DNA of 64,000 nt from Archaeoglobaceae archaeon (GTDB lineage Archaea; Halobacteriota; Archaeoglobi; Archaeoglobales; Archaeoglobaceae), in assembly GCA_038734275.1 (NCBI GenBank), contig JAVYOO010000006.1, positions 1-64,000 on the forward strand, given 5' to 3'. The notes beneath the pieces are model-generated. The model did no database searches and was not told where the DNA came from. It saw only the letters and a list, made by a program, of their open reading frames with translations. This document shows positions 1-64,000 of this stretch, piece by piece (position 1 is the stretch's first letter; every line of letters starts with the position of its first letter). The position numbers and the translations under genes were made by a program.

Positions 1-309
1 AAAAAATTCGGCGTTGGGAGTGATGTGGACTTGCTCGTCGTTTCGGATAAATTGCCTGAGAACTTCAAAGAGAGGATGAAGTTGTTATATGAGCTTGACA
101 AAACCAATGCCCCTCTGGATGTAAAGGCTTACAAAAGCAATGAAGTAAAGAAGATGCTTATAAAAGGAAATCCGACGATTCTCGATGCGTTGGAAGATGG
201 AATAATCTTGTTTGCTGAAAAGGATTTCCTTGAAGAGCTGATGGAGCTTTATGAGGCTGAGAAAAGGAGATTTAGGCGCTTTGAGAGGGGTTGGATTAGA
301 GTAGGTTGA
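1..309 (+). CDS. Nucleotidyltransferase-domain protein, 5' end outside the window
   Basis: The reading frame is open from base 1, and the first codons already encode the polymerase-beta-like nucleotidyltransferase signature (GVGSDVDLLVV at codons 4-14, encoded by bases 10-42). The GTG at base 25 lies inside this motif and is not the real start, so the gene begins upstream of the window. The remaining 100 or so residues are a short charged helical tail, which fits the minimal MNT family (about 100-150 residues) often paired with a HEPN protein. No HEPN partner follows; one could lie upstream. Substrate unknown. The 215 bases that follow contain nothing I can call beyond the por promoter region. 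Confidence 0.75.
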   Translation, partial: KKFGVGSDVDLLVVSDKLPENFKERMKLLYELDKTNAPLDVKAYKSNEVKKMLIKGNPTILDALEDGIILFAEKDFLEELMELYEAEKRRFRRFERGWIRVG

Positions 310-524
310 TTTTCTGCAAATTTAAAGAATAATCCTCAGTTTCTGAATTTCTTAAAAGCAAGGAAAAGAAATGGGACTAAAACAAAAGCTGTAAAGATTA
401 GCCCTGCTTTTAGCCCTCTAAAAGCTTCTCGCGGAAAAGTTTCGGTATAGATTTGGTCTGGTTAAAATAGAGCATAACAAGGTCTTAAGCACAATTTTTT
501 TAATTTTGGAGTTTCCTTCTGTTT

Positions 525-1040
525 ATGCTCTTCGAGATCACGATCTACTGCAGAGGTGGTCAGGGAGGGGTTACGACTGCAAGGCTAATTGCGACAGCTG
601 CAATGCTCAAGGGTTTGTATGCTCAGGCAATGCCCCAATTTGGCCCTGAAAGAAGGGGTGCGACGGTTAACGCTTACCTGAGAATATCAGACGAACCGAT
701 AAGGAGAAGATCATCAATAAGAAACCCCTATGGGCTTGCAGTTTTTGATAAAAAAATAAATTTAAATTCAAGCGCAAAATTGGGTATTATAAACTCTCCA
801 AATCCCATAAAGATTGCTGAAAAGACTTATTATTTAGATGCGACCCGCATCGCTGAGAACCACGAACTCGTTTATGCGGGCTGGGCTATACTAAGTGCCC
901 CTATGAGCGGGGCAATGGCAAAGGCTTTAGAAATTGAACTTTCTTATCTTGAAGAGGCGATTTACACCGAACTTGGCGAAAAAGCGGATAAGAGCTTTGA
1001 AGCTGCAAAAGAAGCTTACGAGGTGGTTCGTTGGACTTAG
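525..1040 (+). CDS. porG: 2-oxoacid:ferredoxin oxidoreductase, gamma subunit (probably pyruvate)
   Basis: 171 residues with the gamma-subunit signature near the N-terminus (GRGGQGGVTTARLIA, about residues 10-24) and the FGPERRGA segment around residue 39, both typical of PorG/VorG/KorC. It is the first gene of a four-gene cluster in the order gamma, delta, alpha, beta. The complex oxidatively decarboxylates a 2-oxoacid to an acyl-CoA and reduces ferredoxin, or runs in reverse for carbon fixation. Gene order favours pyruvate, but substrate cannot be fixed from sequence. A T-rich TATA-like element around base 497 and no clear ribosome site suggest a leaderless or short-leader message starting at ATG 525. 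Confidence 0.9.
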   Translation: MLFEITIYCRGGQGGVTTARLIATAAMLKGLYAQAMPQFGPERRGATVNAYLRISDEPIRRRSSIRNPYGLAVFDKKINLNSSAKLGIINSPNPIKIAEKTYYLDATRIAENHELVYAGWAILSAPMSGAMAKALEIELSYLEEAIYTELGEKADKSFEAAKEAYEVVRWT

Positions 1041-1270
1041 AGCCGATCATTTCGAGAATGAAGCTTGGAGCAGCAGGAGAGACTGGCACATGGAGAAATT
1101 ACAGACCCGTGATAAATAAGGAGCTATGCAATAAGTGCAAAACCTGCTTCTCATACTGCCCTGAGGGTGTAATTAGCGAGGAGATCGAGATCGATTACAG
1201 ATTCTGCAAGGGGTGTGGAATTTGCAAGGAAATGTGCAGACAAAAAGCCATAGAAATGGTTCAAGAGTAA
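1031..1270 (+). CDS. porD: 2-oxoacid:ferredoxin oxidoreductase, delta (ferredoxin-like) subunit
   Basis: 79 residues carrying two CxxCxxCxxxC clusters (CNKCKTCFSYCP and CKGCGICKEMC), so two [4Fe-4S] centres that pass electrons from the TPP site to external ferredoxin. The N-terminal GAAGETGTWR segment is the usual PorD signature. The TTG at 1031 is preferred as start because GAGGTG lies 6-7 bases upstream, inside the end of porG; the in-frame ATG at 1058 is an alternative. The gene overlaps porG by 10 bases, which suggests translational coupling. Confidence 0.9.
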   Translation: MDLEPIISRMKLGAAGETGTWRNYRPVINKELCNKCKTCFSYCPEGVISEEIEIDYRFCKGCGICKEMCRQKAIEMVQE

Positions 1271-1278
1271 GGAAGCTG

Positions 1279-2346
1279 TTGACAAGCAACGAAGCGGTTG
1301 CTGAGGCTGTGAAAATTGCAAAACCTGACGTTATTGCAGCATACCCAATTACTCCGCAGTCTCCAATTGTTGAAAGCCTTGCGAAGATGATTGCAAAAGG
1401 AGAACTTGATGCAACCTTTGTTAGGGTTGAGTCCGAGCACTCCGCAATGGCGGTAATTCATGGTGCAGCGACTGCTGGGGCGAGGGTTTTTACCGCAACT
1501 TCGAGCCATGGGCTCGCTTACATGTTCGAGATGTGCTGGTGGATTGCTGGCTCAAGGCTTCCCGCAGTTATGGCTGTTGCGACCCGCTCAATCGGAGCTC
1601 CCTGGAACATTCATGGAGACCACACAGATATAGTTCAGCTTAGGGATGCGGGCTGGATCATAGGAATGGCTGAAAATGCTCAGGAAGCATTTGACATGAC
1701 TTTGCAGGCTTTTTGCGTAAGCGAAGAGGTAAACATTCCGTTTGCTGTCGGACTCGATGCTTTCACGATGAGCCACACCGCTGAAGTTGTCGAGATCTGG
1801 GAACCGAAGATTCCTCCAAGAAGACAGGCTTACAAAGTGCTTCCATCGGACAATTTCGCTGTGAACGCAGTAACTATGGGTAAGGCGAGGATGAAGGCAA
1901 GATATGATTTAGCGGTGGATTTAGAGAACTCTGCAAAGGTTATTGAGAAGACTGACAAGGACTTCGGAAACCATGGAGGACTTGTGGAGAGCTACAGGCT
2001 TGATGATGCTGACTTTGCTGTGGTGATGATGGGGGGCTGGTGTGGAGATGCGAAGGATGCGATCGACATGCTCAGGCAAGAAGGCTTTAAGATCGGACTG
2101 CTAAGGATCAGATTTTTGAGACCATTTCCCAAAAAGGCTGTTAAAGAGCTTGGCGGTGAAGTTTTGGTTGTTGACAAAGCCAACAGTGATCTGCGAGGTG
2201 TTCTTGGAATCGAGGTTTCTTCTTGCGGAGTTGAAGCCAAGAATGTTGTTGCGGGTATTGGTGGAGTTGATGTTGGTGTTGATGACTTTTACAGGATCTT
2301 CAAGGATTTTATGAACGGTAAGCTTGAGATGGAGTGGTATCTATGA
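1279..2346 (+). CDS. porA: 2-oxoacid:ferredoxin oxidoreductase, alpha subunit
   Basis: About 355 residues. The N-terminal domain has AAYPITPQSP and the VESEHSAMAVIHGAA segment characteristic of PorA domain I; a transketolase C-terminal-like domain follows (VVDKANSDLRG near the end). The open frame runs back to 1213, but that part is out-of-phase porD sequence. The protein most plausibly begins at the TTG at 1279 (TSNEAVAEAVK), just after the porD stop; GTG 1234 is a poorer alternative. It pairs with porB to form the TPP-binding catalytic core. Confidence 0.88.
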   Translation: MTSNEAVAEAVKIAKPDVIAAYPITPQSPIVESLAKMIAKGELDATFVRVESEHSAMAVIHGAATAGARVFTATSSHGLAYMFEMCWWIAGSRLPAVMAVATRSIGAPWNIHGDHTDIVQLRDAGWIIGMAENAQEAFDMTLQAFCVSEEVNIPFAVGLDAFTMSHTAEVVEIWEPKIPPRRQAYKVLPSDNFAVNAVTMGKARMKARYDLAVDLENSAKVIEKTDKDFGNHGGLVESYRLDDADFAVVMMGGWCGDAKDAIDMLRQEGFKIGLLRIRFLRPFPKKAVKELGGEVLVVDKANSDLRGVLGIEVSSCGVEAKNVVAGIGGVDVGVDDFYRIFKDFMNGKLEMEWYL

Positions 2347-3191
2347 TCCTTCCCGGAAACACAAGCTGTCAGGGTTGTCCAATATCGCTTGCGATGAGAT
2401 GCTTGGACGAGATAGAAAATCCAGTGCTTGTAATTCCCGCTGGTTGCTCAACTGTTGTTGCTGGGCTTCATCCGAATTCAGCGATGAAAATTCCCGTGAT
2501 CCATGTTCCCTTTGCCTCAACCAACGCTGTTGCTTGCGGTGTTAAGGAAGCCTACAAAAGAGCAGGAGTGAAGGCGAACGTTATTGCATGGATCGGAGAT
2601 GGAGCTGCCGACATTGGCTTTGCCACGCTTAGCGCTTCCGCAACAAGGAAAGACGACATCATAACTGTGGTTGTTGACAACGAAGCTTATATGAACACTG
2701 GAACTCAAGCAAGCCTGAGCACTTTCTGGAAAGCTAAAACCAGCACATCCCCAGCTGGAAAAGCTGATGAGAAAAGAAATCTCGCTCTGATCATGATTGC
2801 TCACAGAGCGGATTATGTGGCAACCGCAACGGTTGGCTACATCGAAGATCTGCGAAGAAAGTTCGGAAAAGCCAGTCAGAGTGAGGGATTTAGGTTCATT
2901 CAAATCCATTGCCCATGCCCTCCGGGCTGGAGGTTTCCGAGCGAGAAAACGATCGAAATCGCAAGAAAGGCTGTGATGAGCGGAGCTTGGGCTCTCTTTG
3001 AATTCTACGATGGAAAGCTTAGGTTTTCTGGAATTGGAAAAAAGTTCGCTGAAAAGGGCAATAGGATTCCACTGGCTGAATATCTAAAGGTTCAGGGAAG
3101 ATTCGAGCATTTAGGGGATGAGGACATAGTGGCTATAGAGAGGGCGATTGATGAGGAGTGGGAGATCTTAAAGAGATTTTCAGGAGAATAA
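2343..3191 (+). CDS. porB: 2-oxoacid:ferredoxin oxidoreductase, beta (TPP-binding) subunit
   Basis: 282 residues. It shows the [4Fe-4S] ligands near the N-terminus (GNTSCQGCP, Cys 9 and 12) and the TPP/Mg motif GDGAADIG (from about residue 85), followed by DNEAYMNTGTQ, all typical of PorB. ATG 2343 overlaps the porA stop as ATGA, indicating coupled translation; the GTG at 2334 is less likely. The end of the gene overlaps no other gene, and the next gene appears to have its own promoter. Confidence 0.92.
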   Translation: MILPGNTSCQGCPISLAMRCLDEIENPVLVIPAGCSTVVAGLHPNSAMKIPVIHVPFASTNAVACGVKEAYKRAGVKANVIAWIGDGAADIGFATLSASATRKDDIITVVVDNEAYMNTGTQASLSTFWKAKTSTSPAGKADEKRNLALIMIAHRADYVATATVGYIEDLRRKFGKASQSEGFRFIQIHCPCPPGWRFPSEKTIEIARKAVMSGAWALFEFYDGKLRFSGIGKKFAEKGNRIPLAEYLKVQGRFEHLGDEDIVAIERAIDEEWEILKRFSGE

Positions 3192-3238
3192 AAAATTCTG
3201 ATAGAAAATTTTATAATCAAAAAGTTCTTTTAAATATC

Positions 3239-3568
3239 ATGGCTTGGGATCTATATATTGCGGTTTTGATGCTTGTGCTGGGAGTGATCTACGGATACAC
3301 AAGACCCGGCAAGGAGAACAGAGCGGCGATACTGAAAAAAGCACTGGTCATAGGACTCGTGGTTGGCGTTATCGCTGGACTTGCGATTAGCTTCCTGAAC
3401 CCCGAAGCCTCGTTGATTGGTGCAACCATCGGTGCAACCATTGGAATTTTGATTGTCGTGGTAGTTCTTGCAATTTTCTTCATTGTCGGAACCATAATCG
3501 GAGATGCTTTGGAGAGCAAAAAGAAAGTAGAGCAGAAGCCAGCAGAAAAGAAAGAAGAAAAGAAGTAA
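3239..3568 (+). CDS. Small membrane protein of unknown function
   Basis: 109 residues with three likely transmembrane segments (about 6-20, 36-54 and 63-90) rich in Gly, Ile and Val, and a lysine/glutamate-rich cytoplasmic tail of about 18 residues (KKKVEQKPAEKKEEKK). The frame is open further upstream into the end of porB, but ATG 3239 fits because a TATA-like TTTTATAAT lies about 28 bases upstream, suggesting a leaderless message separate from the por operon. I do not recognise the family. Confidence 0.6.
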   Translation: MAWDLYIAVLMLVLGVIYGYTRPGKENRAAILKKALVIGLVVGVIAGLAISFLNPEASLIGATIGATIGILIVVVVLAIFFIVGTIIGDALESKKKVEQKPAEKKEEKK

Positions 3569-3599
3569 CGGCTTTCTTAACTTTCTTAATTTTTATTTT

Positions 3600-4814
3600 T
3601 TAACTTAGATACCAAAACGTTATAGGCATTATCAGACACCCCATACAGTTTATTCTTCTTACGCCCAAAAATTGTGTTGAAAGCCCTATTGGAATTGCAG
3701 AAAAGAAGACTGCAAGCCCATAAAATCCCGTTAGCGCCATGATAATCGCAATAAGGAACGCAAATACTGCAATCGAAAGCTTTCTTCCGTCGATCTGATC
3801 TATCTTCTTGGCAATAAAGAAGCCAATGGAAAGTGTTGAGACGAAAGCAATCAAACCAGAGATTAAAGAAAGGACTGCTATTTCCTGAAAACTCGGGATC
3901 AAATTGAGCGATTTGAGAGCATCAGCTGAACCACTTCTCGTTCTGCCAATTGCAAGAAGCATGAAAAAGCAAAAGATGACATTTGCAGTATTTGCAGAAC
4001 TCATTGCGATTATATAACCCCTATCGCTCTTTTCTCCAAGCGACGAAACTACAGTTGCAACTCCACTGCTTATTCCCGGGAATATCGAAACAAAGAAACC
4101 CGCCAAAGAGCCTTTTATTGTCGTTGAGACTTCTGGAAAGCTAAGCTTAATTTCCTGCTTCGGGATCCCTGAGGTTTTTGTGAAGATCGAGAAAAGTAAA
4201 ACTGGTGCTCCAAAAAGACCCGTTAGCAATGGCAAAAGCACCGAGCCAGCGGGCGTGATCTCTGCAAGTTCAGAGTTTTGCAAGGCAATGTAGCCAAGCA
4301 TTCCCGAAGCTACAAAGACAGCAAGAGCGTAAAGTCTCTTTCTCCAAGCTGATAGGCTTCCTTCGAACTCTTCGCCCCTTTCACTCATAACCAAAAGCGT
4401 CGCTACACAGATTAAAACAAGTGGAGTTGCCCTTTTGAACAATTCGTAATTCAAGCCTACAAATAACGCAGTAAAAAACAGAGGAAGACTTAGGAATACT
4501 GAAAAAAGGGATGAAAAGCAAGATATCAACAATGCCTCAAATCCACGACCTTCGAGAACCATTTTGTGTGCTGGCAAAATCGCTATTGCGGTGTCCTCGC
4601 TCGGAACCCCAAGAAAAGTTGCGGGAATTATGTTCGCGATTGTGTAAGCAATCGCAGAGGTTATGATCATAGCCATAACATCTTCTGGAGAAAAATAAAG
4701 GAAAAGAAATGCTGATGCAGACACAATAAGAGCGGAAAAAGTATTGCTATGCAATCCCGGGATGATGCCAGCAATTAAACCAAGAATAACACCAGTTATA
4801 GTCCCAAGAAGCAT
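3600..4814 (-). CDS. TctA-like multipass transporter (DUF112/TctA family)
   Basis: 404 residues with about ten transmembrane helices. The N-terminal GLIAGIIPGLHSNT (about residues 12-25) and the second GxxPGISSGVA segment are the paired glycine/proline motifs of the TctA family, large subunits of tripartite tricarboxylate transporters. It is shorter than the bacterial 500-residue TctA, as archaeal stand-alone members often are. No TctB or TctC (periplasmic binding) gene is adjacent, so the transported substrate is unknown. Bicistronic transcription with a neighbour is not evident; it ends close to the previous convergent gene. Confidence 0.72.
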   Translation of the reverse strand: MLLGTITGVILGLIAGIIPGLHSNTFSALIVSASAFLFLYFSPEDVMAMIITSAIAYTIANIIPATFLGVPSEDTAIAILPAHKMVLEGRGFEALLISCFSSLFSVFLSLPLFFTALFVGLNYELFKRATPLVLICVATLLVMSERGEEFEGSLSAWRKRLYALAVFVASGMLGYIALQNSELAEITPAGSVLLPLLTGLFGAPVLLFSIFTKTSGIPKQEIKLSFPEVSTTIKGSLAGFFVSIFPGISSGVATVVSSLGEKSDRGYIIAMSSANTANVIFCFFMLLAIGRTRSGSADALKSLNLIPSFQEIAVLSLISGLIAFVSTLSIGFFIAKKIDQIDGRKLSIAVFAFLIAIIMALTGFYGLAVFFSAIPIGLSTQFLGVRRINCMGCLIMPITFWYLS

Positions 4815-4838
4815 GTGGTAATTTTAATTATGCTGAAT

Positions 4839-5729
4839 TTAAAAATTTCTTATCAAAATTGGTGTCAACTGCTCAGAACTTTTTAGCATGTCATTCGTCA
4901 TGAAATTGACAATTTCAATAAGCTTCTTCTTCTCCTCCGATTCCGGAAATATCTGCAATGCTTCAACACTCTCGTTTCTAAATTTCGAGATAAGGGCAAG
5001 AGTTTTTTGTATCGCAATCTCTTTGCCAAATTCTCTTTCGTAAATCTGAGGGAGAGTCATGGACTCGAATTCGGATTTTTTATCCTTTAAAGCTTCAAGA
5101 TACTCAAGCAAATCATCCACAAGCTGATAAGCGATTCCAAGATTGTAGCCATATCGATAAAAGCTATCGATGGCTGATTCGTTGCCACCCGCTATCTCGC
5201 AGGCGGTTTTTGCTGAATACGCAAAAAGGCTTGCGGTCTTCTTTTCGATGCATTCGAAGTATTCCATTTCGCCAAAATTGCCTTCATTACTGTAGAGATC
5301 CATTGTTTCGCCTTCGCTCATCATCATTCCGACTTTGGAGAATTCACTTATGACCTTTTCGCCATAAACAGAAGTTAGCTCAACCGATTTCGATATCAAC
5401 CAGTCCCCAAGGAGTATGGCTAAAGAGGGGTTGTATTTCCTGTTCAGGGCGATGTTTCCCCTTCTCGTCTCAGCCTTGTCTATGACATCATCATGAACAA
5501 GGCTCGCGGTGTGTATCAGCTCAACAGCGATTGCGAGGTTCATCAGCTTATTATAATCACCATTACAAATTTTACCAGCCAAAAGAACGATTATGGGTCT
5601 GATACGTTTTCCGCCAACTGAAATAGCGTATTTCAGTGCCTTTTTTATTCTAATATCAGCTTCAACTGATTCAAGAAAATCATGAAGTTCTTTCTCTATG
5701 ATGAGGAACTCTTTCCAGCTTTCGATCAT
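4839..5729 (-). CDS. Polyprenyl diphosphate synthase (GGPP/FPP synthase type)
   Basis: 296 residues. The first aspartate-rich motif DDVID is at 80-84, preceded by GGKRIRP (39-45) and followed by RRG, which are the allylic-substrate binding elements of trans-prenyltransferases. The second motif is weaker, DDLLE instead of DDxxD. The enzyme condenses isopentenyl diphosphate with allylic diphosphates to make the C20 or longer chains of archaeal ether lipids. The product chain length cannot be read reliably here. The lipid gene tes lies elsewhere in the window (58718-60235). Confidence 0.85.
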   Translation of the reverse strand: MIESWKEFLIIEKELHDFLESVEADIRIKKALKYAISVGGKRIRPIIVLLAGKICNGDYNKLMNLAIAVELIHTASLVHDDVIDKAETRRGNIALNRKYNPSLAILLGDWLISKSVELTSVYGEKVISEFSKVGMMMSEGETMDLYSNEGNFGEMEYFECIEKKTASLFAYSAKTACEIAGGNESAIDSFYRYGYNLGIAYQLVDDLLEYLEALKDKKSEFESMTLPQIYEREFGKEIAIQKTLALISKFRNESVEALQIFPESEEKKKLIEIVNFMTNDMLKSSEQLTPILIRNF

Positions 5730-5813
5730 TTGCGATTTTTTGAAGTTCCTACATATAATCTTTTTGTATACTCAACTCAAAAAATTTATTAACTGTTAAT
5801 CCTTAGAAATTTC

Positions 5814-6962
5814 ATGAACTACGGGAGTAGAGTTTTAGAGTTCGTCAATCATGTTTGCAAAAACTACGGAACGAGACTTGCGGGAAGTGAGGGTGAGTTG
5901 AGAACCGGGGATTATATCTATGAATTGATGACCGATTTCTGCGATGAAGTAAAAAAAGAGTGGTTTATTTCAAGACCAAAAGGTTTTACAGACTACATCT
6001 GGGTAACAGCAATGCTCTACATCCTCGCTGTCGCCTTGTACTTCATGGATTTCTGGATCGCAACCTTTTTCCTGATCATCCTAGGAATGGCTATATTCGT
6101 TTTTCAGCAGTGTCTTCACTACGAGATCATTGACTTCTTATTCCCAAAGGTTCAGGAGTTTCACGTAGTTGGGAAGATAAATCCAAAAGGGAGAGCGGAG
6201 AAAAAAATACTGCTATCTGCACACTATGATTCGCCCTACGAATTTCCACTGACTGGAAAGCTCAGGCATAAATCAGCTTTAATAATTCTCCCGTTGATAG
6301 CGATCGTTTTGATTACTGCAATTTTGAGCATTGTAAGATATTACTACGATGTCGATTTTGTGCAGAAGCCTTTGCTGATCGTTGCAACCATTTTGCTTTT
6401 AATCGTTGCCTCTACACTGAGATCAAACAGGCTTTCTCTTGGAGCAAACGATGATCTCGCTGGAGTTGGTGTTGTTCTCGAAGCGGGAAGATTTCTGAGT
6501 GCAAATAGACCCGATAAAACCGAAATTTGGATCGTTGCTTTTGCTGGCGAAGAGCACATGAGGGGATCAAAGAGATTCGTTGAAAAGCACTATGAAGAGC
6601 TTAAAGACGCGATCCTTTTCAACTTCGAATGTCCCTCAGCGGATTACTTCCTTGTTGGAACTGAAGAAAAAATGTTCTTCGCAAAGCATTCGCCTAAAGC
6701 GGTTGAGATTGCAAGAAAAGCCTGTGAAAGGGTGAAAGCAAACTTTAAGGTAGGATCTCTGCCATTTGCAGGAAGCGATGCAGCGAATTTCTCCCGCAGG
6801 GGGTTGCATGCAACGACAATATTTGGTTTAGCAAAGGATAATGCACCATACTACTGGCACACCCTAAAGGATACGCCTGAGAACCTAAAAGTGGATTCGA
6901 TAAACAAAGCTGCTGAGATTGCAATAGAAATTGCAAAAATTGTTGAAGAGGAGAAAGAATAA
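5814..6962 (+). CDS. Membrane-embedded M28-family zinc aminopeptidase
   Basis: 382 residues. Zinc-site motifs of M28 peptidases are present: SAHYDSP (His137, Asp139), GANDDLAGVGV (Asp213/214), AGEEHMRGS (Glu246/247) and a late WHTLKDT histidine. Two pairs of hydrophobic helices (about 61-98 and 154-200) are inserted before and within the catalytic region, so the enzyme is membrane associated. A TATA-like AAATTTATTAAC about 25-30 bases before ATG 5814 suggests a leaderless message. Natural substrate unknown. Its neighbour at 6986-10200, on the other strand, is a secreted protein cluster, but no functional link can be shown. Confidence 0.85.
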   Translation: MNYGSRVLEFVNHVCKNYGTRLAGSEGELRTGDYIYELMTDFCDEVKKEWFISRPKGFTDYIWVTAMLYILAVALYFMDFWIATFFLIILGMAIFVFQQCLHYEIIDFLFPKVQEFHVVGKINPKGRAEKKILLSAHYDSPYEFPLTGKLRHKSALIILPLIAIVLITAILSIVRYYYDVDFVQKPLLIVATILLLIVASTLRSNRLSLGANDDLAGVGVVLEAGRFLSANRPDKTEIWIVAFAGEEHMRGSKRFVEKHYEELKDAILFNFECPSADYFLVGTEEKMFFAKHSPKAVEIARKACERVKANFKVGSLPFAGSDAANFSRRGLHATTIFGLAKDNAPYYWHTLKDTPENLKVDSINKAAEIAIEIAKIVEEEKE

Positions 6963-6985
6963 AAACTAAAAATTTTTTAAATTTT

Positions 6986-7549
6986 TTACGTAAACGCTGA
7001 TGGAATTGCCTTTGCAAGCTCAATGAGGAACAGAACACTTGAGTTGACCTGCGCTGCTATTGCTCTGCCATAAGCCTGCAGATAGGTTTCAGTGCCATTG
7101 TAATACATCGTGGGGTTCTGCAGCACTAACACAGAACCGTTAAGCAGTTTTGCCAAGCCCGTTGTTCCAGCGGGATCACCAAACACAATTGATGCGTTCT
7201 TACCAAGGAAGTTAATTGCGTTGCCCAGATCGGTTCTGTGAGTTGCATTGCTTTCCAGGTCTGAAACTGCCAGAGCCATTATCTGGTTCTGCCAGCCCGC
7301 AAGCACAAGAGCACCGTAAATAATACCCCACATGTTCTGCATCATGTATCCAGTATCCTGAACTCCTGGTGTGTTGTTTGCAAGAGCTAAAACCTTGAGA
7401 ACAGACTGGCTCAGCTCGAGGTTTGCAATCATGTTTCTGAGAATTGCTGCGCTGAAATTAAGTGTGCTTGTTGTAAAGTCCTGCGCCGATGCCGTTTCCA
7501 TGCTCAGGACCAGCGCCAGCACCAGTAAGGCAATTAATGCCTTCTTCAT
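6986..7549 (-). CDS. Secreted paralog 1 of a five-gene tandem family, function unknown
   Basis: 187 residues. A Sec signal peptide (MKK, hydrophobic stretch, ASA before QDF) precedes a mature protein of about 165 residues. Family hallmarks are a helix near NLELSQSVLKVLALANNT, the QNMWGIIYGALVLAGWQNQ block, NFLGKNASIVFGDPAGTTG, and the C-terminal IELAKAIPSAFT. There is no cysteine, no heme motif and no C-terminal anchor. Six possible N-glycosylation sequons are visible (for example ESNATH, GKNAS, YYNGTE). ATG 7549 is chosen over 7555 because GGTGA then lies at proper spacing. I do not recognise the family. A 116-bp block is nearly identical to paralog 2. Confidence 0.75.
   Translation of the reverse strand: MKKALIALLVLALVLSMETASAQDFTTSTLNFSAAILRNMIANLELSQSVLKVLALANNTPGVQDTGYMMQNMWGIIYGALVLAGWQNQIMALAVSDLESNATHRTDLGNAINFLGKNASIVFGDPAGTTGLAKLLNGSVLVLQNPTMYYNGTETYLQAYGRAIAAQVNSSVLFLIELAKAIPSAFT
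7281..7396. repeat. 116-bp near-identical tract shared with 7946-8061 (copy 1)
   Basis: These bases match 7946-8061 at all but one position (T at 7356 against G at 8021, giving Asp versus Ala in the proteins). Sequence on either side diverges strongly between the two genes. It covers the most conserved protein block (from KVLALANNTPGVQ to AGWQNQI). The sharp edges point to recent gene conversion between adjacent paralogs. Confidence 0.9.
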
Positions 7550-7584
7550 ACTCATTCACCTTAGCATAACATTGAAATTCATGG

Positions 7585-7599
7585 TATATAAATTTTTTC
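7585..7599 (-). promoter_or_regulatory. BRE/TATA promoter of secreted paralog 1
   Basis: Read on the minus strand, GAAAAAA (BRE-like) is followed by TTTATATACC (TATA), about 36-44 bases upstream of ATG 7549. The element, with flanking TTGATGAAAAAATT, recurs before the other paralogs. Confidence 0.65.
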
Positions 7600-7650
7600 A
7601 TCAATAATCACTATCTTGAAAATTTTTCTATCAGAATCGAGCATTTATGA

Positions 7651-8208
7651 TTAGGTAAAGGCTTTGGGGATAGCCTTAGCGAGTTCAATTAGAAAAACTA
7701 CGCAATTATAAAATTCCAGCGTTAAAGACTTTGCATATGCCTCTAAAAGTGTCTCTCCCGGTTGATAAAGCTTTGATGAATTATTTATGGCAATTAGAGA
7801 TCCATTGAGAATCCTTGCGAATCCCTTTGTGCCTTGAGTATCGCCAAAGACTGTGGTTGCGTTGCTCCCAAGGTAGTTAACCGCCAAACCAAAATACTGC
7901 AAATGGGTTGAATTATCCTTTATTTCTTCGAGAGCAATCGAAAGTATCTGGTTCTGCCAGCCCGCAAGCACAAGAGCACCGTAAATAATACCCCACATGT
8001 TCTGCATCATGTATCCAGTAGCCTGAACTCCTGGTGTGTTGTTTGCAAGAGCTAAAACCTTAAAGGTCTGCTGAGACAAATTAAATACAGATATCAGGCT
8101 TCTCATCAAAACAGAACCAAAATCTTCAGATGAAATGCTAAAATCATCCGCTAAAGCAGTCGAGGTAAATATGAGAAACATTAGAGTTAGCGTGAACTTT
8201 TTCATCAT
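7651..8208 (-). CDS. Secreted paralog 2 of the tandem family, function unknown
   Basis: About 185 residues with a Sec signal peptide (KKFTLTLMFLIF, ALA before DDFS). Same block order as the other paralogs: DFGSVLMRSLISVFNLSQQ helix, QNMWGIIYGALVLAGWQNQI, NYLGSNATTVFGDTQGTKG, and the terminal IELAKAIPKAFT. It has many sequons (FNLS, NNT, DNST, SNAT, LNGS, NNSS) and one cysteine near the C-terminus. GTG 8211, ATG 8208 and ATG 8205 are tandem start candidates; the TATA box about 20 bases upstream suggests a leaderless message starting at one of the ATGs. Shares a gene-conversion tract with paralog 1. Confidence 0.72.
   Translation of the reverse strand: MMKKFTLTLMFLIFTSTALADDFSISSEDFGSVLMRSLISVFNLSQQTFKVLALANNTPGVQATGYMMQNMWGIIYGALVLAGWQNQILSIALEEIKDNSTHLQYFGLAVNYLGSNATTVFGDTQGTKGFARILNGSLIAINNSSKLYQPGETLLEAYAKSLTLEFYNCVVFLIELAKAIPKAFT
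7946..8061. repeat. 116-bp near-identical tract shared with 7281-7396 (copy 2)
   Basis: Second copy of the tract described at 7281-7396, lying inside secreted paralog 2. One mismatch in 116 bases; flanks are diverged. Confidence 0.9.
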
Positions 8209-8227
8209 CACTCAAATGCTCAAAAAG

Positions 8228-8242
8228 AATATAAAGTTTTTC
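8228..8242 (-). promoter_or_regulatory. BRE/TATA promoter of secreted paralog 2
   Basis: On the minus strand GAAAAAC precedes CTTTATATT. It lies about 20-34 bases before the start codons, closer than in the sister genes, consistent with a leaderless transcript. Confidence 0.55.
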
Positions 8243-8308
8243 AATGATGGAATGCAGAATTTTTGAATTGATAAAATAAAAAATTATTTAAATTAAATTT
8301 TTTAGACT

Positions 8309-8893
8309 TTAGACTGGATTGAACGCGTTGGGGATTTCACTGGCGAGCTTTATGAAGAACTCGACTCCAGCGTAGATCATCTTAGCCATGTTGGTTGCAT
8401 ACGCTGCAAGGTAGTCATAGTCGTATAGGTTATCTGGATCCGTCAAAACATACATCTGTGCATACAATAGCTCTGCAAGCCCATAATCTCCTTCTGGGTT
8501 TCCGAAGACTGTATCAGCATTTGCGCCGAGGTCATTGATTGCATAACCAACTACATCGTAGAGATACTCTGAAGCACCCAAACCGTAATCGGTCATGTCC
8601 ACGGTGTTGGTATCGTCAAGTATGAACTCAAGCACAGCTCCAGTTACCTGATTGTTTATGCTCGCAAGAACCATTCCACCGTATGCAACGCCCCAGAGAT
8701 TCTGGAATAGCTCAGGAGACCCGCTAGCCTGAGCCTTGTTCAGCATCATCAATATCGAAAGCCCCTGTTGCATCTGGGCAATACTATTGTTCAGCATTAG
8801 CTTCGCAAAATCCGTAGCATCTTTATTGAACGCTGCGCTCGCTGGATACATTGACAGAACCAACAATGCCAGAAGCAATACCGCCTTCTTCAT
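8309..8893 (-). CDS. Secreted paralog 3 of the tandem family, function unknown
   Basis: 194 residues. Signal peptide MKKAVLLLALLVLSMYPASA, then AFNKDATDFAKLMLNNSIAQ. Blocks: FQNLWGVAYGGMVLASINNQ, INDLGANADTVFGNPEGDYG, and a C-terminal FIKLASEIPNAFNPV, two residues longer than the usual AFT ending. This copy is more acidic and tyrosine-rich (YDYDYLAAYAT) and nearly free of sequons, in contrast to paralogs 1 and 2. GGGGTGG lies 5-10 bases before the ATG. A 60-bp stretch coding for the GVAYGGMVLASINNQ region is almost identical to paralog 5. Confidence 0.75.
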   Translation of the reverse strand: MKKAVLLLALLVLSMYPASAAFNKDATDFAKLMLNNSIAQMQQGLSILMMLNKAQASGSPELFQNLWGVAYGGMVLASINNQVTGAVLEFILDDTNTVDMTDYGLGASEYLYDVVGYAINDLGANADTVFGNPEGDYGLAELLYAQMYVLTDPDNLYDYDYLAAYATNMAKMIYAGVEFFIKLASEIPNAFNPV

Positions 8894-8936
8894 TCAACCA
8901 CCCCCCACTCTACAGATTATACTGACTTGTTCAGAT

Positions 8937-8950
8937 ATTTAAATTTTTTC
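8937..8950 (-). promoter_or_regulatory. BRE/TATA promoter of secreted paralog 3
   Basis: Minus strand TTAATGAAAAAATTTAAATA, with TATA about 44-51 bases before ATG 8893. The same 19-base string occurs before paralog 5 (10241-10258). Confidence 0.65.
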
Positions 8951-8982
8951 ATTAATAATGAGCATAATCACTTTAAAAGCTA

Positions 8983-9549
8983 CTATGTAAAAGCTTTATC
9001 AATTGCATCTGCGAGCTTTATAAAGATTCGTGTCGCAATGTAGTAGGTTTTAACAAGTTCTGTAGCATAGGCTCCAAGGTAGTCGTATTCAAATTCGTTA
9101 TTGGGATCCTTTAGCACGTAGTATTCCGCATTAGCAATCAAAGCAAAACCCTTTGTTCCCTGTGGATCACCAAAAACCTCATCAGAGCTTGCACCAAGCA
9201 TGTTAACGCTGTCACCGACAACATCGTAGAGCTTCATTTGTCCATAGCCGTAGTAGCTCATGTCCGCAGTGTAGCTTTCGTTGTTCATCGCATCAAAGAC
9301 GAGATTTGTTATCTGGTTGTTCACATTTTGCAGAACCATGATGCCATAGATGATTCCCCAGAGATTCTGATAGATATCCGGAAGCTGTGATTCTGAAAGA
9401 TCGATTATTCTGAAAATTGACTGCGAAATCCTGAGCTGTTCAACGGTGTTGTTTATCATAATCTTTGCAATCTCTGTAGCATTAATGCTGAAGTCTCCCG
9501 CTAAAGCGGGGGTCACAGTTAGAAGCAATACTGCCATCACCCATCGCAT
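8983..9549 (-). CDS. Secreted paralog 4 of the tandem family, function unknown
   Basis: About 188 residues. Signal peptide MRWVMAVLLLTVTPALA then GDFSINATEIAKIMINNTVE. Blocks: YQNLWGIIYGIMVLQNVNNQ, VNMLGASSDEVFGDPQGTKG, YDYLGAYATELVKTYY, and a terminal IKLADAIDKAFT. No cysteine. ATG 9549 is preferred over ATG 9552 because GAGGT then lies about six bases upstream. As with its sisters, mature protein is exported by the general secretory route and has no visible anchor. Confidence 0.73.
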   Translation of the reverse strand: MRWVMAVLLLTVTPALAGDFSINATEIAKIMINNTVEQLRISQSIFRIIDLSESQLPDIYQNLWGIIYGIMVLQNVNNQITNLVFDAMNNESYTADMSYYGYGQMKLYDVVGDSVNMLGASSDEVFGDPQGTKGFALIANAEYYVLKDPNNEFEYDYLGAYATELVKTYYIATRIFIKLADAIDKAFT

Positions 9550-9582
9550 CATCTAACCTCATTTAGTGTGATATTAATATAG

Positions 9583-9597
9583 TATTTAAAACTTTTC
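9583..9597 (-). promoter_or_regulatory. BRE/TATA promoter of secreted paralog 4
   Basis: Minus strand GAAAAGTTTTAAATACT, TATA about 34-41 bases before the start codon. It matches the layout of the other four family promoters. Confidence 0.6.
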
Positions 9598-9642
9598 AAA
9601 AATCCAGAAAAATAAAAATTAATAAAATTTAATTCAAATTCT

Positions 9643-10200
9643 TTACGTAAATGCCGCTGGAATTGCCTTTGCCATCTTTATAAACATCAAAACTCCCGCA
9701 TACATTGTCTTCGCAAGCTCTGTGGCATAAGCCTGGTTGTAGTTATACTCGAAAGTCTCGCCCTTGTCGCCAAGCACTGTAACCTGAGCTGCTAAGAGTT
9801 TTGCAAGACCTTTCGTTCCTTCTGGATCACCGAAGACATCAGAAGCGTTCGAACCGAGATAGTCAATCGAAGCACCCACTATTGCATACAATGGTTTACC
9901 ACCGTAAGTATAGCTATTGTTAAGAATTGCCTCCAAGGTCAAACCTGTGACCTGATTGTTTATGCTCGCAAGAACCATTCCACCGTATGCAACACCCCAG
10001 ACGTTCTGGAACTTCAGCGCTGCTGGTGATGTGCTGTTGGCTGCATCAAGGATGCTCAAAATCGACTGAACCTGCTGCATCTGCGCAATTGTGTTGTTTA
10101 TCATCAACTTTGCAAAATCGGTTGCGGGCACACTGAAATCTGCTGCACTCGCAGAACCCATAGCCAGAACCAACAACACCAGCAATACCGCCTTCTTCAT
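9643..10200 (-). CDS. Secreted paralog 5 of the tandem family, function unknown
   Basis: 185 residues. Signal peptide MKKAVLLVLLVLAMGSASA then ADFSVPATDFAKLMINNTIAQ. Blocks: FQNVWGVAYGGMVLASINNQ, IDYLGSNASDVFGDPEGTKG, and terminal IKMAKAIPAAFT. The frame is open upstream to 10263, but ATG 10200 is the start: GGAGGTGG lies a few bases before it and the signal peptide then matches paralog 3. It is the first gene of the array in transcription direction; the 294 bases up to cimA hold its promoter and nothing else I can identify. Confidence 0.76.
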   Translation of the reverse strand: MKKAVLLVLLVLAMGSASAADFSVPATDFAKLMINNTIAQMQQVQSILSILDAANSTSPAALKFQNVWGVAYGGMVLASINNQVTGLTLEAILNNSYTYGGKPLYAIVGASIDYLGSNASDVFGDPEGTKGLAKLLAAQVTVLGDKGETFEYNYNQAYATELAKTMYAGVLMFIKMAKAIPAAFT

Positions 10201-10240
10201 TCGACCACCTCCATACACAAATCCAAATGAACACTCATGA

Positions 10241-10255
10241 TATTTAAATTTTTTC
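10241..10255 (-). promoter_or_regulatory. BRE/TATA promoter of secreted paralog 5
   Basis: Minus strand TTAATGAAAAAATTTAAATA, TATA 41-49 bases before ATG 10200, followed by GGAGGTGG ribosome site at about 10205-10212. Confidence 0.65.
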
Positions 10256-10494
10256 ATTAACAATGCGTGGGCAGGTAATTTTTACCCCACTTTGCAATCA
10301 ATTCCCGCCTAAAATACCATAAATTTTATACGATTAATGCTTTTTCGGACTTGCTTTTATTGGCAAATCCTATGAATTGATCTCCAGCTTTCTTACCAAA
10401 AAGAACTATAAGTTATTCTTTGACATCTATTCTAACTTTTTTCACATCAAACCATGCAATAAATAGAGATTTTGCTTCCTAAGGCGTAAAAAGA

Positions 10495-11964
10495 TCATAT
10501 CAGCATGTTCAAGCCTTCAACAAACGCTTCAACGGATGCCATGACTATGTCCGTCCTTGCCCCCCTTGCGGTGACAATCTTGTTTCCACGCTTCAGCTGA
10601 ACTATAACATCAACGAGAGCATCAGTCCCGCCAGTTATCGCATCGACATGATAGCTTACAAGCTTTATATCTGCGTAGTCCTTTATTGCTTTTCTTATTG
10701 CATTTATCGCCGCATCAACTGGACCAACGCCAATAGCCGCTTCGATCCTTTCTTCTCCATTGATCCTGAGCTTCACGCTCGCCATTGGGGTTGTGCTTTT
10801 GCCAGTCAGAATTGCAAGATCCTCAAGCTTAACTTTCTTCTCGCTCTTGATCTGCAAAACAGTTTCCGCAATTGCCCTTACATCGGCATCGGTAACTCTT
10901 TTGCCCATATCTCCGAGTTGCTTTATCCTTGCTAAAATTTCGTCTATTTGCTCCTTCGTTGCTGAATAACCGAATTCCTTTAAAATTGCCTCAACACTCG
11001 CTCTTCCCGCATGCTTTCCCAGAACAATGACCCTCCTTCTACCTATCACTTCTGGCGAAATCGGCTCATAAGTTCTTGCATCCTTCAGCAATGCCGATGT
11101 GTGAATACCACTTTCATGCGTAAACGCATTCTCACCAACTATGGGCTTATTTGGTGGAACAACTATTCTTGTGAATTTCTCAACAAGCTTCGAAATCGGA
11201 TAAAGCTTTTCTTTGTTTATGCCGAGCTTAATTCCATAAAGATAATCCAGAACCAGCACAACTTCTTCAAGCGACGCATTTCCCGCTCTTTCGCCAATTC
11301 CGTTTATCGTAGCATGAAACTCGTTTGCTCCCGCTCTAACAGCATAAACTGTATTTGCGGTAGCTAACCCAAAATCGTCGTGGCAATGTATTGCTACTGG
11401 AGCCTTAAGCTCCTTCTTTAGCTTCTGAATAATTTCAAAAGCTCTTTCTGGAGTTAACACGCCAACAGTATCTGCAAAAGTAAGCCTATCCGCCTTAGCT
11501 TCTTCTCCCGCCCTAAGCAATTGAATCACGAAATCCAAATCTGCTCTTGAAGCATCTTCTGCACCAAATTCAACTATCAATCCCCGCTCTTTTGCATACT
11601 CAACAGCTTCAATGCTTTTCTCTATCACGTAATCCTTCCCTTTGCCGGGAAACTTAGCCTGAATATGGTAATCAGAAGATGGAGCAACCATGAATATCGA
11701 ATCCGCATTTGCATCAACCGCTGAGTCAATATCTTCTTTCTTTATCCTTGCAAAACTGCATATCTCTGCTTTTAGCCCTTTTTCGGCGATAGCCTTTATT
11801 GCCCTGAAATCTCCCTCAGATGCAACAGCAGTTCCCGCTTCGATTATGTCAACTCCCAATGCGTCAAGTGCTTCAGCTATCATAACTTTCTGCTCAACCG
11901 TAAGCGACACTCCGGGAGTTTGCTCTCCATCTCTGAGCGTTGTGTCAAGCACAAGAACTTTCAC
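10495..11964 (-). CDS. cimA: (R)-citramalate synthase (LeuA/CimA family)
   Basis: About 489 residues. The N-terminal LDTTLRDGEQTPGVS motif and the HCHDDFGLATAN metal-binding motif place it among 2-isopropylmalate/homocitrate/citramalate synthases. HESGIHTSALL and the C-terminal regulatory domain (GPVDAAINAIRKA) are present. It closely resembles what I remember of the archaeoglobal CimA type, and a separate, more LeuA-like copy lies at 55611-57110, so this copy is assigned to citramalate synthesis from pyruvate and acetyl-CoA for isoleucine. GTG 11964 is chosen (TATA about 25 bases upstream); GTG 11973 is an alternative. It follows the HIT gene on the same strand. Confidence 0.85.
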   Translation of the reverse strand: MKVLVLDTTLRDGEQTPGVSLTVEQKVMIAEALDALGVDIIEAGTAVASEGDFRAIKAIAEKGLKAEICSFARIKKEDIDSAVDANADSIFMVAPSSDYHIQAKFPGKGKDYVIEKSIEAVEYAKERGLIVEFGAEDASRADLDFVIQLLRAGEEAKADRLTFADTVGVLTPERAFEIIQKLKKELKAPVAIHCHDDFGLATANTVYAVRAGANEFHATINGIGERAGNASLEEVVLVLDYLYGIKLGINKEKLYPISKLVEKFTRIVVPPNKPIVGENAFTHESGIHTSALLKDARTYEPISPEVIGRRRVIVLGKHAGRASVEAILKEFGYSATKEQIDEILARIKQLGDMGKRVTDADVRAIAETVLQIKSEKKVKLEDLAILTGKSTTPMASVKLRINGEERIEAAIGVGPVDAAINAIRKAIKDYADIKLVSYHVDAITGGTDALVDVIVQLKRGNKIVTARGARTDIVMASVEAFVEGLNMLI

Positions 11965-12014
11965 AGAGAACACTCAGATGAGGGATTAAAAAGCTTGTCT
12001 TAAAATCCTCAAAT

Positions 12015-12503
12015 TCATTTTTGAATGAGATTATCGAAAGCCCTTCTGATCTTCTCATAGCTCTCTTGAAGCGCTTCAGGAACGATTTGCACATCAGCAA
12101 GCACGGGCATGAAAGATGTGTCTCCATTCCACCTTGGAACTACGTGGAAATGCAGATGCTCAGCAATTCCCGCTCCCGCAACTCTGCCAAGATTTACCCC
12201 GAGGTTAAACCCATCGGGATTCATTGAAAGCCTTATCGCCTTTATTGACATGTTCACAAGCTTCATGATTTCGAGCAATTCATCATCGTTCAAATCCTCG
12301 GTTGAAGGCACGTGCCTTTTTGGACAAACCATCACGTGCCCGGGATTGTATGGATACTGATTCATCAGAACGAAGCTTTTCTCGCCCTTATAAACTACGA
12401 GCTTTTCCTTTTCGTTTCCCTTAATCGCAGAGCAAAAAACGCATTCCTTAGGTTTCGAAGCCAGAACGTATCTGATTCTCCAGGGTGCGAAGATCTTTTC
12501 CAT
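12015..12503 (-). CDS. HIT-family nucleotide hydrolase/transferase
   Basis: 162 residues. The histidine triad HLHFHVV (His116, 118, 120) forms the active site; CVFC (Cys21/24) suggests the zinc site found in many archaeal HIT proteins. Such proteins hydrolyse or transfer nucleotide monophosphates from AMP-lysine, diadenosine polyphosphates or similar. It lies between a small HTH regulator (22 bases upstream) and cimA (about 50 bases downstream), all on the minus strand, so co-transcription is likely. Confidence 0.88.
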   Translation of the reverse strand: MEKIFAPWRIRYVLASKPKECVFCSAIKGNEKEKLVVYKGEKSFVLMNQYPYNPGHVMVCPKRHVPSTEDLNDDELLEIMKLVNMSIKAIRLSMNPDGFNLGVNLGRVAGAGIAEHLHFHVVPRWNGDTSFMPVLADVQIVPEALQESYEKIRRAFDNLIQK

Positions 12504-12524
12504 GCTACCAATAAATACTGAATT

Positions 12525-12839
12525 TTAAAAGCTTTCCAAAATATTCTCAAGCTTTCCGAACTCCGCGAGAAGGTGGTTCTTTATTCTTGCAACCACAACC
12601 TTTGGTTCCTCCGCTCCGTATACGTATCCAATCCATCCCTTCTCTACAAGTTTACGCTTTATAATCCCCATTCTGTGCAACTCTCTTAGCCTTTCACGAA
12701 CGAACCTTGTCGAAAGGTTAAGCTCCTTGGCAATCTCTTTAACGCTGAGCTCGGGCTTCTCGAGTAACAAGTTGTAGATTCTCAGATCTGAAGGCTTTAA
12801 CTTCAGACTTTCCAGTATTTTCACTACATCCTTTAGCAT
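12525..12839 (-). CDS. Winged-helix transcriptional regulator
   Basis: 104 residues. A winged helix-turn-helix occupies about residues 15-70 (LSVKEIAKELNLSTRFVRERLREL is the recognition region, followed by MGIIKRK). The short C-terminal part (VVVARIKNHLLAEFGKLE) may dimerise. GAGGTGAAA lies five bases before the ATG. It is divergent from the radical SAM gene at 12907 with only 67 bases between them; both TTACGTA and TTGCGTA occur there, so regulation of both directions is plausible but unproven. Confidence 0.8.
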   Translation of the reverse strand: MLKDVVKILESLKLKPSDLRIYNLLLEKPELSVKEIAKELNLSTRFVRERLRELHRMGIIKRKLVEKGWIGYVYGAEEPKVVVARIKNHLLAEFGKLENILESF

Positions 12840-12877
12840 TTTTCACCTCTTACGTAGGAACTTTCGAGATCATAAGG

Positions 12878-12886
12878 TATATAAAT
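12878..12886 (+). promoter_or_regulatory. TATA box of the radical SAM/SPASM gene
   Basis: TATATAAAT, 21-29 bases before ATG 12907, implying a leaderless message. Two similar heptamers, TTACGTA (about 12850) and TTGCGTA (about 12888), flank it and may be regulator sites. Confidence 0.6.
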
Positions 12887-12906
12887 CTTGCGTAAAACAA
12901 CCCATT

Positions 12907-14298
12907 ATGATGGACAGGATCAATATTTTCGCAAATCTCGTTGTAAATCCGATCACAAGAATGGCAATAAAGGGCATTTCAGGATATTGTGAGGACTGCA
13001 AAAAGAACAGGCTTGAAAAAGCAATAGAATTGTTTGTGAATGGAAAAAATGATGCCTGCTGGAAGTGCAGACTTGCAGAGAAGCTCATCGAACCAATTCT
13101 GGAAAAAGGCGCTGAAACATTCAACACCAGTGTTGAAGAGCTAAAAGAGAAATTCAAAGACGCCTATTGGCGAAAAGGACTTGCAAGCGTTATTAAAGGA
13201 CTTGCAGAATTTGGAGTTCACAAACCCTTTGTCCCGGGGGCACCTTTTCAGGTTGTTTGGGATATAACGTATGCATGCAATCTGCGATGCAAACACTGCT
13301 ATGCCACTGCAGGTAAGCCACTGGATGACGAGCTAACAACAGAAGAAGCTTTGGAAACAATCGACAACCTCGACAAGCTTGGGGTTACAATCATAGCATT
13401 TGCTGGCGGAGAGCCACTTGTCAGAAAAGATATCTTCGAACTAACAAGATACGCACACGAGAAGGGGATCTACGTTGCATTGGCAACAAACGGAACCATG
13501 ATCAGCGATGAGATGGCAAGAAAAATGAAAGAAAACGGAGTAAGCTATCTTCAGATCAGCCTTGATGGACTCAGAGAGACTCATGACTCCTTTAGAGGCA
13601 TAAGGGGAGCATTTGACAGAACTGTTGAGGGCATAAAAAACGCGGTGAAGCATGGATTCTTCGTTAACGTCTCCATGACGGTTACAAAGCTGAATTACGA
13701 AGAAGTTCCCGCTGTGGTTGAGCTTTGTGAGAAGCTTGGAGTTAACTGGTTCATGCACTACAACTTCATTCCAACTGGGCGTGGAAGAGAAATTGCCGAA
13801 CTGGATATATCGCCGGAGCAAAGAGAGAGGTTGCTTAGAATGCTCTACGAGAAGAATTTCAACTCAAAGCTTAGCCTGCTCTCAACAGCTCCGCAGTTCG
13901 CCCGTGTAGCATTGCAGTGCAATGGTGGAGTGATTCCGACACACTTCTACAATGTTAACGCTGGCAATAAGCTTAGACAGCTTGCCGAATTCATAGGCGG
14001 TTGCGGAGCGGGGAGATTTTATTTCGCAATAAAAGCAAACGGTGACATAACGCCATGTGTTTTCTTCCCGCTCGTAGTAGGCAACGTTAGGGTTGACGAT
14101 CTCGAAGAGCTCTGGAAGAAGAACGAAGTATTCGAAAGCCTTAGAGACAAGGACAAACTCGAAGGCTGTGGAGAATGTAGCTATCGCTACGTCTGCGGTG
14201 GTTGCAGAGCAAGGGCTTACAACTACTTTGGAGACTACTTCAAACCTGACCCCGGATGCATCAAAAATAAAGCTCTCTGGCAGGCGGTCATTTCATAA
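12907..14298 (+). CDS. Radical SAM/SPASM enzyme with N-terminal cysteine cluster
   Basis: 463 residues. N-terminal domain has two CxxC pairs (Cys28/31 and Cys51/54). The radical SAM core begins near 110 with CNLRCKHC (CxxxCxxC, [4Fe-4S]/SAM site) and includes AGGEPLV. The C-terminal SPASM/twitch region carries CGAGRFYFAIKANGDITPC and CGECSYRYVCGGC, ligands for one or two auxiliary clusters. Such enzymes mature peptides or make cofactors (MoaA/PqqE/AhbD-like). No precursor peptide gene is visible next to it, so the substrate is unknown. It stands alone, divergent from an HTH gene. Confidence 0.85.
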   Translation: MMDRINIFANLVVNPITRMAIKGISGYCEDCKKNRLEKAIELFVNGKNDACWKCRLAEKLIEPILEKGAETFNTSVEELKEKFKDAYWRKGLASVIKGLAEFGVHKPFVPGAPFQVVWDITYACNLRCKHCYATAGKPLDDELTTEEALETIDNLDKLGVTIIAFAGGEPLVRKDIFELTRYAHEKGIYVALATNGTMISDEMARKMKENGVSYLQISLDGLRETHDSFRGIRGAFDRTVEGIKNAVKHGFFVNVSMTVTKLNYEEVPAVVELCEKLGVNWFMHYNFIPTGRGREIAELDISPEQRERLLRMLYEKNFNSKLSLLSTAPQFARVALQCNGGVIPTHFYNVNAGNKLRQLAEFIGGCGAGRFYFAIKANGDITPCVFFPLVVGNVRVDDLEELWKKNEVFESLRDKDKLEGCGECSYRYVCGGCRARAYNYFGDYFKPDPGCIKNKALWQAVIS

Positions 14299-14333
14299 TA
14301 ATTTTTAGGGAATCCGGGATCAAAAGACCCAAT

Positions 14334-14723
14334 TCAAAGATAGCCAAATTCCGCTAAATAATAGTATATCTCAGCTAAAAAGTAGTTCAGAGAGCCAAAT
14401 GGAACGATTATACAGCCCTCATGGAAATAAATGTTGTCGTCAATAAACGAGATTATTACTGGCACCGCTTTTTTGCCAGCAAGCTTAGAAAACCTTTTAC
14501 ATCTCTCTGCATGCTTCTCAGCTTCTTTTTTAAGCTGAGAAACTCTATAGCGGTGCCCTGAGTAAAGCTTTGCATCAAGGCATAGCAGAATGTTGCCCCT
14601 CTCAGCTACAACGTCAATTTCCGCTCTGCCAAGTTCATCTTTAAAAAAATGGTGAAAAGAGGTCTTAAAGCCGTGCTCTTCGCAGATCTTCTTTACTTCA
14701 GCCTCAAGATCCTGCCATCTCAT
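14334..14723 (-). CDS. PD-(D/E)xK nuclease-fold protein
   Basis: 129 residues. The core AEIDVVAERGNILLCLDAK has the Asp and the DxK of the restriction-endonuclease-like fold, with an upstream Glu in the first helix. Length and arrangement resemble small archaeal DNases of the Holliday-junction-resolvase-like superfamily. It lies six bases downstream of mch on the same strand, probably co-transcribed, but no functional link is obvious. Substrate unknown. Confidence 0.72.
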   Translation of the reverse strand: MRWQDLEAEVKKICEEHGFKTSFHHFFKDELGRAEIDVVAERGNILLCLDAKLYSGHRYRVSQLKKEAEKHAERCKRFSKLAGKKAVPVIISFIDDNIYFHEGCIIVPFGSLNYFLAEIYYYLAEFGYL

Positions 14724-14729
14724 TAAAAA

Positions 14730-15674
14730 TTAAAGAACGAGCTGATAGGACTGGAATAGCACGTCCGCATTCAGCTTGCCGTGCACATAGGTCTTGCCAG
14801 TTGATAGATCATTTACTGCGATCTGTGCTGGAGCAAACAGATTTGGATCGATCTTGTAGAAATCGTAATTCGCAGCCTTAAAGATCTCGTAGAACGGCTT
14901 TCCGTAGTCTTTGCTCGTGCAGCTCGGCACATTCTTAAGAATTTCGTCATACTTTTTGACAGTCAGGAAGACACTGCCATAATACATCATGCTATCATTC
15001 GTTGCCCCCATTGCCTTAAGATCGTTCTCAAGAATTGGAGCTATCGGACATCTCCCCGCTCCGCTCACGATAAGCTTTGGATCGTAGCCGATTTCTGTCA
15101 TCTTGTAGATCGCGGTCTCAACAATTCTGCCAGAGATCTGAACGCTACCAACGATTGAAGCTGTTGGAGCAACGACCGCATAGACATCTTCGGGCTCTAC
15201 ATCGCATTCTTTCGCTATGTATTCAATAACTTTTTCATCTGGCAATTTGTTTGCCTCAAGCGCGATGATCGCAACATCCGCATCATCTTCGTAGCCAATC
15301 TTCTCGTAAGTTTTCTTAGGCTTCAAAGCCAACGCTCTCGCAGGACCGCTTCCCATTGCGAAGTATTTCTCAACCTTAATTGCCCAGCCCGCCTTCTGGC
15401 TACCAAGACAGGCAATTGCAGGATGATCTGTGTATTCTGTTATGAATGCAAACGGAACATCTCTTATTGTGTCAACAACTATGTTCACATCCGCAAGTCC
15501 ACCCATGCAGATCTGCGTGTATAGTATTCCCGCCTCATAGCTTCCCGGAACATTTACACCACAATCAACAATTGTAGCATCGTTTTCAAGCTTTTTTGAC
15601 TGAATTCTAAGCTCTTCTTCATAATCGAGCATCGTTTCAACAATCTCAAGGGCAATTTCATTCACACTCAGCAT
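14730..15674 (-). CDS. mch: N5,N10-methenyl-tetrahydromethanopterin cyclohydrolase
   Basis: 314 residues matching Mch over its whole length ([14 protein letters not shown] start, [38 protein letters not shown]). The enzyme converts methenyl-H4MPT to formyl-H4MPT in the reductive or oxidative C1 branch, cytoplasmic. In sulfate- or iron-reducing Archaeoglobales it serves the acetyl-CoA pathway, which fits a window without methyl-coenzyme M reductase. GAGGTGG lies 5-6 bases before ATG 15674. The gene follows HARP by 52 bases and precedes the nuclease gene. Confidence 0.95.
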
Positions 15675-15726
15675 GTCCCCACCTCAACTCTCGTGAATTT
15701 CCAAGTTTTTATTTTTTGCTTTTCTA

Positions 15727-16416
15727 TCAAAACTCCTCGCTCTCTAAGTCATCTTCAGATGAGGCTATGCTTTTCTCCTTTATGCCCATGAGGGCAAGAT
15801 ATTCCTTAAGCATCCTCGGAAACTTTGAAGCTTCAACAAATCTAAGCCCAAGCCTTTCACTCCACTTCTTTATGCCTATATCACTGCTAACCACGCCCGC
15901 TTCAAGCTCCTTTGCGAGAAGCAAAACGTCGAGATCTGGAGCGCTGTCAAGCAACCCTTGACGCATCACTGTGCGAAACTTGTCTCTAAACTTAGAAATC
16001 AGGTTTGCAATGTCTTCTTCAAGTTTTTGAGATGATTTTGAGATTGCTGATGACTCGAGGATAAAGTCCTCTGCCAGTCTTCTGCCACGATTCATTTTCT
16101 GCCTCACAGAGATTATGTATTCGTAGAATATCGCTGCCGGTATCTTCACTTCATATCTGTTCGGTGTCTTCTTTACAAGCCATGTATCAAGCTTTACAAA
16201 GGTCTCTTCACTGCATTCGTTCCTCTTTAAAAAGCTCGAAAGTTCTGAATAAACCGATGGGTAAGGAATGTAACAACTTATTTCAAGTTTCAGCCTTGCA
16301 AGAGCTATTAAGTCGAGAATCTCGTTTGCGGATTCGCAAAGAGAGGCATAGCTTTCTTTCTCCCTCATCCCCGCATCTGTAATCGCAGTCGTGTCGAGCA
16401 CAAATCTCTGACGCAT
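15727..16416 (-). CDS. HARP-type protein-only RNase P homolog ("RNA ligase partner" family)
   Basis: 229 residues of the PIN-domain family formerly called UPF0278 or RNA ligase partner. The N-terminal VLDTTAITD contributes Asp8; LLDSAPDLD contributes Asp157 and Asp161; VVSSDIG contributes Asp179. Their spacing matches the four catalytic aspartates I remember for Aquifex Aq_880 (D7, D138, D142, D160). A helical spike domain (about 70-140) lies between, as in HARP. The family processes the 5' end of pre-tRNA in Aquifex; in archaea it accompanies the RNA-based RNase P and its role is uncertain. No RNA ligase gene is adjacent. Divergent from nog1. Confidence 0.85.
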   Translation of the reverse strand: MRQRFVLDTTAITDAGMREKESYASLCESANEILDLIALARLKLEISCYIPYPSVYSELSSFLKRNECSEETFVKLDTWLVKKTPNRYEVKIPAAIFYEYIISVRQKMNRGRRLAEDFILESSAISKSSQKLEEDIANLISKFRDKFRTVMRQGLLDSAPDLDVLLLAKELEAGVVSSDIGIKKWSERLGLRFVEASKFPRMLKEYLALMGIKEKSIASSEDDLESEEF

Positions 16417-16480
16417 TTAAATTGTTTTAGTATGAAGAAATAAATATCTTTCCTTTAGCCTTTGGGAAAGTAGTTATATC

Positions 16481-17476
16481 TTGCAGAGTAATAAAGTTGT
16501 GGAATCTCTGCGAAAACTACCCACAGTGCTTAACTCCGAAGAGTTGCTTGATAAGATTTTCGGGAGGAGCTCGAGGGTTAGTGGAAAGACTGTAAATGAT
16601 AGGATCATCAATAAACTGTCAACTATCTCTAACGTTTCAAGGGATTACTTTGAGAAGATAATTTCGGCTCATCCCAACTACGACACTCTTCCAAGTTTTT
16701 ATAGAGAAATGGTTGATTTGATCGTTGGAATCGAAAAAATAAAGCAAGCTTTGGCGTCGCTATCATGGGCTAACTCGATGATACAGAAAATAGTCACAAA
16801 AAGCATTGCGGAAATTCGAAGGAGAAAAGATGCTGTAGCTGTTTACAGGAGCGCATGCGGTAGAATTGCCTCGGTTATAGAGGACATTGACGATGATCTT
16901 CGATTTCTAAATGATGCAAAAAATAAAATCAGGGAAATTCCATCATTGCGTGAAATGCCGACTGTTGTTGTCGCAGGCTATCCAAATGTTGGAAAATCGA
17001 GCTTTGTCTCTATGGTTTCAACAGCAAAACCCGAGATTGCAGATTATCCTTTTACTACAAAGAAGATATTCATAGGGTATACAGAGGATTTGCAGATCAT
17101 AGATACTCCCGGGCTTCTGGATCGCCCGCTTGCAAAAAGAAGTGCAATAGAAAGAAAGTCGATACTCTGCCTAAAACACGTAGCTGATGTGATTCTATTT
17201 ATAATAGATCCAACAGAGACCTGTGGCTACCCTCTAAAGAGCCAGCTTTCTCTTCTTGAAGAAATAAAGCGAACTTTTGGGAAGCCCATGCTTGAAGTAT
17301 ACAGCAAGGCAGATCTTCACAATTTCAGAGATCGCCTTGCCTTTTCTGCAAAAAATGGTGAAGGCGTAAAAGAGATCCTCGATAAAATAACGAAAATAGC
17401 CCGGGAAACCTATTCGCAAACGTCAACCTTTATAGCTGACTCTGGGCATACTTCCACGCAGGAACAGCACTCCTGA
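16481..17476 (+). CDS. NOG1-family GTPase (ribosome biogenesis)
   Basis: 331 residues. An N-terminal helical domain (LRKLPTVLNSEELLDKIFGR is the NOG1 opening) precedes the GTPase: G1 GYPNVGKSS (about 167-175), G3 DTPG, G4 YSKAD (a variant of NKxD) and G5 SAKNG. Archaeal members lack the eukaryotic C-terminal extensions. It is expected to act in large-subunit assembly. Start is TTG 16481; GTG 16499 is an equally plausible alternative. The 3' end overlaps the convergent ferredoxin gene by 67 bases, an unusually long antisense coding overlap. Confidence 0.85.
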   Translation: MQSNKVVESLRKLPTVLNSEELLDKIFGRSSRVSGKTVNDRIINKLSTISNVSRDYFEKIISAHPNYDTLPSFYREMVDLIVGIEKIKQALASLSWANSMIQKIVTKSIAEIRRRKDAVAVYRSACGRIASVIEDIDDDLRFLNDAKNKIREIPSLREMPTVVVAGYPNVGKSSFVSMVSTAKPEIADYPFTTKKIFIGYTEDLQIIDTPGLLDRPLAKRSAIERKSILCLKHVADVILFIIDPTETCGYPLKSQLSLLEEIKRTFGKPMLEVYSKADLHNFRDRLAFSAKNGEGVKEILDKITKIARETYSQTSTFIADSGHTSTQEQHS

Positions 17477-17601
17477 CAATCGTCCGGGCGAACGGGATTG
17501 CTTTTGCCTTCATCGTTGAACTCAAAAACACTCCCGGGGCAGACTGAAATGCACTCTCCACAGCCCGAGCATTTGTCCATATCAACCGTGACTTTTGCCA
17601 T
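17410..17601 (-). CDS. 2[4Fe-4S] ferredoxin
   Basis: 63 residues with two clusters: CSGCGECISVCP and, in the C-terminal half, CQECCSCVEVCP. It is a soluble low-potential electron carrier and a possible partner of the Por complex. ATG 17601 is the start, since GGAGGTGA lies just upstream; the frame is open further upstream but without a better signal. The end overlaps nog1 by 67 bases on the other strand. Confidence 0.88.
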   Translation of the reverse strand: MAKVTVDMDKCSGCGECISVCPGSVFEFNDEGKSNPVRPDDCQECCSCVEVCPESAIKVDVCE

Positions 17602-17663
17602 CCGCTCACCTCCAACAGCTGGAAGGGGATCCAATATTTAATTTTTTTGCTTCTCCTTCATGT

Positions 17664-19001
17664 TCACATTCCAAGCATCTTCTCTTCCCACTTCTTCAGA
17701 TACGCTGAGCTCTGACTAACATCGCTGAAAATACTTTCTGCCCTCTCAACATCCTGCAATTCAATCTTTGTGGAATTTCTAAGCTTCGCAAACTCGTTCG
17801 CAGGGGCGAGCAATTGAACCGCATATCTTAGACTCATCTTTTCGCCAATGTCAGTCAACCTCTCTATCGCCTTATCTTCTAAGGTTATTCCCATTTCTGC
17901 AGCCCTGATGTTGATTATTGTTCGGATCTCGTCCCTTGAATAGGGTTCGGTGGTTATAATTAGAAGTCTGTCCAGCAAATCAAGAGGAATGCCATGCGGA
18001 GCGATTATATCTGTGCCCCTTATTCTTGAGAATCCTCTATTTGAGGCAAGAATTATAATTGGTGCCATTTCGGACTCCATCGCCCTGTTCATGAAAGCAA
18101 AGAGCTCAATATCCATTAGATGGGTTTCATCTATGAACATAACACCGGGCAAAAGCTCCGCTCTGCCCTCTTCGATTAACCTTCGAACCTGCTCATCTAC
18201 TTCCTGGCGAACTTCACTGTCTATCTCTCTGCTTCCAAAACCAAAGATGCTGAAAATGCTCCCACGCCTTGCATTTGCCTCGTCAAAATCATGAAGAGTG
18301 ACCACATACGTGAATTCTCTCTCCTTCTCGACTTTACCAGTCGGCACAGGCACGAGATCTTCATCACCGATGTCATATTTCTTCTTCGCCTTTTCGCTCC
18401 TTCCGAGCTTGCTAACTCTTCCTGTTTCCTTATCCACGATTATAACATCCCCAATTTCGATTCCCTGTGACAAGAATTGCAAGGCAATTCTGCCTCCAAC
18501 ACTGAAACTTCTTTTTTCATCTTTTGTTGCAAGTGTGAGATTTGCAGATTCAGGAATTTTCTGTGTCGGGTTATACGGGTTTGGAACCATGTTATAATCC
18601 AGACCAACAACTTCACCTTCCAGCACAATTCTGCGTTCTCTTATACGCACACCTATGGCTTTTCTCATAGCCTGAATTAGAGCTTCAGTTTTCTTCATCT
18701 CGACGCTGTAGAACTCACTCGCCGACACATGAACAAATGGTATGTCCTTGCCAAGCTCCTTGCTTATCGCGACCGCTATTGCAGTCTTTCCCGTGCCCGG
18801 TGGACCTGCAAGTAAAATACCTCTGCCAGCCATTTTTCCAGACTTTATTAGTTTTACAATAACACCAGCAGCTTCTCTTGCCTTTTTCTGCCCCACAAGA
18901 CCATCTGCAACATCTTTTGCCCTTAAATTCTCATCAAGCCCGAGCCCGCGGATATGAGAGTGAGCACTAATTCTCTCAAATCTCCCGAGCTCGCGTATCA
19001 T
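17664..19001 (-). CDS. TIP49/RuvB-like AAA+ ATPase
   Basis: 445 residues. Walker A GPPGTGKT at 66-73, followed by the family's OB-like insertion (about 120-250), Walker B MFIDETHL, a sensor with ASNRG, and the C-terminal lid. This is the archaeal homolog of eukaryotic RuvBL1/RuvBL2 (TBP-interacting protein 49), a hexameric ATPase tied to assembly of nucleic-acid machines. Single copy here, separate from the genes around it. Confidence 0.92.
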   Translation of the reverse strand: MIRELGRFERISAHSHIRGLGLDENLRAKDVADGLVGQKKAREAAGVIVKLIKSGKMAGRGILLAGPPGTGKTAIAVAISKELGKDIPFVHVSASEFYSVEMKKTEALIQAMRKAIGVRIRERRIVLEGEVVGLDYNMVPNPYNPTQKIPESANLTLATKDEKRSFSVGGRIALQFLSQGIEIGDVIIVDKETGRVSKLGRSEKAKKKYDIGDEDLVPVPTGKVEKEREFTYVVTLHDFDEANARRGSIFSIFGFGSREIDSEVRQEVDEQVRRLIEEGRAELLPGVMFIDETHLMDIELFAFMNRAMESEMAPIIILASNRGFSRIRGTDIIAPHGIPLDLLDRLLIITTEPYSRDEIRTIINIRAAEMGITLEDKAIERLTDIGEKMSLRYAVQLLAPANEFAKLRNSTKIELQDVERAESIFSDVSQSSAYLKKWEEKMLGM

Positions 19002-19071
19002 AAGATCGGTGGAAATGAACTGCTATATGAAATTAACCATTCATAAAAAAAATAAAAATTTTAATTAAATT

Positions 19072-20514
19072 TTAATCTTCGGGTATTTGATCAATAATCC
19101 CCACAAGGAATTTTGCAAACTCTTTTCTCTTCTCAAAATTGTATGTTCTCCATATCAAGATGTCTTCCATGACTGGAGAGCCTCCACCATGCACACCTGC
19201 AACCGCCTGAACACCACCGATCGAAGAGCAAAGTATATTCGAGATACCGAAAAGACATCTATATATATGCTCCACGGGAACATCGCTTCTTCTCTTCGTG
19301 TATTTCTCGATCAGCGGTCTAATTTCCGGATTTAGATAATCTTCGACAAATGGCAGGCAAGCAGGAAGACCACCTGAAAGTTCTGCGAGTATCTCGAGCT
19401 CCTTGTAAAAGTTCAAGCCTGCATGTCTTCTGCCAACATTTGCATATACTTCATGAGGAAGAAAAGTTCCGGCAGGTGTTTTTCTTCCAAAGATTGCTGA
19501 GGCAACCCCTGCAGAATAAACCAACTCAGCAGTTGCTGCAAGTTCCACAAGTTTTTCCCTGATGTTTGGCTTATCGTAAACGCCACTGTATTCAGCAATT
19601 AGGGCTCCAAATCCCATGATTATGTCTGTGGTTGCGGGTTTACAGCCTGTATAGCTGTGTCTGTGGAAAAGTGAGAAAAGAAAGGCCGCAAGTGTGGCGT
19701 ATCTGTGTTCTCCACACAGGAATACGCGATCCCAGGGAACAAAAACGTCATCAAAGATTATCATGTTTTCATCGTCTCCTATTTCACCCACTGATGACTT
19801 AAAACCCTCTGGCGCCCTTATCTTGCTCGTTCTCGATATTATCTTCACACCTTCCGTATCAGCAGGAATTGCAAAAGCTACGCAGTAATCGGTATCTTTT
19901 TCTGTCATCGCCCTCGTTGGAACCACGATTATCTCATCCGCTACTGCAGCCATGGTTATGCAGTTCTTTGCCCCTCTAACAACGATTCCGTCACTTCTCT
20001 TCTCAACAACACGAACATACATATCAGGATCGTCTTGTTCGTGCGGTCTTTTGCTTCTATCTCCTTTTACGTCTGTCTGAGCACATGCAGCGACGAGATC
20101 TCTGTTCTGGAATTCCTTGACATACTCAACGAACCTTCTATAATAATCTGTCCCATTCTCCATATCGCAGAAATAAGTCGTTGCTGAGAGCCCGTTGATG
20201 GCATCACAGCCCATGCAACGCTGAATACAGCCTCCAACTAATCTACACAGCTTTCTGGTCATTTCCTGCTTCTTCATCAAGTCCTCTGCGGACTGATTTA
20301 TGTGCGTAAACCTGTTTATTTTTTTGCCAGTTAAATGCGAAGTCGTCACAAGCAAATCTTTAAAGTATTCGTGCTCGACCAGGTCAAAAGTTTTCGAGAT
20401 AACACTCATTCCGCCAGAAACCTCATCAGAGTCTCTTCCAACCTTCTTGCCCCTAACGTATATGTTCGGTTTCATCTTATACAAATCCTGCCTATACTCC
20501 TCAGAAGTCCTCAT
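19072..20514 (-). CDS. abfD: 4-Hydroxybutyryl-CoA dehydratase / vinylacetyl-CoA isomerase
   Basis: 480 residues of the FAD plus [4Fe-4S] dehydratase family. The cluster ligands are all visible: CIQRC (Cys96, Cys100) and HRHSYTGC (His and Cys spaced by seven), corresponding to Cys99, Cys103, His292 and Cys299 of the Clostridium enzyme. It dehydrates 4-hydroxybutyryl-CoA to crotonyl-CoA. ATG 20514 is supported by GGAGGTGAT just upstream. It follows the alcohol dehydrogenase gene by 11 bases, so the two are one operon. Role may be in 4-hydroxybutyrate or aminobutyrate metabolism, or part of CO2 fixation. Confidence 0.93.
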   Translation of the reverse strand: MRTSEEYRQDLYKMKPNIYVRGKKVGRDSDEVSGGMSVISKTFDLVEHEYFKDLLVTTSHLTGKKINRFTHINQSAEDLMKKQEMTRKLCRLVGGCIQRCMGCDAINGLSATTYFCDMENGTDYYRRFVEYVKEFQNRDLVAACAQTDVKGDRSKRPHEQDDPDMYVRVVEKRSDGIVVRGAKNCITMAAVADEIIVVPTRAMTEKDTDYCVAFAIPADTEGVKIISRTSKIRAPEGFKSSVGEIGDDENMIIFDDVFVPWDRVFLCGEHRYATLAAFLFSLFHRHSYTGCKPATTDIIMGFGALIAEYSGVYDKPNIREKLVELAATAELVYSAGVASAIFGRKTPAGTFLPHEVYANVGRRHAGLNFYKELEILAELSGGLPACLPFVEDYLNPEIRPLIEKYTKRRSDVPVEHIYRCLFGISNILCSSIGGVQAVAGVHGGGSPVMEDILIWRTYNFEKRKEFAKFLVGIIDQIPED

Positions 20515-20525
20515 AGCATCACCTC

Positions 20526-21542
20526 CTAATCCGGGCACAAAACCGCCCTATGCTCAAGCTCACCTCTCTTCATTCTCTCAAAAGTTTGCAAAAGATCACC
20601 AAACTCAATTTTTTCAACCTTAAACCTTATTTTTCCCCTCTCAGCAAGCTCAACGACTTCTCTTAACTCCGATATGCTCCCCCAATAGACTGTAGTGTAG
20701 CTCACTTCCGAGGGAAAAATCGGATTCCACATTAAAGATACTTGACCTCCACCTATACCAACGATGACAAGCTTTCCACACTTGCCCAAGAAATTGACAG
20801 CAGTATTAAGCGTTTCATCTGTTCCCACGAAATCTATTACTGCTCCCGCATTCTTACCATCTGTAAATTCGCTGACCAAACTTAAAAATTCACCTTCTCT
20901 TGGATTCAGGGTCAAATCCGCTCCAAGTTTCTCCGCGATTTCGAGCTTTTTGCTTGATATGTCCACTGCAACAACTTTGTATCCCCGCATCTTGGCAAAT
21001 TGAACTCCGAATTGACCCAGACCACCTACTCCAATGATTACAATTGTTTCAGAAATTGGCAGTCCTTCGCAGGCTTTTTTCACTGCTCTATAAGCTGTCA
21101 AACCAGCATCAGTTAGCGGGGCGGAATTTGCCGGATCGAGATTCTTCAAAGGCACCAAATAACGCTTCGAAGGAACTCTTACGTATTCCGCATAGCCTCC
21201 GTCCGCACCAATTCCAAGCCAGCCGAGAACGTTGCAAAGCTGTTCTTCCCCTTTTATGCAAAGATTGCAATTTCCACATCCCCATCCACCGTAAATCAAG
21301 ACCTTATCACCCTCACTGACACCTTCTACACATTTGCCAACCTTCTCAACATAACCGCCCACCTCATGACCGAGCGTTATCGGTGTTCTCGGCAATGGTA
21401 GTTCTCCCTGAATTATGTGCAAATCCGAATGGCAAACTCCGCAACCAGCAACCTTTACGAGGATGTCGTTTACACCAATTTCTGGAATTGAAATTTCTTC
21501 TATTCTCAGATCCCCCGGAGCGTAAAATCTTGCAGACTTCAA
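20526..21542 (-). CDS. Zinc-dependent alcohol dehydrogenase (MDR family)
   Basis: 338 residues. Catalytic zinc GCGVCHSD and GHEVGGYVEKVG; structural zinc CGNCNLCIKGEEQLC (Cys-x2-Cys-x2-Cys-x7-Cys). Rossmann motif GVGGLGQFG. Co-transcribed with abfD, so oxidation or reduction of 4-hydroxybutyrate/succinate semialdehyde is an attractive but unproven assignment. A TATA-like TTTAAATA lies about 30 bases upstream. Confidence 0.88.
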   Translation of the reverse strand: MKSARFYAPGDLRIEEISIPEIGVNDILVKVAGCGVCHSDLHIIQGELPLPRTPITLGHEVGGYVEKVGKCVEGVSEGDKVLIYGGWGCGNCNLCIKGEEQLCNVLGWLGIGADGGYAEYVRVPSKRYLVPLKNLDPANSAPLTDAGLTAYRAVKKACEGLPISETIVIIGVGGLGQFGVQFAKMRGYKVVAVDISSKKLEIAEKLGADLTLNPREGEFLSLVSEFTDGKNAGAVIDFVGTDETLNTAVNFLGKCGKLVIVGIGGGQVSLMWNPIFPSEVSYTTVYWGSISELREVVELAERGKIRFKVEKIEFGDLLQTFERMKRGELEHRAVLCPD

Positions 21543-21632
21543 ATTCCCACCAAAGTTTAGGGCATTTTAAAAATATTTAAATTTAATCAGGAAAGTTGGG
21601 TAAAAATAGGGATAAATGTGCACCTGTCCAGA

Positions 21633-21830
21633 TCACTCTTTCTGCTTCTTCTTCTTTATAACTTCCTCGAGCTTTTTCTCAAAAGGCTCCTGATGAGTGT
21701 ATGGGCAGGCCAAATAATGTTCAACAGCCTTGGCTATTGCATCTTTCGTTGCATTTTCGCCTGTTTTCTTCTTCAACTCTTCAAGAACATCTTCTGGCAA
21801 TACAGTTTGAGCGTGAACTATTTTCGCCAT
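21633..21830 (-). CDS. Small conserved archaeal-type protein, unknown function
   Basis: 65 residues. Starts MAKIVHAQTVLPEDVLEEL, a helix-rich protein with a ribbon-helix-helix-like opening strand and helices, one cysteine (LACPYTH) and a lysine-rich tail. I believe similar small proteins of unknown function exist in methanogens but cannot name the family with confidence. GGTGG lies just before the ATG. It is divergent from the regulator at 21992. Confidence 0.65.
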   Translation of the reverse strand: MAKIVHAQTVLPEDVLEELKKKTGENATKDAIAKAVEHYLACPYTHQEPFEKKLEEVIKKKKQKE

Positions 21831-21893
21831 TCACACCACCTATAATTATAATCAACACAACCATTATTTAAGCTTTTCTCATTATTATCATTG

Positions 21894-21921
21894 CCCCGCT
21901 CAACACAATCCCCGCTCAACA
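21894..21921. repeat. Two 12-bp direct repeats between divergent genes
   Basis: CCCCGCTCAACA occurs at 21894-21905 and again at 21910-21921, a 16-base period, in the intergenic region between a small gene and an HTH regulator. It may be an operator. Confidence 0.6.
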
Positions 21922-21958
21922 TGGTGTCTCTTAGGTATATGCATTTTTCGGGTAGAAA

Positions 21959-21968
21959 GATTTATAAC
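21959..21968 (+). promoter_or_regulatory. TATA box of HTH regulator gene
   Basis: GATTTATAAC, about 24-33 bases before ATG 21992. The upstream ATG at 21974 lies only six bases from it, which argues for the downstream ATG. Confidence 0.6.
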
Positions 21969-21991
21969 CGAAAATGAAACTGGACAGTAAT

Positions 21992-22753
21992 ATGATACTC
22001 ATAAACAAAAAAGATGTTACTCGTCTCCTGATTCTCTCCGAGTTGCTCCTCAATCCAGAGTGCAATCAGAGAGACATTGCAAAAAAGCTTAATTTAACAC
22101 CTCAGGCCATTTCGGAGCACTTTAAAGAACTCGTAGCTGAAAATCTCGTGAGAGTCGTTCATAGGGGATACTACGAACTAACAGAAAAGGGCGAGGAATG
22201 GCTATCCAAAAACCTGCTGGATCTTCATGTTTTCAGTGAAGAGTTGCTTAAGAAAGTTTATTCGAAGAGTATTGTTACGATAGCAGTCGGAAGTGTAAAA
22301 GAAGGTGAAACAGTAAAATACTGGTTTGAAGATGGGTTCATATTTGCAAAAAAAGATCCAAACGGAAATGGCGTTGCACTAACTTCTGCGGAAGATGGGG
22401 AAGACCTTTTAATCAAGCCAACAGGTATATTTGAAGCCCCGCAAAAAGGAGAAATAATAATTGTAAAGGTTCCAAGCGTCGGAGAAGGTGGAAGCAGAAA
22501 AATTCAATTGGAGAGCTTTAAAGAACTCGTAAGAAGTAAAAGAAAGGATATAGTTGTTGCTATGGGTATAGAAGCTCTCATTGCCTGCAGAAAAATCGGA
22601 ATAGAACCGATTTTCTTTGGTGCAAAGGACGTGTGTATCGAGGCTTCACACCATGGCTGTGGTGTCATCGCGGTGTGTGCAGAGGACAGGATAAACGATT
22701 TGCTCAGAAGTCTAATCGAAGAAGGGTTAAAATTCGAGATTAAGGAGTTTTAA
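21992..22753 (+). CDS. HTH regulator with C-terminal ligand-type domain
   Basis: 253 residues. An N-terminal winged helix (about 8-75: NQRDIAKKLNLTPQAISEHF) is followed by a domain of roughly 170 residues with GFIFAKKDPNG, a conserved-looking GGSRKIQ and a final CIEASHHGCGVIAVC segment, seemingly a sensory region with potentially metal-binding cysteines and histidines. Start at ATG 21992 is chosen because of the TATA position. Target genes unknown; it is divergent from a small gene over a pair of 12-bp repeats. It overlaps the 3' end of the convergent membrane HTH gene by 14 bases. Confidence 0.78.
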   Translation: MILINKKDVTRLLILSELLLNPECNQRDIAKKLNLTPQAISEHFKELVAENLVRVVHRGYYELTEKGEEWLSKNLLDLHVFSEELLKKVYSKSIVTIAVGSVKEGETVKYWFEDGFIFAKKDPNGNGVALTSAEDGEDLLIKPTGIFEAPQKGEIIIVKVPSVGEGGSRKIQLESFKELVRSKRKDIVVAMGIEALIACRKIGIEPIFFGAKDVCIEASHHGCGVIAVCAEDRINDLLRSLIEEGLKFEIKEF

Positions 22754-23381
22754 GAAATATTATATTCCCTCTGCCCTTCTTTACCTTCTCGATCAGCCCT
22801 CTTCTTTCCAAGTCCGCCAGTATTAAGCTTATCTTTGCCTCGCTATATCCAAGTCTTTTTCTAAGTTCTTTTTGAGTCATTCTTCCCCCTTCAGCCTTTA
22901 TTAACTCCAAAACAGCCTTCAAATCCTCGGGAAGGACTTCAATTGTTTCTTTTGTTTCTGATTTTTTAAAATACTTTCTTTTCAAAGCGTAAATAAAAAT
23001 TATGCCCACCAAACTAAGGACTATTGCAATCAGACTGTAGTCCTCTTCATTCATCTCTGCTACTTGTGGGATCTCAGGTGGCTCAACTATCTCTATTTCC
23101 GGAAAAAGGATAATGTCAAATAGAACTTTGCCCTTTACAGTAACGTTCTCAATCGCAAAAAGATTTCCACTTCTCGCAATTATCGTGTAATTTCCGGGCT
23201 CGACCTCAAAGTTGTAAGTTCCGTCTTCAGCAACTATTCTCTGCTCAATCCCGTTCCTTATGCTAACCACTGCCTTCACTGGCTCAAGAGTGTCCCATCG
23301 GTATACTTTACCGTATATAGTGTCCGCACAAGCGGTCGATGAGACTAAAATTAGAGTCAAAAGAACTAAAAATATTCTCAA
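22740..23381 (-). CDS. Membrane-anchored winged-helix regulator with extracellular beta domain
   Basis: 213 residues. Signal peptide or first helix (1-19, ending in ACA), an extracytoplasmic domain (20-110) resembling the carboxypeptidase regulatory/CNA-B type fold (GKVYRWDTLEPVKAVVSIRNG, then EPGNYTIIARSG), a transmembrane helix (about 117-136), and a cytoplasmic winged helix (150-213: MTQKELRKRLGYSEAKISLIL). This is the architecture of archaeal membrane-associated regulators (COG2512-like). TTG start overlaps the nadE stop as TTGA. Confidence 0.8.
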   Translation of the reverse strand: MRIFLVLLTLILVSSTACADTIYGKVYRWDTLEPVKAVVSIRNGIEQRIVAEDGTYNFEVEPGNYTIIARSGNLFAIENVTVKGKVLFDIILFPEIEIVEPPEIPQVAEMNEEDYSLIAIVLSLVGIIFIYALKRKYFKKSETKETIEVLPEDLKAVLELIKAEGGRMTQKELRKRLGYSEAKISLILADLERRGLIEKVKKGRGNIIFLKTP

Positions 23382-24121
23382 ATCAGATCCCTCACCTTTG
23401 CTATTGGAGGCATAGTCCTCTTATGACTCGATTTTTCAACCATTCTAAGAACTCTCTTGAACTTCTCGTCATCTCTTCTGATTCCTTTTTCAATCTGTTT
23501 GAGGATCTCATCAAGCTCTGCGTAGCTCATTCCGATCTCTCCTTCGTCAGTCTGACCCACCCATAAGCCAGCAGTGGGTTTCTTTCTTATTATTTTCTCT
23601 GGCACTCCAAGAAACCTTGCAAACTCAAATATCTCGGTCTTGTAAAGATCGCCGATTGGTTGAAAGTCAACACCACCATCACCGTATTTTGTGAAGTATC
23701 CGACTGAGATCTCGGACTTGTTTCCAGTTCCTACAACAAGCCTGTTGAGGCTGTTTGCGTAGTAATAGTTTATGAGCATTCTGATCCTCGGCTTCAGGTT
23801 TATTTCTGCATTTATATTGGTTTTTCCAAGCTTTTCAAGGAATATCTTAACAAGATCACCGATCTCAATAACCTTAAACTCAATTCCAAGCAAATTTGCA
23901 ATCTCAATCGCATCTTTAACATCTTCCTCCGCAGTAATTCCTTTTTCGGGCGTGATGGTTGCAAAAACTCTTTCTTTTCCAAGTGCCCTTACAGAGAGAA
24001 ATGCAACAACCGCGCTGTCGATACCACCGCTAAGCCCGAGAACGACGCCACTGGCATTTGCAGATTCTACTTGCTTTGCGATAAAATCTTGGATTCTCTC
24101 TGCTATTCGATTCCAATCCAT
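23378..24121 (-). CDS. nadE: NAD+ synthase, ammonia-dependent
   Basis: 247 residues. The PP-loop SGGIDS is at 31-36, with KYGDGGVDFQPIGDLYK as the second signature. There is no glutaminase domain, so it uses ammonia to amidate deamido-NAD. Followed immediately, with a 4-base overlap, by the membrane HTH gene. Nicotinate phosphoribosyltransferase (52769) in the same window would supply nicotinate mononucleotide. Confidence 0.94.
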   Translation of the reverse strand: MDWNRIAERIQDFIAKQVESANASGVVLGLSGGIDSAVVAFLSVRALGKERVFATITPEKGITAEEDVKDAIEIANLLGIEFKVIEIGDLVKIFLEKLGKTNINAEINLKPRIRMLINYYYANSLNRLVVGTGNKSEISVGYFTKYGDGGVDFQPIGDLYKTEIFEFARFLGVPEKIIRKKPTAGLWVGQTDEGEIGMSYAELDEILKQIEKGIRRDDEKFKRVLRMVEKSSHKRTMPPIAKVRDLI

Positions 24122-24230
24122 GTCTGGAATCTGAAAGTCTGAAAATAAGGATATCGGTGATGTTAAAAATATTTTACTTCATATCAAATTTATTGGAAAA
24201 TCTTTTAAGTCCTATGGCGGCAGTATTTTT

Positions 24231-25973
24231 ATGAGGATCTTGATCTTTCTGACTCTGCTGGCAATCGGAACCGCAACCGCAGACATAATTCCATCAATTT
24301 GCTGGAAAACCGAGCTCACAGGGCTTGTTGGAGCTACTCCGAGTTACGATAACGGTAGCATTTACGTTGCAAACTGGTATGGGTGGGGACAGTGGAATCC
24401 GGGACTTTACAAGCTGAATGCAAGCACTGGACAAATCGAGTGGAGAAACGAGAACATAAGCGGTGCGGGAAGAGCATTGGTAATTGAAGATACCGTAATC
24501 ATCGGCAATCTCTCGGGGCATCTATTCTTTGTTAACGCAACCACTGGAATAATAGAGAAATCGCTTTTGCTCGAAACTCAGCCATCTTGGTATGGCATCG
24601 CTTCCTCGCCAGTCTTTTACAATGGCACGATTTATGTTCATACCTTTTCGAATTCAACGATCTGGGCTTTAAAGCCTGACGGAAGCATTAAATGGAAATT
24701 TTCAGCAAACGTTGAAGGCAGTCCTTATGCAAGTCCATTCGCACGCGACGGAAAGATTCTATTCTCAGCAGAAAATAAAATATTTTGTTTGAACGAAAAC
24801 GGCGAACAGCTCTGGAACTTCACAGCGGAATCCAAGATCACGAATTCACCAGTTGCAACAGACGAAAATATCTTCTTTGCAACACAAAACTATCTCTACG
24901 CCCTTGATCTTGGCGGGAATTTGCTCTGGAAAACCAACTGGAACGGAAGTCTTTCAAATGCGATGCTTTTGGACTCAAAAGTTTGTATTGGTGGAAAGAA
25001 TGGATTTGCATGTTTTAATTCAACAAATGGGGAAAAATTATGGTTTTTTGAGACAGATAAGGTTGATTCCACCCCCGTTGCGCAGAATGGAAGGATATAC
25101 TTTGCAACAAATGTTCAGCAAGGAACAATCTATGCCCTCAATGCGATCGATGGAAAACTTCTATGGTTCTACCGTCTCATTCCGCCAGAAGGTAGCTACT
25201 ACAACATAATGTCCTCGCCAATAATCGCTGAAGGAAAATTGTTCATCGGCTCCGATTCTGGTTTCGTTTACTGCTTCAATTCAAGCGGAATCATCGAACT
25301 AAACGTTACTCTCTACCCAGGAAATTACACAGAAAAGATTGGTGAAAAAATTTACGAAGTTAGCAAAACCTCAGGACTTGGAGCTCTGCACTTTGCAAGT
25401 CTCGGTTCGAAGTCCAACGACGCTTACATCGGTTTCAGCTACGAACTCGACGATAGCTGGTATCAAAGCTCTGGAAGCTTTTTCGTTTCCTCGATCATGG
25501 GTCTAATGGAACTCTGGTGGACTTACTACCTAAACGACGAAAGCCCCTGGGCTGGGCTTAATCAGATTGAGCTAAGCAATGGCGACAGACTTTATCTGCT
25601 CTACGGCACTGGATTTGAGACTCCAGAGAATGCAACTACGATGATAAAGATCAACGTTGCCGTGAAATCCGCTGGAATAAAGGATATTTCAGCCTCGAAT
25701 GGGGCAAGAGGAGGGAATATAACCGCATTTGTTAACGTATCAACTGAAGAAGGCTGGTTCGTTCTTGTGCTGAGCGGACTTGGAAATGGAGATAGCATAG
25801 CTGGAGTTTCGACTTTCTACGCTAAGGGCGATCTTAGAGTTCCTGTGCTCGTGGCAATTCCGCAACAAGTCAAAACTGGAATCTACAGGCTTTATGCTGG
25901 AATATACAAGTTTGAAGACTATCCTGAAAAGCTCATAACATGGTTCGGACCCGTGGAGGTCGAAGTAAGATGA
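24231..25973 (+). CDS. Secreted PQQ-type beta-propeller protein with DUF4430-like domain
   Basis: 580 residues. Signal peptide 1-17 (ATA before DIIPSICW). Residues about 23-350 form a beta-propeller of PQQ-enzyme-like repeats (recurring YALN..G..LWFY-type blades). Residues about 355-478 look like a DUF4430 domain (ELNVTLYPGNYTE start, GLMELWWTYYLNDESPW, then IELSNGDRLYLLYGTG), and 480-580 a beta-sandwich tail. Many N-glycosylation sequons. The stop overlaps the next start as ATGA. DUF4430 belongs to the fold of the C-terminal domain of vitamin B12 carriers, and the operon ends in btuF, so surface corrinoid binding is inferred, not shown. Confidence 0.75.
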   Translation: MRILIFLTLLAIGTATADIIPSICWKTELTGLVGATPSYDNGSIYVANWYGWGQWNPGLYKLNASTGQIEWRNENISGAGRALVIEDTVIIGNLSGHLFFVNATTGIIEKSLLLETQPSWYGIASSPVFYNGTIYVHTFSNSTIWALKPDGSIKWKFSANVEGSPYASPFARDGKILFSAENKIFCLNENGEQLWNFTAESKITNSPVATDENIFFATQNYLYALDLGGNLLWKTNWNGSLSNAMLLDSKVCIGGKNGFACFNSTNGEKLWFFETDKVDSTPVAQNGRIYFATNVQQGTIYALNAIDGKLLWFYRLIPPEGSYYNIMSSPIIAEGKLFIGSDSGFVYCFNSSGIIELNVTLYPGNYTEKIGEKIYEVSKTSGLGALHFASLGSKSNDAYIGFSYELDDSWYQSSGSFFVSSIMGLMELWWTYYLNDESPWAGLNQIELSNGDRLYLLYGTGFETPENATTMIKINVAVKSAGIKDISASNGARGGNITAFVNVSTEEGWFVLVLSGLGNGDSIAGVSTFYAKGDLRVPVLVAIPQQVKTGIYRLYAGIYKFEDYPEKLITWFGPVEVEVR

Positions 25974-28618
25974 GAATTATTTTAGCTCTTCTCCTTCTCT
26001 TAACTCCTGCATTTGCATTGAGCATTCAAACGAGTGGGGACTGTGTAAACAAGGAAGTCTATATCTACACAGACCAGCCAAGCTTTCTGATTTTAAGAAT
26101 GAACTATGGAGTCCCGATTTATGCAAACTCCACTCCACAGCAACCCGCAGTCTTTATTCCAAGGATCACTGGAGACTTGCTTATTACCGCAATATCCGAT
26201 GCGGGCGAAGCAAGTAAAGTTATCAAGATCAGAGAATGTAAAGCTACCTATTTCGCCCCGACTCCCGCAATACTGCTCCCAGATGGAAGCTTTGAGGAAC
26301 AGGGCAAGAAAATAAGCTGGAGAACCGCATTTGGAGCACTAAAGAAGGCTTGTGAGAGCCTTGGGTATTCCTACTCGACGAAACTCTCTGACTGGGGGAT
26401 CTTTGTTGAATGCATTCGTGGAATTTGCACGGGAAGCCTTGGAAAAACTTCTGGATGGATGTATTGGGTTAATTACCCAAACAAACCTATACCAGGGATT
26501 TCCGCCTCGGATTACAGAATCTATCCGGGAGACGAGATAATATGGTATTTTTCGAGAAGCATGGATGAAAAACCAGACACATCGCCTTATGCCATAATAA
26601 TAAAGATTGGAACAAACTACGAACTGCAGATTAACGTGAAATGGGAGTCAAAGATCCCTCCTGTAGCGGAATTCGAATTTACCCCGTTAAATCCGATAGT
26701 CGGTGAAGAAGTTATTTTTAATGCCTCTAAGTCATACGATGACAGAGAAATAGTTCGATATCAGTGGGTAATCGAGGGAAAGGTGCTTGAAGGTAAAATT
26801 GTGGCTTATAGATTTGAGAAAGAGGGAGAATATGAAGTAAAGCTGACGGTATTTGACAATGAAGGACTTTCTGACTCGATCACCAAAATTATTAAAGTGA
26901 AGAGCGCTGAAAAGCTGGATAAGTTCATAGTCCAAGGAGAGAGAGCCCTGAACCTTGGCTACGGAGTGCTAATAATACGGGCTGAGAATGCGGAAGTAGC
27001 GATAAGAAATGAAAGCTGCCGAGTGCCACAGCATGATGTTAAAGGCTGTTTTAGTCTTGAAGCAAATGCTTCGATTTCCGCAATCTTCGAAACAACCGAA
27101 GCTTTTAAGATTCTCAATTTAAATCGAGATCGCTGGATTTTGGTTAAAAAAGATAACGGGAACTACAGCGCAAATATCTCCACTGGAAAATTTGCAATTC
27201 TGAGCCAATGGGAAAAATTCCCGCTGAAGGAAAACGATGAGAGGATAAAAAGAGCTATTGGATACCTTAAAAGCCTACAGAGAGATGATGGAGGATTTGG
27301 AGAACAAGAAAGTCTATTTTCAGCAACCTGCTGGGCGATAATGGCAATAGTTTCCGCTGGGGAGAATCCTGAGGATTGGAAAAAGAATGAGAAAAGCCCA
27401 ATGGATTACGTGAGAGAAAAAATAAAAGATGAAATTCCAAAAATGGGAACCGCAGACATAGCTCGGACTATCCTCGCATTGGTTTATGCAAACAAAGATC
27501 CAAGAAACTTTGAGGGCTACAATCTCGTTGATATGCTTAAAGAAAAAGTTAAGGACGACGGTCAGATTGGTGATTATGTTTACACAACTATCTGGGGGGC
27601 TTTGGCGTTAAAGGCTGTTGGAGAAGACATCTCGAGATCCGTAGAATGGTTGAAGTCGGCTCAAAATCCAGATGGTGGATTTCCGTGGATCGCTGGAGAA
27701 CTGAGCGACTGCGATGACACTTCAGCAGCTATACAGGTTTTGATGCTTGCAAAGGATTATAGAGCGGTTAGCAAAGCCATCGAATATCTGAAAACCTGTC
27801 AGAACCCAGACGGCGGAATGAGATACTTTGGAGAGTCCGCAAGCAACTCTGCAAGCGATTCATGGGCTATTCAGGCTCTTGTTTCCGCTGGAGAGAATCC
27901 GATGGAGTTCAAAAGGAATTCGATAAGCGTTGTTGATCATCTGCTCAGCCTTCAAACCGCAGAAGGTTATTTCAAATACACAAGCTACGAAACTTCGAAC
28001 CCGGGCTATATGACAACTTCAGCAATCATGGCATTACTTGGCAAATACCATCCGATAAAAATTCTGCCAGTTTACAGCACAAATGTTATCGCTGTTGGCA
28101 ATGAGACGAAAATATGTTTGCCAATGGATCTTTTCCTTCAAATTTACGTGGATGAGATAACAATCTATACCGCAGAAGGCAAAAACTTAACTGTAAAGAT
28201 AGAAAAGCTCAGAGAAATCCCAGAGACCTTGAAGCTCGAGAATGCGATAGCATACTTCTCAATAAACGTAGAGCCAAAGAACTTAAGTGGATACATAACA
28301 TTCTTTGTCCCTAAAGACGCTAAAGAGAATTTTGTATTGGCAAAGTTTGAAGCTGGAGAATGGAGAAAGCTGAAAACCGAACTTTTGGGCTCCGATGAAA
28401 ATTACAGATATTATAGAGCATTTACCCATGGCTTCAGCTACTTTGCAATTGTCAAGGAATTCGAAGAAAAGCTTCCAGAAATTGAAAAAACAACACCAAA
28501 AGTTGAAACAACAATCACAACCCCCACGGTTGCAGAGAAGCCAAAGTCCACTCCGGGCTTTGAGCTGACTTTCGCAATCCTCGCGATTGCCTTGGTTTTC
28601 TTAAGGCTGAGAAAATGA
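25970..28618 (+). CDS. S-layer-anchored transcobalamin-like protein (DUF4430, PKD, alpha/alpha-toroid, PGF-CTERM)
   Basis: 882 residues. Signal peptide 1-16. DUF4430-like beta domain about 100-198 (SGWMYWVNYPNKP, YPGDEIIWYF). PKD domain 231-311. Prenyltransferase/squalene-oxidase-type repeats 422-693 with four QxxDGGF-like units (LQRDDGGFG, AQNPDGGFP, CQNPDGGMR, LQTAEGYF), forming an alpha/alpha barrel. Then a PGF-pre-PGF-like domain (FTHGFSYFAIV), a Thr-rich spacer and the PGF-CTERM tail (STPGFELTF, hydrophobic helix, RLRK) processed by archaeosortase. An alpha/alpha barrel plus a DUF4430-type domain is the plan of transcobalamin and intrinsic factor, though domain order differs. Overlaps btuF by ATGA. 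Confidence 0.8.
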   Translation: MRIILALLLLLTPAFALSIQTSGDCVNKEVYIYTDQPSFLILRMNYGVPIYANSTPQQPAVFIPRITGDLLITAISDAGEASKVIKIRECKATYFAPTPAILLPDGSFEEQGKKISWRTAFGALKKACESLGYSYSTKLSDWGIFVECIRGICTGSLGKTSGWMYWVNYPNKPIPGISASDYRIYPGDEIIWYFSRSMDEKPDTSPYAIIIKIGTNYELQINVKWESKIPPVAEFEFTPLNPIVGEEVIFNASKSYDDREIVRYQWVIEGKVLEGKIVAYRFEKEGEYEVKLTVFDNEGLSDSITKIIKVKSAEKLDKFIVQGERALNLGYGVLIIRAENAEVAIRNESCRVPQHDVKGCFSLEANASISAIFETTEAFKILNLNRDRWILVKKDNGNYSANISTGKFAILSQWEKFPLKENDERIKRAIGYLKSLQRDDGGFGEQESLFSATCWAIMAIVSAGENPEDWKKNEKSPMDYVREKIKDEIPKMGTADIARTILALVYANKDPRNFEGYNLVDMLKEKVKDDGQIGDYVYTTIWGALALKAVGEDISRSVEWLKSAQNPDGGFPWIAGELSDCDDTSAAIQVLMLAKDYRAVSKAIEYLKTCQNPDGGMRYFGESASNSASDSWAIQALVSAGENPMEFKRNSISVVDHLLSLQTAEGYFKYTSYETSNPGYMTTSAIMALLGKYHPIKILPVYSTNVIAVGNETKICLPMDLFLQIYVDEITIYTAEGKNLTVKIEKLREIPETLKLENAIAYFSINVEPKNLSGYITFFVPKDAKENFVLAKFEAGEWRKLKTELLGSDENYRYYRAFTHGFSYFAIVKEFEEKLPEIEKTTPKVETTITTPTVAEKPKSTPGFELTFAILAIALVFLRLRK

Positions 28619-29547
28619 AAAAAATATTTGCTTTCATTCTTTTAATTTGCTTAACGGCAATCTTCTGCGTTCAAACTGAACACTCAACAATTCCCAAAAC
28701 TGAAGAAAAATTCGAATCTGGGTTTGCTTTCAATTTATCTATTGACGATACTGGTTATTCGATAACCGCAGGGAATCCGCAGAGAATTGTCTCGCTTTCT
28801 CCAAGCAACACCGAGATACTTTTTGCCATAGGAGCTGGGGATAGAGTGGTTGGAGTCACAGACTACTGCAATTATCCGCCTGAAGTTGCTGAATTGGTTG
28901 CAAAAGGCAAAATTCAGAGAATTGGCGGATATTCAACTGTAAACGTGGAGAGAATTATTTCCTTAAAGCCAGATCTCGTCATAGCTTCCTATGGCAATGG
29001 ATTGGCGACAATAGAAGTGCTTCGAAAATACACAAAAGTAATCGCATTCGATCCGAAGGACATAAGGGGAATTGAAAGATCTATTCTCGCAATTGGCGTT
29101 GCCACGGGAAATTACGAAAATGCGGAAAAGATTGTTTCAGAGATGGAAAAGAGAATCTCAGAGATAAAAGCAAGGGAGAAAAGCTACAAAAGGGTTGCAC
29201 ATATTGTCTGGAACGATCCGATATGGGTAAGCGGAAAGGAGACTTTCATCGACGAAGCAATTACGATCGCAGGCGGTATCAACGTTTTTAACTTCTCAGG
29301 CTGGAGAATCGTGAGCGTTGAGGACTTGATCAGAGCGAATCCTGAAGTCATAATAGTCAGCAGTGGTAGCGGGATGAGTGGTGGAAGAGATGTCGTTTAC
29401 GAGTGGGTGATGAGTGACAAGAGATTAAAAAACGTTGAAGCTGTTAAAAATGGAAAAGTGTTTGTTATCGACGCAGACATAATTTCCCGCCCCGGTCCAA
29501 GAATTGTTGATGCTTTAGAACAGATTTACCAGCTCCTCAATTCCTGA
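28615..29547 (+). CDS. btuF: BtuF-like cobalamin-binding protein of an ABC transporter
   Basis: 310 residues. A hydrophobic N-terminal segment ends at a cysteine (TAIFC, a weak lipobox), then a type III periplasmic-binding fold: PQRIVSLSPSNTEILFAIGAG, DYCNYPPEV, IASYGNG, and IDEAITIAGGINVF, typical of BtuF. It delivers corrinoid to BtuCD in the membrane. The start overlaps the previous stop (ATGA), so it is translated from the same operon as two surface proteins. The likely partners BtuC, BtuD and CbiZ are at 60272-62953. Confidence 0.88.
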   Translation: MKKIFAFILLICLTAIFCVQTEHSTIPKTEEKFESGFAFNLSIDDTGYSITAGNPQRIVSLSPSNTEILFAIGAGDRVVGVTDYCNYPPEVAELVAKGKIQRIGGYSTVNVERIISLKPDLVIASYGNGLATIEVLRKYTKVIAFDPKDIRGIERSILAIGVATGNYENAEKIVSEMEKRISEIKAREKSYKRVAHIVWNDPIWVSGKETFIDEAITIAGGINVFNFSGWRIVSVEDLIRANPEVIIVSSGSGMSGGRDVVYEWVMSDKRLKNVEAVKNGKVFVIDADIISRPGPRIVDALEQIYQLLNS

Positions 29548-29598
29548 ATTCCTTTCAAGTAGGAAAAAGGTTATATAGCGGGAAAATTCTCGTTACTC

Positions 29599-30891
29599 AT
29601 GAGCAGATACGTTCTGGACGAAGAATACCTGCCGAAGAAATGGTATAACGTGATCCCAGATTTGCCTGAAAAGATCCCACCACCACTAAATCCCGCAACG
29701 AGAGAGCCAATAAAACCCCATGAGCTTGAACCTGTTTTTCCAAAGGCATTGATCAAGCAGGAAATGAGCGAAGATAGATGGGTCAGAATTCCAGAAGAAG
29801 TTTTAGACATTTATAGGATCTATCGCCCTACTCCCCTTATAAGGGCGGAGAGACTTGAAAAGGCTTTGAAAACACCCGCAAAGATCTTCTATAAGTATGA
29901 GGGTGTAAGTCCTCCGGGAAGCCATAAGCCAAACACAGCAATTGCTCAGGCTTACTACAACATGAAGGAGGGCATAGAAATGCTCACAACAGAAACTGGA
30001 GCGGGACAATGGGGTTCCGCTTTGGCATTTGCAACAAATCTATTTGGCTTGAAGTGCAGGGTTTACATGGTTAAAGCAAGCTACGAGCAAAAGCCATACA
30101 GAAGAATTCTGATGGAAACATGGAAGGCTGAAGTAATACCATCGCCAAGCAGGCTTACTGAAAGCGGAAAAAAGATCCTTGAAAAAGATCCGAACTGCCC
30201 AGGAAGCCTTGGAATTGCGATAAGCGAGGCGGTTGAGACGGCTGTAAAAAGTAATAACGCAAAATACAGCCTTGGAAGTGTTTTGAACCATGTTTTGCTT
30301 CACCAGACGATAATTGGACTTGAGGTTAAAAAACAGCTTGAGTTGCTCGATCTAAAGCCAGATTACATGATCGGTTGTGTGGGTGGGGGAAGCAACTACG
30401 CTGGTTTCTGCTATCCTTTCGTAAAAGACGCTTTAAAGGAGAACATCGAACTGATCGCAGTAGAACCAAGAGCGTGCCCATCGCTAACTAAAGGAGAATA
30501 CAGATACGACTTTGGCGACACTGCTGGCTTGACACCGCTTTTGATGATGTATACTCTCGGACATGACTTCATTCCTCCACCAATACATGCGGGTGGGCTT
30601 CGCTATCATGGCATGGCTCCGTCGCTTTGTGTTCTCGTCAAAAATGGGATAATTAAGCCAGTTGCAGTCGGACAGCTCGAAGTATTTGACGCGGGCGTGC
30701 TCTTCGCAAGGGTCGAAGGGCTCATTCCCGCTCCAGAGAGTGCCCATGCGGTAAAAGTAGCCATAGACAAGGCTATTGAGGCAAAGAAGACTGGAGAAGA
30801 AAAAGTGATCGTCTTTAACCTAAGTGGTCATGGATATTTCGATCTGAAGGCTTACGAGGAATACTTGAGGGGAACTCTCCCAGATACCTGA
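29599..30891 (+). CDS. trpB2: Tryptophan synthase beta-like protein TrpB2
   Basis: 430 residues. The PLP lysine lies in [10 protein letters not shown], followed by [10 protein letters not shown] and a GCVGGGSN phosphate-binding loop. Length and the extra N-terminal part ([13 protein letters not shown] region) match the TrpB2 type rather than the TrpA-bound TrpB1. It makes tryptophan from indole and serine, or scavenges indole. GGTTATATAG about 25 bases upstream indicates its own leaderless promoter. The stop overlaps the next start as TGATG. Confidence 0.92.
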
Positions 30892-31697
30892 TGCGAGGAG
30901 AGTTCGCAATTCTTTTTTCAGCCATCTTAATGGGCACAATATCGATTTTTGTTCGCAACACGGGTAGCGATCCAATTTTTGTAGCATTTATTCGCCTTTC
31001 ATTTGCCACAATCTTTCTTTTACCGTTTATACTGACCGCAAAAGAGGGTTTAAGAGTAACAAAACTTCACTTAGCTTTGGCGGTTTTTAATCTACTCACG
31101 ATAGTGTCTTACATCAACGCAATTCAGCAGATCGAGGCAGGAACAGCGGCGTTGCTTCTCTACACCGCACCAATCTATGTTCTAATATTTGCTATCCTCC
31201 GGGGAGAGAAAATAGAGAAAAAGACCCTGATTTCACTTCCCTTAGGTTTGTTCGGGCTATACCTGATGCTTTCTCCCTATGCAGAACTCAATTTCGGTTT
31301 GATCTCAGGCATAGTTTCCGGAATGAGCTATGCAGTCGTTTTTGCTCTGACAAAAAAGGCTAAAGATTTCTCATCTTTCCAAATAACATTCTTTAATGTA
31401 TTTTTTGGATCAATAATGCTTTTACCATACTCCCTGCTTAATTTCCACGAATTTCCAGTTCTCTGGGCTATCGGACTCGGTTTAGTGCCAACAGCCATTC
31501 CGTTTACACTTTTCATATATGGTGTTAAACGTGTGAAACTGCAGAAAGCTCCGATAATCGCCTTGATCGAACCAGTATTTGCTATTCTGGTTGGATTTCT
31601 CTATTTTGGAGAAATTCTCGACACTCTTCAGATACTCGGTGGTATTCTGGTTATAACCGCAACCTCGATCGTTCTTACGCATAGAGCTACTTCCTGA
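30891..31697 (+). CDS. EamA/DMT-family permease
   Basis: 268 residues with about nine to ten short transmembrane helices in two EamA-like halves (first half about 1-130, second about 135-265). These permeases typically export amino acids or metabolites. Translationally coupled to trpB2 by TGATG, so an aromatic or other amino acid is a reasonable but unproven cargo. The 3' end overlaps the PHP gene by 11 bases. Confidence 0.82.
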   Translation: MRGEFAILFSAILMGTISIFVRNTGSDPIFVAFIRLSFATIFLLPFILTAKEGLRVTKLHLALAVFNLLTIVSYINAIQQIEAGTAALLLYTAPIYVLIFAILRGEKIEKKTLISLPLGLFGLYLMLSPYAELNFGLISGIVSGMSYAVVFALTKKAKDFSSFQITFFNVFFGSIMLLPYSLLNFHEFPVLWAIGLGLVPTAIPFTLFIYGVKRVKLQKAPIIALIEPVFAILVGFLYFGEILDTLQILGGILVITATSIVLTHRATS

Positions 31698-32322
31698 GCT
31701 TTCTGAATAGCTTCTCGTTGTTTTTCAAAACGCTCTCCAAATCCCTAACCCCAGCTCCGGCAAGAATTTTCTTAGCCATCGAGTCATTAATTATATCTGT
31801 TGGCGAGTGCATGTCTGTGTTTATTACAAGATCGCACGAGAACTTCTCCGCAATCCTTGCCACATGCCCATTCGTAAGGCTATGCCCCCTTCTTGCAGAA
31901 ATTTCGAGATACACTCCGTTTTCCTTTGCCTTTTCCGCATCGCCATCACTGATCAGCCCTGGATGAGCCAATATGTTTATTTCCTCATTTAAGGCACTTG
32001 AATTTGTTCCTTCAGCAACAGGCTCTGCAATCGTTTCCCCATGGACAACAACAATCTCTGCACCTTCTTTCCAAGCAAGTTCAACCGCTCTGCCGATCAG
32101 CTCAGGGGGAACATGTGTGATCTCCACGCCAACAAGAAAATCGATCTCGTAATCAAGATCTTTCAACTTTAAAAGGTTTGAAAGCACGAATGAGATATTC
32201 GAGAAGTCCGCATGATCCGTGATTGCAAAACCTTCGTTTCCAACTGACGCAATTCTTCTGATCATCTCACTCGGAATCAGATCGCCATCGCTGAACACTG
32301 AATGAGTGTGCAGATCGAACAT
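31687..32322 (-). CDS. PHP-domain metal-dependent phosphoesterase
   Basis: 211 residues. MFDLHTHSVFSDG opens the PHP domain (HxH motif), with ITDHADFSN, VVVHGETI and NTDMHSP supplying further metal ligands. It resembles histidinol-phosphatase-like or PolX-type PHP proteins. ATG 32322 is used; the open frame extends to 32406 but that part has no similarity to the family. The divergent DUF211 gene begins 39 bases away. Confidence 0.85.
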   Translation of the reverse strand: MFDLHTHSVFSDGDLIPSEMIRRIASVGNEGFAITDHADFSNISFVLSNLLKLKDLDYEIDFLVGVEITHVPPELIGRAVELAWKEGAEIVVVHGETIAEPVAEGTNSSALNEEINILAHPGLISDGDAEKAKENGVYLEISARRGHSLTNGHVARIAEKFSCDLVINTDMHSPTDIINDSMAKKILAGAGVRDLESVLKNNEKLFRKLRK

Positions 32323-32361
32323 ATGAAAACTTTGATATACTAAAGGTAATAAAGTTTTGGT

Positions 32362-32649
32362 ATGGGTGGAATAAGAAGGCTCGTTCTTGATGTCTTGAAG
32401 TCCCATGAGCCGTCAAATGTGTTTTTCGCGATAAAGCTGAGCCAAGTAAAGAACGTTGAAGGAGTAAACATAACCCTCTCAGAGATCGACCAGGAGACTG
32501 AATCCGTAAAAATCACGATCGTTGGCACAAGCATCGACTACGAAGAGATCAGAAAAGTCATAGAAGATCTCGGAGGGGTTGTGCACAGCATAGACGAGGT
32601 CGTGGCAGGAAAGACAATTGTAGAATCCGTCAAGACCGAACAGGACTAA
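32362..32649 (+). CDS. DUF211-family protein
   Basis: 95 residues. The sequence opens GGIRRLVLDVLKSHEP and continues with VEGVNITLSEIDQETESVKITIVG and IEDLGGVVHSIDEV, a ferredoxin-like alpha/beta repeat that I recognise as the DUF211 family of archaeal proteins of unknown function. The 3' end overlaps the convergent tatC by 20 bases. Confidence 0.82.
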   Translation: MGGIRRLVLDVLKSHEPSNVFFAIKLSQVKNVEGVNITLSEIDQETESVKITIVGTSIDYEEIRKVIEDLGGVVHSIDEVVAGKTIVESVKTEQD

Positions 32650-33466
32650 AGATTTTTGAAAAAACCAATCCAATCTCAAAAAGAAGGATCATGGGCAATG
32701 CGAGCATCGTTTGTGTGAATATATCAACTGTAGGTGTCGCTATAGCAGCAAGAGCGAAAAATAGGACATAACTGTGCCTGCGATATTGTCTGATGCTTTC
32801 GTATTGAAGTATACCATTTCTGACAAGAAAGACCATTATAACCGGTATCTGGAAAAAGAATCCAAAGATGAATGTCAGGAAGAGAACAAAGTTAACGAAT
32901 TCTGCAAGACTGTAGAGCGGAATCACCCCCTGTGAAACGGTAATGTTGTGCAGAAACTGAATAACAAACCTTATTATGAAAAAGCCGTAGAGTGTTCCAA
33001 GAATAAAAAGAACGAGTGAAAAAATCCCATAATAAAGAGTCGAAGTCCTAAGTAATCCTCTAAATTTTAGAGCTTTGCTCGTCAGAAAGAGCAGGTAAGG
33101 AATCGCCGAAGCTATGCCCATTGCTATTGAGATCTTTACACTAAGAATCAGAACTTCTGTGGGTGTTAGCACCACGGGTCCAACAAAAGGCGAAACAACC
33201 CTGGATATTTTCTTTAGCTCTTCTAATGCAGAGCTCGTGTTTGTCTCATTCTTCAGCACTTCTGCAGATTTTTGCAGTTCTTCTGAAATTCTTTGAATCT
33301 CTTCAACACTTAATACGGGCTTTGGATACGTCTCTTCTATGACAAACTGAATTATCATCGGTGTGAAGGGAAAAGAAATTACCACAACTAAAGTCACCAG
33401 CGCAAAAATTTTGATCAGATTCCTTCTTATTTCTACCAGTATTCTTGCCCAATTTTCAGCTTCCAA
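32630..33466 (-). CDS. tatC: Divergent TatC, twin-arginine translocase subunit
   Basis: 278 residues, six predicted transmembrane helices and a long extracellular loop of about 80 residues (40-120) after helix 1. The ELR-type N-terminal motif is kept (VEIRRNL). Two conserved acidic sites appear changed: the residue aligned with Escherichia coli Glu103 falls in LLRTSTL (Ser), and the FxEVP motif of helix 4 reads FFFQIP (Gln). So signal-peptide binding may differ, or this is a second, specialised TatC. No tatA gene is adjacent. Confidence 0.8.
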   Translation of the reverse strand: MEAENWARILVEIRRNLIKIFALVTLVVVISFPFTPMIIQFVIEETYPKPVLSVEEIQRISEELQKSAEVLKNETNTSSALEELKKISRVVSPFVGPVVLTPTEVLILSVKISIAMGIASAIPYLLFLTSKALKFRGLLRTSTLYYGIFSLVLFILGTLYGFFIIRFVIQFLHNITVSQGVIPLYSLAEFVNFVLFLTFIFGFFFQIPVIMVFLVRNGILQYESIRQYRRHSYVLFFALAAIATPTVDIFTQTMLALPMILLFEIGLVFSKIFSPVRS

Positions 33467-33475
33467 TTCAACACC

Positions 33476-34396
33476 TCAAAGACAATAGGTTTCGTAAACG
33501 TATTCCTGAATGCCTTTAAGCGAATTTGCGATGAAGAAGTCTTCCCTCTTTTTTATATCATCATCGAGGAGCTTGTAATTTGAAAACTTAACATCCTTTT
33601 CAAGCAATTCCTCTTTTGCAATTCTACTCAGTTCCTTCTCATCCCTTATATCCCTTCTGCATGCGATATCGTAAACAGTCGATACCCAGAACCTGAGCTG
33701 TTTCATTGCTCTTTCAGCAATTTCAACACTGTCCCTCTTGAACCCAAAATGAGCAAAGCAAACTCTCTTGCTACCCATTTTCAGAATCTTTTCAAGGGAA
33801 TTCATGGCTGGTTCGTAGTAAAACTTGGGTGGTGTAGCGGGGCGGAGATAATAGTCATTCTTGAGTGGAATGTGCACTCCCACACATTCACCTATGAATA
33901 AAAATTCCCCAAAAAGATAGCTCTGATGATGCGATGCGTGCCCGGGGGTTTCAATGATCTCTATTTCTTTTCCAGCAAATTCTATTTTGCCTCTATAAAT
34001 ATTAGACTCGTCAATTCCAGCTGGCTCCCCATACACTCTCGCAATTTCTCCGATTGTATCTAGAGATGCCTTCCATAGCTTTTCAGGATTTACAAGATGT
34101 TTTATAGCACTTTTATGGGCAACAACCTTCGCCTCAGGAAACTTCTGGAGAAATTCGGCAATTCCCCCGGAGTGATCCAGATGAATGTGAGTTAGTAGCA
34201 CAAATTCAACCTTCTTTATTCCGAGATAATTTAAGGCTTCGAGAAGTTTTGGAATCGTAGCCTTTGGACCAACATCTACAACTGTCGCTGTTGACCCATT
34301 TTTGATTACCCAACAGCTTATGAACTTCCTGAATCCTTCCAGATTTTGGGGGAGATCGACAAGGTAAAGGTTCTCAGCGGCTTCGATTATATTCAT
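33476..34396 (-). CDS. Metallo-beta-lactamase-fold hydrolase
   Basis: 306 residues. HIHLDHSGG is the HxHxDH metal motif, with ETPGHASHH and a later CFAHFG histidine. A C-terminal helical extension (about 210-306) is present. ATG 34396 is chosen over 34414, as the ENLYLVDLP opening follows directly. It is divergent from a B12-domain-like radical SAM gene. Substrate unknown. Confidence 0.85.
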   Translation of the reverse strand: MNIIEAAENLYLVDLPQNLEGFRKFISCWVIKNGSTATVVDVGPKATIPKLLEALNYLGIKKVEFVLLTHIHLDHSGGIAEFLQKFPEAKVVAHKSAIKHLVNPEKLWKASLDTIGEIARVYGEPAGIDESNIYRGKIEFAGKEIEIIETPGHASHHQSYLFGEFLFIGECVGVHIPLKNDYYLRPATPPKFYYEPAMNSLEKILKMGSKRVCFAHFGFKRDSVEIAERAMKQLRFWVSTVYDIACRRDIRDEKELSRIAKEELLEKDVKFSNYKLLDDDIKKREDFFIANSLKGIQEYVYETYCL

Positions 34397-34448
34397 AGCA
34401 CTAAGGTTGAGCAAAAGTTAAAATCTTTTTTGGCATAATAAAAAAGAC

Positions 34449-35849
34449 ATGGAGTTTAATCCATTCCAGCGAAAGTTTCGAAAAGGTGCCAAGAAAGTCG
34501 CATTAGTTTACCCGAACCGCTACGTTGGCGGAGTTGCAAACATAGGGTTACAGCAGATCTACGCTGAAATAAATGAGTTTGCGATCTGTGAAAGATTTTA
34601 TACAGATGTTTTTGGAGGATTAAGAAGTATCGAAACTCAAACTCCTCTTTCAGAGTTTGATTTTGCTCTTTTCAGCTTACAATATGAGATAGATTACTTC
34701 AAAGCAGTCGAAATTCTTAAAGAAAGTGGCTTTAAGGGAATTAAGATTGCCGGCGGTCCATGCGTCATGGAGAATCCAGAGCCGATAAAGAAATTTTTCG
34801 ACGCTTTTTTTATCGGAGAAGTCGAAGGAAAGCTGGAAGAGATTCTAAGCGTAAAAAGTCCCGAAGAACTTTTCGGTATTGAAGGAATTTACACCGGAAA
34901 AGAAGATAAAGTTAAAAGAGTGTATTCAAAGATTGAAAGACATCTTGAAAGTGAAATAATAGCCGAAGGAGCTTATGGGAGATGTTTTCTAATCGAAATT
35001 GGCAGAGGATGCATTAGAAAATGCAGTTTCTGCCTCGTTCGTCAGATCTATGCTCCACCAAGATGGAGAAGGCTTGAAGACCTACCTGAAGTTAAAGATG
35101 TAAAAAAAGTGGCTTTAATAGCTCCTTCACCCACAGATCATCCCAAATTCAAGGACATCCTGCAGAAATTTGTTGAAAATGGTTTTGATGTCTCCCCAAG
35201 CTCTTTAAGAGCTGACAGCTTGGACGAGGAAACAGTAGAACTGCTAAGAATGGGCAATGTTAAGACCATAACACTCGCTCCAGAAACCGCCTCACAAAAG
35301 CTTGGAGAGTTTCTTAGAAAAGAAATAAGCTTTGAAGACGTTAAGAGGGCAGTTGAGATCTCTTCAGGAAAATTTGAAAAGCTAAAACTATACTATATGA
35401 TTGGAATTCCCGGCGAAAGCTTTGAAGACGTTCGTAAAATTGTTGAACAGGCAAATGAGCTTAAGAAATTCATTCCAAATGTAGAAATTTCGGTTAATCC
35501 TCTTGTTCCGAAACCGCACACACCATTGCAGTGGCTGAAATTTGGTGGAGAAGGCGGAGTAGAGGAGTTGAAGAAGAAAATAGAACTTCTGGATAAAGAA
35601 TGCAAAAAGAGTGGAATAGAATTTTCCAAGCCAAGATTAAAAGAATTCGTTCTTCAGACTATTCTTTCTCGAGGAGACGAGAGAGTTTCGGAAATTCTTG
35701 AAGGGAAGAGTTATCGTATCTATCTTCAATTTCTAAATGCAATAAACGTTGACGCGAAACTTCCATGGGATTTCATCGATCATGGTTATAAAAAATCAAA
35801 GCTCGCGGAAGAATTCGAGAAACTAAAAAAAGTTATTTCTAACGCTTGA
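34449..35849 (+). CDS. Radical SAM protein with B12-binding-like N-terminal domain
   Basis: 466 residues. Residues about 15-130 resemble the B12-binding domain-like Rossmann region (ALVYPNRYVGGVANIG, IAGGPCVMENP) without an obvious DxHxxG motif. The radical SAM core begins at CIRKCSFC (Cys188, 192, 195). The C-terminal region (VSVNPLVPKPHTPLQW) is like that of the YgiQ/TIGR03960-type families. Likely acts on RNA or protein; no substrate can be named. Its 3' end overlaps the ASCH gene by 11 bases. Confidence 0.82.
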   Translation: MEFNPFQRKFRKGAKKVALVYPNRYVGGVANIGLQQIYAEINEFAICERFYTDVFGGLRSIETQTPLSEFDFALFSLQYEIDYFKAVEILKESGFKGIKIAGGPCVMENPEPIKKFFDAFFIGEVEGKLEEILSVKSPEELFGIEGIYTGKEDKVKRVYSKIERHLESEIIAEGAYGRCFLIEIGRGCIRKCSFCLVRQIYAPPRWRRLEDLPEVKDVKKVALIAPSPTDHPKFKDILQKFVENGFDVSPSSLRADSLDEETVELLRMGNVKTITLAPETASQKLGEFLRKEISFEDVKRAVEISSGKFEKLKLYYMIGIPGESFEDVRKIVEQANELKKFIPNVEISVNPLVPKPHTPLQWLKFGGEGGVEELKKKIELLDKECKKSGIEFSKPRLKEFVLQTILSRGDERVSEILEGKSYRIYLQFLNAINVDAKLPWDFIDHGYKKSKLAEEFEKLKKVISNA

Positions 35850-36153
35850 GGACTTCGAAGTGCACGATTGTGACAAAATCCGAATCATTTATCTCTCCAT
35901 ATATTCGTTTAAGGGTGTTTATTAGCTCCTCTTTGTTTTCAAAGCCATCTACCTTTGCATCTTCATCATTTAGCTCGGAAGTTCTCTTTACTACAACTTT
36001 CTTTACCTTCGCAAGTGCCACAGGTTCATTGTTAACAGTCAGCTCGACTATTTTTCCAACTGGATAACTCCTTATACCCTTTCTTATCGTAGTCCTCTTG
36101 GTCCCATTCAAAATAAGAGGAATAAATTCAGAATCGAAGTTTATCTTCTCCAT
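35839..36153 (-). CDS. ASCH-domain protein
   Basis: 104 residues. Typical ASCH layout: INFDSEFIPLILNGTKRTTIRKG, then PVGKIVELTVN and the strand ending KVKKVVVKRTSEL. Such beta-barrel domains bind RNA or modified nucleotides. ATG 36153 overlaps the encapsulin stop (TGATG), so it is translated from the same message as the ferritin-encapsulin fusion. Confidence 0.82.
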   Translation of the reverse strand: MEKINFDSEFIPLILNGTKRTTIRKGIRSYPVGKIVELTVNNEPVALAKVKKVVVKRTSELNDEDAKVDGFENKEELINTLKRIYGEINDSDFVTIVHFEVLKR

Positions 36154-37160
36154 CACTCGAGAACCACAACAGCTTCCGGAGTCTTTAGCCTCAAGTCAAG
36201 GGCCTCCATTGCCAAGAATGCAATACTGTCCTGCTCAGGACCAAGCTCTTTTAGCTCGAGCTCATGGCCGATTACAACGTCAAGAACACTCGGTGAGTTT
36301 GCAAAAACTATTACTCTATCTTCCACCACTGGAGTCACGATTATGCCTCCGCTAAAGATTTCCCTCAAGACTTCAATGAGCATTTTTCCCCCTTTCTCGT
36401 GGACTTTTAGCAATTTCGAAAATCTTTCAGGGCTCAAAATCATTGCATATGGTCCTGCTGAAAACTTTGCTACTTCTCTCATAGCTTTCATTAGCTCGTC
36501 CAGGCAATCCTCACTCGTATCCCACTTTCCAAGTTTCATCTTTTTTCCAGCCATGAAACCACAAATTATCTGTTTCTCCTCTGCCATAACAAGCATTTCT
36601 CCAGCTTTTACTGCAATTGCAGGATCATAACTACCATCGCTGAGCTCTCGAATACCTACAAGGAGTCTTTGAGTGAGCAAAGGAATTGACCTGTATTCCC
36701 GCTTTACAACCTTTACATCTCCTTCAGCAGAAATCAGATCAACTCTGTAAGATTGTGCAGAAACTTTTGTTTTTGGTAATAGATTTACCAACCTTCTTGT
36801 CCTAGTAACACCTTCCATAAAGGCATTGCTAAGCGTTGCAAAGTAACCTCCTCCACCATCCAAAGCAGTCTTAATTCCTGTCTTATCCTCTACTTCTTTA
36901 AACCCATCCTTTAACTCAGATATCTGTTCAGAATCGAGACTGAGAAGCAATGCAGTGAATTCACCAACATGGGCTTTTTCCTCTCTTGCCACATCGAGAA
37001 ATATCTTTTTACAGTTCTCGTCCATACTAAATTTCGCCATCTGTTCGTAAAGGTTTATCGCATCCAGTTCAGCAGATATTGCAAGTCTTAAGGCCTCCAT
37101 CAGCTCTTCCTTTGTGTATGGCTTCTCTCTAACAATCAGAGTCGGATTTATGCCTAGCAT
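36153..37160 (-). CDS. Encapsulin shell protein with fused N-terminal ferritin-like domain
   Basis: 335 residues. Residues 15-95 form a ferritin-like hairpin with Glu31, Glu61 and His64 (ELDAINLYEQ, REEKAH), matching encapsulated ferritin ligands; GGGGY (102-106) links it to an HK97-fold encapsulin domain (about 107-335: FMEGVTRTRRLV and LFELREIF-like lines). Pyrococcus furiosus makes a similar fusion. The particle is expected to store and oxidise iron in a 20-30 nm cage. A TATA-like TTTTTATT about 25-32 bases upstream suggests a leaderless transcript starting at ATG 37160. Confidence 0.9.
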   Translation of the reverse strand: MLGINPTLIVREKPYTKEELMEALRLAISAELDAINLYEQMAKFSMDENCKKIFLDVAREEKAHVGEFTALLLSLDSEQISELKDGFKEVEDKTGIKTALDGGGGYFATLSNAFMEGVTRTRRLVNLLPKTKVSAQSYRVDLISAEGDVKVVKREYRSIPLLTQRLLVGIRELSDGSYDPAIAVKAGEMLVMAEEKQIICGFMAGKKMKLGKWDTSEDCLDELMKAMREVAKFSAGPYAMILSPERFSKLLKVHEKGGKMLIEVLREIFSGGIIVTPVVEDRVIVFANSPSVLDVVIGHELELKELGPEQDSIAFLAMEALDLRLKTPEAVVVLE

Positions 37161-37273
37161 AGTGCTGACTTGAACTTCAAAAAATAAAAAGTTTTTGGAA
37201 ATAATAACCTAATTTCATAATATACTCAAAATAGTAGAGAAAAATTTAAGTTGGGACTGCAAACAAATTTTAC

Positions 37274-38608
37274 ATGGAAAAAATTGATAAAATTTTAAGC
37301 GATGCTGAGAGGCTTGACTTGGTGTCGCCAGGAAGATTATTTGCCTACGTTTACGAAACCGGTGATGAAGAACTTGACAAGGTTGCCAAGATTGCTCTTG
37401 AAAAGTTTTACAACAAAAACATGCTTGACTTTACAGTATACAAGAGTGCAATATTTTTTGAAAGAGCTGTAGTTGAATTTTGCAAGAATCTACTGCATGG
37501 AAAGAATGCTTTTGGAACTTTTACATTCGGCGGAACAGAGAGCATAATTCTTGCGGTTCTTTCTGCGAGAAACAATTTCTGGAAAAGAATGGGAAAAAAT
37601 AAAATCCCGCAACTCGTCGTTCCTTTTACAATTCATTCATCGTTTTTCAAAGCGGCGCACTATCTTGGGCTCAAAGTCAAAGTATTCGATGTCGATGAAA
37701 ATCTAAAGGCAGACGCTGAAAGTCTAAAGTCTATAATAGGAAGTGAAACCGCTCTTATTGCTATTTCCGCTCCAAACTGGCCTTTTGGAACTATTGATCC
37801 CGTTAAAGAAATCGCTGAAATAGCTCAGGATAAAGGGATTCTTTTACATGTTGATGCTTGCCTTGGAGGGTTCATACTTCCCTTCTTCGAAAAGCTCGGT
37901 GAAAAAGTCGAGCCCTTCGACTTTAGAGTTGAAGGTGTTACTTCGATCTCAGCGGACGTTCATAAATACGGCTACGCTCCAAAAGGTGCTTCAGTTGTGC
38001 TTTTCAACTCAGATGAGCTCAAAAAGGATTCGATATTTGTTAACACCTCTAATCCAGGCTATATTTTTATAAATACCGGGGTTCTTTCGTCCCGCTCTCT
38101 TGGCCCCTTAGCTTCTGCCTTTGCTGTTATAAACTATCTGGGCGAAAAAGGCTACATTAAACTTGCAAAAGATGTATTGATTGCAAGAGATAAAATATAT
38201 ATGGGAATGAAATCGCTTGGCTTCAAAAGTGTTGCTCCAATTGAATCTTCGATTCTTAGCCTATATTGCAACGAGATAGACATGATTTCATTTGTGAGCA
38301 CCATGAGAGATATGGGGTGGCATTTCCATCTGCAAAGAGGTTTTGAAAAATACAATATTCCGACGAATATACATCTAACAATCTCGCCTATACACAGAAA
38401 AACTGCTGAAGAATTCCTTCATGACGCAAAGAAGGCATTGGAAACAAAGAAGGAAATTAAAATAAATGAAATTCAAATTGAAAAAGTGCTCGAAGAATTT
38501 AAGAGTGGAAAAATAGACTCGAGCATCGCGCCTCTGCTCGTCGGACTCTTCGAACCTGAAGCAGTAGATGAAATTGTTAAAAATTTAGTTATAGGGCTCT
38601 ATGGGTGA
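37274..38608 (+). CDS. PLP-dependent group II decarboxylase / sphingosine-phosphate-lyase-like enzyme
   Basis: 444 residues. The PLP lysine is in SADVHKYGYAPKG, preceded by VDACLGGF and FGGTESIILAV. The SADxHKYG..PKG form is that of sphingosine-1-phosphate lyase and its archaeal relatives, rather than MfnA. Substrate unclear: it may decarboxylate an amino acid or cleave a phosphorylated long-chain base. Co-transcribed with the MFS gene that starts four bases before its stop. Shares its promoter region with the divergent encapsulin gene. Confidence 0.8.
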   Translation: MEKIDKILSDAERLDLVSPGRLFAYVYETGDEELDKVAKIALEKFYNKNMLDFTVYKSAIFFERAVVEFCKNLLHGKNAFGTFTFGGTESIILAVLSARNNFWKRMGKNKIPQLVVPFTIHSSFFKAAHYLGLKVKVFDVDENLKADAESLKSIIGSETALIAISAPNWPFGTIDPVKEIAEIAQDKGILLHVDACLGGFILPFFEKLGEKVEPFDFRVEGVTSISADVHKYGYAPKGASVVLFNSDELKKDSIFVNTSNPGYIFINTGVLSSRSLGPLASAFAVINYLGEKGYIKLAKDVLIARDKIYMGMKSLGFKSVAPIESSILSLYCNEIDMISFVSTMRDMGWHFHLQRGFEKYNIPTNIHLTISPIHRKTAEEFLHDAKKALETKKEIKINEIQIEKVLEEFKSGKIDSSIAPLLVGLFEPEAVDEIVKNLVIGLYG

Positions 38609-38613
38609 GTTTT

Positions 38614-39768
38614 ATGAAAAATCTCCTCATTTTAGGATTCATTTTGATAACCTTCGCATCACAATCTATATGGGTGACTTTTTCTCCTGTAGTGACAAAC
38701 GTGGCGGAAGATTTGAAAGTCTCCAAGGAACTTGTGGGGTATCTTGCTGTCCTTTATCCCGTATTTTTCCTAATTTTAACGATCCCATGTGGCATCCTGC
38801 TTGACAAAAACTTCCGTTTCTGGCTAACTTTTGGTGCATTCATGACGTTTCTTGGTGGATTTGGCAGAATTTTCATCCCATATTCATACTTATGGCTATT
38901 TATTTGCCAGCTTTTTTCAGCAATCGGCCAGCCTTTTCTGCTAAATGGGTTTGTTCCCTTTGCCTCAAGACTATACGAAGAGAAAAGAGCTCTCGTTGTT
39001 TCAATACTCAGTCTTTCAATGTATCTTGGAACGATTTTTGCCCTCGCAACAGGATATGCTCTGTATACTGATGGCGGAATACAAATGCTGATTTTGCCCA
39101 GCGCCGTAATTTCGCTTTTGGGTATAACAATATTCGCTTTCGGAATTTCAAAGTTTGTAAACACTAAAAAACAGGCTGTTTTCAAATTTGAGCCCAGAGA
39201 AGTTATAACAAAGAAAGATTTGTGGACTATCGGCTGTATACTTGGATTGGGGGTTGCTGCCTTTGATAACTTGGCCACTTGGCTTCAACCGGCGCTTGAA
39301 ACCGTAAAACTTGGAGAAATTGCCGGGGATGCTGTAGCGTTGGCCATATTCTTTGGTCTAATCGGTATAACGTTTATTCCGAGCCTTGTTTCCAAAGCAA
39401 ATCTTAGAACGTTCTACATCAGAACAATAATTCCGCTTATAGCGATTTTCTTCCTAATTCTTTCAAATTATCATGAAAAGATGGCAGTCTACATGTTTAT
39501 CGCCATTTCTGGATTTCTAATGCTACCGGCGTATCCAATAATAATGGATTGGATTGGAAAGTTCCATAAAAAAGAGCTTCATGGAAGCGCTACAGGATTC
39601 GTTGGACTTGTGAGCAGAGCTATTTCTGTGGCTCTGATGTTAATGGCTCCCCAATTTATCCATAGTGCAACCGCTTATTTCTTATTCTTGACTGTTGTCG
39701 TTGCAATAGCCTTTGTTTTCTCGATTTTAATGCCTAATGACAGAAAAATTAGCCAAAAACAAAAGTAG
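38614..39768 (+). CDS. MFS transporter
   Basis: 384 residues with 12 predicted helices. The opening TFASQSIWVTFSPVVTN is reminiscent of the FLVCR/DIRC2 group of major facilitator proteins. ATG 38614 is chosen over GTG 38605 because GGTGAG precedes it at good spacing. Coupled to the PLP decarboxylase, so it may export or exchange a substrate or product of that enzyme. This is inference from context. Confidence 0.8.
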   Translation: MKNLLILGFILITFASQSIWVTFSPVVTNVAEDLKVSKELVGYLAVLYPVFFLILTIPCGILLDKNFRFWLTFGAFMTFLGGFGRIFIPYSYLWLFICQLFSAIGQPFLLNGFVPFASRLYEEKRALVVSILSLSMYLGTIFALATGYALYTDGGIQMLILPSAVISLLGITIFAFGISKFVNTKKQAVFKFEPREVITKKDLWTIGCILGLGVAAFDNLATWLQPALETVKLGEIAGDAVALAIFFGLIGITFIPSLVSKANLRTFYIRTIIPLIAIFFLILSNYHEKMAVYMFIAISGFLMLPAYPIIMDWIGKFHKKELHGSATGFVGLVSRAISVALMLMAPQFIHSATAYFLFLTVVVAIAFVFSILMPNDRKISQKQK

Positions 39769-39918
39769 GTGTTTTAAATTATTTGCTAAGACAGATACCA
39801 AAGGCTAAAACAAATTTTTTGTCTTTAGATTGATTTGTTTTTGAATTTTACTTGCTTTTTAAAGCTTTGCAGAGTGTTGGACTACTTAATGTCGAATAGC
39901 AACCTATAAACAAAATCT

Positions 39919-40230
39919 ATGAGCACAAAAACCCATTTGTCTGGACAGAAGAAAAAGGCTCCAGAAGGCTTAGAAAGCCAAACGAACCGCTTAAGACCCC
40001 GATTGCACATAACCCTTTCTGCAGAATCCCATAGCTGGTTGAAGAAAAACGTCTCGAATATCTCTTTTTTCATAGATCAGCTCGTAAAAAGCTTCAGAGA
40101 TCAAGTCCAGCCAGCCTTTGTCCTCGTTTCTCATGCGGGGGGCGGGATTCGAACCCGCGGACCCCTACGGGACAGGGTCTTAAGCCCTGCGCCTTTTCCA
40201 CTCGGCAACCCCCGCTTGATGGGCCTTTAA
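39919..40230 (+). pseudogene. Ribbon-helix-helix-like ORF that runs antisense into tRNA-Leu; possible integrase N-terminal remnant
   Basis: 103 codons. The first 70 or so resemble a ribbon-helix-helix unit (RPRLHITLSAESHSWLKK, ISFFIDQLVKSF). The last 30 are only an antisense reading of the tRNA gene (GGGIRTRGPL and so on). A reading frame entering a tRNA gene from its 3' side is what int(N) remnants of SSV-type integrases look like. No tyrosine recombinase domain is visible in the window, so it could also be chance. The bases 39769-39918 before it hold no other gene that I can see. Confidence 0.4.
40134..40215 (-). tRNA. tRNA-Leu (anticodon TAA)
   Basis: Minus strand, class II tRNA. The 7-bp acceptor stem pairs GCGGGGG with CCCCCGC; the anticodon arm CAGGG-CTTAAGA-CCCTG has anticodon TAA; the variable arm is long (TCCCGTAGGGGTCC); the T arm is GCGGG-TTCGAAT-CCCGC. 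CCA is not encoded (discriminator A at 40134). No intron. UAA reads leucine TTA (and TTG by wobble). Confidence 0.95.
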
Positions 40231-40237
40231 CGTTAAT

Positions 40238-40247
40238 GTTTATAAAG
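40238..40247 (-). promoter_or_regulatory. TATA box of tRNA-Leu
   Basis: Minus strand CTTTATAAAC, 23-32 bases upstream of the first tRNA base, the expected distance. Confidence 0.7.
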
Positions 40248-40257
40248 ATAAGCAAAA

Positions 40258-41286
40258 CTATTGTTTAACATTACCAAAAATCGAACTCTGATTTTCAAGC
40301 TCTTTTAACTTCCTTACAGTTTCTTCTGATTTAACCCATTCTTGATCGATTTTTGACACTATCTCGTCTATCCTGTAAACTTGTTCCGTTATTTTCCTCC
40401 TGATTTCCTCGTTCCCAAAACACTCCACATAACCAAGCAATCCTGCTAAGGGATTCCTTATACGATCGACAAGAGTCGCCATTGCATCGATGTTCTCCTT
40501 TAATTTATTTACAAGGTCTTTAAGAATTTCATTTCTCTTTTTGAGCTCTTCATAGAGTAAAAAAATCTCCGTGGACTCGAATCCTGTGACGTAAACAGCA
40601 GGTTCTCCGTTATACATGATCCTCCTCGCAACCATTGTGAACCATCCAGTTCTGTTTTTGCCTACAATTCTAAAACTGTAAGTATCGACTTGTCTTAAAC
40701 CCTGCTCTCTTTCTAAATACCTCCTCAGAACCATTTCTCTGTCTTCAGGATGGACCAAGTCAAAAGGATTCATGTTTAGCAGTTCCTCCCGAGTATAGCC
40801 CGTGAGCTCCGAACACTTCTTGTTGAGAAAAACAAACTTCCCGTTCTGGACTATATACATTGGCGCTTCTGAGCCCTCAATTAACTCACGATAAAATCTT
40901 TCACTTTCTTCAAGGATTTTCTGGAGCTCTTTTACCCAGGTAATGTCAACATAACTCCCAGCACCATAAATTTCTCCATCCTTTTCAAATGGTCTAATAA
41001 AACCTGTGGCCCATCTAACTTCTCCATGCTTTGTTTTATATCGAATCTCATCAAAAACCCATTCACCATTAAAGGCTCTTCTCGCAAAATCCTTGGCTCT
41101 TTCGAGATCTTCTTCGTATACCAAGTTTAAAATGCTGGTGTTTAAAAGTTCTTCTTTCGAATAATTGCACATCTGAGCAAATATATCATTAACGTAAAGA
41201 ATTCTCAGATCCCGATCCACAACTACGATCCCACTCATGCTTTTCTCGAGTAAATCATTGATAGTTTCGAAGTCGATTTTGAACAT
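40258..41286 (-). CDS. Double-PAS protein with degenerate histidine-kinase dimerisation segment
   Basis: 342 residues, no transmembrane segment. PAS 1 covers about 10-120 (MSGIVVVDRDLRILYVN, then SYVDITWVKELQ), PAS 2 about 128-240 (APMYIVQNGKFVFLN, GYTREELLNMNP). The last 100 residues form a two-helix unit with DRIRNPLAGLLGYVE, close to an H-box (HDLRNPLxxILGY) but with the phospho-acceptor position not histidine (Asp in my alignment), and no ATPase domain follows. So it probably senses through PAS domains and signals by protein contact. A stand-alone response regulator lies at 48524 but is not adjacent. Confidence 0.82.
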   Translation of the reverse strand: MFKIDFETINDLLEKSMSGIVVVDRDLRILYVNDIFAQMCNYSKEELLNTSILNLVYEEDLERAKDFARRAFNGEWVFDEIRYKTKHGEVRWATGFIRPFEKDGEIYGAGSYVDITWVKELQKILEESERFYRELIEGSEAPMYIVQNGKFVFLNKKCSELTGYTREELLNMNPFDLVHPEDREMVLRRYLEREQGLRQVDTYSFRIVGKNRTGWFTMVARRIMYNGEPAVYVTGFESTEIFLLYEELKKRNEILKDLVNKLKENIDAMATLVDRIRNPLAGLLGYVECFGNEEIRRKITEQVYRIDEIVSKIDQEWVKSEETVRKLKELENQSSIFGNVKQ

Positions 41287-41412
41287 GATAATAATTTTAG
41301 TTTCAAAAACTTAAATTTTTCGATTTTTTAGCAATGAATAGATAAAATATCTTTACAAAATTCAAACACAAATCTGATAACTCCGAATTAACAAAATATT
41401 TATACTATCATG

Positions 41413-41427
41413 CCAACATTATGTTGG
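41413..41427. repeat. 15-bp perfect palindrome between TATA and start codon
   Basis: CCAACAT-T-ATGTTGG lies just before the 41435 gene and merges with its GGTGA ribosome site. It could be an operator covering the transcription start, or a hairpin masking the ribosome site. Confidence 0.6.
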
Positions 41428-41434
41428 TGAGTTA

Positions 41435-41749
41435 ATGGGAGTTCACAGAATAACGAGTGAATCTGCAAGATTTTATGCAATGAGGGAGCGAGTAGTAGGG
41501 TCTGCTATTTCACTCCTCGGAGAAGCAACTCTCAAAATCGATGAATTGAGCAGAGAACAATGCGAAAAGCTTGGAGATCTTGCGTCAAAGCTCTTACCAT
41601 ATGCTCCCGGATATGCCGGAAAAACAATGCCAATAATAGCAAGACTTTTCTGGAAGCTTGCAAATGTAAAAGAAAAAGATTTTCCACTTATTGAAATTGA
41701 TAAACTTGATAAAGAGATTGAAGAACTTCGAAAAGAACTTGGCCTCTAA
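41435..41749 (+). CDS. Small helical protein of unknown function
   Basis: 104 residues, no signal or membrane segment, no cysteine pairs. Mostly helical with a charged C-terminus (KLDKEIEELRKELGL). A TATA box (ATATTTATAC, about 41395-41404) and a palindrome precede it. The stop overlaps the helicase gene by four bases on the other strand. I do not recognise the family. Confidence 0.6.
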   Translation: MGVHRITSESARFYAMRERVVGSAISLLGEATLKIDELSREQCEKLGDLASKLLPYAPGYAGKTMPIIARLFWKLANVKEKDFPLIEIDKLDKEIEELRKELGL

Positions 41750-44355
41750 TCCCAAAATTTTCTTGTTCTCACGTATCTCTTTTCTGCTTCAAGCAGAGCT
41801 TTAAAAAAGTCTTCTTCAGTGGCATAGTATCCGGAAAGCACTTTCTTGGCGGTTTCAAAACCAACCCCATAAGTAAGCATGGCGTAAACACCTTTCATGC
41901 CATAGTTCATTACAAGATTTGCAACGTTAAACAACTCCTCTCTATTTGGCTCGTAGTTCTTTTTATCGCTGAAAACCGCAATCATACTGCTTCCGCATTT
42001 TAAACATCTAAGGGTTAAATTTCTCGCAATCTCGCGATATATTGCACCACAATTAACGCAGTGTATTCTGCAAATCTCTCCTTTAAGTCTTTCCATAAAT
42101 GCTTTCAAGATTGCCTCGCTTGGCTTCGATATCAATATATCAGGAATCTTGTCCCTACCTTCAAGGCTTATAGGAGTAAATTTATCATACACACTAAAAG
42201 TTATTTCCTTTCCAAATTTTTCAAAGAACATCTTAGCTTTATCTAAATCCAATTTCTCCAAAAATATCTCCCTGAGTGCCTCTCTGTACACAGGGGTTCC
42301 CCTTAGCTTAACAACCAGCATTCTCAAATTTATCCTGCTTAGATCCTCATCCTTGTCAAAGAGCCCAAATTTTCCTGCAGATTTGACAATCTTCCACTGC
42401 ATAAGTCTTGTATCTATGATCGCTCTCTCTGCTAGACTTGCAACGTTCTCTGGATCTATGCTCGTTATTACTTCCTTAACTTCTTCAGGTCTTGCAGGGG
42501 ATAACTTTATCCTGTAGGGGTCAAATTCCACCGAAACATTTGTTCCCTTCTTCAAGGAGAGTAAAAGCGCAAGAATTCTGCCTATCGCCTCATTTGCCTT
42601 ATGTCCAAAACATACATTAATAACAGTATCCCTGCCAGTGCCATCTATGACTACGTGGTTGTGAGTTGGAACTTCAAAACCTTTTTTATGCTCTTCTATT
42701 TTATTTAAAACCTTCTTTGCTCCTTCTTCATTTACAAACTCCTTTAATTTCTCAAATCCAAGTCTTCCCTTTGCTATATCTTCTCTTAACTTCCCTACGA
42801 GCTGTGCAACTTCGAAAGGCACAGGAATCTCTTCACCCACCCATGAAGGGACTTCTCCTTCAACAACAGCCGGTTCAACCTTAACAACGTCTTCCACACT
42901 TAAAACTCTCCAAAGTTCCCCCTTCATTGCAAATACTTCTCCACTGAAGTCAGAAAGAAAGCTTTCGTCAAGAACACCAATGGTTCTCCCAGTAGTTATG
43001 TCCACCACTCTGTAACTCTTTTCGTCCATTATCATTGAAATATTGTCATAAAAATACTTCCTCGTCCTTCTTCTTGCCGAAATTTCGTTTCCATCGTAAA
43101 AAATCCGCCAAATATTACTAAGATACTCGCAAATTTCGCAAAATTCATCAAAACTCAGGTTTCTATAAAAGTAAGTCCTTTTAATAATCTCATAAGCTTT
43201 TTTTACATCAATCCTCCCATATTCGATGGCAATCGCGCATATTTGATTCGCGAGCACATCCAGACTGTTCTCATGCAACTCTAAATCCTCCAAAAGCCCA
43301 GAATTTGCCCTTAAAATGATTGCAATTGATTCAAGAACATCATCAAATGTATTCGCGACAATATACCCAACCGATTTTCTTCCAAGCCCATGCCCACTCC
43401 TTCCTATCCTCTGGATTAGTCTTACAGCCTGTCTTGGACTACTATACTGGATTACCGCGTCAACGTGTCCTATATCAATTCCAAGCTCCATTGAAGATGT
43501 GCAAACCAAGGCTTTTAGCTTTCCACTTGCGAAATCTTCCTCTGCCGATATCCTTGCCTCTCTTGAAAGACTACCATGATGAACTTCCGCATTTATCATC
43601 TTTTTGAGATGGACTCCTATGACTTCTGCCGTTTGTCTTGTGTTTACAAAAATTAGAGTAGAGTTGTGTTTGTCTACCAGATCTTTTATAAGGGATAGCT
43701 CGTCATCAGAGCACAGAATTCTTATTTCATACTCCTTATCGAGATCTCCAGCTACGATCTCGGCTCCACCCATTATCTCTGCAATTCTTTCCGGATCGCT
43801 AATAGTAGCAGAAAGGGCTACTAGTTGAAATCTCGCAATCTCCCGTAACCTTTCAATACCCACAAACAACTGAACCCCTCTTTCGCTATCGATCAGTTCA
43901 TGAACTTCATCTATCACCACAAATCGGACATTTTTCAGTGCATTTCTTAGCTTTGCTCCCAAAAATAGAATCTGAAAAGTTTCTGGGGTAGTTATAAGTA
44001 TTTCAGGCGGTTTTCTGCTTTGCCTAACTCTTTCACTCTCTTTTGTATCTCCATGCCGTACATCAATGCTTATATTCAAAATCTCGGCGATTTTCCTCAT
44101 TCTTCTGAGCATGTCTCTATTTAGAGCTCTTAGCGGGGTTATATAGAGAACACAAATTCCAGGATTCTTATTTTGTATTAGTTTCTGAAAAATTGGGACC
44201 ATCACCGCCTCGGTTTTTCCGCTACCTGTAGGAGCTATTACGAGCGTATTTTTTCCAGAAATAACTACTTCAAAGGTTTTTTTCTGCAATTCAGTCAGTT
44301 CTTCTATTCCAACAGCCTTCAGGGCTTTTTCCAGTCTTGGATCAATTTCAGGCAT
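41746..44355 (-). CDS. Lhr-type DEAD/DEAH helicase
   Basis: 869 residues. Walker A APTGSGKT (41-48), DEVH motif in VIDEVHEL, motif III SATISDPERIA, helicase C domain with QRIGRSGH. A long Lhr-family C-terminal part follows, including a four-cysteine zinc motif (CVNCGA then CLKC). Lhr proteins unwind RNA-DNA or forked DNA and act in repair or recombination. The size and zinc motif resemble the archaeal aLhr2 group. Its start lies 60 bases from the divergent lrp gene. Confidence 0.88.
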   Translation of the reverse strand: MPEIDPRLEKALKAVGIEELTELQKKTFEVVISGKNTLVIAPTGSGKTEAVMVPIFQKLIQNKNPGICVLYITPLRALNRDMLRRMRKIAEILNISIDVRHGDTKESERVRQSRKPPEILITTPETFQILFLGAKLRNALKNVRFVVIDEVHELIDSERGVQLFVGIERLREIARFQLVALSATISDPERIAEIMGGAEIVAGDLDKEYEIRILCSDDELSLIKDLVDKHNSTLIFVNTRQTAEVIGVHLKKMINAEVHHGSLSREARISAEEDFASGKLKALVCTSSMELGIDIGHVDAVIQYSSPRQAVRLIQRIGRSGHGLGRKSVGYIVANTFDDVLESIAIILRANSGLLEDLELHENSLDVLANQICAIAIEYGRIDVKKAYEIIKRTYFYRNLSFDEFCEICEYLSNIWRIFYDGNEISARRRTRKYFYDNISMIMDEKSYRVVDITTGRTIGVLDESFLSDFSGEVFAMKGELWRVLSVEDVVKVEPAVVEGEVPSWVGEEIPVPFEVAQLVGKLREDIAKGRLGFEKLKEFVNEEGAKKVLNKIEEHKKGFEVPTHNHVVIDGTGRDTVINVCFGHKANEAIGRILALLLSLKKGTNVSVEFDPYRIKLSPARPEEVKEVITSIDPENVASLAERAIIDTRLMQWKIVKSAGKFGLFDKDEDLSRINLRMLVVKLRGTPVYREALREIFLEKLDLDKAKMFFEKFGKEITFSVYDKFTPISLEGRDKIPDILISKPSEAILKAFMERLKGEICRIHCVNCGAIYREIARNLTLRCLKCGSSMIAVFSDKKNYEPNREELFNVANLVMNYGMKGVYAMLTYGVGFETAKKVLSGYYATEEDFFKALLEAEKRYVRTRKFWD

Positions 44356-44414
44356 TTCCGCTCCAATTATAAGTCTGGGCTAAGATTTAAAAATTCTACA
44401 ATTGCATTATAAGT

Positions 44415-44864
44415 ATGGTGAAAATTGACGAAATTGATCTAAATATTCTTAAAGAACTTCAAAAGGATGCAAGAAAAAGTCTCAAGGAAATAGCTGAAAA
44501 GGTCGGGGTTGCGGAAGGGACTGTTTACAACAGGATAAACAAAATGAGGAACATGGGGATAATAAAAAAGTTTATCCCGATTCTGGATTATTCCTCACTC
44601 GGATACGACATCACCGCCATTATCGGGATTACTGCAGAAGGGGGGCAAATTGTTGAAATTGAAAAAGAGATTGCAAAAGAAAAGAGTGTTACCGCTGTTT
44701 ACGACGTAACAGGAGATTATGACATCCTGATCGTTGCAAAGTTTGAAAATAGAGAGAAGCTCAACGAATTTGTCAAAAAACTTTTGGGCATGAAGAGTGT
44801 CAAAAAAACATACACTATGCTCGTGTTGAATGTCGTGAAAGAAGCACACATGATCGAGCTTTGA
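44415..44864 (+). CDS. Lrp/AsnC-family transcriptional regulator
   Basis: 149 residues. HTH at about 20-45 (LKEIAEKVGVAEGTVYNRI), then a RAM ligand-binding domain from about 65 with GDYDILIVAKF. Such regulators control amino-acid genes. It sits between a helicase and argJ, tail to tail with argJ (one base apart), so no operon partner is evident. Confidence 0.92.
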   Translation: MVKIDEIDLNILKELQKDARKSLKEIAEKVGVAEGTVYNRINKMRNMGIIKKFIPILDYSSLGYDITAIIGITAEGGQIVEIEKEIAKEKSVTAVYDVTGDYDILIVAKFENREKLNEFVKKLLGMKSVKKTYTMLVLNVVKEAHMIEL

Positions 44865-45995
44865 TTAAGTCGTGTATTCCGAGTTTATTTTAACATATTC
44901 ATAGCTCAAATCGCAACCAATTGCATAATCCTCGTAATTTCCTTTATGAAGGTCAACCACTATTCTGAAATCGCCCTTCATAATTTCTCTTGCTTCCTCT
45001 TCCTTTCCCGTGATTTTTCCGTAATCCACAAGTAAAACTCTTTTCTCTTCGTTTTCAAAAGCTACTGTTATCTTCTCATCCACATTGGCACCACTATAAC
45101 CAAGAGCAGCAATTATTCTCCCCCAATTTGGATCACAGCCAAATATGGCTGTCTTTACCAACAGCGAATTAGCAATCGCTTTTGCTGCAACCTCTGCAGA
45201 CTTTTCGCTATCCGCACCTTTCACTACTACTTCAAAAATCTTTGTTGCACCTTCGCCATCTTTTGCAATTTGCTTTGCGATGCTGTAAAAGACTTTCTCG
45301 AGTTCTTCTTCAAATAAATCACGATCAATTTTTTCCTTACCGGTAGCAATCAGGAGAACTGTGTCATTGGTAGAAGTGTCACCATCGACTGTAAGCCGAT
45401 TCAGTGGTTTTACTGCTCTCCGAAGAATTTCATTTAGTTCTCCGCTCTCAAATTTTGCAGAAGTAAATACGAAACAGAGCATCGTAGCAAGATTAGGAGA
45501 GATCATTCCCGCACCTTTTGCCACCGCTGAAATTTTAGCAACCCTCGAGTAGGCCTTCTTTACAAACTTATCAGTAGTCCTTATAGCCTTGGCGAATTTT
45601 TCTGCATGTTCTTTGCTATTTCCCAAATCCCCGTAAACCTCCGGAGCCTTTCTTCTTATCCATTCGATATCCAGCTTTCTACCAATGACTCCTGTGGATG
45701 CGATTGCAATCTCATCTGCTTCACACCCCAAAAGCTTTCCTGCAATCCTACACATTTCTTTTGCGTCCTTCAACCCCTGTTCACCTGTGAATGCGTTTGC
45801 GTTTCCACTGTTAACGATCAGTCCCCTGGCATACCCCTTGCTTATGTTTTCTTGGCAGACAATCACAGGAGCTGCTTTTATCTTGTTTGATGTAAATACG
45901 CCTGCTATTGTGCCTTTGAACTTTGCAAGCCCCAAACCGAGCTTTCCTTCTTTAATCCCATTACAAAAAACACCCTCGATGTCTGTGATTTCCAT
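44865..45995 (-). CDS. argJ: Glutamate N-acetyltransferase/ornithine acetyltransferase
   Basis: 376 residues. NSGNANAFTG (62-71) and the autoprocessing site MISPNLA-TML, with the nucleophile Thr171, are plain. The precursor cleaves itself at that Thr into alpha and beta chains. It recycles the acetyl group from N-acetylornithine to glutamate in arginine synthesis. Divergent from pgk by about 59 bases. Confidence 0.94.
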   Translation of the reverse strand: MEITDIEGVFCNGIKEGKLGLGLAKFKGTIAGVFTSNKIKAAPVIVCQENISKGYARGLIVNSGNANAFTGEQGLKDAKEMCRIAGKLLGCEADEIAIASTGVIGRKLDIEWIRRKAPEVYGDLGNSKEHAEKFAKAIRTTDKFVKKAYSRVAKISAVAKGAGMISPNLATMLCFVFTSAKFESGELNEILRRAVKPLNRLTVDGDTSTNDTVLLIATGKEKIDRDLFEEELEKVFYSIAKQIAKDGEGATKIFEVVVKGADSEKSAEVAAKAIANSLLVKTAIFGCDPNWGRIIAALGYSGANVDEKITVAFENEEKRVLLVDYGKITGKEEEAREIMKGDFRIVVDLHKGNYEDYAIGCDLSYEYVKINSEYTT

Positions 45996-46054
45996 GCAAT
46001 CCAGTAGAGGGGAGATTAAAAAATCCTTTTAAAACGAAACTTTAACGCACTCAC

Positions 46055-47272
46055 ATGACTGAACTTCCGACGCTTGACGATATAGATGGTAAACAGAAAT
46101 CCATTCTTTTGAGAGTGGATATAAACGCTCCCATCGTTAACTCAACGATTTTGGATACTACAAGGTTTGAAAGTCATCTTCCAACAATTCGAGAGCTTGA
46201 AGATAGAGAGATCGTGATCTTAGCTCATCAAAGCAGGCCCGGAAGAAGAGACTTCACCACCCTTGAAGAACACGCAAAGGTTTTGTCCAAGCTTCTTGGC
46301 AGAGAAGTAGAGTATTTAGATGAAATATTCAGCAAAAGAGTTCTTGAGAGAATAAAGAACATGAAAAGCGGAGACATCTTACTACTTGAGAACGTAAGGT
46401 TCTATTCCGAAGAACAGCTTGACAGAACTGCAGAAGAACATGCAAATTGTCTGATGGTAAAGAGGTTAAAAGATTGCTTTGATGCGTTCGTAAACGATGC
46501 TTTTTCTGCATTTCACCGAAGTCATGCCTCTCTTGTAGGTTTTATCCCTGTTCTTCCGACTTATATTGGCAGATTGGCAGAAAAAGAGATAAATGCACTA
46601 AGCAAGGGACTAAGAAAAGGTGACAAAATCGCTTTTGTTCTTGGGGGGGCAAAAATAAAGGACCCTATAAGAGTCATGAAAAACGTTCTGGAAAATGGAA
46701 TTGCAGAAAAGGTTTTCCTAACAGGGGTTGTTGCAAATTATTTCCTTTATTTATCCGGAAAAGAAATTGGCGAAGAGAATCTGAAGATAATAGAGGAAAA
46801 CAAAGAAAACGTGAAAGATGAGGAGGCTAAAAAACTTCTTGAAAAGCACAAAGACAAAATCATGCTACCAATTGACTTTGGTGTGGAAATCTCAGGAGTT
46901 AGAGAAGATCTGTCGATCGAGGAGTTTAAGGGGAGAGGCATTATAAAGGATATCGGGGTGGAAACGATGAGCGAGTTTTCCAAGATGATCCCCGAGTTCG
47001 ACACAGTTGTGATCAACGGGACTGCTGGAGTTTATGAGGACTCAAAATTCTCAATTGGAACATATGAAATCCTGAAGGCAGTATCCAAGGCAAAATTCTC
47101 CATAGTGGGCGGTGGTCACAGTGCTTCAGCCGTTAATATGTTCGGACTATCCGATAAAGTCAGTCACGTCTCAATAGCAGGAGGAGCTTGCGTAAGATTC
47201 CTAAGCGGTGAAAAATTGCCAGTGATAGAAAAAATAAAAGAATACTGGGGAAAGGGAAGTAAATCGTCCTGA
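46055..47272 (+). CDS. pgk: Phosphoglycerate kinase
   Basis: 405 residues. RVDINAPI, HQSRPGRRDF, the AFSAFHRSHASLVGF hinge, FVLGGAKI and the nucleotide loop GGGHSASAV all match archaeal Pgk. It converts 1,3-bisphosphoglycerate to 3-phosphoglycerate or the reverse in gluconeogenesis. It stands alone. Confidence 0.95.
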   Translation: MTELPTLDDIDGKQKSILLRVDINAPIVNSTILDTTRFESHLPTIRELEDREIVILAHQSRPGRRDFTTLEEHAKVLSKLLGREVEYLDEIFSKRVLERIKNMKSGDILLLENVRFYSEEQLDRTAEEHANCLMVKRLKDCFDAFVNDAFSAFHRSHASLVGFIPVLPTYIGRLAEKEINALSKGLRKGDKIAFVLGGAKIKDPIRVMKNVLENGIAEKVFLTGVVANYFLYLSGKEIGEENLKIIEENKENVKDEEAKKLLEKHKDKIMLPIDFGVEISGVREDLSIEEFKGRGIIKDIGVETMSEFSKMIPEFDTVVINGTAGVYEDSKFSIGTYEILKAVSKAKFSIVGGGHSASAVNMFGLSDKVSHVSIAGGACVRFLSGEKLPVIEKIKEYWGKGSKSS

Positions 47273-47300
47273 TTGTTATCATTCATTAAAAAATTAATTT

Positions 47301-48449
47301 TTAAATTTGATCAAAAGTTATGATCCTTATCGAGGTCGGTAGCTTAACCACGCTTCCAAGCTTTGCTCCAACGATGTAACTTATATCTTTCTTAGCGGCA
47401 ATATCTATAAGCCTCTGAGTAATTATTCCGTCGAAAACGATCACAGATGCCTTTATGTTGTTTGTTTTCAGAGTTTTTACCAGATCTCTCACTGGGACTT
47501 CCTTGATGACGTTGAAGTTCTTGTCGAGAATTCTTGCGAGCAACTTTCCTTCAACCATCTCCTTGTGCGTCTTAAGACTTTCATGTGATGAAACTTTCTC
47601 TTCTTTCTGTATTGTTTGCTCTTTTTTCAAAACATGAACTTGCTCAACTGGTATTTTGTTTCTCAGGGCTTTCAAAATCTCTTTTAAGGTCAAATCCTCC
47701 ACTCCTTTTCCTTCAGGAGCCCTTGCTATAAAATCAATATCCGCCACTTGTAGCAGTTCCTTGAGAATTAACTCGCCACCTCTATCGCCATCTAAAAATG
47801 CGGTTACAGTCTTCTTTTTGCTCAGCTCCACGATTGTTTTTGGAATGTTAGTTCCTTCGACAGCAATTACGTTCTTTATTCCATGTTTAAGTAAATTCAG
47901 CACATCAGCACGCCCCTCAACAACAATTATAGCATCCGATTCATCGATGGCTGGACCTGCAGGTAATTTCTCTTCTCCGTATTCAACGATCTCATCTGTT
48001 CTTATTGCCTGCCTTACAAGTTCTGTGATCTTTTCTGATTCGATTTCTGGCTCCTCAAATAGTTCTCTGAGGATTTCCATTGACCTTTCAACTATTTTTT
48101 TTCTCTTGCTTGCTCGAACATCTTCAATTCTAATTACCCGTATTTTCGCTGAACACGGACCAACTCTCTCAATTGTTTCAAGCGCTGCAGCAATGATTGC
48201 AGTTTCAACCTTGTCAAGGCTTGATGGGATCTTTATCTCACCGTAGCTTTTTCCCCCTCTGCTTTCCACTTTTACCTCAATTCTACCTATCCTCCCCGTT
48301 TTCTGTAGTTCTCTGAGATCAAGATCCCCACCAAGAAGTCCTTCTGTCTGACCAAATATCGCTCCAACAACATCAGGACGTTCAACAATACCATCAGCAA
48401 CTATTTCAGCATAAATTAGATATTTTGTGGTATCCGAGGTTTTCATCAT
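47301..48449 (-). CDS. dnaG: Archaeal DnaG-type primase (Toprim)
   Basis: About 382 residues. The N-terminal [14 protein letters not shown] and [17 protein letters not shown] are the archaeal signature, and [14 protein letters not shown] with AFLDGDRGG forms the Toprim domain. ATG 48449 is chosen, since GGAGATGAT lies at good spacing upstream; the frame is open to 48512. Archaeal DnaG is linked to RNA degradation with the exosome as well as replication. It lies downstream of a single-domain response regulator and polB. Confidence 0.93.
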
Positions 48450-48523
48450 ATAAGCATCATCTCCTGTCATCCGAAAACCTACTCGATTACCATTTAAATA
48501 GTTTTTGAACACCCCATGCGATT

Positions 48524-48871
48524 CTATTTAAGTGTCTCTTCTATGATGCTGAGTATTTCCTTTCTCGTAAACGGCTTTTTTAGGATTCTATCAACTCCCG
48601 CTTCTATTGCTTTTTCTCCCTTTGAGCTAGCGTATGCGGTAACAGCTATGATCTTGGCATTTGGATTTATTTTCTTTATCTCCTTTACCGCATCTATCCC
48701 GCTCATAACCGGCATCATGATGTCCATGAGAACCAAATCTGGCTTTTCTTTTTTGTAAAGTTCCACCGCTTCTTTACCATTTGAAGCTTCAATGACTTTG
48801 TAATCCTTTAGCATGATCTTGAGAATTTCTCGCATAGCAGTTTCATCGTCCACAATCATTACACTTCTCAT
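48524..48871 (-). CDS. Single-domain response regulator (CheY-like receiver)
   Basis: 115 residues. Acidic pocket DDE (8-10), phospho-acceptor Asp50 in [14 protein letters not shown], Thr in AVTAY, and Lys in ILKKPF. No output domain. ATG 48871 is used over TTG 48874. It sits between polB and dnaG on the same strand with 74-87-base gaps. No histidine kinase gene is in the window other than the PAS protein at 40258, which has no phospho-acceptor. Confidence 0.92.
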
Positions 48872-48958
48872 CAACTATTCTAACATTTTCGAATTTAAAA
48901 AACTTACCATATTCACAAGGATAACTAGGTTGGAGAGGAATTCGAAACTTTGGAGAAC

Positions 48959-51301
48959 TTAAAAGAAAGCCTCGAGGCTCGTCTGCGACGATCCTTTTAT
49001 TCTTGCCTCCGAAAAACCAAAACGCTCAAGAATTCTGAGTACAGCAGGGATGATTTGATGTTCAATATAGTAATCTTTATCGAGCTTCTTTACCTCTTCT
49101 CCGCTCTTAAGCCTTACTTTCAGATTTTCACCATCAAAGTGCTCGATCATGTCAATTGGATATGCACGATCACCAACGTTTCCAGCACCCTTTACGATTA
49201 CGAAGCCCACTTTTGATCCGACTGGATAAAAGATCCCTATTTCTTCAGCTTTTTTTGCCGCCTTTACATGAGCCTGCACCGCCTCGTATTTTGAAGGCTT
49301 TTTTGTCAGTCCCTTGTATATCACAACATCCTCAAGCTTTACCTTTCCACTTCGGATCGAGTTTATGATGTCCCTAATGTAGTTCATAGCCTTTTCTGGA
49401 TCTTTCTCCTTTAATATTATCTCAATAACCCCCCTTTGGGCATTCTTTGCAAGTTCACACCAGTCTCCACGTCTCACTTCAAGTCCACGCACAAGTATCT
49501 TGCCATCCGCGGTTATCCCGGCGTATCTCTTCTTTTCTACGAAGAAAATGGTCTTAAAAAGTTCATCAAGTTCAATCTGAACTGGAAGTTTCTTTGATAT
49601 CTCAGAGATTAGTTTTTCAACCTCTGTTTTGAGTTCATTCATCCCCAGCCCGGGCTTTGAGACAAATATACTATCGGTGTCCCCATACAAGACTTTGAAT
49701 CCAAGATCCTGAGCTATTTTGGCAGAAGTCTTTATAAAATGTCTACCCCAAGCAGTAGTGGCTTCAGCACACTCTCTGCAATACCATCTCGCACCAGCCC
49801 AACCCATGTAGCCATAAAATGAATTAGTAAGAATCTTAAGGGTTTGCTGTTTTATATCGAGCAGTTTGTATTCTGGAGTACTTTCTTCGATCTCTTTCAT
49901 TTGTTTCTTTATCTCCCTTCTCCTTTCGATTAGCATCTTCAGAATTCTCTTGAAAAATCCGTCAGGTTGTTTTCTAAACTTGTAGCCCACTTCCGGGGCA
50001 ACAAAACAGTCACCCTCTGCGGTCAATGTGTCCGGGCTGACATTGTAGGCGATCATGATCGAAGGATACATGCTTGCAAAGTCTAGCTCAGCAACGTTTT
50101 CATGCAATCCCCTTTCTGGCTCAATTACAAAGGCTCCCTCGTAGCTTTCAAGTGGAGCTTCTCTCGCATTTGGTGCTATCTCGCCAAGCTTTCTCGCTTC
50201 GCTCAGCAAAAGCCAGTCAACCTGTTTTCCTCTCCCCATCCTCGCAACGTCGTCAAGGGGTAGCCTAATCAGTCTTGCAAGCTCGTAGTGCATCGGTAGT
50301 AACTCTTTTGCAATCATAAAGGTATGAATCACGTCTCTTCTCGCGTGAGCAAACACCTTTTCTCTATCGCACTGCCAATACTTGTTTATGTCCTTGGCTT
50401 CTATGTCCTCTATGTCTACCTTTGTTCCTAGGAATTCTGCAATATTTTCGAGCTTCTTTATCTTCACATCTGTAATCCTTAGGGCAATGTCGTAGAGATC
50501 AACATTTAGCCTGCCTGCAATTTTTGGTCTACCGCCCTTAAATGTAATCGAAGACCCATCTCTTCCGATGTCAAGTGGAATTTTTAGCTTTTCAGCTCTC
50601 TTTTTTAGGTAAGGCCAGTCAAATGCATCCTGATTATAGCCAACGATTACATCTGGATCCACTTCTTTTATTAAACGCACAAAATCCCGAATTATACTTC
50701 TCTCGTCTCCGCAGAGTATTTCCTCCTTTTCATTGCTCCATTTAACCGAAATGACTATTATTGGGTCTTTTTCTGGATCCGGCATGCCAAAAGTAGAAAG
50801 CATCTCGCAATCGAAGGCTAAAATCTTGAGTTCAGGAATTTCTTTGCTCACCCTCTCCACTTTCTCAATTTCATAGCTTCTCAGCTTTCCCTCGATCTCT
50901 CTTCCCTCAATTCTTATTCCATCAAGACAGGCAAGATCTTTGTCAATAAGATAACGATAGGCAAATGGTATGTCCGCTTCTCTGACGTCGCCAAATTTTG
51001 AAAAGAATTCTCTTAACTTTGGAACGTGCTGGGGATGTTTTGCATAAACGATGAAAGCGGGGATTTCTTTGCCAAAAGATTTAATCTTGGTCTTTTCATA
51101 TGATTCAGGGACAATTAATTCCTTTTTCGTGCTAATCATGGCCTTCGCGATTGTTTCCTCATCAATATCCAAAACGTAAAAGTAAGGTTTGAAGTTCTTG
51201 TCATAAGCTACAAACGTCTCCCTATCCTTACACCAAAGCCTTAGAACTGCTCTATCATCGATCGTAACATATTCCGCATCTATAAGCCAGCCCTCTACCA
51301 C
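48959..51301 (-). CDS. polB: Family B replicative DNA polymerase
   Basis: About 780 residues. Exonuclease motifs FDCEM and NQDAFDWPYL; polymerase motifs DFASMYPSI and YGDTDSIF; no intein. GTG 51301 gives a protein starting VEGWLIDAEY like the archaeal family, with a TATA box (51321-51331) at leaderless distance; the open frame reaches back to 51352 but that part covers the promoter. The uracil-sensing N-terminal domain is present. The last bases lie 87 bases from the response regulator. Confidence 0.94.
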   Translation of the reverse strand: MVEGWLIDAEYVTIDDRAVLRLWCKDRETFVAYDKNFKPYFYVLDIDEETIAKAMISTKKELIVPESYEKTKIKSFGKEIPAFIVYAKHPQHVPKLREFFSKFGDVREADIPFAYRYLIDKDLACLDGIRIEGREIEGKLRSYEIEKVERVSKEIPELKILAFDCEMLSTFGMPDPEKDPIIVISVKWSNEKEEILCGDERSIIRDFVRLIKEVDPDVIVGYNQDAFDWPYLKKRAEKLKIPLDIGRDGSSITFKGGRPKIAGRLNVDLYDIALRITDVKIKKLENIAEFLGTKVDIEDIEAKDINKYWQCDREKVFAHARRDVIHTFMIAKELLPMHYELARLIRLPLDDVARMGRGKQVDWLLLSEARKLGEIAPNAREAPLESYEGAFVIEPERGLHENVAELDFASMYPSIMIAYNVSPDTLTAEGDCFVAPEVGYKFRKQPDGFFKRILKMLIERRREIKKQMKEIEESTPEYKLLDIKQQTLKILTNSFYGYMGWAGARWYCRECAEATTAWGRHFIKTSAKIAQDLGFKVLYGDTDSIFVSKPGLGMNELKTEVEKLISEISKKLPVQIELDELFKTIFFVEKKRYAGITADGKILVRGLEVRRGDWCELAKNAQRGVIEIILKEKDPEKAMNYIRDIINSIRSGKVKLEDVVIYKGLTKKPSKYEAVQAHVKAAKKAEEIGIFYPVGSKVGFVIVKGAGNVGDRAYPIDMIEHFDGENLKVRLKSGEEVKKLDKDYYIEHQIIPAVLRILERFGFSEARIKGSSQTSLEAFF

Positions 51302-51320
51302 AGCAACATTACTCAAAGAA

Positions 51321-51331
51321 AAATTTAAATT
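51321..51331 (-). promoter_or_regulatory. TATA box of polB
   Basis: Minus strand AAATTTAAATTT, about 20-30 bases before the GTG at 51301, implying a leaderless GTG-initiated message. Confidence 0.55.
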
Positions 51332-51409
51332 TAACCTACGGCAGAAGCGCAAAAATTTTGGCAGTAGTTTGAGTTAAAACTTTATAACTCCAAAAAATTT
51401 TATGTTTTG

Positions 51410-51679
51410 ATGAGAGCTGTAGAAATCTACGTAAGCGGTGTTGTCCAGGGTGTTGGGTTCAGATATTACACAACAAGAGTTGCAAAAGAACTCGGAATAA
51501 AAGGTTTTGTTAAAAATTTACCAGATGGGAGAGTTTACATTTACGCTGTTGGAGAAGACAGGGCGTTGGAAAAGTTCATTTCACATGTGCATCAGGGTCC
51601 ACCACTTGCTGTGGTTAGAGACGTTGTCGTTAAGGATGCTGAATTGAAAGAGTTTGACAGATTTGAGGTGAGAAGATAA
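51410..51679 (+). CDS. acyP: Acylphosphatase
   Basis: 89 residues. The catalytic [15 protein letters not shown] segment and [15 protein letters not shown] are diagnostic. It hydrolyses acyl phosphates. ATG 51410 (the second codon of the open frame) is preferred. Stop overlaps the hisF start as TAATG; first gene of a four-gene operon. Confidence 0.92.
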
Positions 51680-52497
51680 TGCTTGCAAAAAGGATAATTC
51701 CATGCTTGGATGTAACTTATAGAAATGGAAAAGCAATGGTTGTTAAAGGTGTCGAGTTCTTAAATCTGCGCGACGCTGGTGATCCCGTTGAACTGGCTAA
51801 GAAATACGATTTTGAGGGTGCAGATGAGCTTGTTTTTCTTGATATCACCGCTTCTCCAGAAGGGAGAAAGACAATGGTAGATATCGTTGAAAGAACCGCG
51901 GAAAATGTGTTCATTCCATTTACAGTCGGAGGAGGAATTAGAAGCATCGAAGACATAAACGCAATTTTGTCTGCTGGCGCGGATAAGGTTTCTATCAACA
52001 CATCAGCAGTTAAAGACCCGGAATTCGTTCGCAAAGCTTCGCAGATCTTTGGAAGCCAGTGCATTGTTGTTGCGATAGACTGCAAAAGAAATTTTGATCT
52101 GAGCAAAGGAAAGCATATTCTTGAGCTTGAAGATGGTAGAAAGGCCTGGTATGAGGTTTATATCTATGGTGGAAGACAGGCAACTGGAATAGATGCCTTA
52201 TGGTGGGCTAAAAAGGTCGAAGAACTTGGAGCTGGCGAAATACTGCTCACTTCGATGGATAGAGATGGAACTAAGGACGGCTATGATATTCCGATCACAA
52301 GGGCTATGAGCGAAGAGCTAAGCATACCAATAATAGCCTCTGGCGGGGCGGGTAAGCTTGAGCACTTCTATGAAGGTTTTGTTGTCGGAAAAGCGGATGC
52401 TTGCCTTGCTGCAGGAATATTTCACTACAGAGAGATAACCATTGCTCAAGTAAAGGAGTTCCTTGCTTCAAAAGGGGTGAAAGTCAGATGGAAATAA
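51679..52497 (+). CDS. hisF: Imidazole glycerol phosphate synthase cyclase subunit
   Basis: 272 residues. The opening [22 protein letters not shown] and [11 protein letters not shown] match HisF. It cyclises PRFAR with ammonia from HisH to form imidazole glycerol phosphate in histidine synthesis. HisH is not in the window. Overlaps acyP (one base) and the MazG-like gene (10 bases). Confidence 0.95.
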
Positions 52498-52772
52498 GCG
52501 AGTTCCAGCGAATGATTGGCGAGATCTACCTGCACCGCGATAAAGCAAGAGGGGTAGAGAAGACTATGCTCTGGATCGTTGAGGAAGTTGGAGAGCTCGC
52601 TGAGGCTGTTAGAAAAGGAGAGAACATAGGTGAAGAGATAGCAGACGTCTTTGCCTGGCTCGTGAGTTTAGCAAATCTCTGTGGTGTTGATCTTGAGAAA
52701 GAAAGCCTTAAGAAGTATCCCTATTATTGCTCACGCTGTGGAAAAAAGCCGTGTGAGTGTGATAGCCTATGA
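52488..52772 (+). CDS. MazG-like NTP pyrophosphohydrolase with C-terminal cysteine motif
   Basis: 94 residues. [13 protein letters not shown] and [10 protein letters not shown] give the ExxE and ExxD metal motifs of MazG-like enzymes. A C-terminal tail [11 protein letters not shown] may bind zinc. ATG 52488 lies inside the end of hisF, with GGGGTGA before it. Expected to hydrolyse a non-canonical or pathway nucleotide. Overlaps pncB by ATGA. Confidence 0.85.
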
Positions 52773-53923
52773 GGTTTGCAATAGCGAGTGAGGATGATAT
52801 AAAGTCAGGGCTTGTGACTGATAAATACTTCATATGGACTGAGAAGGTTTTAAAAGCCAAAAATCTGAATCCAAAAGTAGTAATGGAAGTAACAACCTCT
52901 GAGTGGGGCATCTTTGCGGGTTTAAACGATGTCTTGGCTCTTCTTGAAGGTCTCCCAGTGGATGTTTACGCAATGCCCGAAGGTAGTCTTTTTTTCCCGC
53001 ATGAACCTGTTTTGACTGTTGTCGGAAAATATCTGGATTTTGCAAGATTTGAAACTGCATTGCTCGGGTTTTTGTGCCACGCAAGTGGAATAGCAACTCA
53101 GGCTTTCAAGTTCAAGCTTGCAGCTGGGGATAAGAAGATACTTTCCTTTGGAACCCGAAGAGCTCATCCAGCGATATCTGCAATGATCGAGAGATCCGCA
53201 TTCATTGGCGGAGTTGATGGGGTGAGCAACTTCATCGCTGAAAAGTATTTCGGCTTTGAGAGCATGGGAACGATGCCACATGCGATGATAATCTGCTTTG
53301 GTGACCAGATTTCAGCATGGAAAGCCTTTGACGAAGTTGTCGACGAAAAGGTTCCGAGAACTCTCCTCGTGGACACTTACTTCGATGAGAAGACCGAGTC
53401 GATAATGGCTATCGAGAACGTTCGCAGAGTCGATGCGGTTCGACTTGATACACCTTCTTCAAGAAAAGGCAACTTCAGAAAGATCGTTGAAGAAGTTAGA
53501 TGGGAGCTAAACATCCGTGGGAGGCGAGATGTGAAGATCTTCCTTAGTGGAGGTCTTAAGCTTTCTGATGTGCTTTCTCTAAGAGATGTTGCTGATGCCT
53601 TCGGCGTGGGAACTTCGATAAGCGCAGCGAAGCCGATAGACTTTGCGATGGACATAGTCGAAAAAGAAGGGGTTTACTGTGCAAAGAGAGGTAAGAGGAG
53701 TGGTATGAAGCAGGTTTACAGAGACTGGAATAGACTTGAAGATGAAGTTAGGCTTTTCAAAGATGTTGCCCCGAAAGGCAAAGAACCAATGCTCCGAAAG
53801 GTTATGGAAAATGGGAAAATACTCGAAAAAACTGAAATTGCAAAGGCGAGAGAACTCGCACTCAAGCAGATGGAAATTATAAGAAAGTTGGGTAAAGAAA
53901 AGGAATTTCTAATGTCCGAGTGA
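52769..53923 (+). CDS. pncB: Nicotinate phosphoribosyltransferase
   Basis: 384 residues. GTRRAHPAI and [20 protein letters not shown] match the NAPRTase family, with a short C-terminal extension. It makes nicotinate mononucleotide from nicotinate and PRPP, upstream of NadE (23378). Overlaps the MazG-like gene by ATGA, and the convergent biotin carboxylase gene by 15 bases. Confidence 0.9.
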
Positions 53924-55423
53924 AGTGTAGATCCTCCACAGCCTTTCCTCAATTTTTCCATTATCGACAGGCATGGCCCTATACGATTTTCTTAGCTGAT
54001 CTCTGATTTTTTCTGTCTCATAATCCTTAAAGATCTTGCTTAGCTTCTCCTGAGCCTCAAGATATTTTTCAATGTAATAGGGAACCTTTTCAGGTATTTT
54101 TCTCTCCTCAAGGAACTTCGTATGAATATTCCCCTTTTCGAATTCCTCATCAGATAGAATTGCAAGATGCAGCGGTATGTTTGTTGTAACCCCGAGTATT
54201 ATGTACTCTATAAGCGCCCTCTTGCCACGAGCTATTACTTCAGCCCTATCCCTGCCAAAGACCGTAAGCTTAGATATCATTGGATCGTAATCCTCTGGGA
54301 TTGCACTTCCAATGCTTACTGCACTATCCAATCTAACCCCATAGCCTCCTGGGCTTCTGTAAAATTCTATTCTACCACCAGAAGGCAGAAAGTTTATTGG
54401 ATCCTCTGCATAGATTCTCAGCTCCATCGCATGCCCCCTTGGATCGATATCTTCTTGGCCATAAGAGAGATCTTCTCCATACGCGATCTTTATCTGCTCT
54501 CTCACAATATCTATGCCAGTTACAATTTCAGTTATGGTATGCTCAACCTGCAATCGGGCATTTATTTCCAAAAAGTAGAACTTTCCGTTCTCATATAGAA
54601 ATTCAAACGTTCCCGCATTTTGATATCCGATGCTCTTAGCACCTCTTACAGCATATCTGCCAATTTGCTCTCTAAGCTCCTCATCAAGTGCTGGTGAGGG
54701 TGTTTCTTCTATAACCTTCTGATTTCTCCTCTGAACACTGCATTCCCTCTCCCCCAAGTAGATTACGTTTGTTTTTTTATCTGCCAGAACTTGAACTTCT
54801 ATGTGTCGGGGTCGGACAAGCCATTTCTCAAGATATACTGTTGGATCTCTAAAGTATTTCTCTCCAAAGGTTTTGGACTTTGCAAAAGCCAATTCAAGCT
54901 CTTTTTCATTCCAGGCCACGCTTATTCCAATCCCGCCACCACCACCAGAAGCCTTCACCGCTACAGGATAACCTATTTTCTCAGCCCACTTGTATGCCTG
55001 ATCAATGCTCTTTAACGCTGGCGATCCGGGAACTATTGGGATCCTTGCACTTTTCATCCTCTTTCTTGCCTCTACCTTGGAACCGGAGATCTCGAGAACT
55101 TTAGGAGGTGGACCAATGAAGACAATTCCTTCTTCTTCACATCTCTTCGAAAACATTGGATTCTCAGAAACGAATCCATATCCTGGGTGAATCGCCTCTG
55201 CTCCCGCTTTTTTTGCAATTTCCAAGATCCTTTCTATATTCAGATAACTATCCTTTGGATCAGATTTTCCCACGTAGTATGCCTCATCCGCATAATATCT
55301 GTGCAGAGCATTCTCGTCCGCTGAGCTGTAGATCGCCACGCTCTTTATTCCAAGCTCTCTGCATGTTCTCATTACTCTTATCGCAATTTCGCCCCTATTT
55401 GCTACCAAGATTTTTCTGAACAT
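53909..55423 (-). CDS. Biotin carboxylase subunit (pyruvate or acyl-CoA carboxylase)
   Basis: 504 residues. The opening [17 protein letters not shown], the glycine-rich ATP loop [11 protein letters not shown], and [14 protein letters not shown] are the biotin carboxylase signatures. In archaeoglobal genomes such a subunit (PycA) works with a separate biotin-carrier/transcarboxylase protein; that partner is not in the window. ATG 55423 is used. Divergent from leuA. Confidence 0.9.
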
Positions 55424-55610
55424 CCAGTTTTCTCCAATCGAAAAGTTTTTTAAATTTTTCTTAAAAAAGATCAAAAAATATACAGAAATTCGCTAAACTT
55501 TTGTCCCAAAATATGTATTTCCTTAGTATCTTGCTCCGAAAATTGTATAAGTAATGTTAATTAAAAAACCTACCGAAAATAATTTAGATCAATTGAAACT
55601 ATGCTCTGCG

Positions 55611-57110
55611 ATGAGAACTGTAAGAATTTTCGACACCACGCTCAGAGATGGGGAACAAATGCCCGGAATCTCTCTAACTCCAGTTTACAAAGTTCAAATA
55701 GCTAAGGCCCTCGATAGACTTGGAGTAGATGTTATTGAGGCTGGTTTTCCATCGATTTCAAAAGGAGAATTTGAAGCTGTGAAAGAAATCTCCTCGCTCG
55801 GCTTGAATGCTGAAATTTGCGGACTTGCAAGAATTGTTAGGGAAGACATAGACTCAGCGATTAATGCGGGAGTGGACATGATTCACGTTTTCACACCCAC
55901 ATCAAAAATACAGGTTGAGCACACACTTAGGATCAGCCGAGAAGAGATAATAGAGAGGGCTGTTGAATGTGTCGAATACGTTAAAGCTCATGGGCTAAAA
56001 TGTATGTTCTCAGCAATGGATGCTACAAGAACGGAATTGGATTATCTCATAAGAATTTACAAAGCGGTAGAATCTGCAAAGGTCGACATCATAAACATCC
56101 CCGATACTGTTGGGGTTGCAACCCCTTTTAAATTCTATGAGCTCGTTAAAAAATTAAGAGAAGAATTAAAAGTCCTAATAGATGTTCACTGCCATAACGA
56201 CTTTGGGTTAGCTGTTGCGAATAGCTATTCTGCAGTTCTCGCAGGAGCGGACGAAGTTCAGGTTACCGTCAATGGCATTGGAGAGAGGGCTGGAAATGCC
56301 AGTCTTGAGCAAGTAGTCATGATTTTGCATGCAATTGAAGGAATCAGAACTAATATAAAAACCGAACTGCTTTTTGACACTTCAAAACTCGTGGAAAGAC
56401 TTACTGGCGTAAAAATGCCACCTAACACGCCGATAATTGGAGAGAATGCATTTAGCCACGAGAGTGGAATTCACGCTCACGGAGTCATAAAAGAGTCTTC
56501 AACTTTCGAGCCCGGCGTTCTCAAGCCCGAAATGGTTGGTCATCGCAGAAGAATCGTGATAGGAAAGCATGCTGGGAGATTCCAGATAAGGAAAATACTC
56601 GAAGATGCAGGCTACGTGGTCGATGATGAGACTCTAAACAAGATATTCGAAAAAGTCAAGGAAATGGGTGATCGTGGCAAAAAAGTCACTGATCGAGATT
56701 TATTCACAATCACAGAAATCGTGCTTGGGGAGTTGAAGAGAGAAGAGAGAATAATTTCTGTTGACGAAATCACGGTTATAACAGGAAACAAGATAACTCC
56801 CACAGCCGTTATAAATGCGGAAGTCATGGGAGAGAAGAAAGTGGCTTCTGCCATTGGCGTTGGACCCGTTGACGCTTCGCTTAAGGCGGTTATGCAGTTG
56901 GTAGGTGGTGGTATGCATATAAGGGAGTTCAAGCTTGATGCAATTAGCGGAGGCAGTGATGCCATTGCAGAAGTTTATGTTACAGTCGAAGACGATAAAG
57001 GAAACGTATTCACATCTCGAGGTGCGGCACAGGACATAGTGATGGCTTCTTTTGATGCGGTTATCAATGCTGTGAACTATCTGCTACTAATGCGGAGGCG
57101 AAAGTCCTGA
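55611..57110 (+). CDS. leuA: 2-Isopropylmalate synthase (LeuA family)
   Basis: 499 residues. FDTTLRDGEQMPGISLTP, HCHNDFGLAVANSY and SHESGIHAHGVI, then a full C-terminal leucine-sensing-type domain (GVGPVDASLKAV). HESGIHAHGVIKES resembles LeuA more than CimA. ATG 55611 is used; ATG 55554 would add 19 residues. Followed one base later by dapF, so part of an operon. Confidence 0.88.
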   Translation: MRTVRIFDTTLRDGEQMPGISLTPVYKVQIAKALDRLGVDVIEAGFPSISKGEFEAVKEISSLGLNAEICGLARIVREDIDSAINAGVDMIHVFTPTSKIQVEHTLRISREEIIERAVECVEYVKAHGLKCMFSAMDATRTELDYLIRIYKAVESAKVDIINIPDTVGVATPFKFYELVKKLREELKVLIDVHCHNDFGLAVANSYSAVLAGADEVQVTVNGIGERAGNASLEQVVMILHAIEGIRTNIKTELLFDTSKLVERLTGVKMPPNTPIIGENAFSHESGIHAHGVIKESSTFEPGVLKPEMVGHRRRIVIGKHAGRFQIRKILEDAGYVVDDETLNKIFEKVKEMGDRGKKVTDRDLFTITEIVLGELKREERIISVDEITVITGNKITPTAVINAEVMGEKKVASAIGVGPVDASLKAVMQLVGGGMHIREFKLDAISGGSDAIAEVYVTVEDDKGNVFTSRGAAQDIVMASFDAVINAVNYLLLMRRRKS

Positions 57111-57111
57111 T

Positions 57112-57930
57112 ATGAAGTTCACTAAAATGCACGGAAACGGAAACGACTTCGTGCTAATCGATGAATTTCACAAGACTTTAGTTCCTGAAGAAAAAAAGGC
57201 AAAATTTGCCAAGTGGGTGTGCAACAGAAATTTCGCAGTAGGATCGGACGGAGTTATCTTTGTCCAGCCTTCCCAGATTGCGGATGCAAAGTTTCGATTC
57301 TTCAACCCAGATGGTAGCGAAGCAAAGATGTGTGGAAATGGAATCAGGTGCTTTTCCAGATACGTAGTTGAAGAAGGTTATGCGGGTAAAAAATTGAAAG
57401 TGGAGACGCTCGCAGGGATCAAAGAGCTTGAAGTTAGCTTTGACGGAACCTGGTGGGTAAAGGTAGATATGGGCAAGCCAGAGTTCGATTCAGATAAAAT
57501 ACCTGCAAAAAGAAAGGTATGGGACGAGGACATTGAGCTTGAAGGGAGAAAGTTCAGGCTTTACGCTGTAAACACAGGTGTGCCACACGTTGTTATTTTT
57601 GTTGATGACTTCGATTTCGACGTTGTCAGCATTGGAAGAAAAATAAGATTCCTCGAAGTTTTTCCTGAAGGAACAAACGTTAACTTTGCGAGATTCGATG
57701 GTTCAAAATTCTACGTAAGAACTTACGAAAGGGGCGTGGAAAACGAAACGCTAAGCTGTGGAACTGGAAGCGTTGCGGTTGTCGCTGTTGCGAAAAAGCT
57801 TGGAATTGTGGACAAGGCAGAAGTTATAACAAAAGGTGGTGTCCTGAAAATTGAAATTGGCGACACAGCATTCATGACCGGCTCAGCAACAAGAGTTTTT
57901 GATGCTGAGCTAAGAGAATATGAAATTTGA
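57112..57930 (+). CDS. dapF: Diaminopimelate epimerase
   Basis: 272 residues. FTKMHGNGNDFVLID, the catalytic Cys in MCGNGIRC, and the second Cys in ETLSCGTGSVAV. It interconverts LL- and meso-diaminopimelate, so this organism makes lysine through the DAP route. Starts one base after the leuA stop and overlaps the next gene by 11 bases. Confidence 0.95.
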   Translation: MKFTKMHGNGNDFVLIDEFHKTLVPEEKKAKFAKWVCNRNFAVGSDGVIFVQPSQIADAKFRFFNPDGSEAKMCGNGIRCFSRYVVEEGYAGKKLKVETLAGIKELEVSFDGTWWVKVDMGKPEFDSDKIPAKRKVWDEDIELEGRKFRLYAVNTGVPHVVIFVDDFDFDVVSIGRKIRFLEVFPEGTNVNFARFDGSKFYVRTYERGVENETLSCGTGSVAVVAVAKKLGIVDKAEVITKGGVLKIEIGDTAFMTGSATRVFDAELREYEI

Positions 57931-58660
57931 GAACCGCCTTGTCCTCTCCGCAATGGCTGGCATAAACAACGCAGATTTTTGCATAAAGCAAAAGGCTTCT
58001 CTCGTAATTCTTGGCGGTTTTAACGCTGACAAAGGAGCCATAGAAGCGGGAATTAAAGCCATGGCAAGGGGCAGAAAGGAGTTCATTTTTGATGATCCGC
58101 TTGAAGGCATTGAAAGAGAAATCAAGAAGATAAAAGGAAAAAATTTTGCAGTTAACGTTCGATCCTCAAGCCATGAAGGCTACATCGAGACCGCAAAACT
58201 CGTTGAAGAATATGATGGAATTTTAGAAATAAATGCGCACTGCAGACAGCCTGAATTTGTTTCAGCGAGATGCGGAGAATGGCTTCTCTTTAACGCTGAA
58301 GAGCTTTTCAAAATAGTCGAAATGGTATCAAAAATCACAAGAACTGCTGTAAAGCTTCGGGGAGGCTACAATCTCGACTACGAGAAGCTTAGCGCTAAAA
58401 TTTTCGAAAAGGGTTGTTCAATCGTTCACATCGATGCAATGATCCCAAAAGGTGGATGTGATCTTTCTCTGATTCATAGAATTTCGAAACATGGCTTTAC
58501 GATAGCAAACAACTCCTTTGTGGATATAAACTCTGGCGAGAGCATGATAAAGGCTGGAGCAAGGATGGTTTCTGCTGCGAGAGCGGTGCTTAAAGACGAG
58601 AATTTTTTTGAAAAGATGCTCTCAAGTAAAATTCTATCTGAGCCAGTGGAACTGCGATAA
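57920..58660 (+). CDS. NifR3/dihydrouridine-synthase-like TIM-barrel protein
   Basis: 246 residues. LSAMAGINNADFC, LEINAHCRQPEF and KLRGGYN are like the archaeal MJ0144-type family related to dihydrouridine synthases (TIGR00736). The usual Dus active-site Cys context (NxGCP) is replaced by NAHCRQP. Likely an FMN TIM barrel, substrate unknown. Last gene of the leuA-dapF operon. Confidence 0.82.
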   Translation: MKFENRLVLSAMAGINNADFCIKQKASLVILGGFNADKGAIEAGIKAMARGRKEFIFDDPLEGIEREIKKIKGKNFAVNVRSSSHEGYIETAKLVEEYDGILEINAHCRQPEFVSARCGEWLLFNAEELFKIVEMVSKITRTAVKLRGGYNLDYEKLSAKIFEKGCSIVHIDAMIPKGGCDLSLIHRISKHGFTIANNSFVDINSGESMIKAGARMVSAARAVLKDENFFEKMLSSKILSEPVELR

Positions 58661-58673
58661 GACCTCAACGCAA

Positions 58674-58684
58674 TTTATATATAA
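58674..58684 (+). promoter_or_regulatory. TATA box of tetraether synthase gene
   Basis: TTTATATATAA, 34-44 bases before ATG 58718. Confidence 0.65.
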
Positions 58685-58717
58685 TACAAGTCCACAGAAG
58701 TTAAAGGTTGAGATATA

Positions 58718-60235
58718 ATGACAAACGTGATATACCAGACTCAATCCCTCTGTCCTGAATGCCTAAGGATCGTGGATGCAGAAGTTTATGAAGAAGATAA
58801 TCGGGTAATGATCAGAAAAAGCTGTTCTGAGCATGGAGAAGTTGTTGATGTTTACTGGGAAGATGCAGAATTCTTTAAAAAGGCAATGCGATTTGCTTCT
58901 GAGGGCAAAAAAGTTGATCCAATAACGGAATACAAAAGATGTCCTTTCAGCTGTGGAATTTGCGACAATCACAAAACCCATCCCGCTTTGCTTAACATTG
59001 CGGTAACCAACAGATGCGATTTTGCGTGCTGGTATTGTTTCTTCTACGCGGAACGCTCTGGGTTCGTTTTTGAGCCAACTATAGAACAGATAAAAAACAT
59101 GGTCAGGACTGCGAAGAATTTGAAGCCTATTGCCTGCAATGGAGTCCAGCTAACTGGTGGAGAACCAGCATTGAGAGAGGACTTGATAGAGGTAATCAAA
59201 GCAGTAAAATCAGAAGGAGTAAAGCATGTTCAGCTTAACACAAACGGAATAAGGCTTGCAAAAGATCCAGATTTTGCCTTAGAGGTTAAAAAAGCAGGAG
59301 TTGATGTTGTTTACCTCTCATTCGATGGATTAGACGAGAAAACAAACCCGAAAAATCATCGAGAGATCCCGAGAATATTTGAAAACTGCAGAAAAGCTCA
59401 GCTTGACCTTGTTCTTGTTCCAACGATAATAAAGAACGTTAACGATCATCAACTCGGAGATATGATAAGATTTGCAGCCAAAAACATCGATTTAGTCCGC
59501 TCGGTAAGCATTCAGCCAGTCAGTTTTGTTGGAAAAATGTCAAACAGAGATTTGAAGAAATACAGAATAACAATTCCCGGATGCATCAAGGCAATAGAAG
59601 AGCAGACAAATGGCGAAATCTCGAGAGAGGATTTTTATCCGATGTCGAGCTCCCTTCCGATAACGAGATTCGTAGAAGCCATCACGGGAGTGCCTCAGTA
59701 TACATTTACGCCCCACTTCGCCTGTGGTGTTGTAACAACGGTCTTTAGAGACGGGGAAAAGCTTATTCCAATAACAAGGTTTGTTGACGCTGAAGGTTTG
59801 CTCGAATACATGGCTGAAAGGGCTGAAGAGATCAAAAACAGCAGATTTAAGAAAATTAAAGTCTTTAAGAGCTTTTTAGACCTCAGAAAGTTTTTCGATT
59901 TGTCCAAGGCACCGAAAAGCTTCGATGTGTCGAAGTTGCTTTTCAAGGTTCTTGTGGAGCACAGCTATTTTGCCTTATACGAGTGGCATAGAAAGTCAAT
60001 TCTTTTAGCGATGATGCACTTCCAAGACCTATACAACTACGATCTTGCAAGAGTTCAGAAGTGTATCATCCACTATGGCTCACCCGACGGCAGAATAATA
60101 CCCTTCTGCACTTACAACGTCTTGCCTGAAATTTATCGAGACAGAATACAGAGAGAATTTGGAATTCCGCTTGAGGAGTGGAAAAGAAGGCATGGATTGA
60201 AAGAAGAAGCAACAATAAAAGTTCCGAGTAAGTAA
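58718..60235 (+). CDS. tes: Tetraether lipid synthase Tes (radical SAM)
   Basis: 505 residues. Cysteine-rich N-terminus with a rubredoxin-like site (CPEC at 12-15, Cys36 in KSCSEHG), a cluster at 75-82 (CPFSCGIC) and the radical SAM motif CDFACWYC (Cys100, 104, 107), then LTGGEPALRED. It matches the MJ0619 family, shown to join two archaeol chains into GDGT tetraether lipids. Membrane-linked function. It is transcribed alone from its own strong TATA box. Confidence 0.9.
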   Translation: MTNVIYQTQSLCPECLRIVDAEVYEEDNRVMIRKSCSEHGEVVDVYWEDAEFFKKAMRFASEGKKVDPITEYKRCPFSCGICDNHKTHPALLNIAVTNRCDFACWYCFFYAERSGFVFEPTIEQIKNMVRTAKNLKPIACNGVQLTGGEPALREDLIEVIKAVKSEGVKHVQLNTNGIRLAKDPDFALEVKKAGVDVVYLSFDGLDEKTNPKNHREIPRIFENCRKAQLDLVLVPTIIKNVNDHQLGDMIRFAAKNIDLVRSVSIQPVSFVGKMSNRDLKKYRITIPGCIKAIEEQTNGEISREDFYPMSSSLPITRFVEAITGVPQYTFTPHFACGVVTTVFRDGEKLIPITRFVDAEGLLEYMAERAEEIKNSRFKKIKVFKSFLDLRKFFDLSKAPKSFDVSKLLFKVLVEHSYFALYEWHRKSILLAMMHFQDLYNYDLARVQKCIIHYGSPDGRIIPFCTYNVLPEIYRDRIQREFGIPLEEWKRRHGLKEEATIKVPSK

Positions 60236-60271
60236 AGAAAGCCTTATTATACGTTAAGACGACTTGACTTT

Positions 60272-61231
60272 GTGAAAATTCCCCTGCTAATCGCTTTGAA
60301 CTTACTCGTCCTTTTCACTTCTCTCAGCATAGGTAGCGCTCATTACGGATTCGGCGAACTTTTGGAAGTTATTCGAGGCACAGCAGATGAGACCGCGAAG
60401 GCGATAATACTCGACTACAGATTGCCAAGAGTTCTGCTTGCAATGATCGTTGGCGCATCGCTGTCCGCTTCAGGATGCTCACTTCAGGCTTTGTTCAGAA
60501 ATCCGCTTGCGGAACCTTACGTTCTTGGGATAGCAAGTGGTGCAAGCCTTGGTGCGATTTTATCGGTTGTTTTTGGGCTTAACGTGTTCGGGAGAATTAT
60601 GCTCGCCTTTGTGTCAGCAATCCTTACCGCATACCTGGTATTCTTCATCGGAAACACAAAGAAGTTCAGAGATCAGAGCTATGCAATACTACTCGCTGGA
60701 ATCGCTATAGCTTCTTTTCTTTCAGGAATTAACTCCCTTCTTATTTATCTGCACTCTCAAAGTCTTCATCAAGTAGTGTTCTGGCTTATGGGAAGCTTTT
60801 CAAATCCACAGTGGGAAGAGATTTACTTCTGCCTTCCCTTTTTGCTCATTGGAATCTCTTTTCTGCTTGCAACCTCCTGGAATCTGAACGCATTGCTTTT
60901 GGGCGATGAACATGCAAGAGCTGTGGGAATCAACGTGGACAGATACAGATCAGAGCTCATACTGTTCACCTCACTGCTAACATCCACAGCGGTAGCGGTT
61001 AGCGGTGTTATCGGATTCGTTGGAATAATAATTCCACACACAGTCAGAATTTTGATTGGAGAAGAGCACAGAAAGCTTTTGCCTGCAACTATACTGCTCG
61101 CAACAGCATTCATGCCCCTTGTAGATATATTTGCAAGAATTTCAACAAGCGGGGAAATTCCAGTTGGAGCTATTACTGCAATGCTTGGCGGACCCTTCTT
61201 CTTATACTTGCTTCTAAGGAGAGGGCTATGA
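60272..61231 (+). CDS. btuC: Cobalamin-type ABC transporter permease
   Basis: 319 residues with about ten transmembrane helices of the FecCD/BtuC family (GASLSASGCSLQALFRNPLAEP, and GVIGFVGIIIPH near the end). GTG 60272 is the start; no ribosome site, and CTTATTATACG about 25 bases upstream suggests a leaderless message. Overlaps btuD by ATGA. Partner of the BtuF protein at 28615. Confidence 0.9.
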   Translation: MKIPLLIALNLLVLFTSLSIGSAHYGFGELLEVIRGTADETAKAIILDYRLPRVLLAMIVGASLSASGCSLQALFRNPLAEPYVLGIASGASLGAILSVVFGLNVFGRIMLAFVSAILTAYLVFFIGNTKKFRDQSYAILLAGIAIASFLSGINSLLIYLHSQSLHQVVFWLMGSFSNPQWEEIYFCLPFLLIGISFLLATSWNLNALLLGDEHARAVGINVDRYRSELILFTSLLTSTAVAVSGVIGFVGIIIPHTVRILIGEEHRKLLPATILLATAFMPLVDIFARISTSGEIPVGAITAMLGGPFFLYLLLRRGL

Positions 61232-62421
61232 GGCTAAAAATCGAGGGTCTAACTGTAAAGCTCGGAAGTTCTGAAGTTCTCAAGGATATCACTGTAGAGG
61301 CAAATGAAGGTGACTTCATCGCTTTACTTGGTCCCAATGGCAGTGGAAAGTCCACTCTGCTGAGAACCATCTTTGGAGTGATCAAGCCAATGAAAGGCGT
61401 TGTATTTTTCGATGGAAAAGAGCAAGAAATGGGTTATCTTCCACAGGATAGTGCTGATACAAACCTGAAGGCAATAGAAGTCGTCCTTCTTGGCAGAACA
61501 CCATATCTGGGCAGAATAAAGATCCCGAAGGAAAAAGATTATGAGATTGCCTTAAAGGCTCTTAAGGACGTTGGCATCGAAAACCTTGCTGAAAGAAGGT
61601 TCTCTGAGCTCAGCGGTGGTGAGAAACAAAAGGTTCTTTTGGCAAGACTTTTCGCTCAGGAACCGAAGGTTCTTCTGCTCGATGAACCCACCGCCCATCT
61701 CGACATTTCTTCACAACTCGAGATTATGAGAATCATAAAGGAGCTTTCGAGAGACAGAATTGCCATTGTAGCCCTCCACGACATAAACCTTGCCCTATCA
61801 TTTGCAAACCGCATATTTATGATAAAAAGCGGTAAAGTAATTTACGCGGGAAATCCGAGAGAAGTAATTACTGAAGATAGCATAAGGGACATCTTCGGAA
61901 TTGAAGTAAGCGTAAGAAGACATGGGCAGATCTACGTTATTCCAAAGGTAAAGTCAAGCAGAAATGGTAAAAAAGTCCATTTGATCTGTGGTGGTGGAAG
62001 CGGAAGCGATATTATCCATTTGCTTAACATAAACGGATTTTCTGTTTCAGCTGGTGTTCTAAACGCTCTTGACTCCGATTGGGACACAATTTCGGAACTT
62101 GGGGGAGAAATAATTGATGCCCCGCCCTTCTCTGAGATAAGCGATGAAGCTTTTTACAGAAATTTGGAAGCTATAAAGAAAGCAGATGCAGTTGTTTTGG
62201 CAAATCTTAGTATAGGCAAGGGTAACTTTAAAAATCTGCTGTCCGCAAAGTTTGCAGGCGAACTTGGCAAGCTGATCGTTGTGCACAAGAGCGATTTCAA
62301 AGAAAGAAACTTCGCTGGTGAAGAAGCGGAAAAAATTTACTCAGAAATTCTAAAGAAGGCAATTGTTGTCAAAAATGAGGAGGAAGTTCTGAATGCCATA
62401 CAAAAACTACTATCTCGATGA
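61228..62421 (+). CDS. btuD: Cobalamin-type ABC transporter ATPase with fused C-terminal Rossmann-like domain
   Basis: 397 residues. ABC domain 1-245: Walker A GPNGSGKST, signature LSGGEKQ, Walker B LLLDEP. Residues 255-397 (VHLICGGGSGSDIIHLL, VVLANLSIGKGN) form an extra nucleotide-binding-like domain, as in the archaeal (haloarchaeal) BtuD. Overlaps cbiZ by 29 bases. Confidence 0.9.
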   Translation: MRLKIEGLTVKLGSSEVLKDITVEANEGDFIALLGPNGSGKSTLLRTIFGVIKPMKGVVFFDGKEQEMGYLPQDSADTNLKAIEVVLLGRTPYLGRIKIPKEKDYEIALKALKDVGIENLAERRFSELSGGEKQKVLLARLFAQEPKVLLLDEPTAHLDISSQLEIMRIIKELSRDRIAIVALHDINLALSFANRIFMIKSGKVIYAGNPREVITEDSIRDIFGIEVSVRRHGQIYVIPKVKSSRNGKKVHLICGGGSGSDIIHLLNINGFSVSAGVLNALDSDWDTISELGGEIIDAPPFSEISDEAFYRNLEAIKKADAVVLANLSIGKGNFKNLLSAKFAGELGKLIVVHKSDFKERNFAGEEAEKIYSEILKKAIVVKNEEEVLNAIQKLLSR

Positions 62422-62953
62422 TACAACTCTCATAGTCCACGGAAATTTCTTCGGCGTGAGCACGGGGCTTCTTGGTGGGTGGAAGAGCGTTAAATCTGCG
62501 TTTAATCACACTGTCAGCGACGAATTCTACAAAATGGACCCTGTTGATTATTTAAAGCTTGTAGCGAAAAAATACGGGCTAAAAAGCTATTTTGGTCTTT
62601 TAACCGCAGTATCAATGAAAAATCTGAGCATTAAAAGCCATGGTAGTGTCACAGCCTTTGTTACCGCGGGAGTGGATAATCCAAACGATATGACAATTAA
62701 CATAATCCTCGTGCTTGAGGCGAAGGTGAGCAAAGCGGGATTGCTGAACGCCATTATTACGGCAACTGAGGCAAAGAGTAAAGCTTTATTTGAGCTTGGC
62801 TACAAATTCACAGGCACCACTACTGACGCGGTCGTCGTGCTGAGCACGATGAATGGAAAATACGAGAGATTTACGGGTCCAGCAACCTTTCTCGGGAAGG
62901 CAATCTGGAAATGCGTTTCGCATGCAGTGAAGGAAAGCCTTGAAAAGGGATGA
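62393..62953 (+). CDS. cbiZ: Adenosylcobinamide amidohydrolase CbiZ
   Basis: 186 residues. HGNFFGVSTGLLGGWK, FVTAGVDNP and the C-terminal TDAVVVLS segment match CbiZ. It removes the aminopropanol arm from adenosylcobinamide to give adenosylcobyric acid, allowing salvage of incomplete corrinoids. GAGGAGG precedes ATG 62393 inside btuD. Third gene of btuC-btuD-cbiZ. Confidence 0.93.
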   Translation: MPYKNYYLDDTTLIVHGNFFGVSTGLLGGWKSVKSAFNHTVSDEFYKMDPVDYLKLVAKKYGLKSYFGLLTAVSMKNLSIKSHGSVTAFVTAGVDNPNDMTINIILVLEAKVSKAGLLNAIITATEAKSKALFELGYKFTGTTTDAVVVLSTMNGKYERFTGPATFLGKAIWKCVSHAVKESLEKG

Positions 62954-62957
62954 GTAT

Positions 62958-63983
62958 TCAGGTCAATTTATAGCCTGAAGTGATCTTGATCAGACTTTCG
63001 AACCAATCAGAATTCATGAGCTCTTTTAAGCGTTCAATCGCTTTTGATTTTCTATTCTTCAATGCAAAGCATTCGTAAGACTCCCAAACAACGTGGAAAA
63101 ACCTCAAATTGTATTTCTCTGCGAAGAACCGAATCAAAAGCCCCACATCGAATTTCGATTCCGAGATCTGCTTGGCTACTTCTTCATGAGTGTAGAATTC
63201 GGTCTCGTAGCCCTGAATGCTTTCAATAGCCAAATTTAGCTTCTTTGAATGTTCTTTGAGGATTTGATCCAAAATCAACCTCGTCCCCGAACCCCTGTTC
63301 CTGTTAGCCAATCTCAATTCTCCCCTAAGAATTTCAGCCATGAGTTCTTCAAAGCTTTCGAATTTCAAATCCTTTCGGTAAGCCATCACAATCTCTCTCT
63401 CAAAACCCCCAAGCTTTTCAACCATGTCCTTAAGCCAGAATTTTTCAAGAAAACTGGAGTTGTAGCTACCAGATTGGGGATCATAAAGATGCATGCATGC
63501 AACATCTGCTTCGCCAAGGGTAAGCATTGCCAATGCCATCCCAGAACCAATGTTTAGACTTCTAACGCTGAATTCTTCGCTGAGCTTTTCGATGACCGCT
63601 GACAAAATTGGATCGTGGCTGTGTGCAATCACAATCTCTGCTTCTTCCGCGATCGCATTCATTTTTCCTGCTAAGCCCAATTTTTCAAGCCTTGCGTTAG
63701 CCTTTTCGTAGACTTCAAGCAGTTTTTTCCCAAAATCGGTCAATTCAGCTTTTCCACCTTCCCTGCCCCCCTTCCTGGCTTCGACGATCTTTTTGCCAGT
63801 TAAACGTTCCATTCTGCTTATCGTGTTCCAGAGTTTTGCATAAGGGATCCCAAGAGCCCTTGAAGCTGAAATTAAAGATTTGTTTTCATCTAATGCTCTT
63901 AAAATGCTTGCTATCCTGAAATCAACGATCTTATCGCCCCGATATTCGATCAAAGCTTCGTAGCGAACAGTGATTTCTTCCAT
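62958..63983 (-). CDS. ModE-type regulator with PBP-like ligand domain
   Basis: 341 residues. N-terminal winged helix of ModE (about 20-95, LGIPYAKLWNTISRME, then GREGGKAELTDFGKKLL), followed by a periplasmic-binding-like domain (about 105-340: IVIAHSHDPIL, RNRGSGTR, GYETEFYTHEEVA). Such fusions control molybdate or tungstate uptake and cofactor genes. Convergent with cbiZ; the genes it controls are not obvious here and may lie beyond 64000. Confidence 0.88.
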   Translation of the reverse strand: MEEITVRYEALIEYRGDKIVDFRIASILRALDENKSLISASRALGIPYAKLWNTISRMERLTGKKIVEARKGGREGGKAELTDFGKKLLEVYEKANARLEKLGLAGKMNAIAEEAEIVIAHSHDPILSAVIEKLSEEFSVRSLNIGSGMALAMLTLGEADVACMHLYDPQSGSYNSSFLEKFWLKDMVEKLGGFEREIVMAYRKDLKFESFEELMAEILRGELRLANRNRGSGTRLILDQILKEHSKKLNLAIESIQGYETEFYTHEEVAKQISESKFDVGLLIRFFAEKYNLRFFHVVWESYECFALKNRKSKAIERLKELMNSDWFESLIKITSGYKLT

Positions 63984-64000
63984 GAAAAAAGTCGTGGCGA

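Follow-up and report, generated by a model that had tools for sequence, protein, structure and literature searches.

A candidate surface capture stage for corrinoids encoded beside btuF in an Archaeoglobaceae archaeon

We propose that two adjacent genes of a heat-loving Archaeoglobaceae archaeon, g1 and g2, encode a surface system that captures corrinoids and is coupled to BtuCDF and CbiZ. We consider this the best explanation and a likely one, although it is inferred and rests on no binding data. Computation has shown that the parts exist and that their linkage is conserved, that the domains are homologous and retain contact residues, that the toroid is fused with BtuF in some loci, and that relatives have this operon with the surface pair missing. 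If the proposal is true, the archaeal cell surface carries a dedicated corrinoid capture stage that uses the B12-carrying domain of animals and is wired to BtuCDF, unlike the ECF importer of the bacterial relatives.

Gene layout and conserved neighbourhood

The genes g1, g2 and g3 lie in the 64,000-nucleotide stretch of DNA that we analysed (the window; Table 1), with ATGA overlaps at 25970 (g1/g2) and 28615 (g2/g3). The first-pass annotation had described three ATGA-overlapping genes with these domains and had placed a transporter and CbiZ at 60272-62953, and both statements held, the former by open reading frames, Pfam and NCBIfam and the latter by Pfam (FecCD, ABC ATPase and CbiZ). It had also made its reading depend on a conserved neighbourhood, and conservation of the neighbourhood proved strong: the surface pair sits between cbiZ and btuF, and methanogens have the toroid fused to BtuF. 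DUF4430 occurs in only two places of the 1.73 Mb source genome, which are g1 and g2. An Rfam search of the window did not find a cobalamin riboswitch, and a sigma-70 promoter scan was disregarded as having no meaning for archaea.

Table 1. Positions of the genes, domains and motifs discussed in the text
Feature	Positions	Strand	Details
g1	24231..25973	+	Secreted, predicted 8-bladed BamB/PQQ-like propeller, DUF4430, C-terminal beta region
DUF4430 core of g1	25467..25604	+	32.0 bits
g2	25970..28618	+	Surface-anchored; beta domain at the N-terminus, then DUF4430, PKD, a further beta domain, the alpha/alpha toroid, a second pre-PGF domain and a PGF-CTERM-like tail
DUF4430 of g2	26324..26554	+	aa 119-195; 32.5 bits vs cut-off 23.8
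Codons W142-G-I-F145 of g2	26393..26404	+	Aligned with haptocorrin W382 and Y385
PKD domain of g2 (PKD_4)	26657..26899	+	aa 230-310, Pfam
Alpha/alpha toroid of g2	27197..28069	+	aa 410-700; Pfam SQHop_cyclase_C/Prenyltrans at about aa 397-692; pLDDT about 90
SDCDDT motif of g2 toroid	27704..27721	+	aa 579-584
PGF-CTERM-like anchor of g2	28544..28615	+	TPGF, hydrophobic stretch and basic tail, by eye
g3	28615..29547	+	BtuF-like binding protein (Peripla_BP_2)
BtuC-like permease (FecCD)	60272..61231	+	Pfam 314.7 bits
BtuD-like ATPase	61228..62421	+	ABC ATPase; C-terminal extension of ~155 aa without Pfam match
CbiZ, adenosylcobinamide amidohydrolase	62393..62953	+	Pfam 144.2 bits vs cut-off 27

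Among 60 relatives searched, some part of g2 was matched in 43, and 20 neighbourhoods were read. The trio arrangement is found again in about 20 genomes, within the family and outside it, and a scan of species genomes yielded 69 loci, of which the 44 archaeal ones represent the arrangement; given this recurrence in relatives and archaeal loci, it is far beyond chance. In seven relatives (L036, L039, L040, L041, L042, L045 and L052) the order btuC-btuD-cbiZ-g1-g2-btuF forms one run, a cassette found again when the search was started from CbiZ, and in another (L034) btuC and btuD are divergent and stand beside the trio. The CbiZ-centred search also returned three relatives (L135, L143 and L146) with btuC-btuD-cbiZ-btuF and no surface genes. 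Because the same operon exists with and without g1-g2, we regard the two surface genes as a removable insertion at a single site of a corrinoid-salvage operon. In L049 (genome G030) the cluster is adjoined by CbiB, CobS, an NTP_transf_3 (CobY-like) gene and a CbiZ homologue.

BtuF adjoins the toroid gene in 40 of the 44 archaeal loci and CbiZ does so in 9. Two of the four loci without an adjacent BtuF run off their contigs (L054 and L095), and two are real exceptions (L058 and L065). Nine Methanomicrobiales loci (L082, L085-L091 and L096) encode toroid and BtuF in a single open frame, with DUF4430 repeats carried by the propeller protein or by a separate protein; Pfam finds both toroid and BtuF domains in the L087 fusion, and L050 holds a further toroid-BtuF fusion. 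At L081, L083 and L084 (Methanosarcinales/Methanophagales-type) the toroid is a gene of its own directly before BtuF. These fusions and split genes indicate that what constantly accompanies the toroid is BtuF and not DUF4430 on the same chain. Since toroid and DUF4430 are found on different polypeptides in several archaea, a sandwich of the two, if there is any, need not be intramolecular; for split human transcobalamin, an association that depends on the corrinoid is described (PMC5599065).

Several loci deserve a separate description. At L058 a radical SAM/BATS-domain protein, identified by way of L035 on that contig, follows g1-g2 in place of btuF. L065, from Candidatus Mnemosynella biddleae (genome G038), keeps g1-g2 with no adjacent btuF; this genome, which is 100% complete, has no matches to CbiC, CobS or CbiZ, and has FecCD and Peripla_BP_2 pairs elsewhere. 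L094 is a euryarchaeal-type toroid and BtuF cluster on a contig binned as Nitrosotalea (Thaumarchaeota), and is probably misbinned. The bacterial toroid loci (L097-L106 and L118) are mostly near ECF-type double-ATPase genes and lack BtuF, in agreement with Burroughs et al. 2007 (PMC1796856); one of them, L104, encodes an Anaerolineae protein (943-3696) with three toroid domains in tandem beside an ECF-type double ATPase.

Domains of the two surface proteins

Both surface proteins match PF14478, the transcobalamin-like SLBB clade, above the Pfam cut-off; the g1 domain covers about aa 360-478 (Pfam 27.1 bits against a cut-off of 23.8). Searched against all PDB sequences, the DUF4430 profile matched haptocorrin 4kki first (6.8e-7), followed by intrinsic factor and transcobalamin-2. 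Haptocorrin W382 and Y385 contact the corrinoid (PMC3331988, PMC4350170), and the archaeal DUF4430 domains carry an aromatic residue at the Trp382 site in 45 of 45 cases and at the Tyr385 site in 43 of 45. DUF4430 is thus homologous, by profile and at the residue level, to the C-terminal B12-contacting beta domain of haptocorrin, intrinsic factor and transcobalamin. Haptocorrin, which has both W382 and Y385, binds base-less corrinoids. The aromatics at both sites suggest a broad recognition that includes base-less cobinamide, an inference for which there are no binding data.

The remainder of g1 is a PQQ_2/BamB-like propeller in Pfam (1.8e-30, about aa 22-353). Its AlphaFold2 model (pLDDT 92.8, pTM 0.88) matched BamB and the designed 8-blade Cake8 in a fold search (TM 0.89 of target), and the model predicts an 8-bladed BamB-like propeller with high confidence. 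We also considered g1 as a BtuG and rejected this assignment; the top 50 fold matches are of the BamB/8-blade type, with BtuG absent among them.

In sequence, the toroid of g2 stands nearer to squalene-hopene and diterpene cyclases than it does to the alpha domain of transcobalamin. Squalene-hopene cyclase and drimenyl diphosphate synthase are the solved structures most closely related to it, and toroid profiles searched against the PDB matched cyclases, with no transcobalamin at E<=1 or among the 60 best at E<=10, so that alpha-domain contacts could not be mapped. The g2 model (pLDDT 81.9, pTM 0.60) predicts the single domains well and leaves their placement uncertain. In the full-length fold search, multi-domain matches to alpha-2-macroglobulin and complement at TM about 0.2 swamp the list; meaning attaches only to the matches of the toroid with cyclases (TM 0.56-0.62 of target), and no transcobalamin is in the top 50 matches. 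The first-pass annotation had related DUF4430 to the C-terminal domain of transcobalamin and intrinsic factor, which held at profile and residue level, and had likened its pairing with an alpha/alpha barrel to the animal carriers, which held in part, the toroid sequence being nearer to cyclases. The structure prediction it had named as a check gave confident domains and, at this pTM, no certain arrangement between them.

The SDCDDT motif of the toroid aligns with SDVDDT of drimenyl diphosphate synthase 7xq4. SDxDDT is the most conserved stretch of the toroid, kept in all archaeal toroids of our alignment and in 2/3 Bacillota toroids, and absent from the Chloroflexota and Actinomycetota toroids of the same alignment. 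It could be left over from an ancestral function, cap a helix, contact the corrin or serve as a catalytic acid. In the toroid tree a branch sets the archaeal rows apart from the others, but its support is weak (54/40).

The C-terminus of g2, STPGFELTFAILAIALVFLRLRK, has the PGF-CTERM form as judged by eye, and the NCBIfam model PGF_pre_PGF matches above its cut-off (37.5 against 28) just ahead of the anchor. This pre-PGF beta domain (aa 699-830, 28064-28459) is C-terminal to the toroid. In most relatives its counterpart precedes the toroid, where g2 keeps just a reduced copy; given this difference in position, the domain seems to have been duplicated or moved in g2.

Importer genes, proposed route and rival explanations

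By Pfam, g3 is a Peripla_BP_2 protein (4.5e-38). Its solved relatives include the vitamin B12-binding protein 5ysc (1.3e-28) and E. coli BtuF 1n2z (2.9e-22), and its top solved-structure match is an iron-binding protein whose score nearly equals that of 5ysc. Against the NCBIfam BtuF equivalog g3 scores 112.8 bits, below the cut-off of 234, and the heme and F420-0 models match more weakly than the BtuF model. E. coli BtuF contacts the corrinoid through the aromatic residues Y50, W66, W85, F162, F168 and W196 (PMC5269720). Four of these six sites are aromatic in g3 (Y84, Y106, W204 and W230, at Y50, W66, F168 and W196), and at the other two an aromatic is at a neighbouring position. The four are conserved across 43 homologues, and paralogues from the same genome keep at most three.

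The best NCBIfam model for the permease is haloarchaeal BtuC (279 bits, below the cut-off of 461), and the ATPase scores best, at 246 bits against a cut-off of 537 that it does not reach, with the model 'corrinoid ABC transporter ATPase'. The ATPase extension lies at 61948-62418; most relatives share this 397-407 aa form, and the L062 and L070 ATPases are short (254-271 aa). The source genome has only one CbiZ, which is that of the window. Next to each of the two other full FecCD permeases of this genome lies a separate binding protein, which leaves g3 for the 60272 permease. In the source genome 31 kb separate the transporter and the trio, and the case for their coupling there rests on the relatives.

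CbiC and CobS are present in the source genome and most relatives. The source genome therefore probably makes cobamides and has no strict need for uptake, which in these genomes would supplement synthesis. Auxotrophy as the reason for uptake was accordingly rejected for the source genome; it holds for some relatives. Surface genes without CbiC were found in G016, G030, G038, G039 and G043, and in G043 (98% complete) the sole FecCD and the sole Peripla_BP_2 matches are those of the cluster, a case that speaks for corrinoid as the ligand. CbiZ salvages cobinamide in archaea (PMC3541065), which fits a capture of mixed corrinoids.

In the route that we propose, archaeal corrinoid salvage would begin at the cell surface with capture by g1 and g2, whose DUF4430 domains would bind corrinoids outside the cell. 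The toroid, anchored through PGF or, in methanogens, fused to BtuF, would close over or receive the corrinoid and pass it to g3, which would deliver it to BtuCD (60272-62421). CbiZ (62393-62953) would then turn adenosylcobinamide into cobyric acid, which could be fed back into the making of cobamides. That surface proteins capture a corrinoid for BtuCDF had already been claimed in the first-pass annotation; comparative genomics supports it, while binding and a joint pocket are inferred. The corrinoid as ligand, the broad specificity, the order of hand-over, the role of the toroid and the sandwich of toroid and DUF4430 are likewise inferred. Against corrinoid capture stand the scores of BtuC, BtuD and g3 below their NCBIfam equivalog cut-offs, the cyclase-like toroid with no transcobalamin among the top fold matches of g2, the presence of CbiC and CobS, the distance of the transporter from the trio, the lack of a cobalamin riboswitch in the window, and the two loci, L058 and L065, without adjacent btuF.

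A referee may ask whether another tetrapyrrole or metal complex (heme, a siderophore or an F430-like compound) is captured, with the linkage to CbiZ and BtuCD being secondary. Peripla_BP_2/FecCD systems are hard to separate by sequence (PMC2667541) and the heme and F420-0 models do match g3, if less well than BtuF does. Moreover, Burroughs et al. 2007 (PMC1796856) reasoned that, because archaea make B12, the archaeal proteins may scavenge a distinct metabolite, and the source genome has CbiC and CobS. We nevertheless think such a ligand unlikely: in many genomes CbiZ separates btuD from g1, the same operon exists without the pair in relatives, G030 has CbiB, CobS and CobY-like neighbours, and contact aromatics are retained in DUF4430 and in BtuF (4/6 in g3). 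Still less probable is that g1 and g2 are structural S-layer or adhesion proteins co-transcribed with btuF by happenstance. Propellers, PKD domains and PGF-CTERM are common among archaeal surface proteins, but the linkage spans several archaeal orders, split genes and fusions keep the toroid with BtuF, and the bacterial relatives adjoin another vitamin-type importer (PMC1796856).

The toroid might instead be an enzyme, with the SDxDDT (DxDD) motif as a general acid acting on a ligand or lipid and not only holding the ligand. The DxDD motif of class II terpene cyclases is present, and the nearest solved relatives are cyclases. This too we judge improbable, since the toroid is extracellular and BtuF-fused, sits in a salvage operon and has no known substrate, and the motif may serve merely as a helix cap or as a binding site for corrin amides; the sequence by itself does not decide this. 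A bolder version of corrinoid capture would have a surface receptor, made of haptocorrin-type beta domains and a cyclase-derived toroid, working with BtuF, sometimes as one polypeptide, with the DxDD acid acting on the corrinoid; for example, it might protonate the lower base, so that a base-off corrinoid would be handed to BtuF and CbiZ. We regard this as doubtful and retain capture for BtuCDF and CbiZ as the preferred reading.

Relation to known systems

A role in B12 capture is not new for this family, and the corresponding idea of the first-pass annotation was predated by Burroughs et al. 2007 (PMC1796856). These authors defined the superfamily, predicted B12 scavenging for the bacterial relatives with ECF-type importers, and already listed Archaeoglobus and propeller architectures. 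In the open-access literature that we searched, which includes few subscription journals, archaeal transcobalamin-like or toroid B12 systems appear only in that paper; later work may exist. Our proposal addresses its question of 2007, namely what the archaeal DUF4430 proteins bind, and would mean that archaea with genes for making cobamides also have machinery for scavenging corrinoids. The residues W142, F145, W163 and D580/D582/D583, together with the natural toroid-BtuF fusion, are testable handles.

The SLBB (DUF4430) proteins of Burroughs 2007 are likewise secreted, combine DUF4430 with a toroid or propeller and often occur as two paralogues per operon by an importer, which is of the ECF/CbiO-CbiQ type there, whereas the archaeal importer is BtuCDF with CbiZ and with toroid-BtuF fusions. 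BtuG/BtuB of Bacteroides (PMC6143338) resembles g1 in being a surface propeller tied to B12 import genes; BtuG, however, is 7-bladed, lacks DUF4430 and a toroid and feeds an outer-membrane channel, while g1 is BamB-like and predicted to be 8-bladed. Squalene-hopene and class II diterpene cyclases share with the g2 toroid the fold, QW-like repeats and the DxDD motif, but g2 is secreted, has only one toroid and is encoded in an uptake operon, and there is no evidence of cyclase activity. Animal haptocorrin, intrinsic factor and transcobalamin have the homologous beta domain, both key aromatics and an alpha/alpha toroid as well; in g2 the domain order is reversed, PKD stands in between and the toroid is nearer to cyclases, and the archaeal proteins are anchored to the cell and have an ABC importer as their partner. 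The closest operon is that of archaeal BtuCDF and CbiZ salvage, which has the same importer and amidohydrolase genes and differs by the two additional surface-protein genes between cbiZ and btuF.
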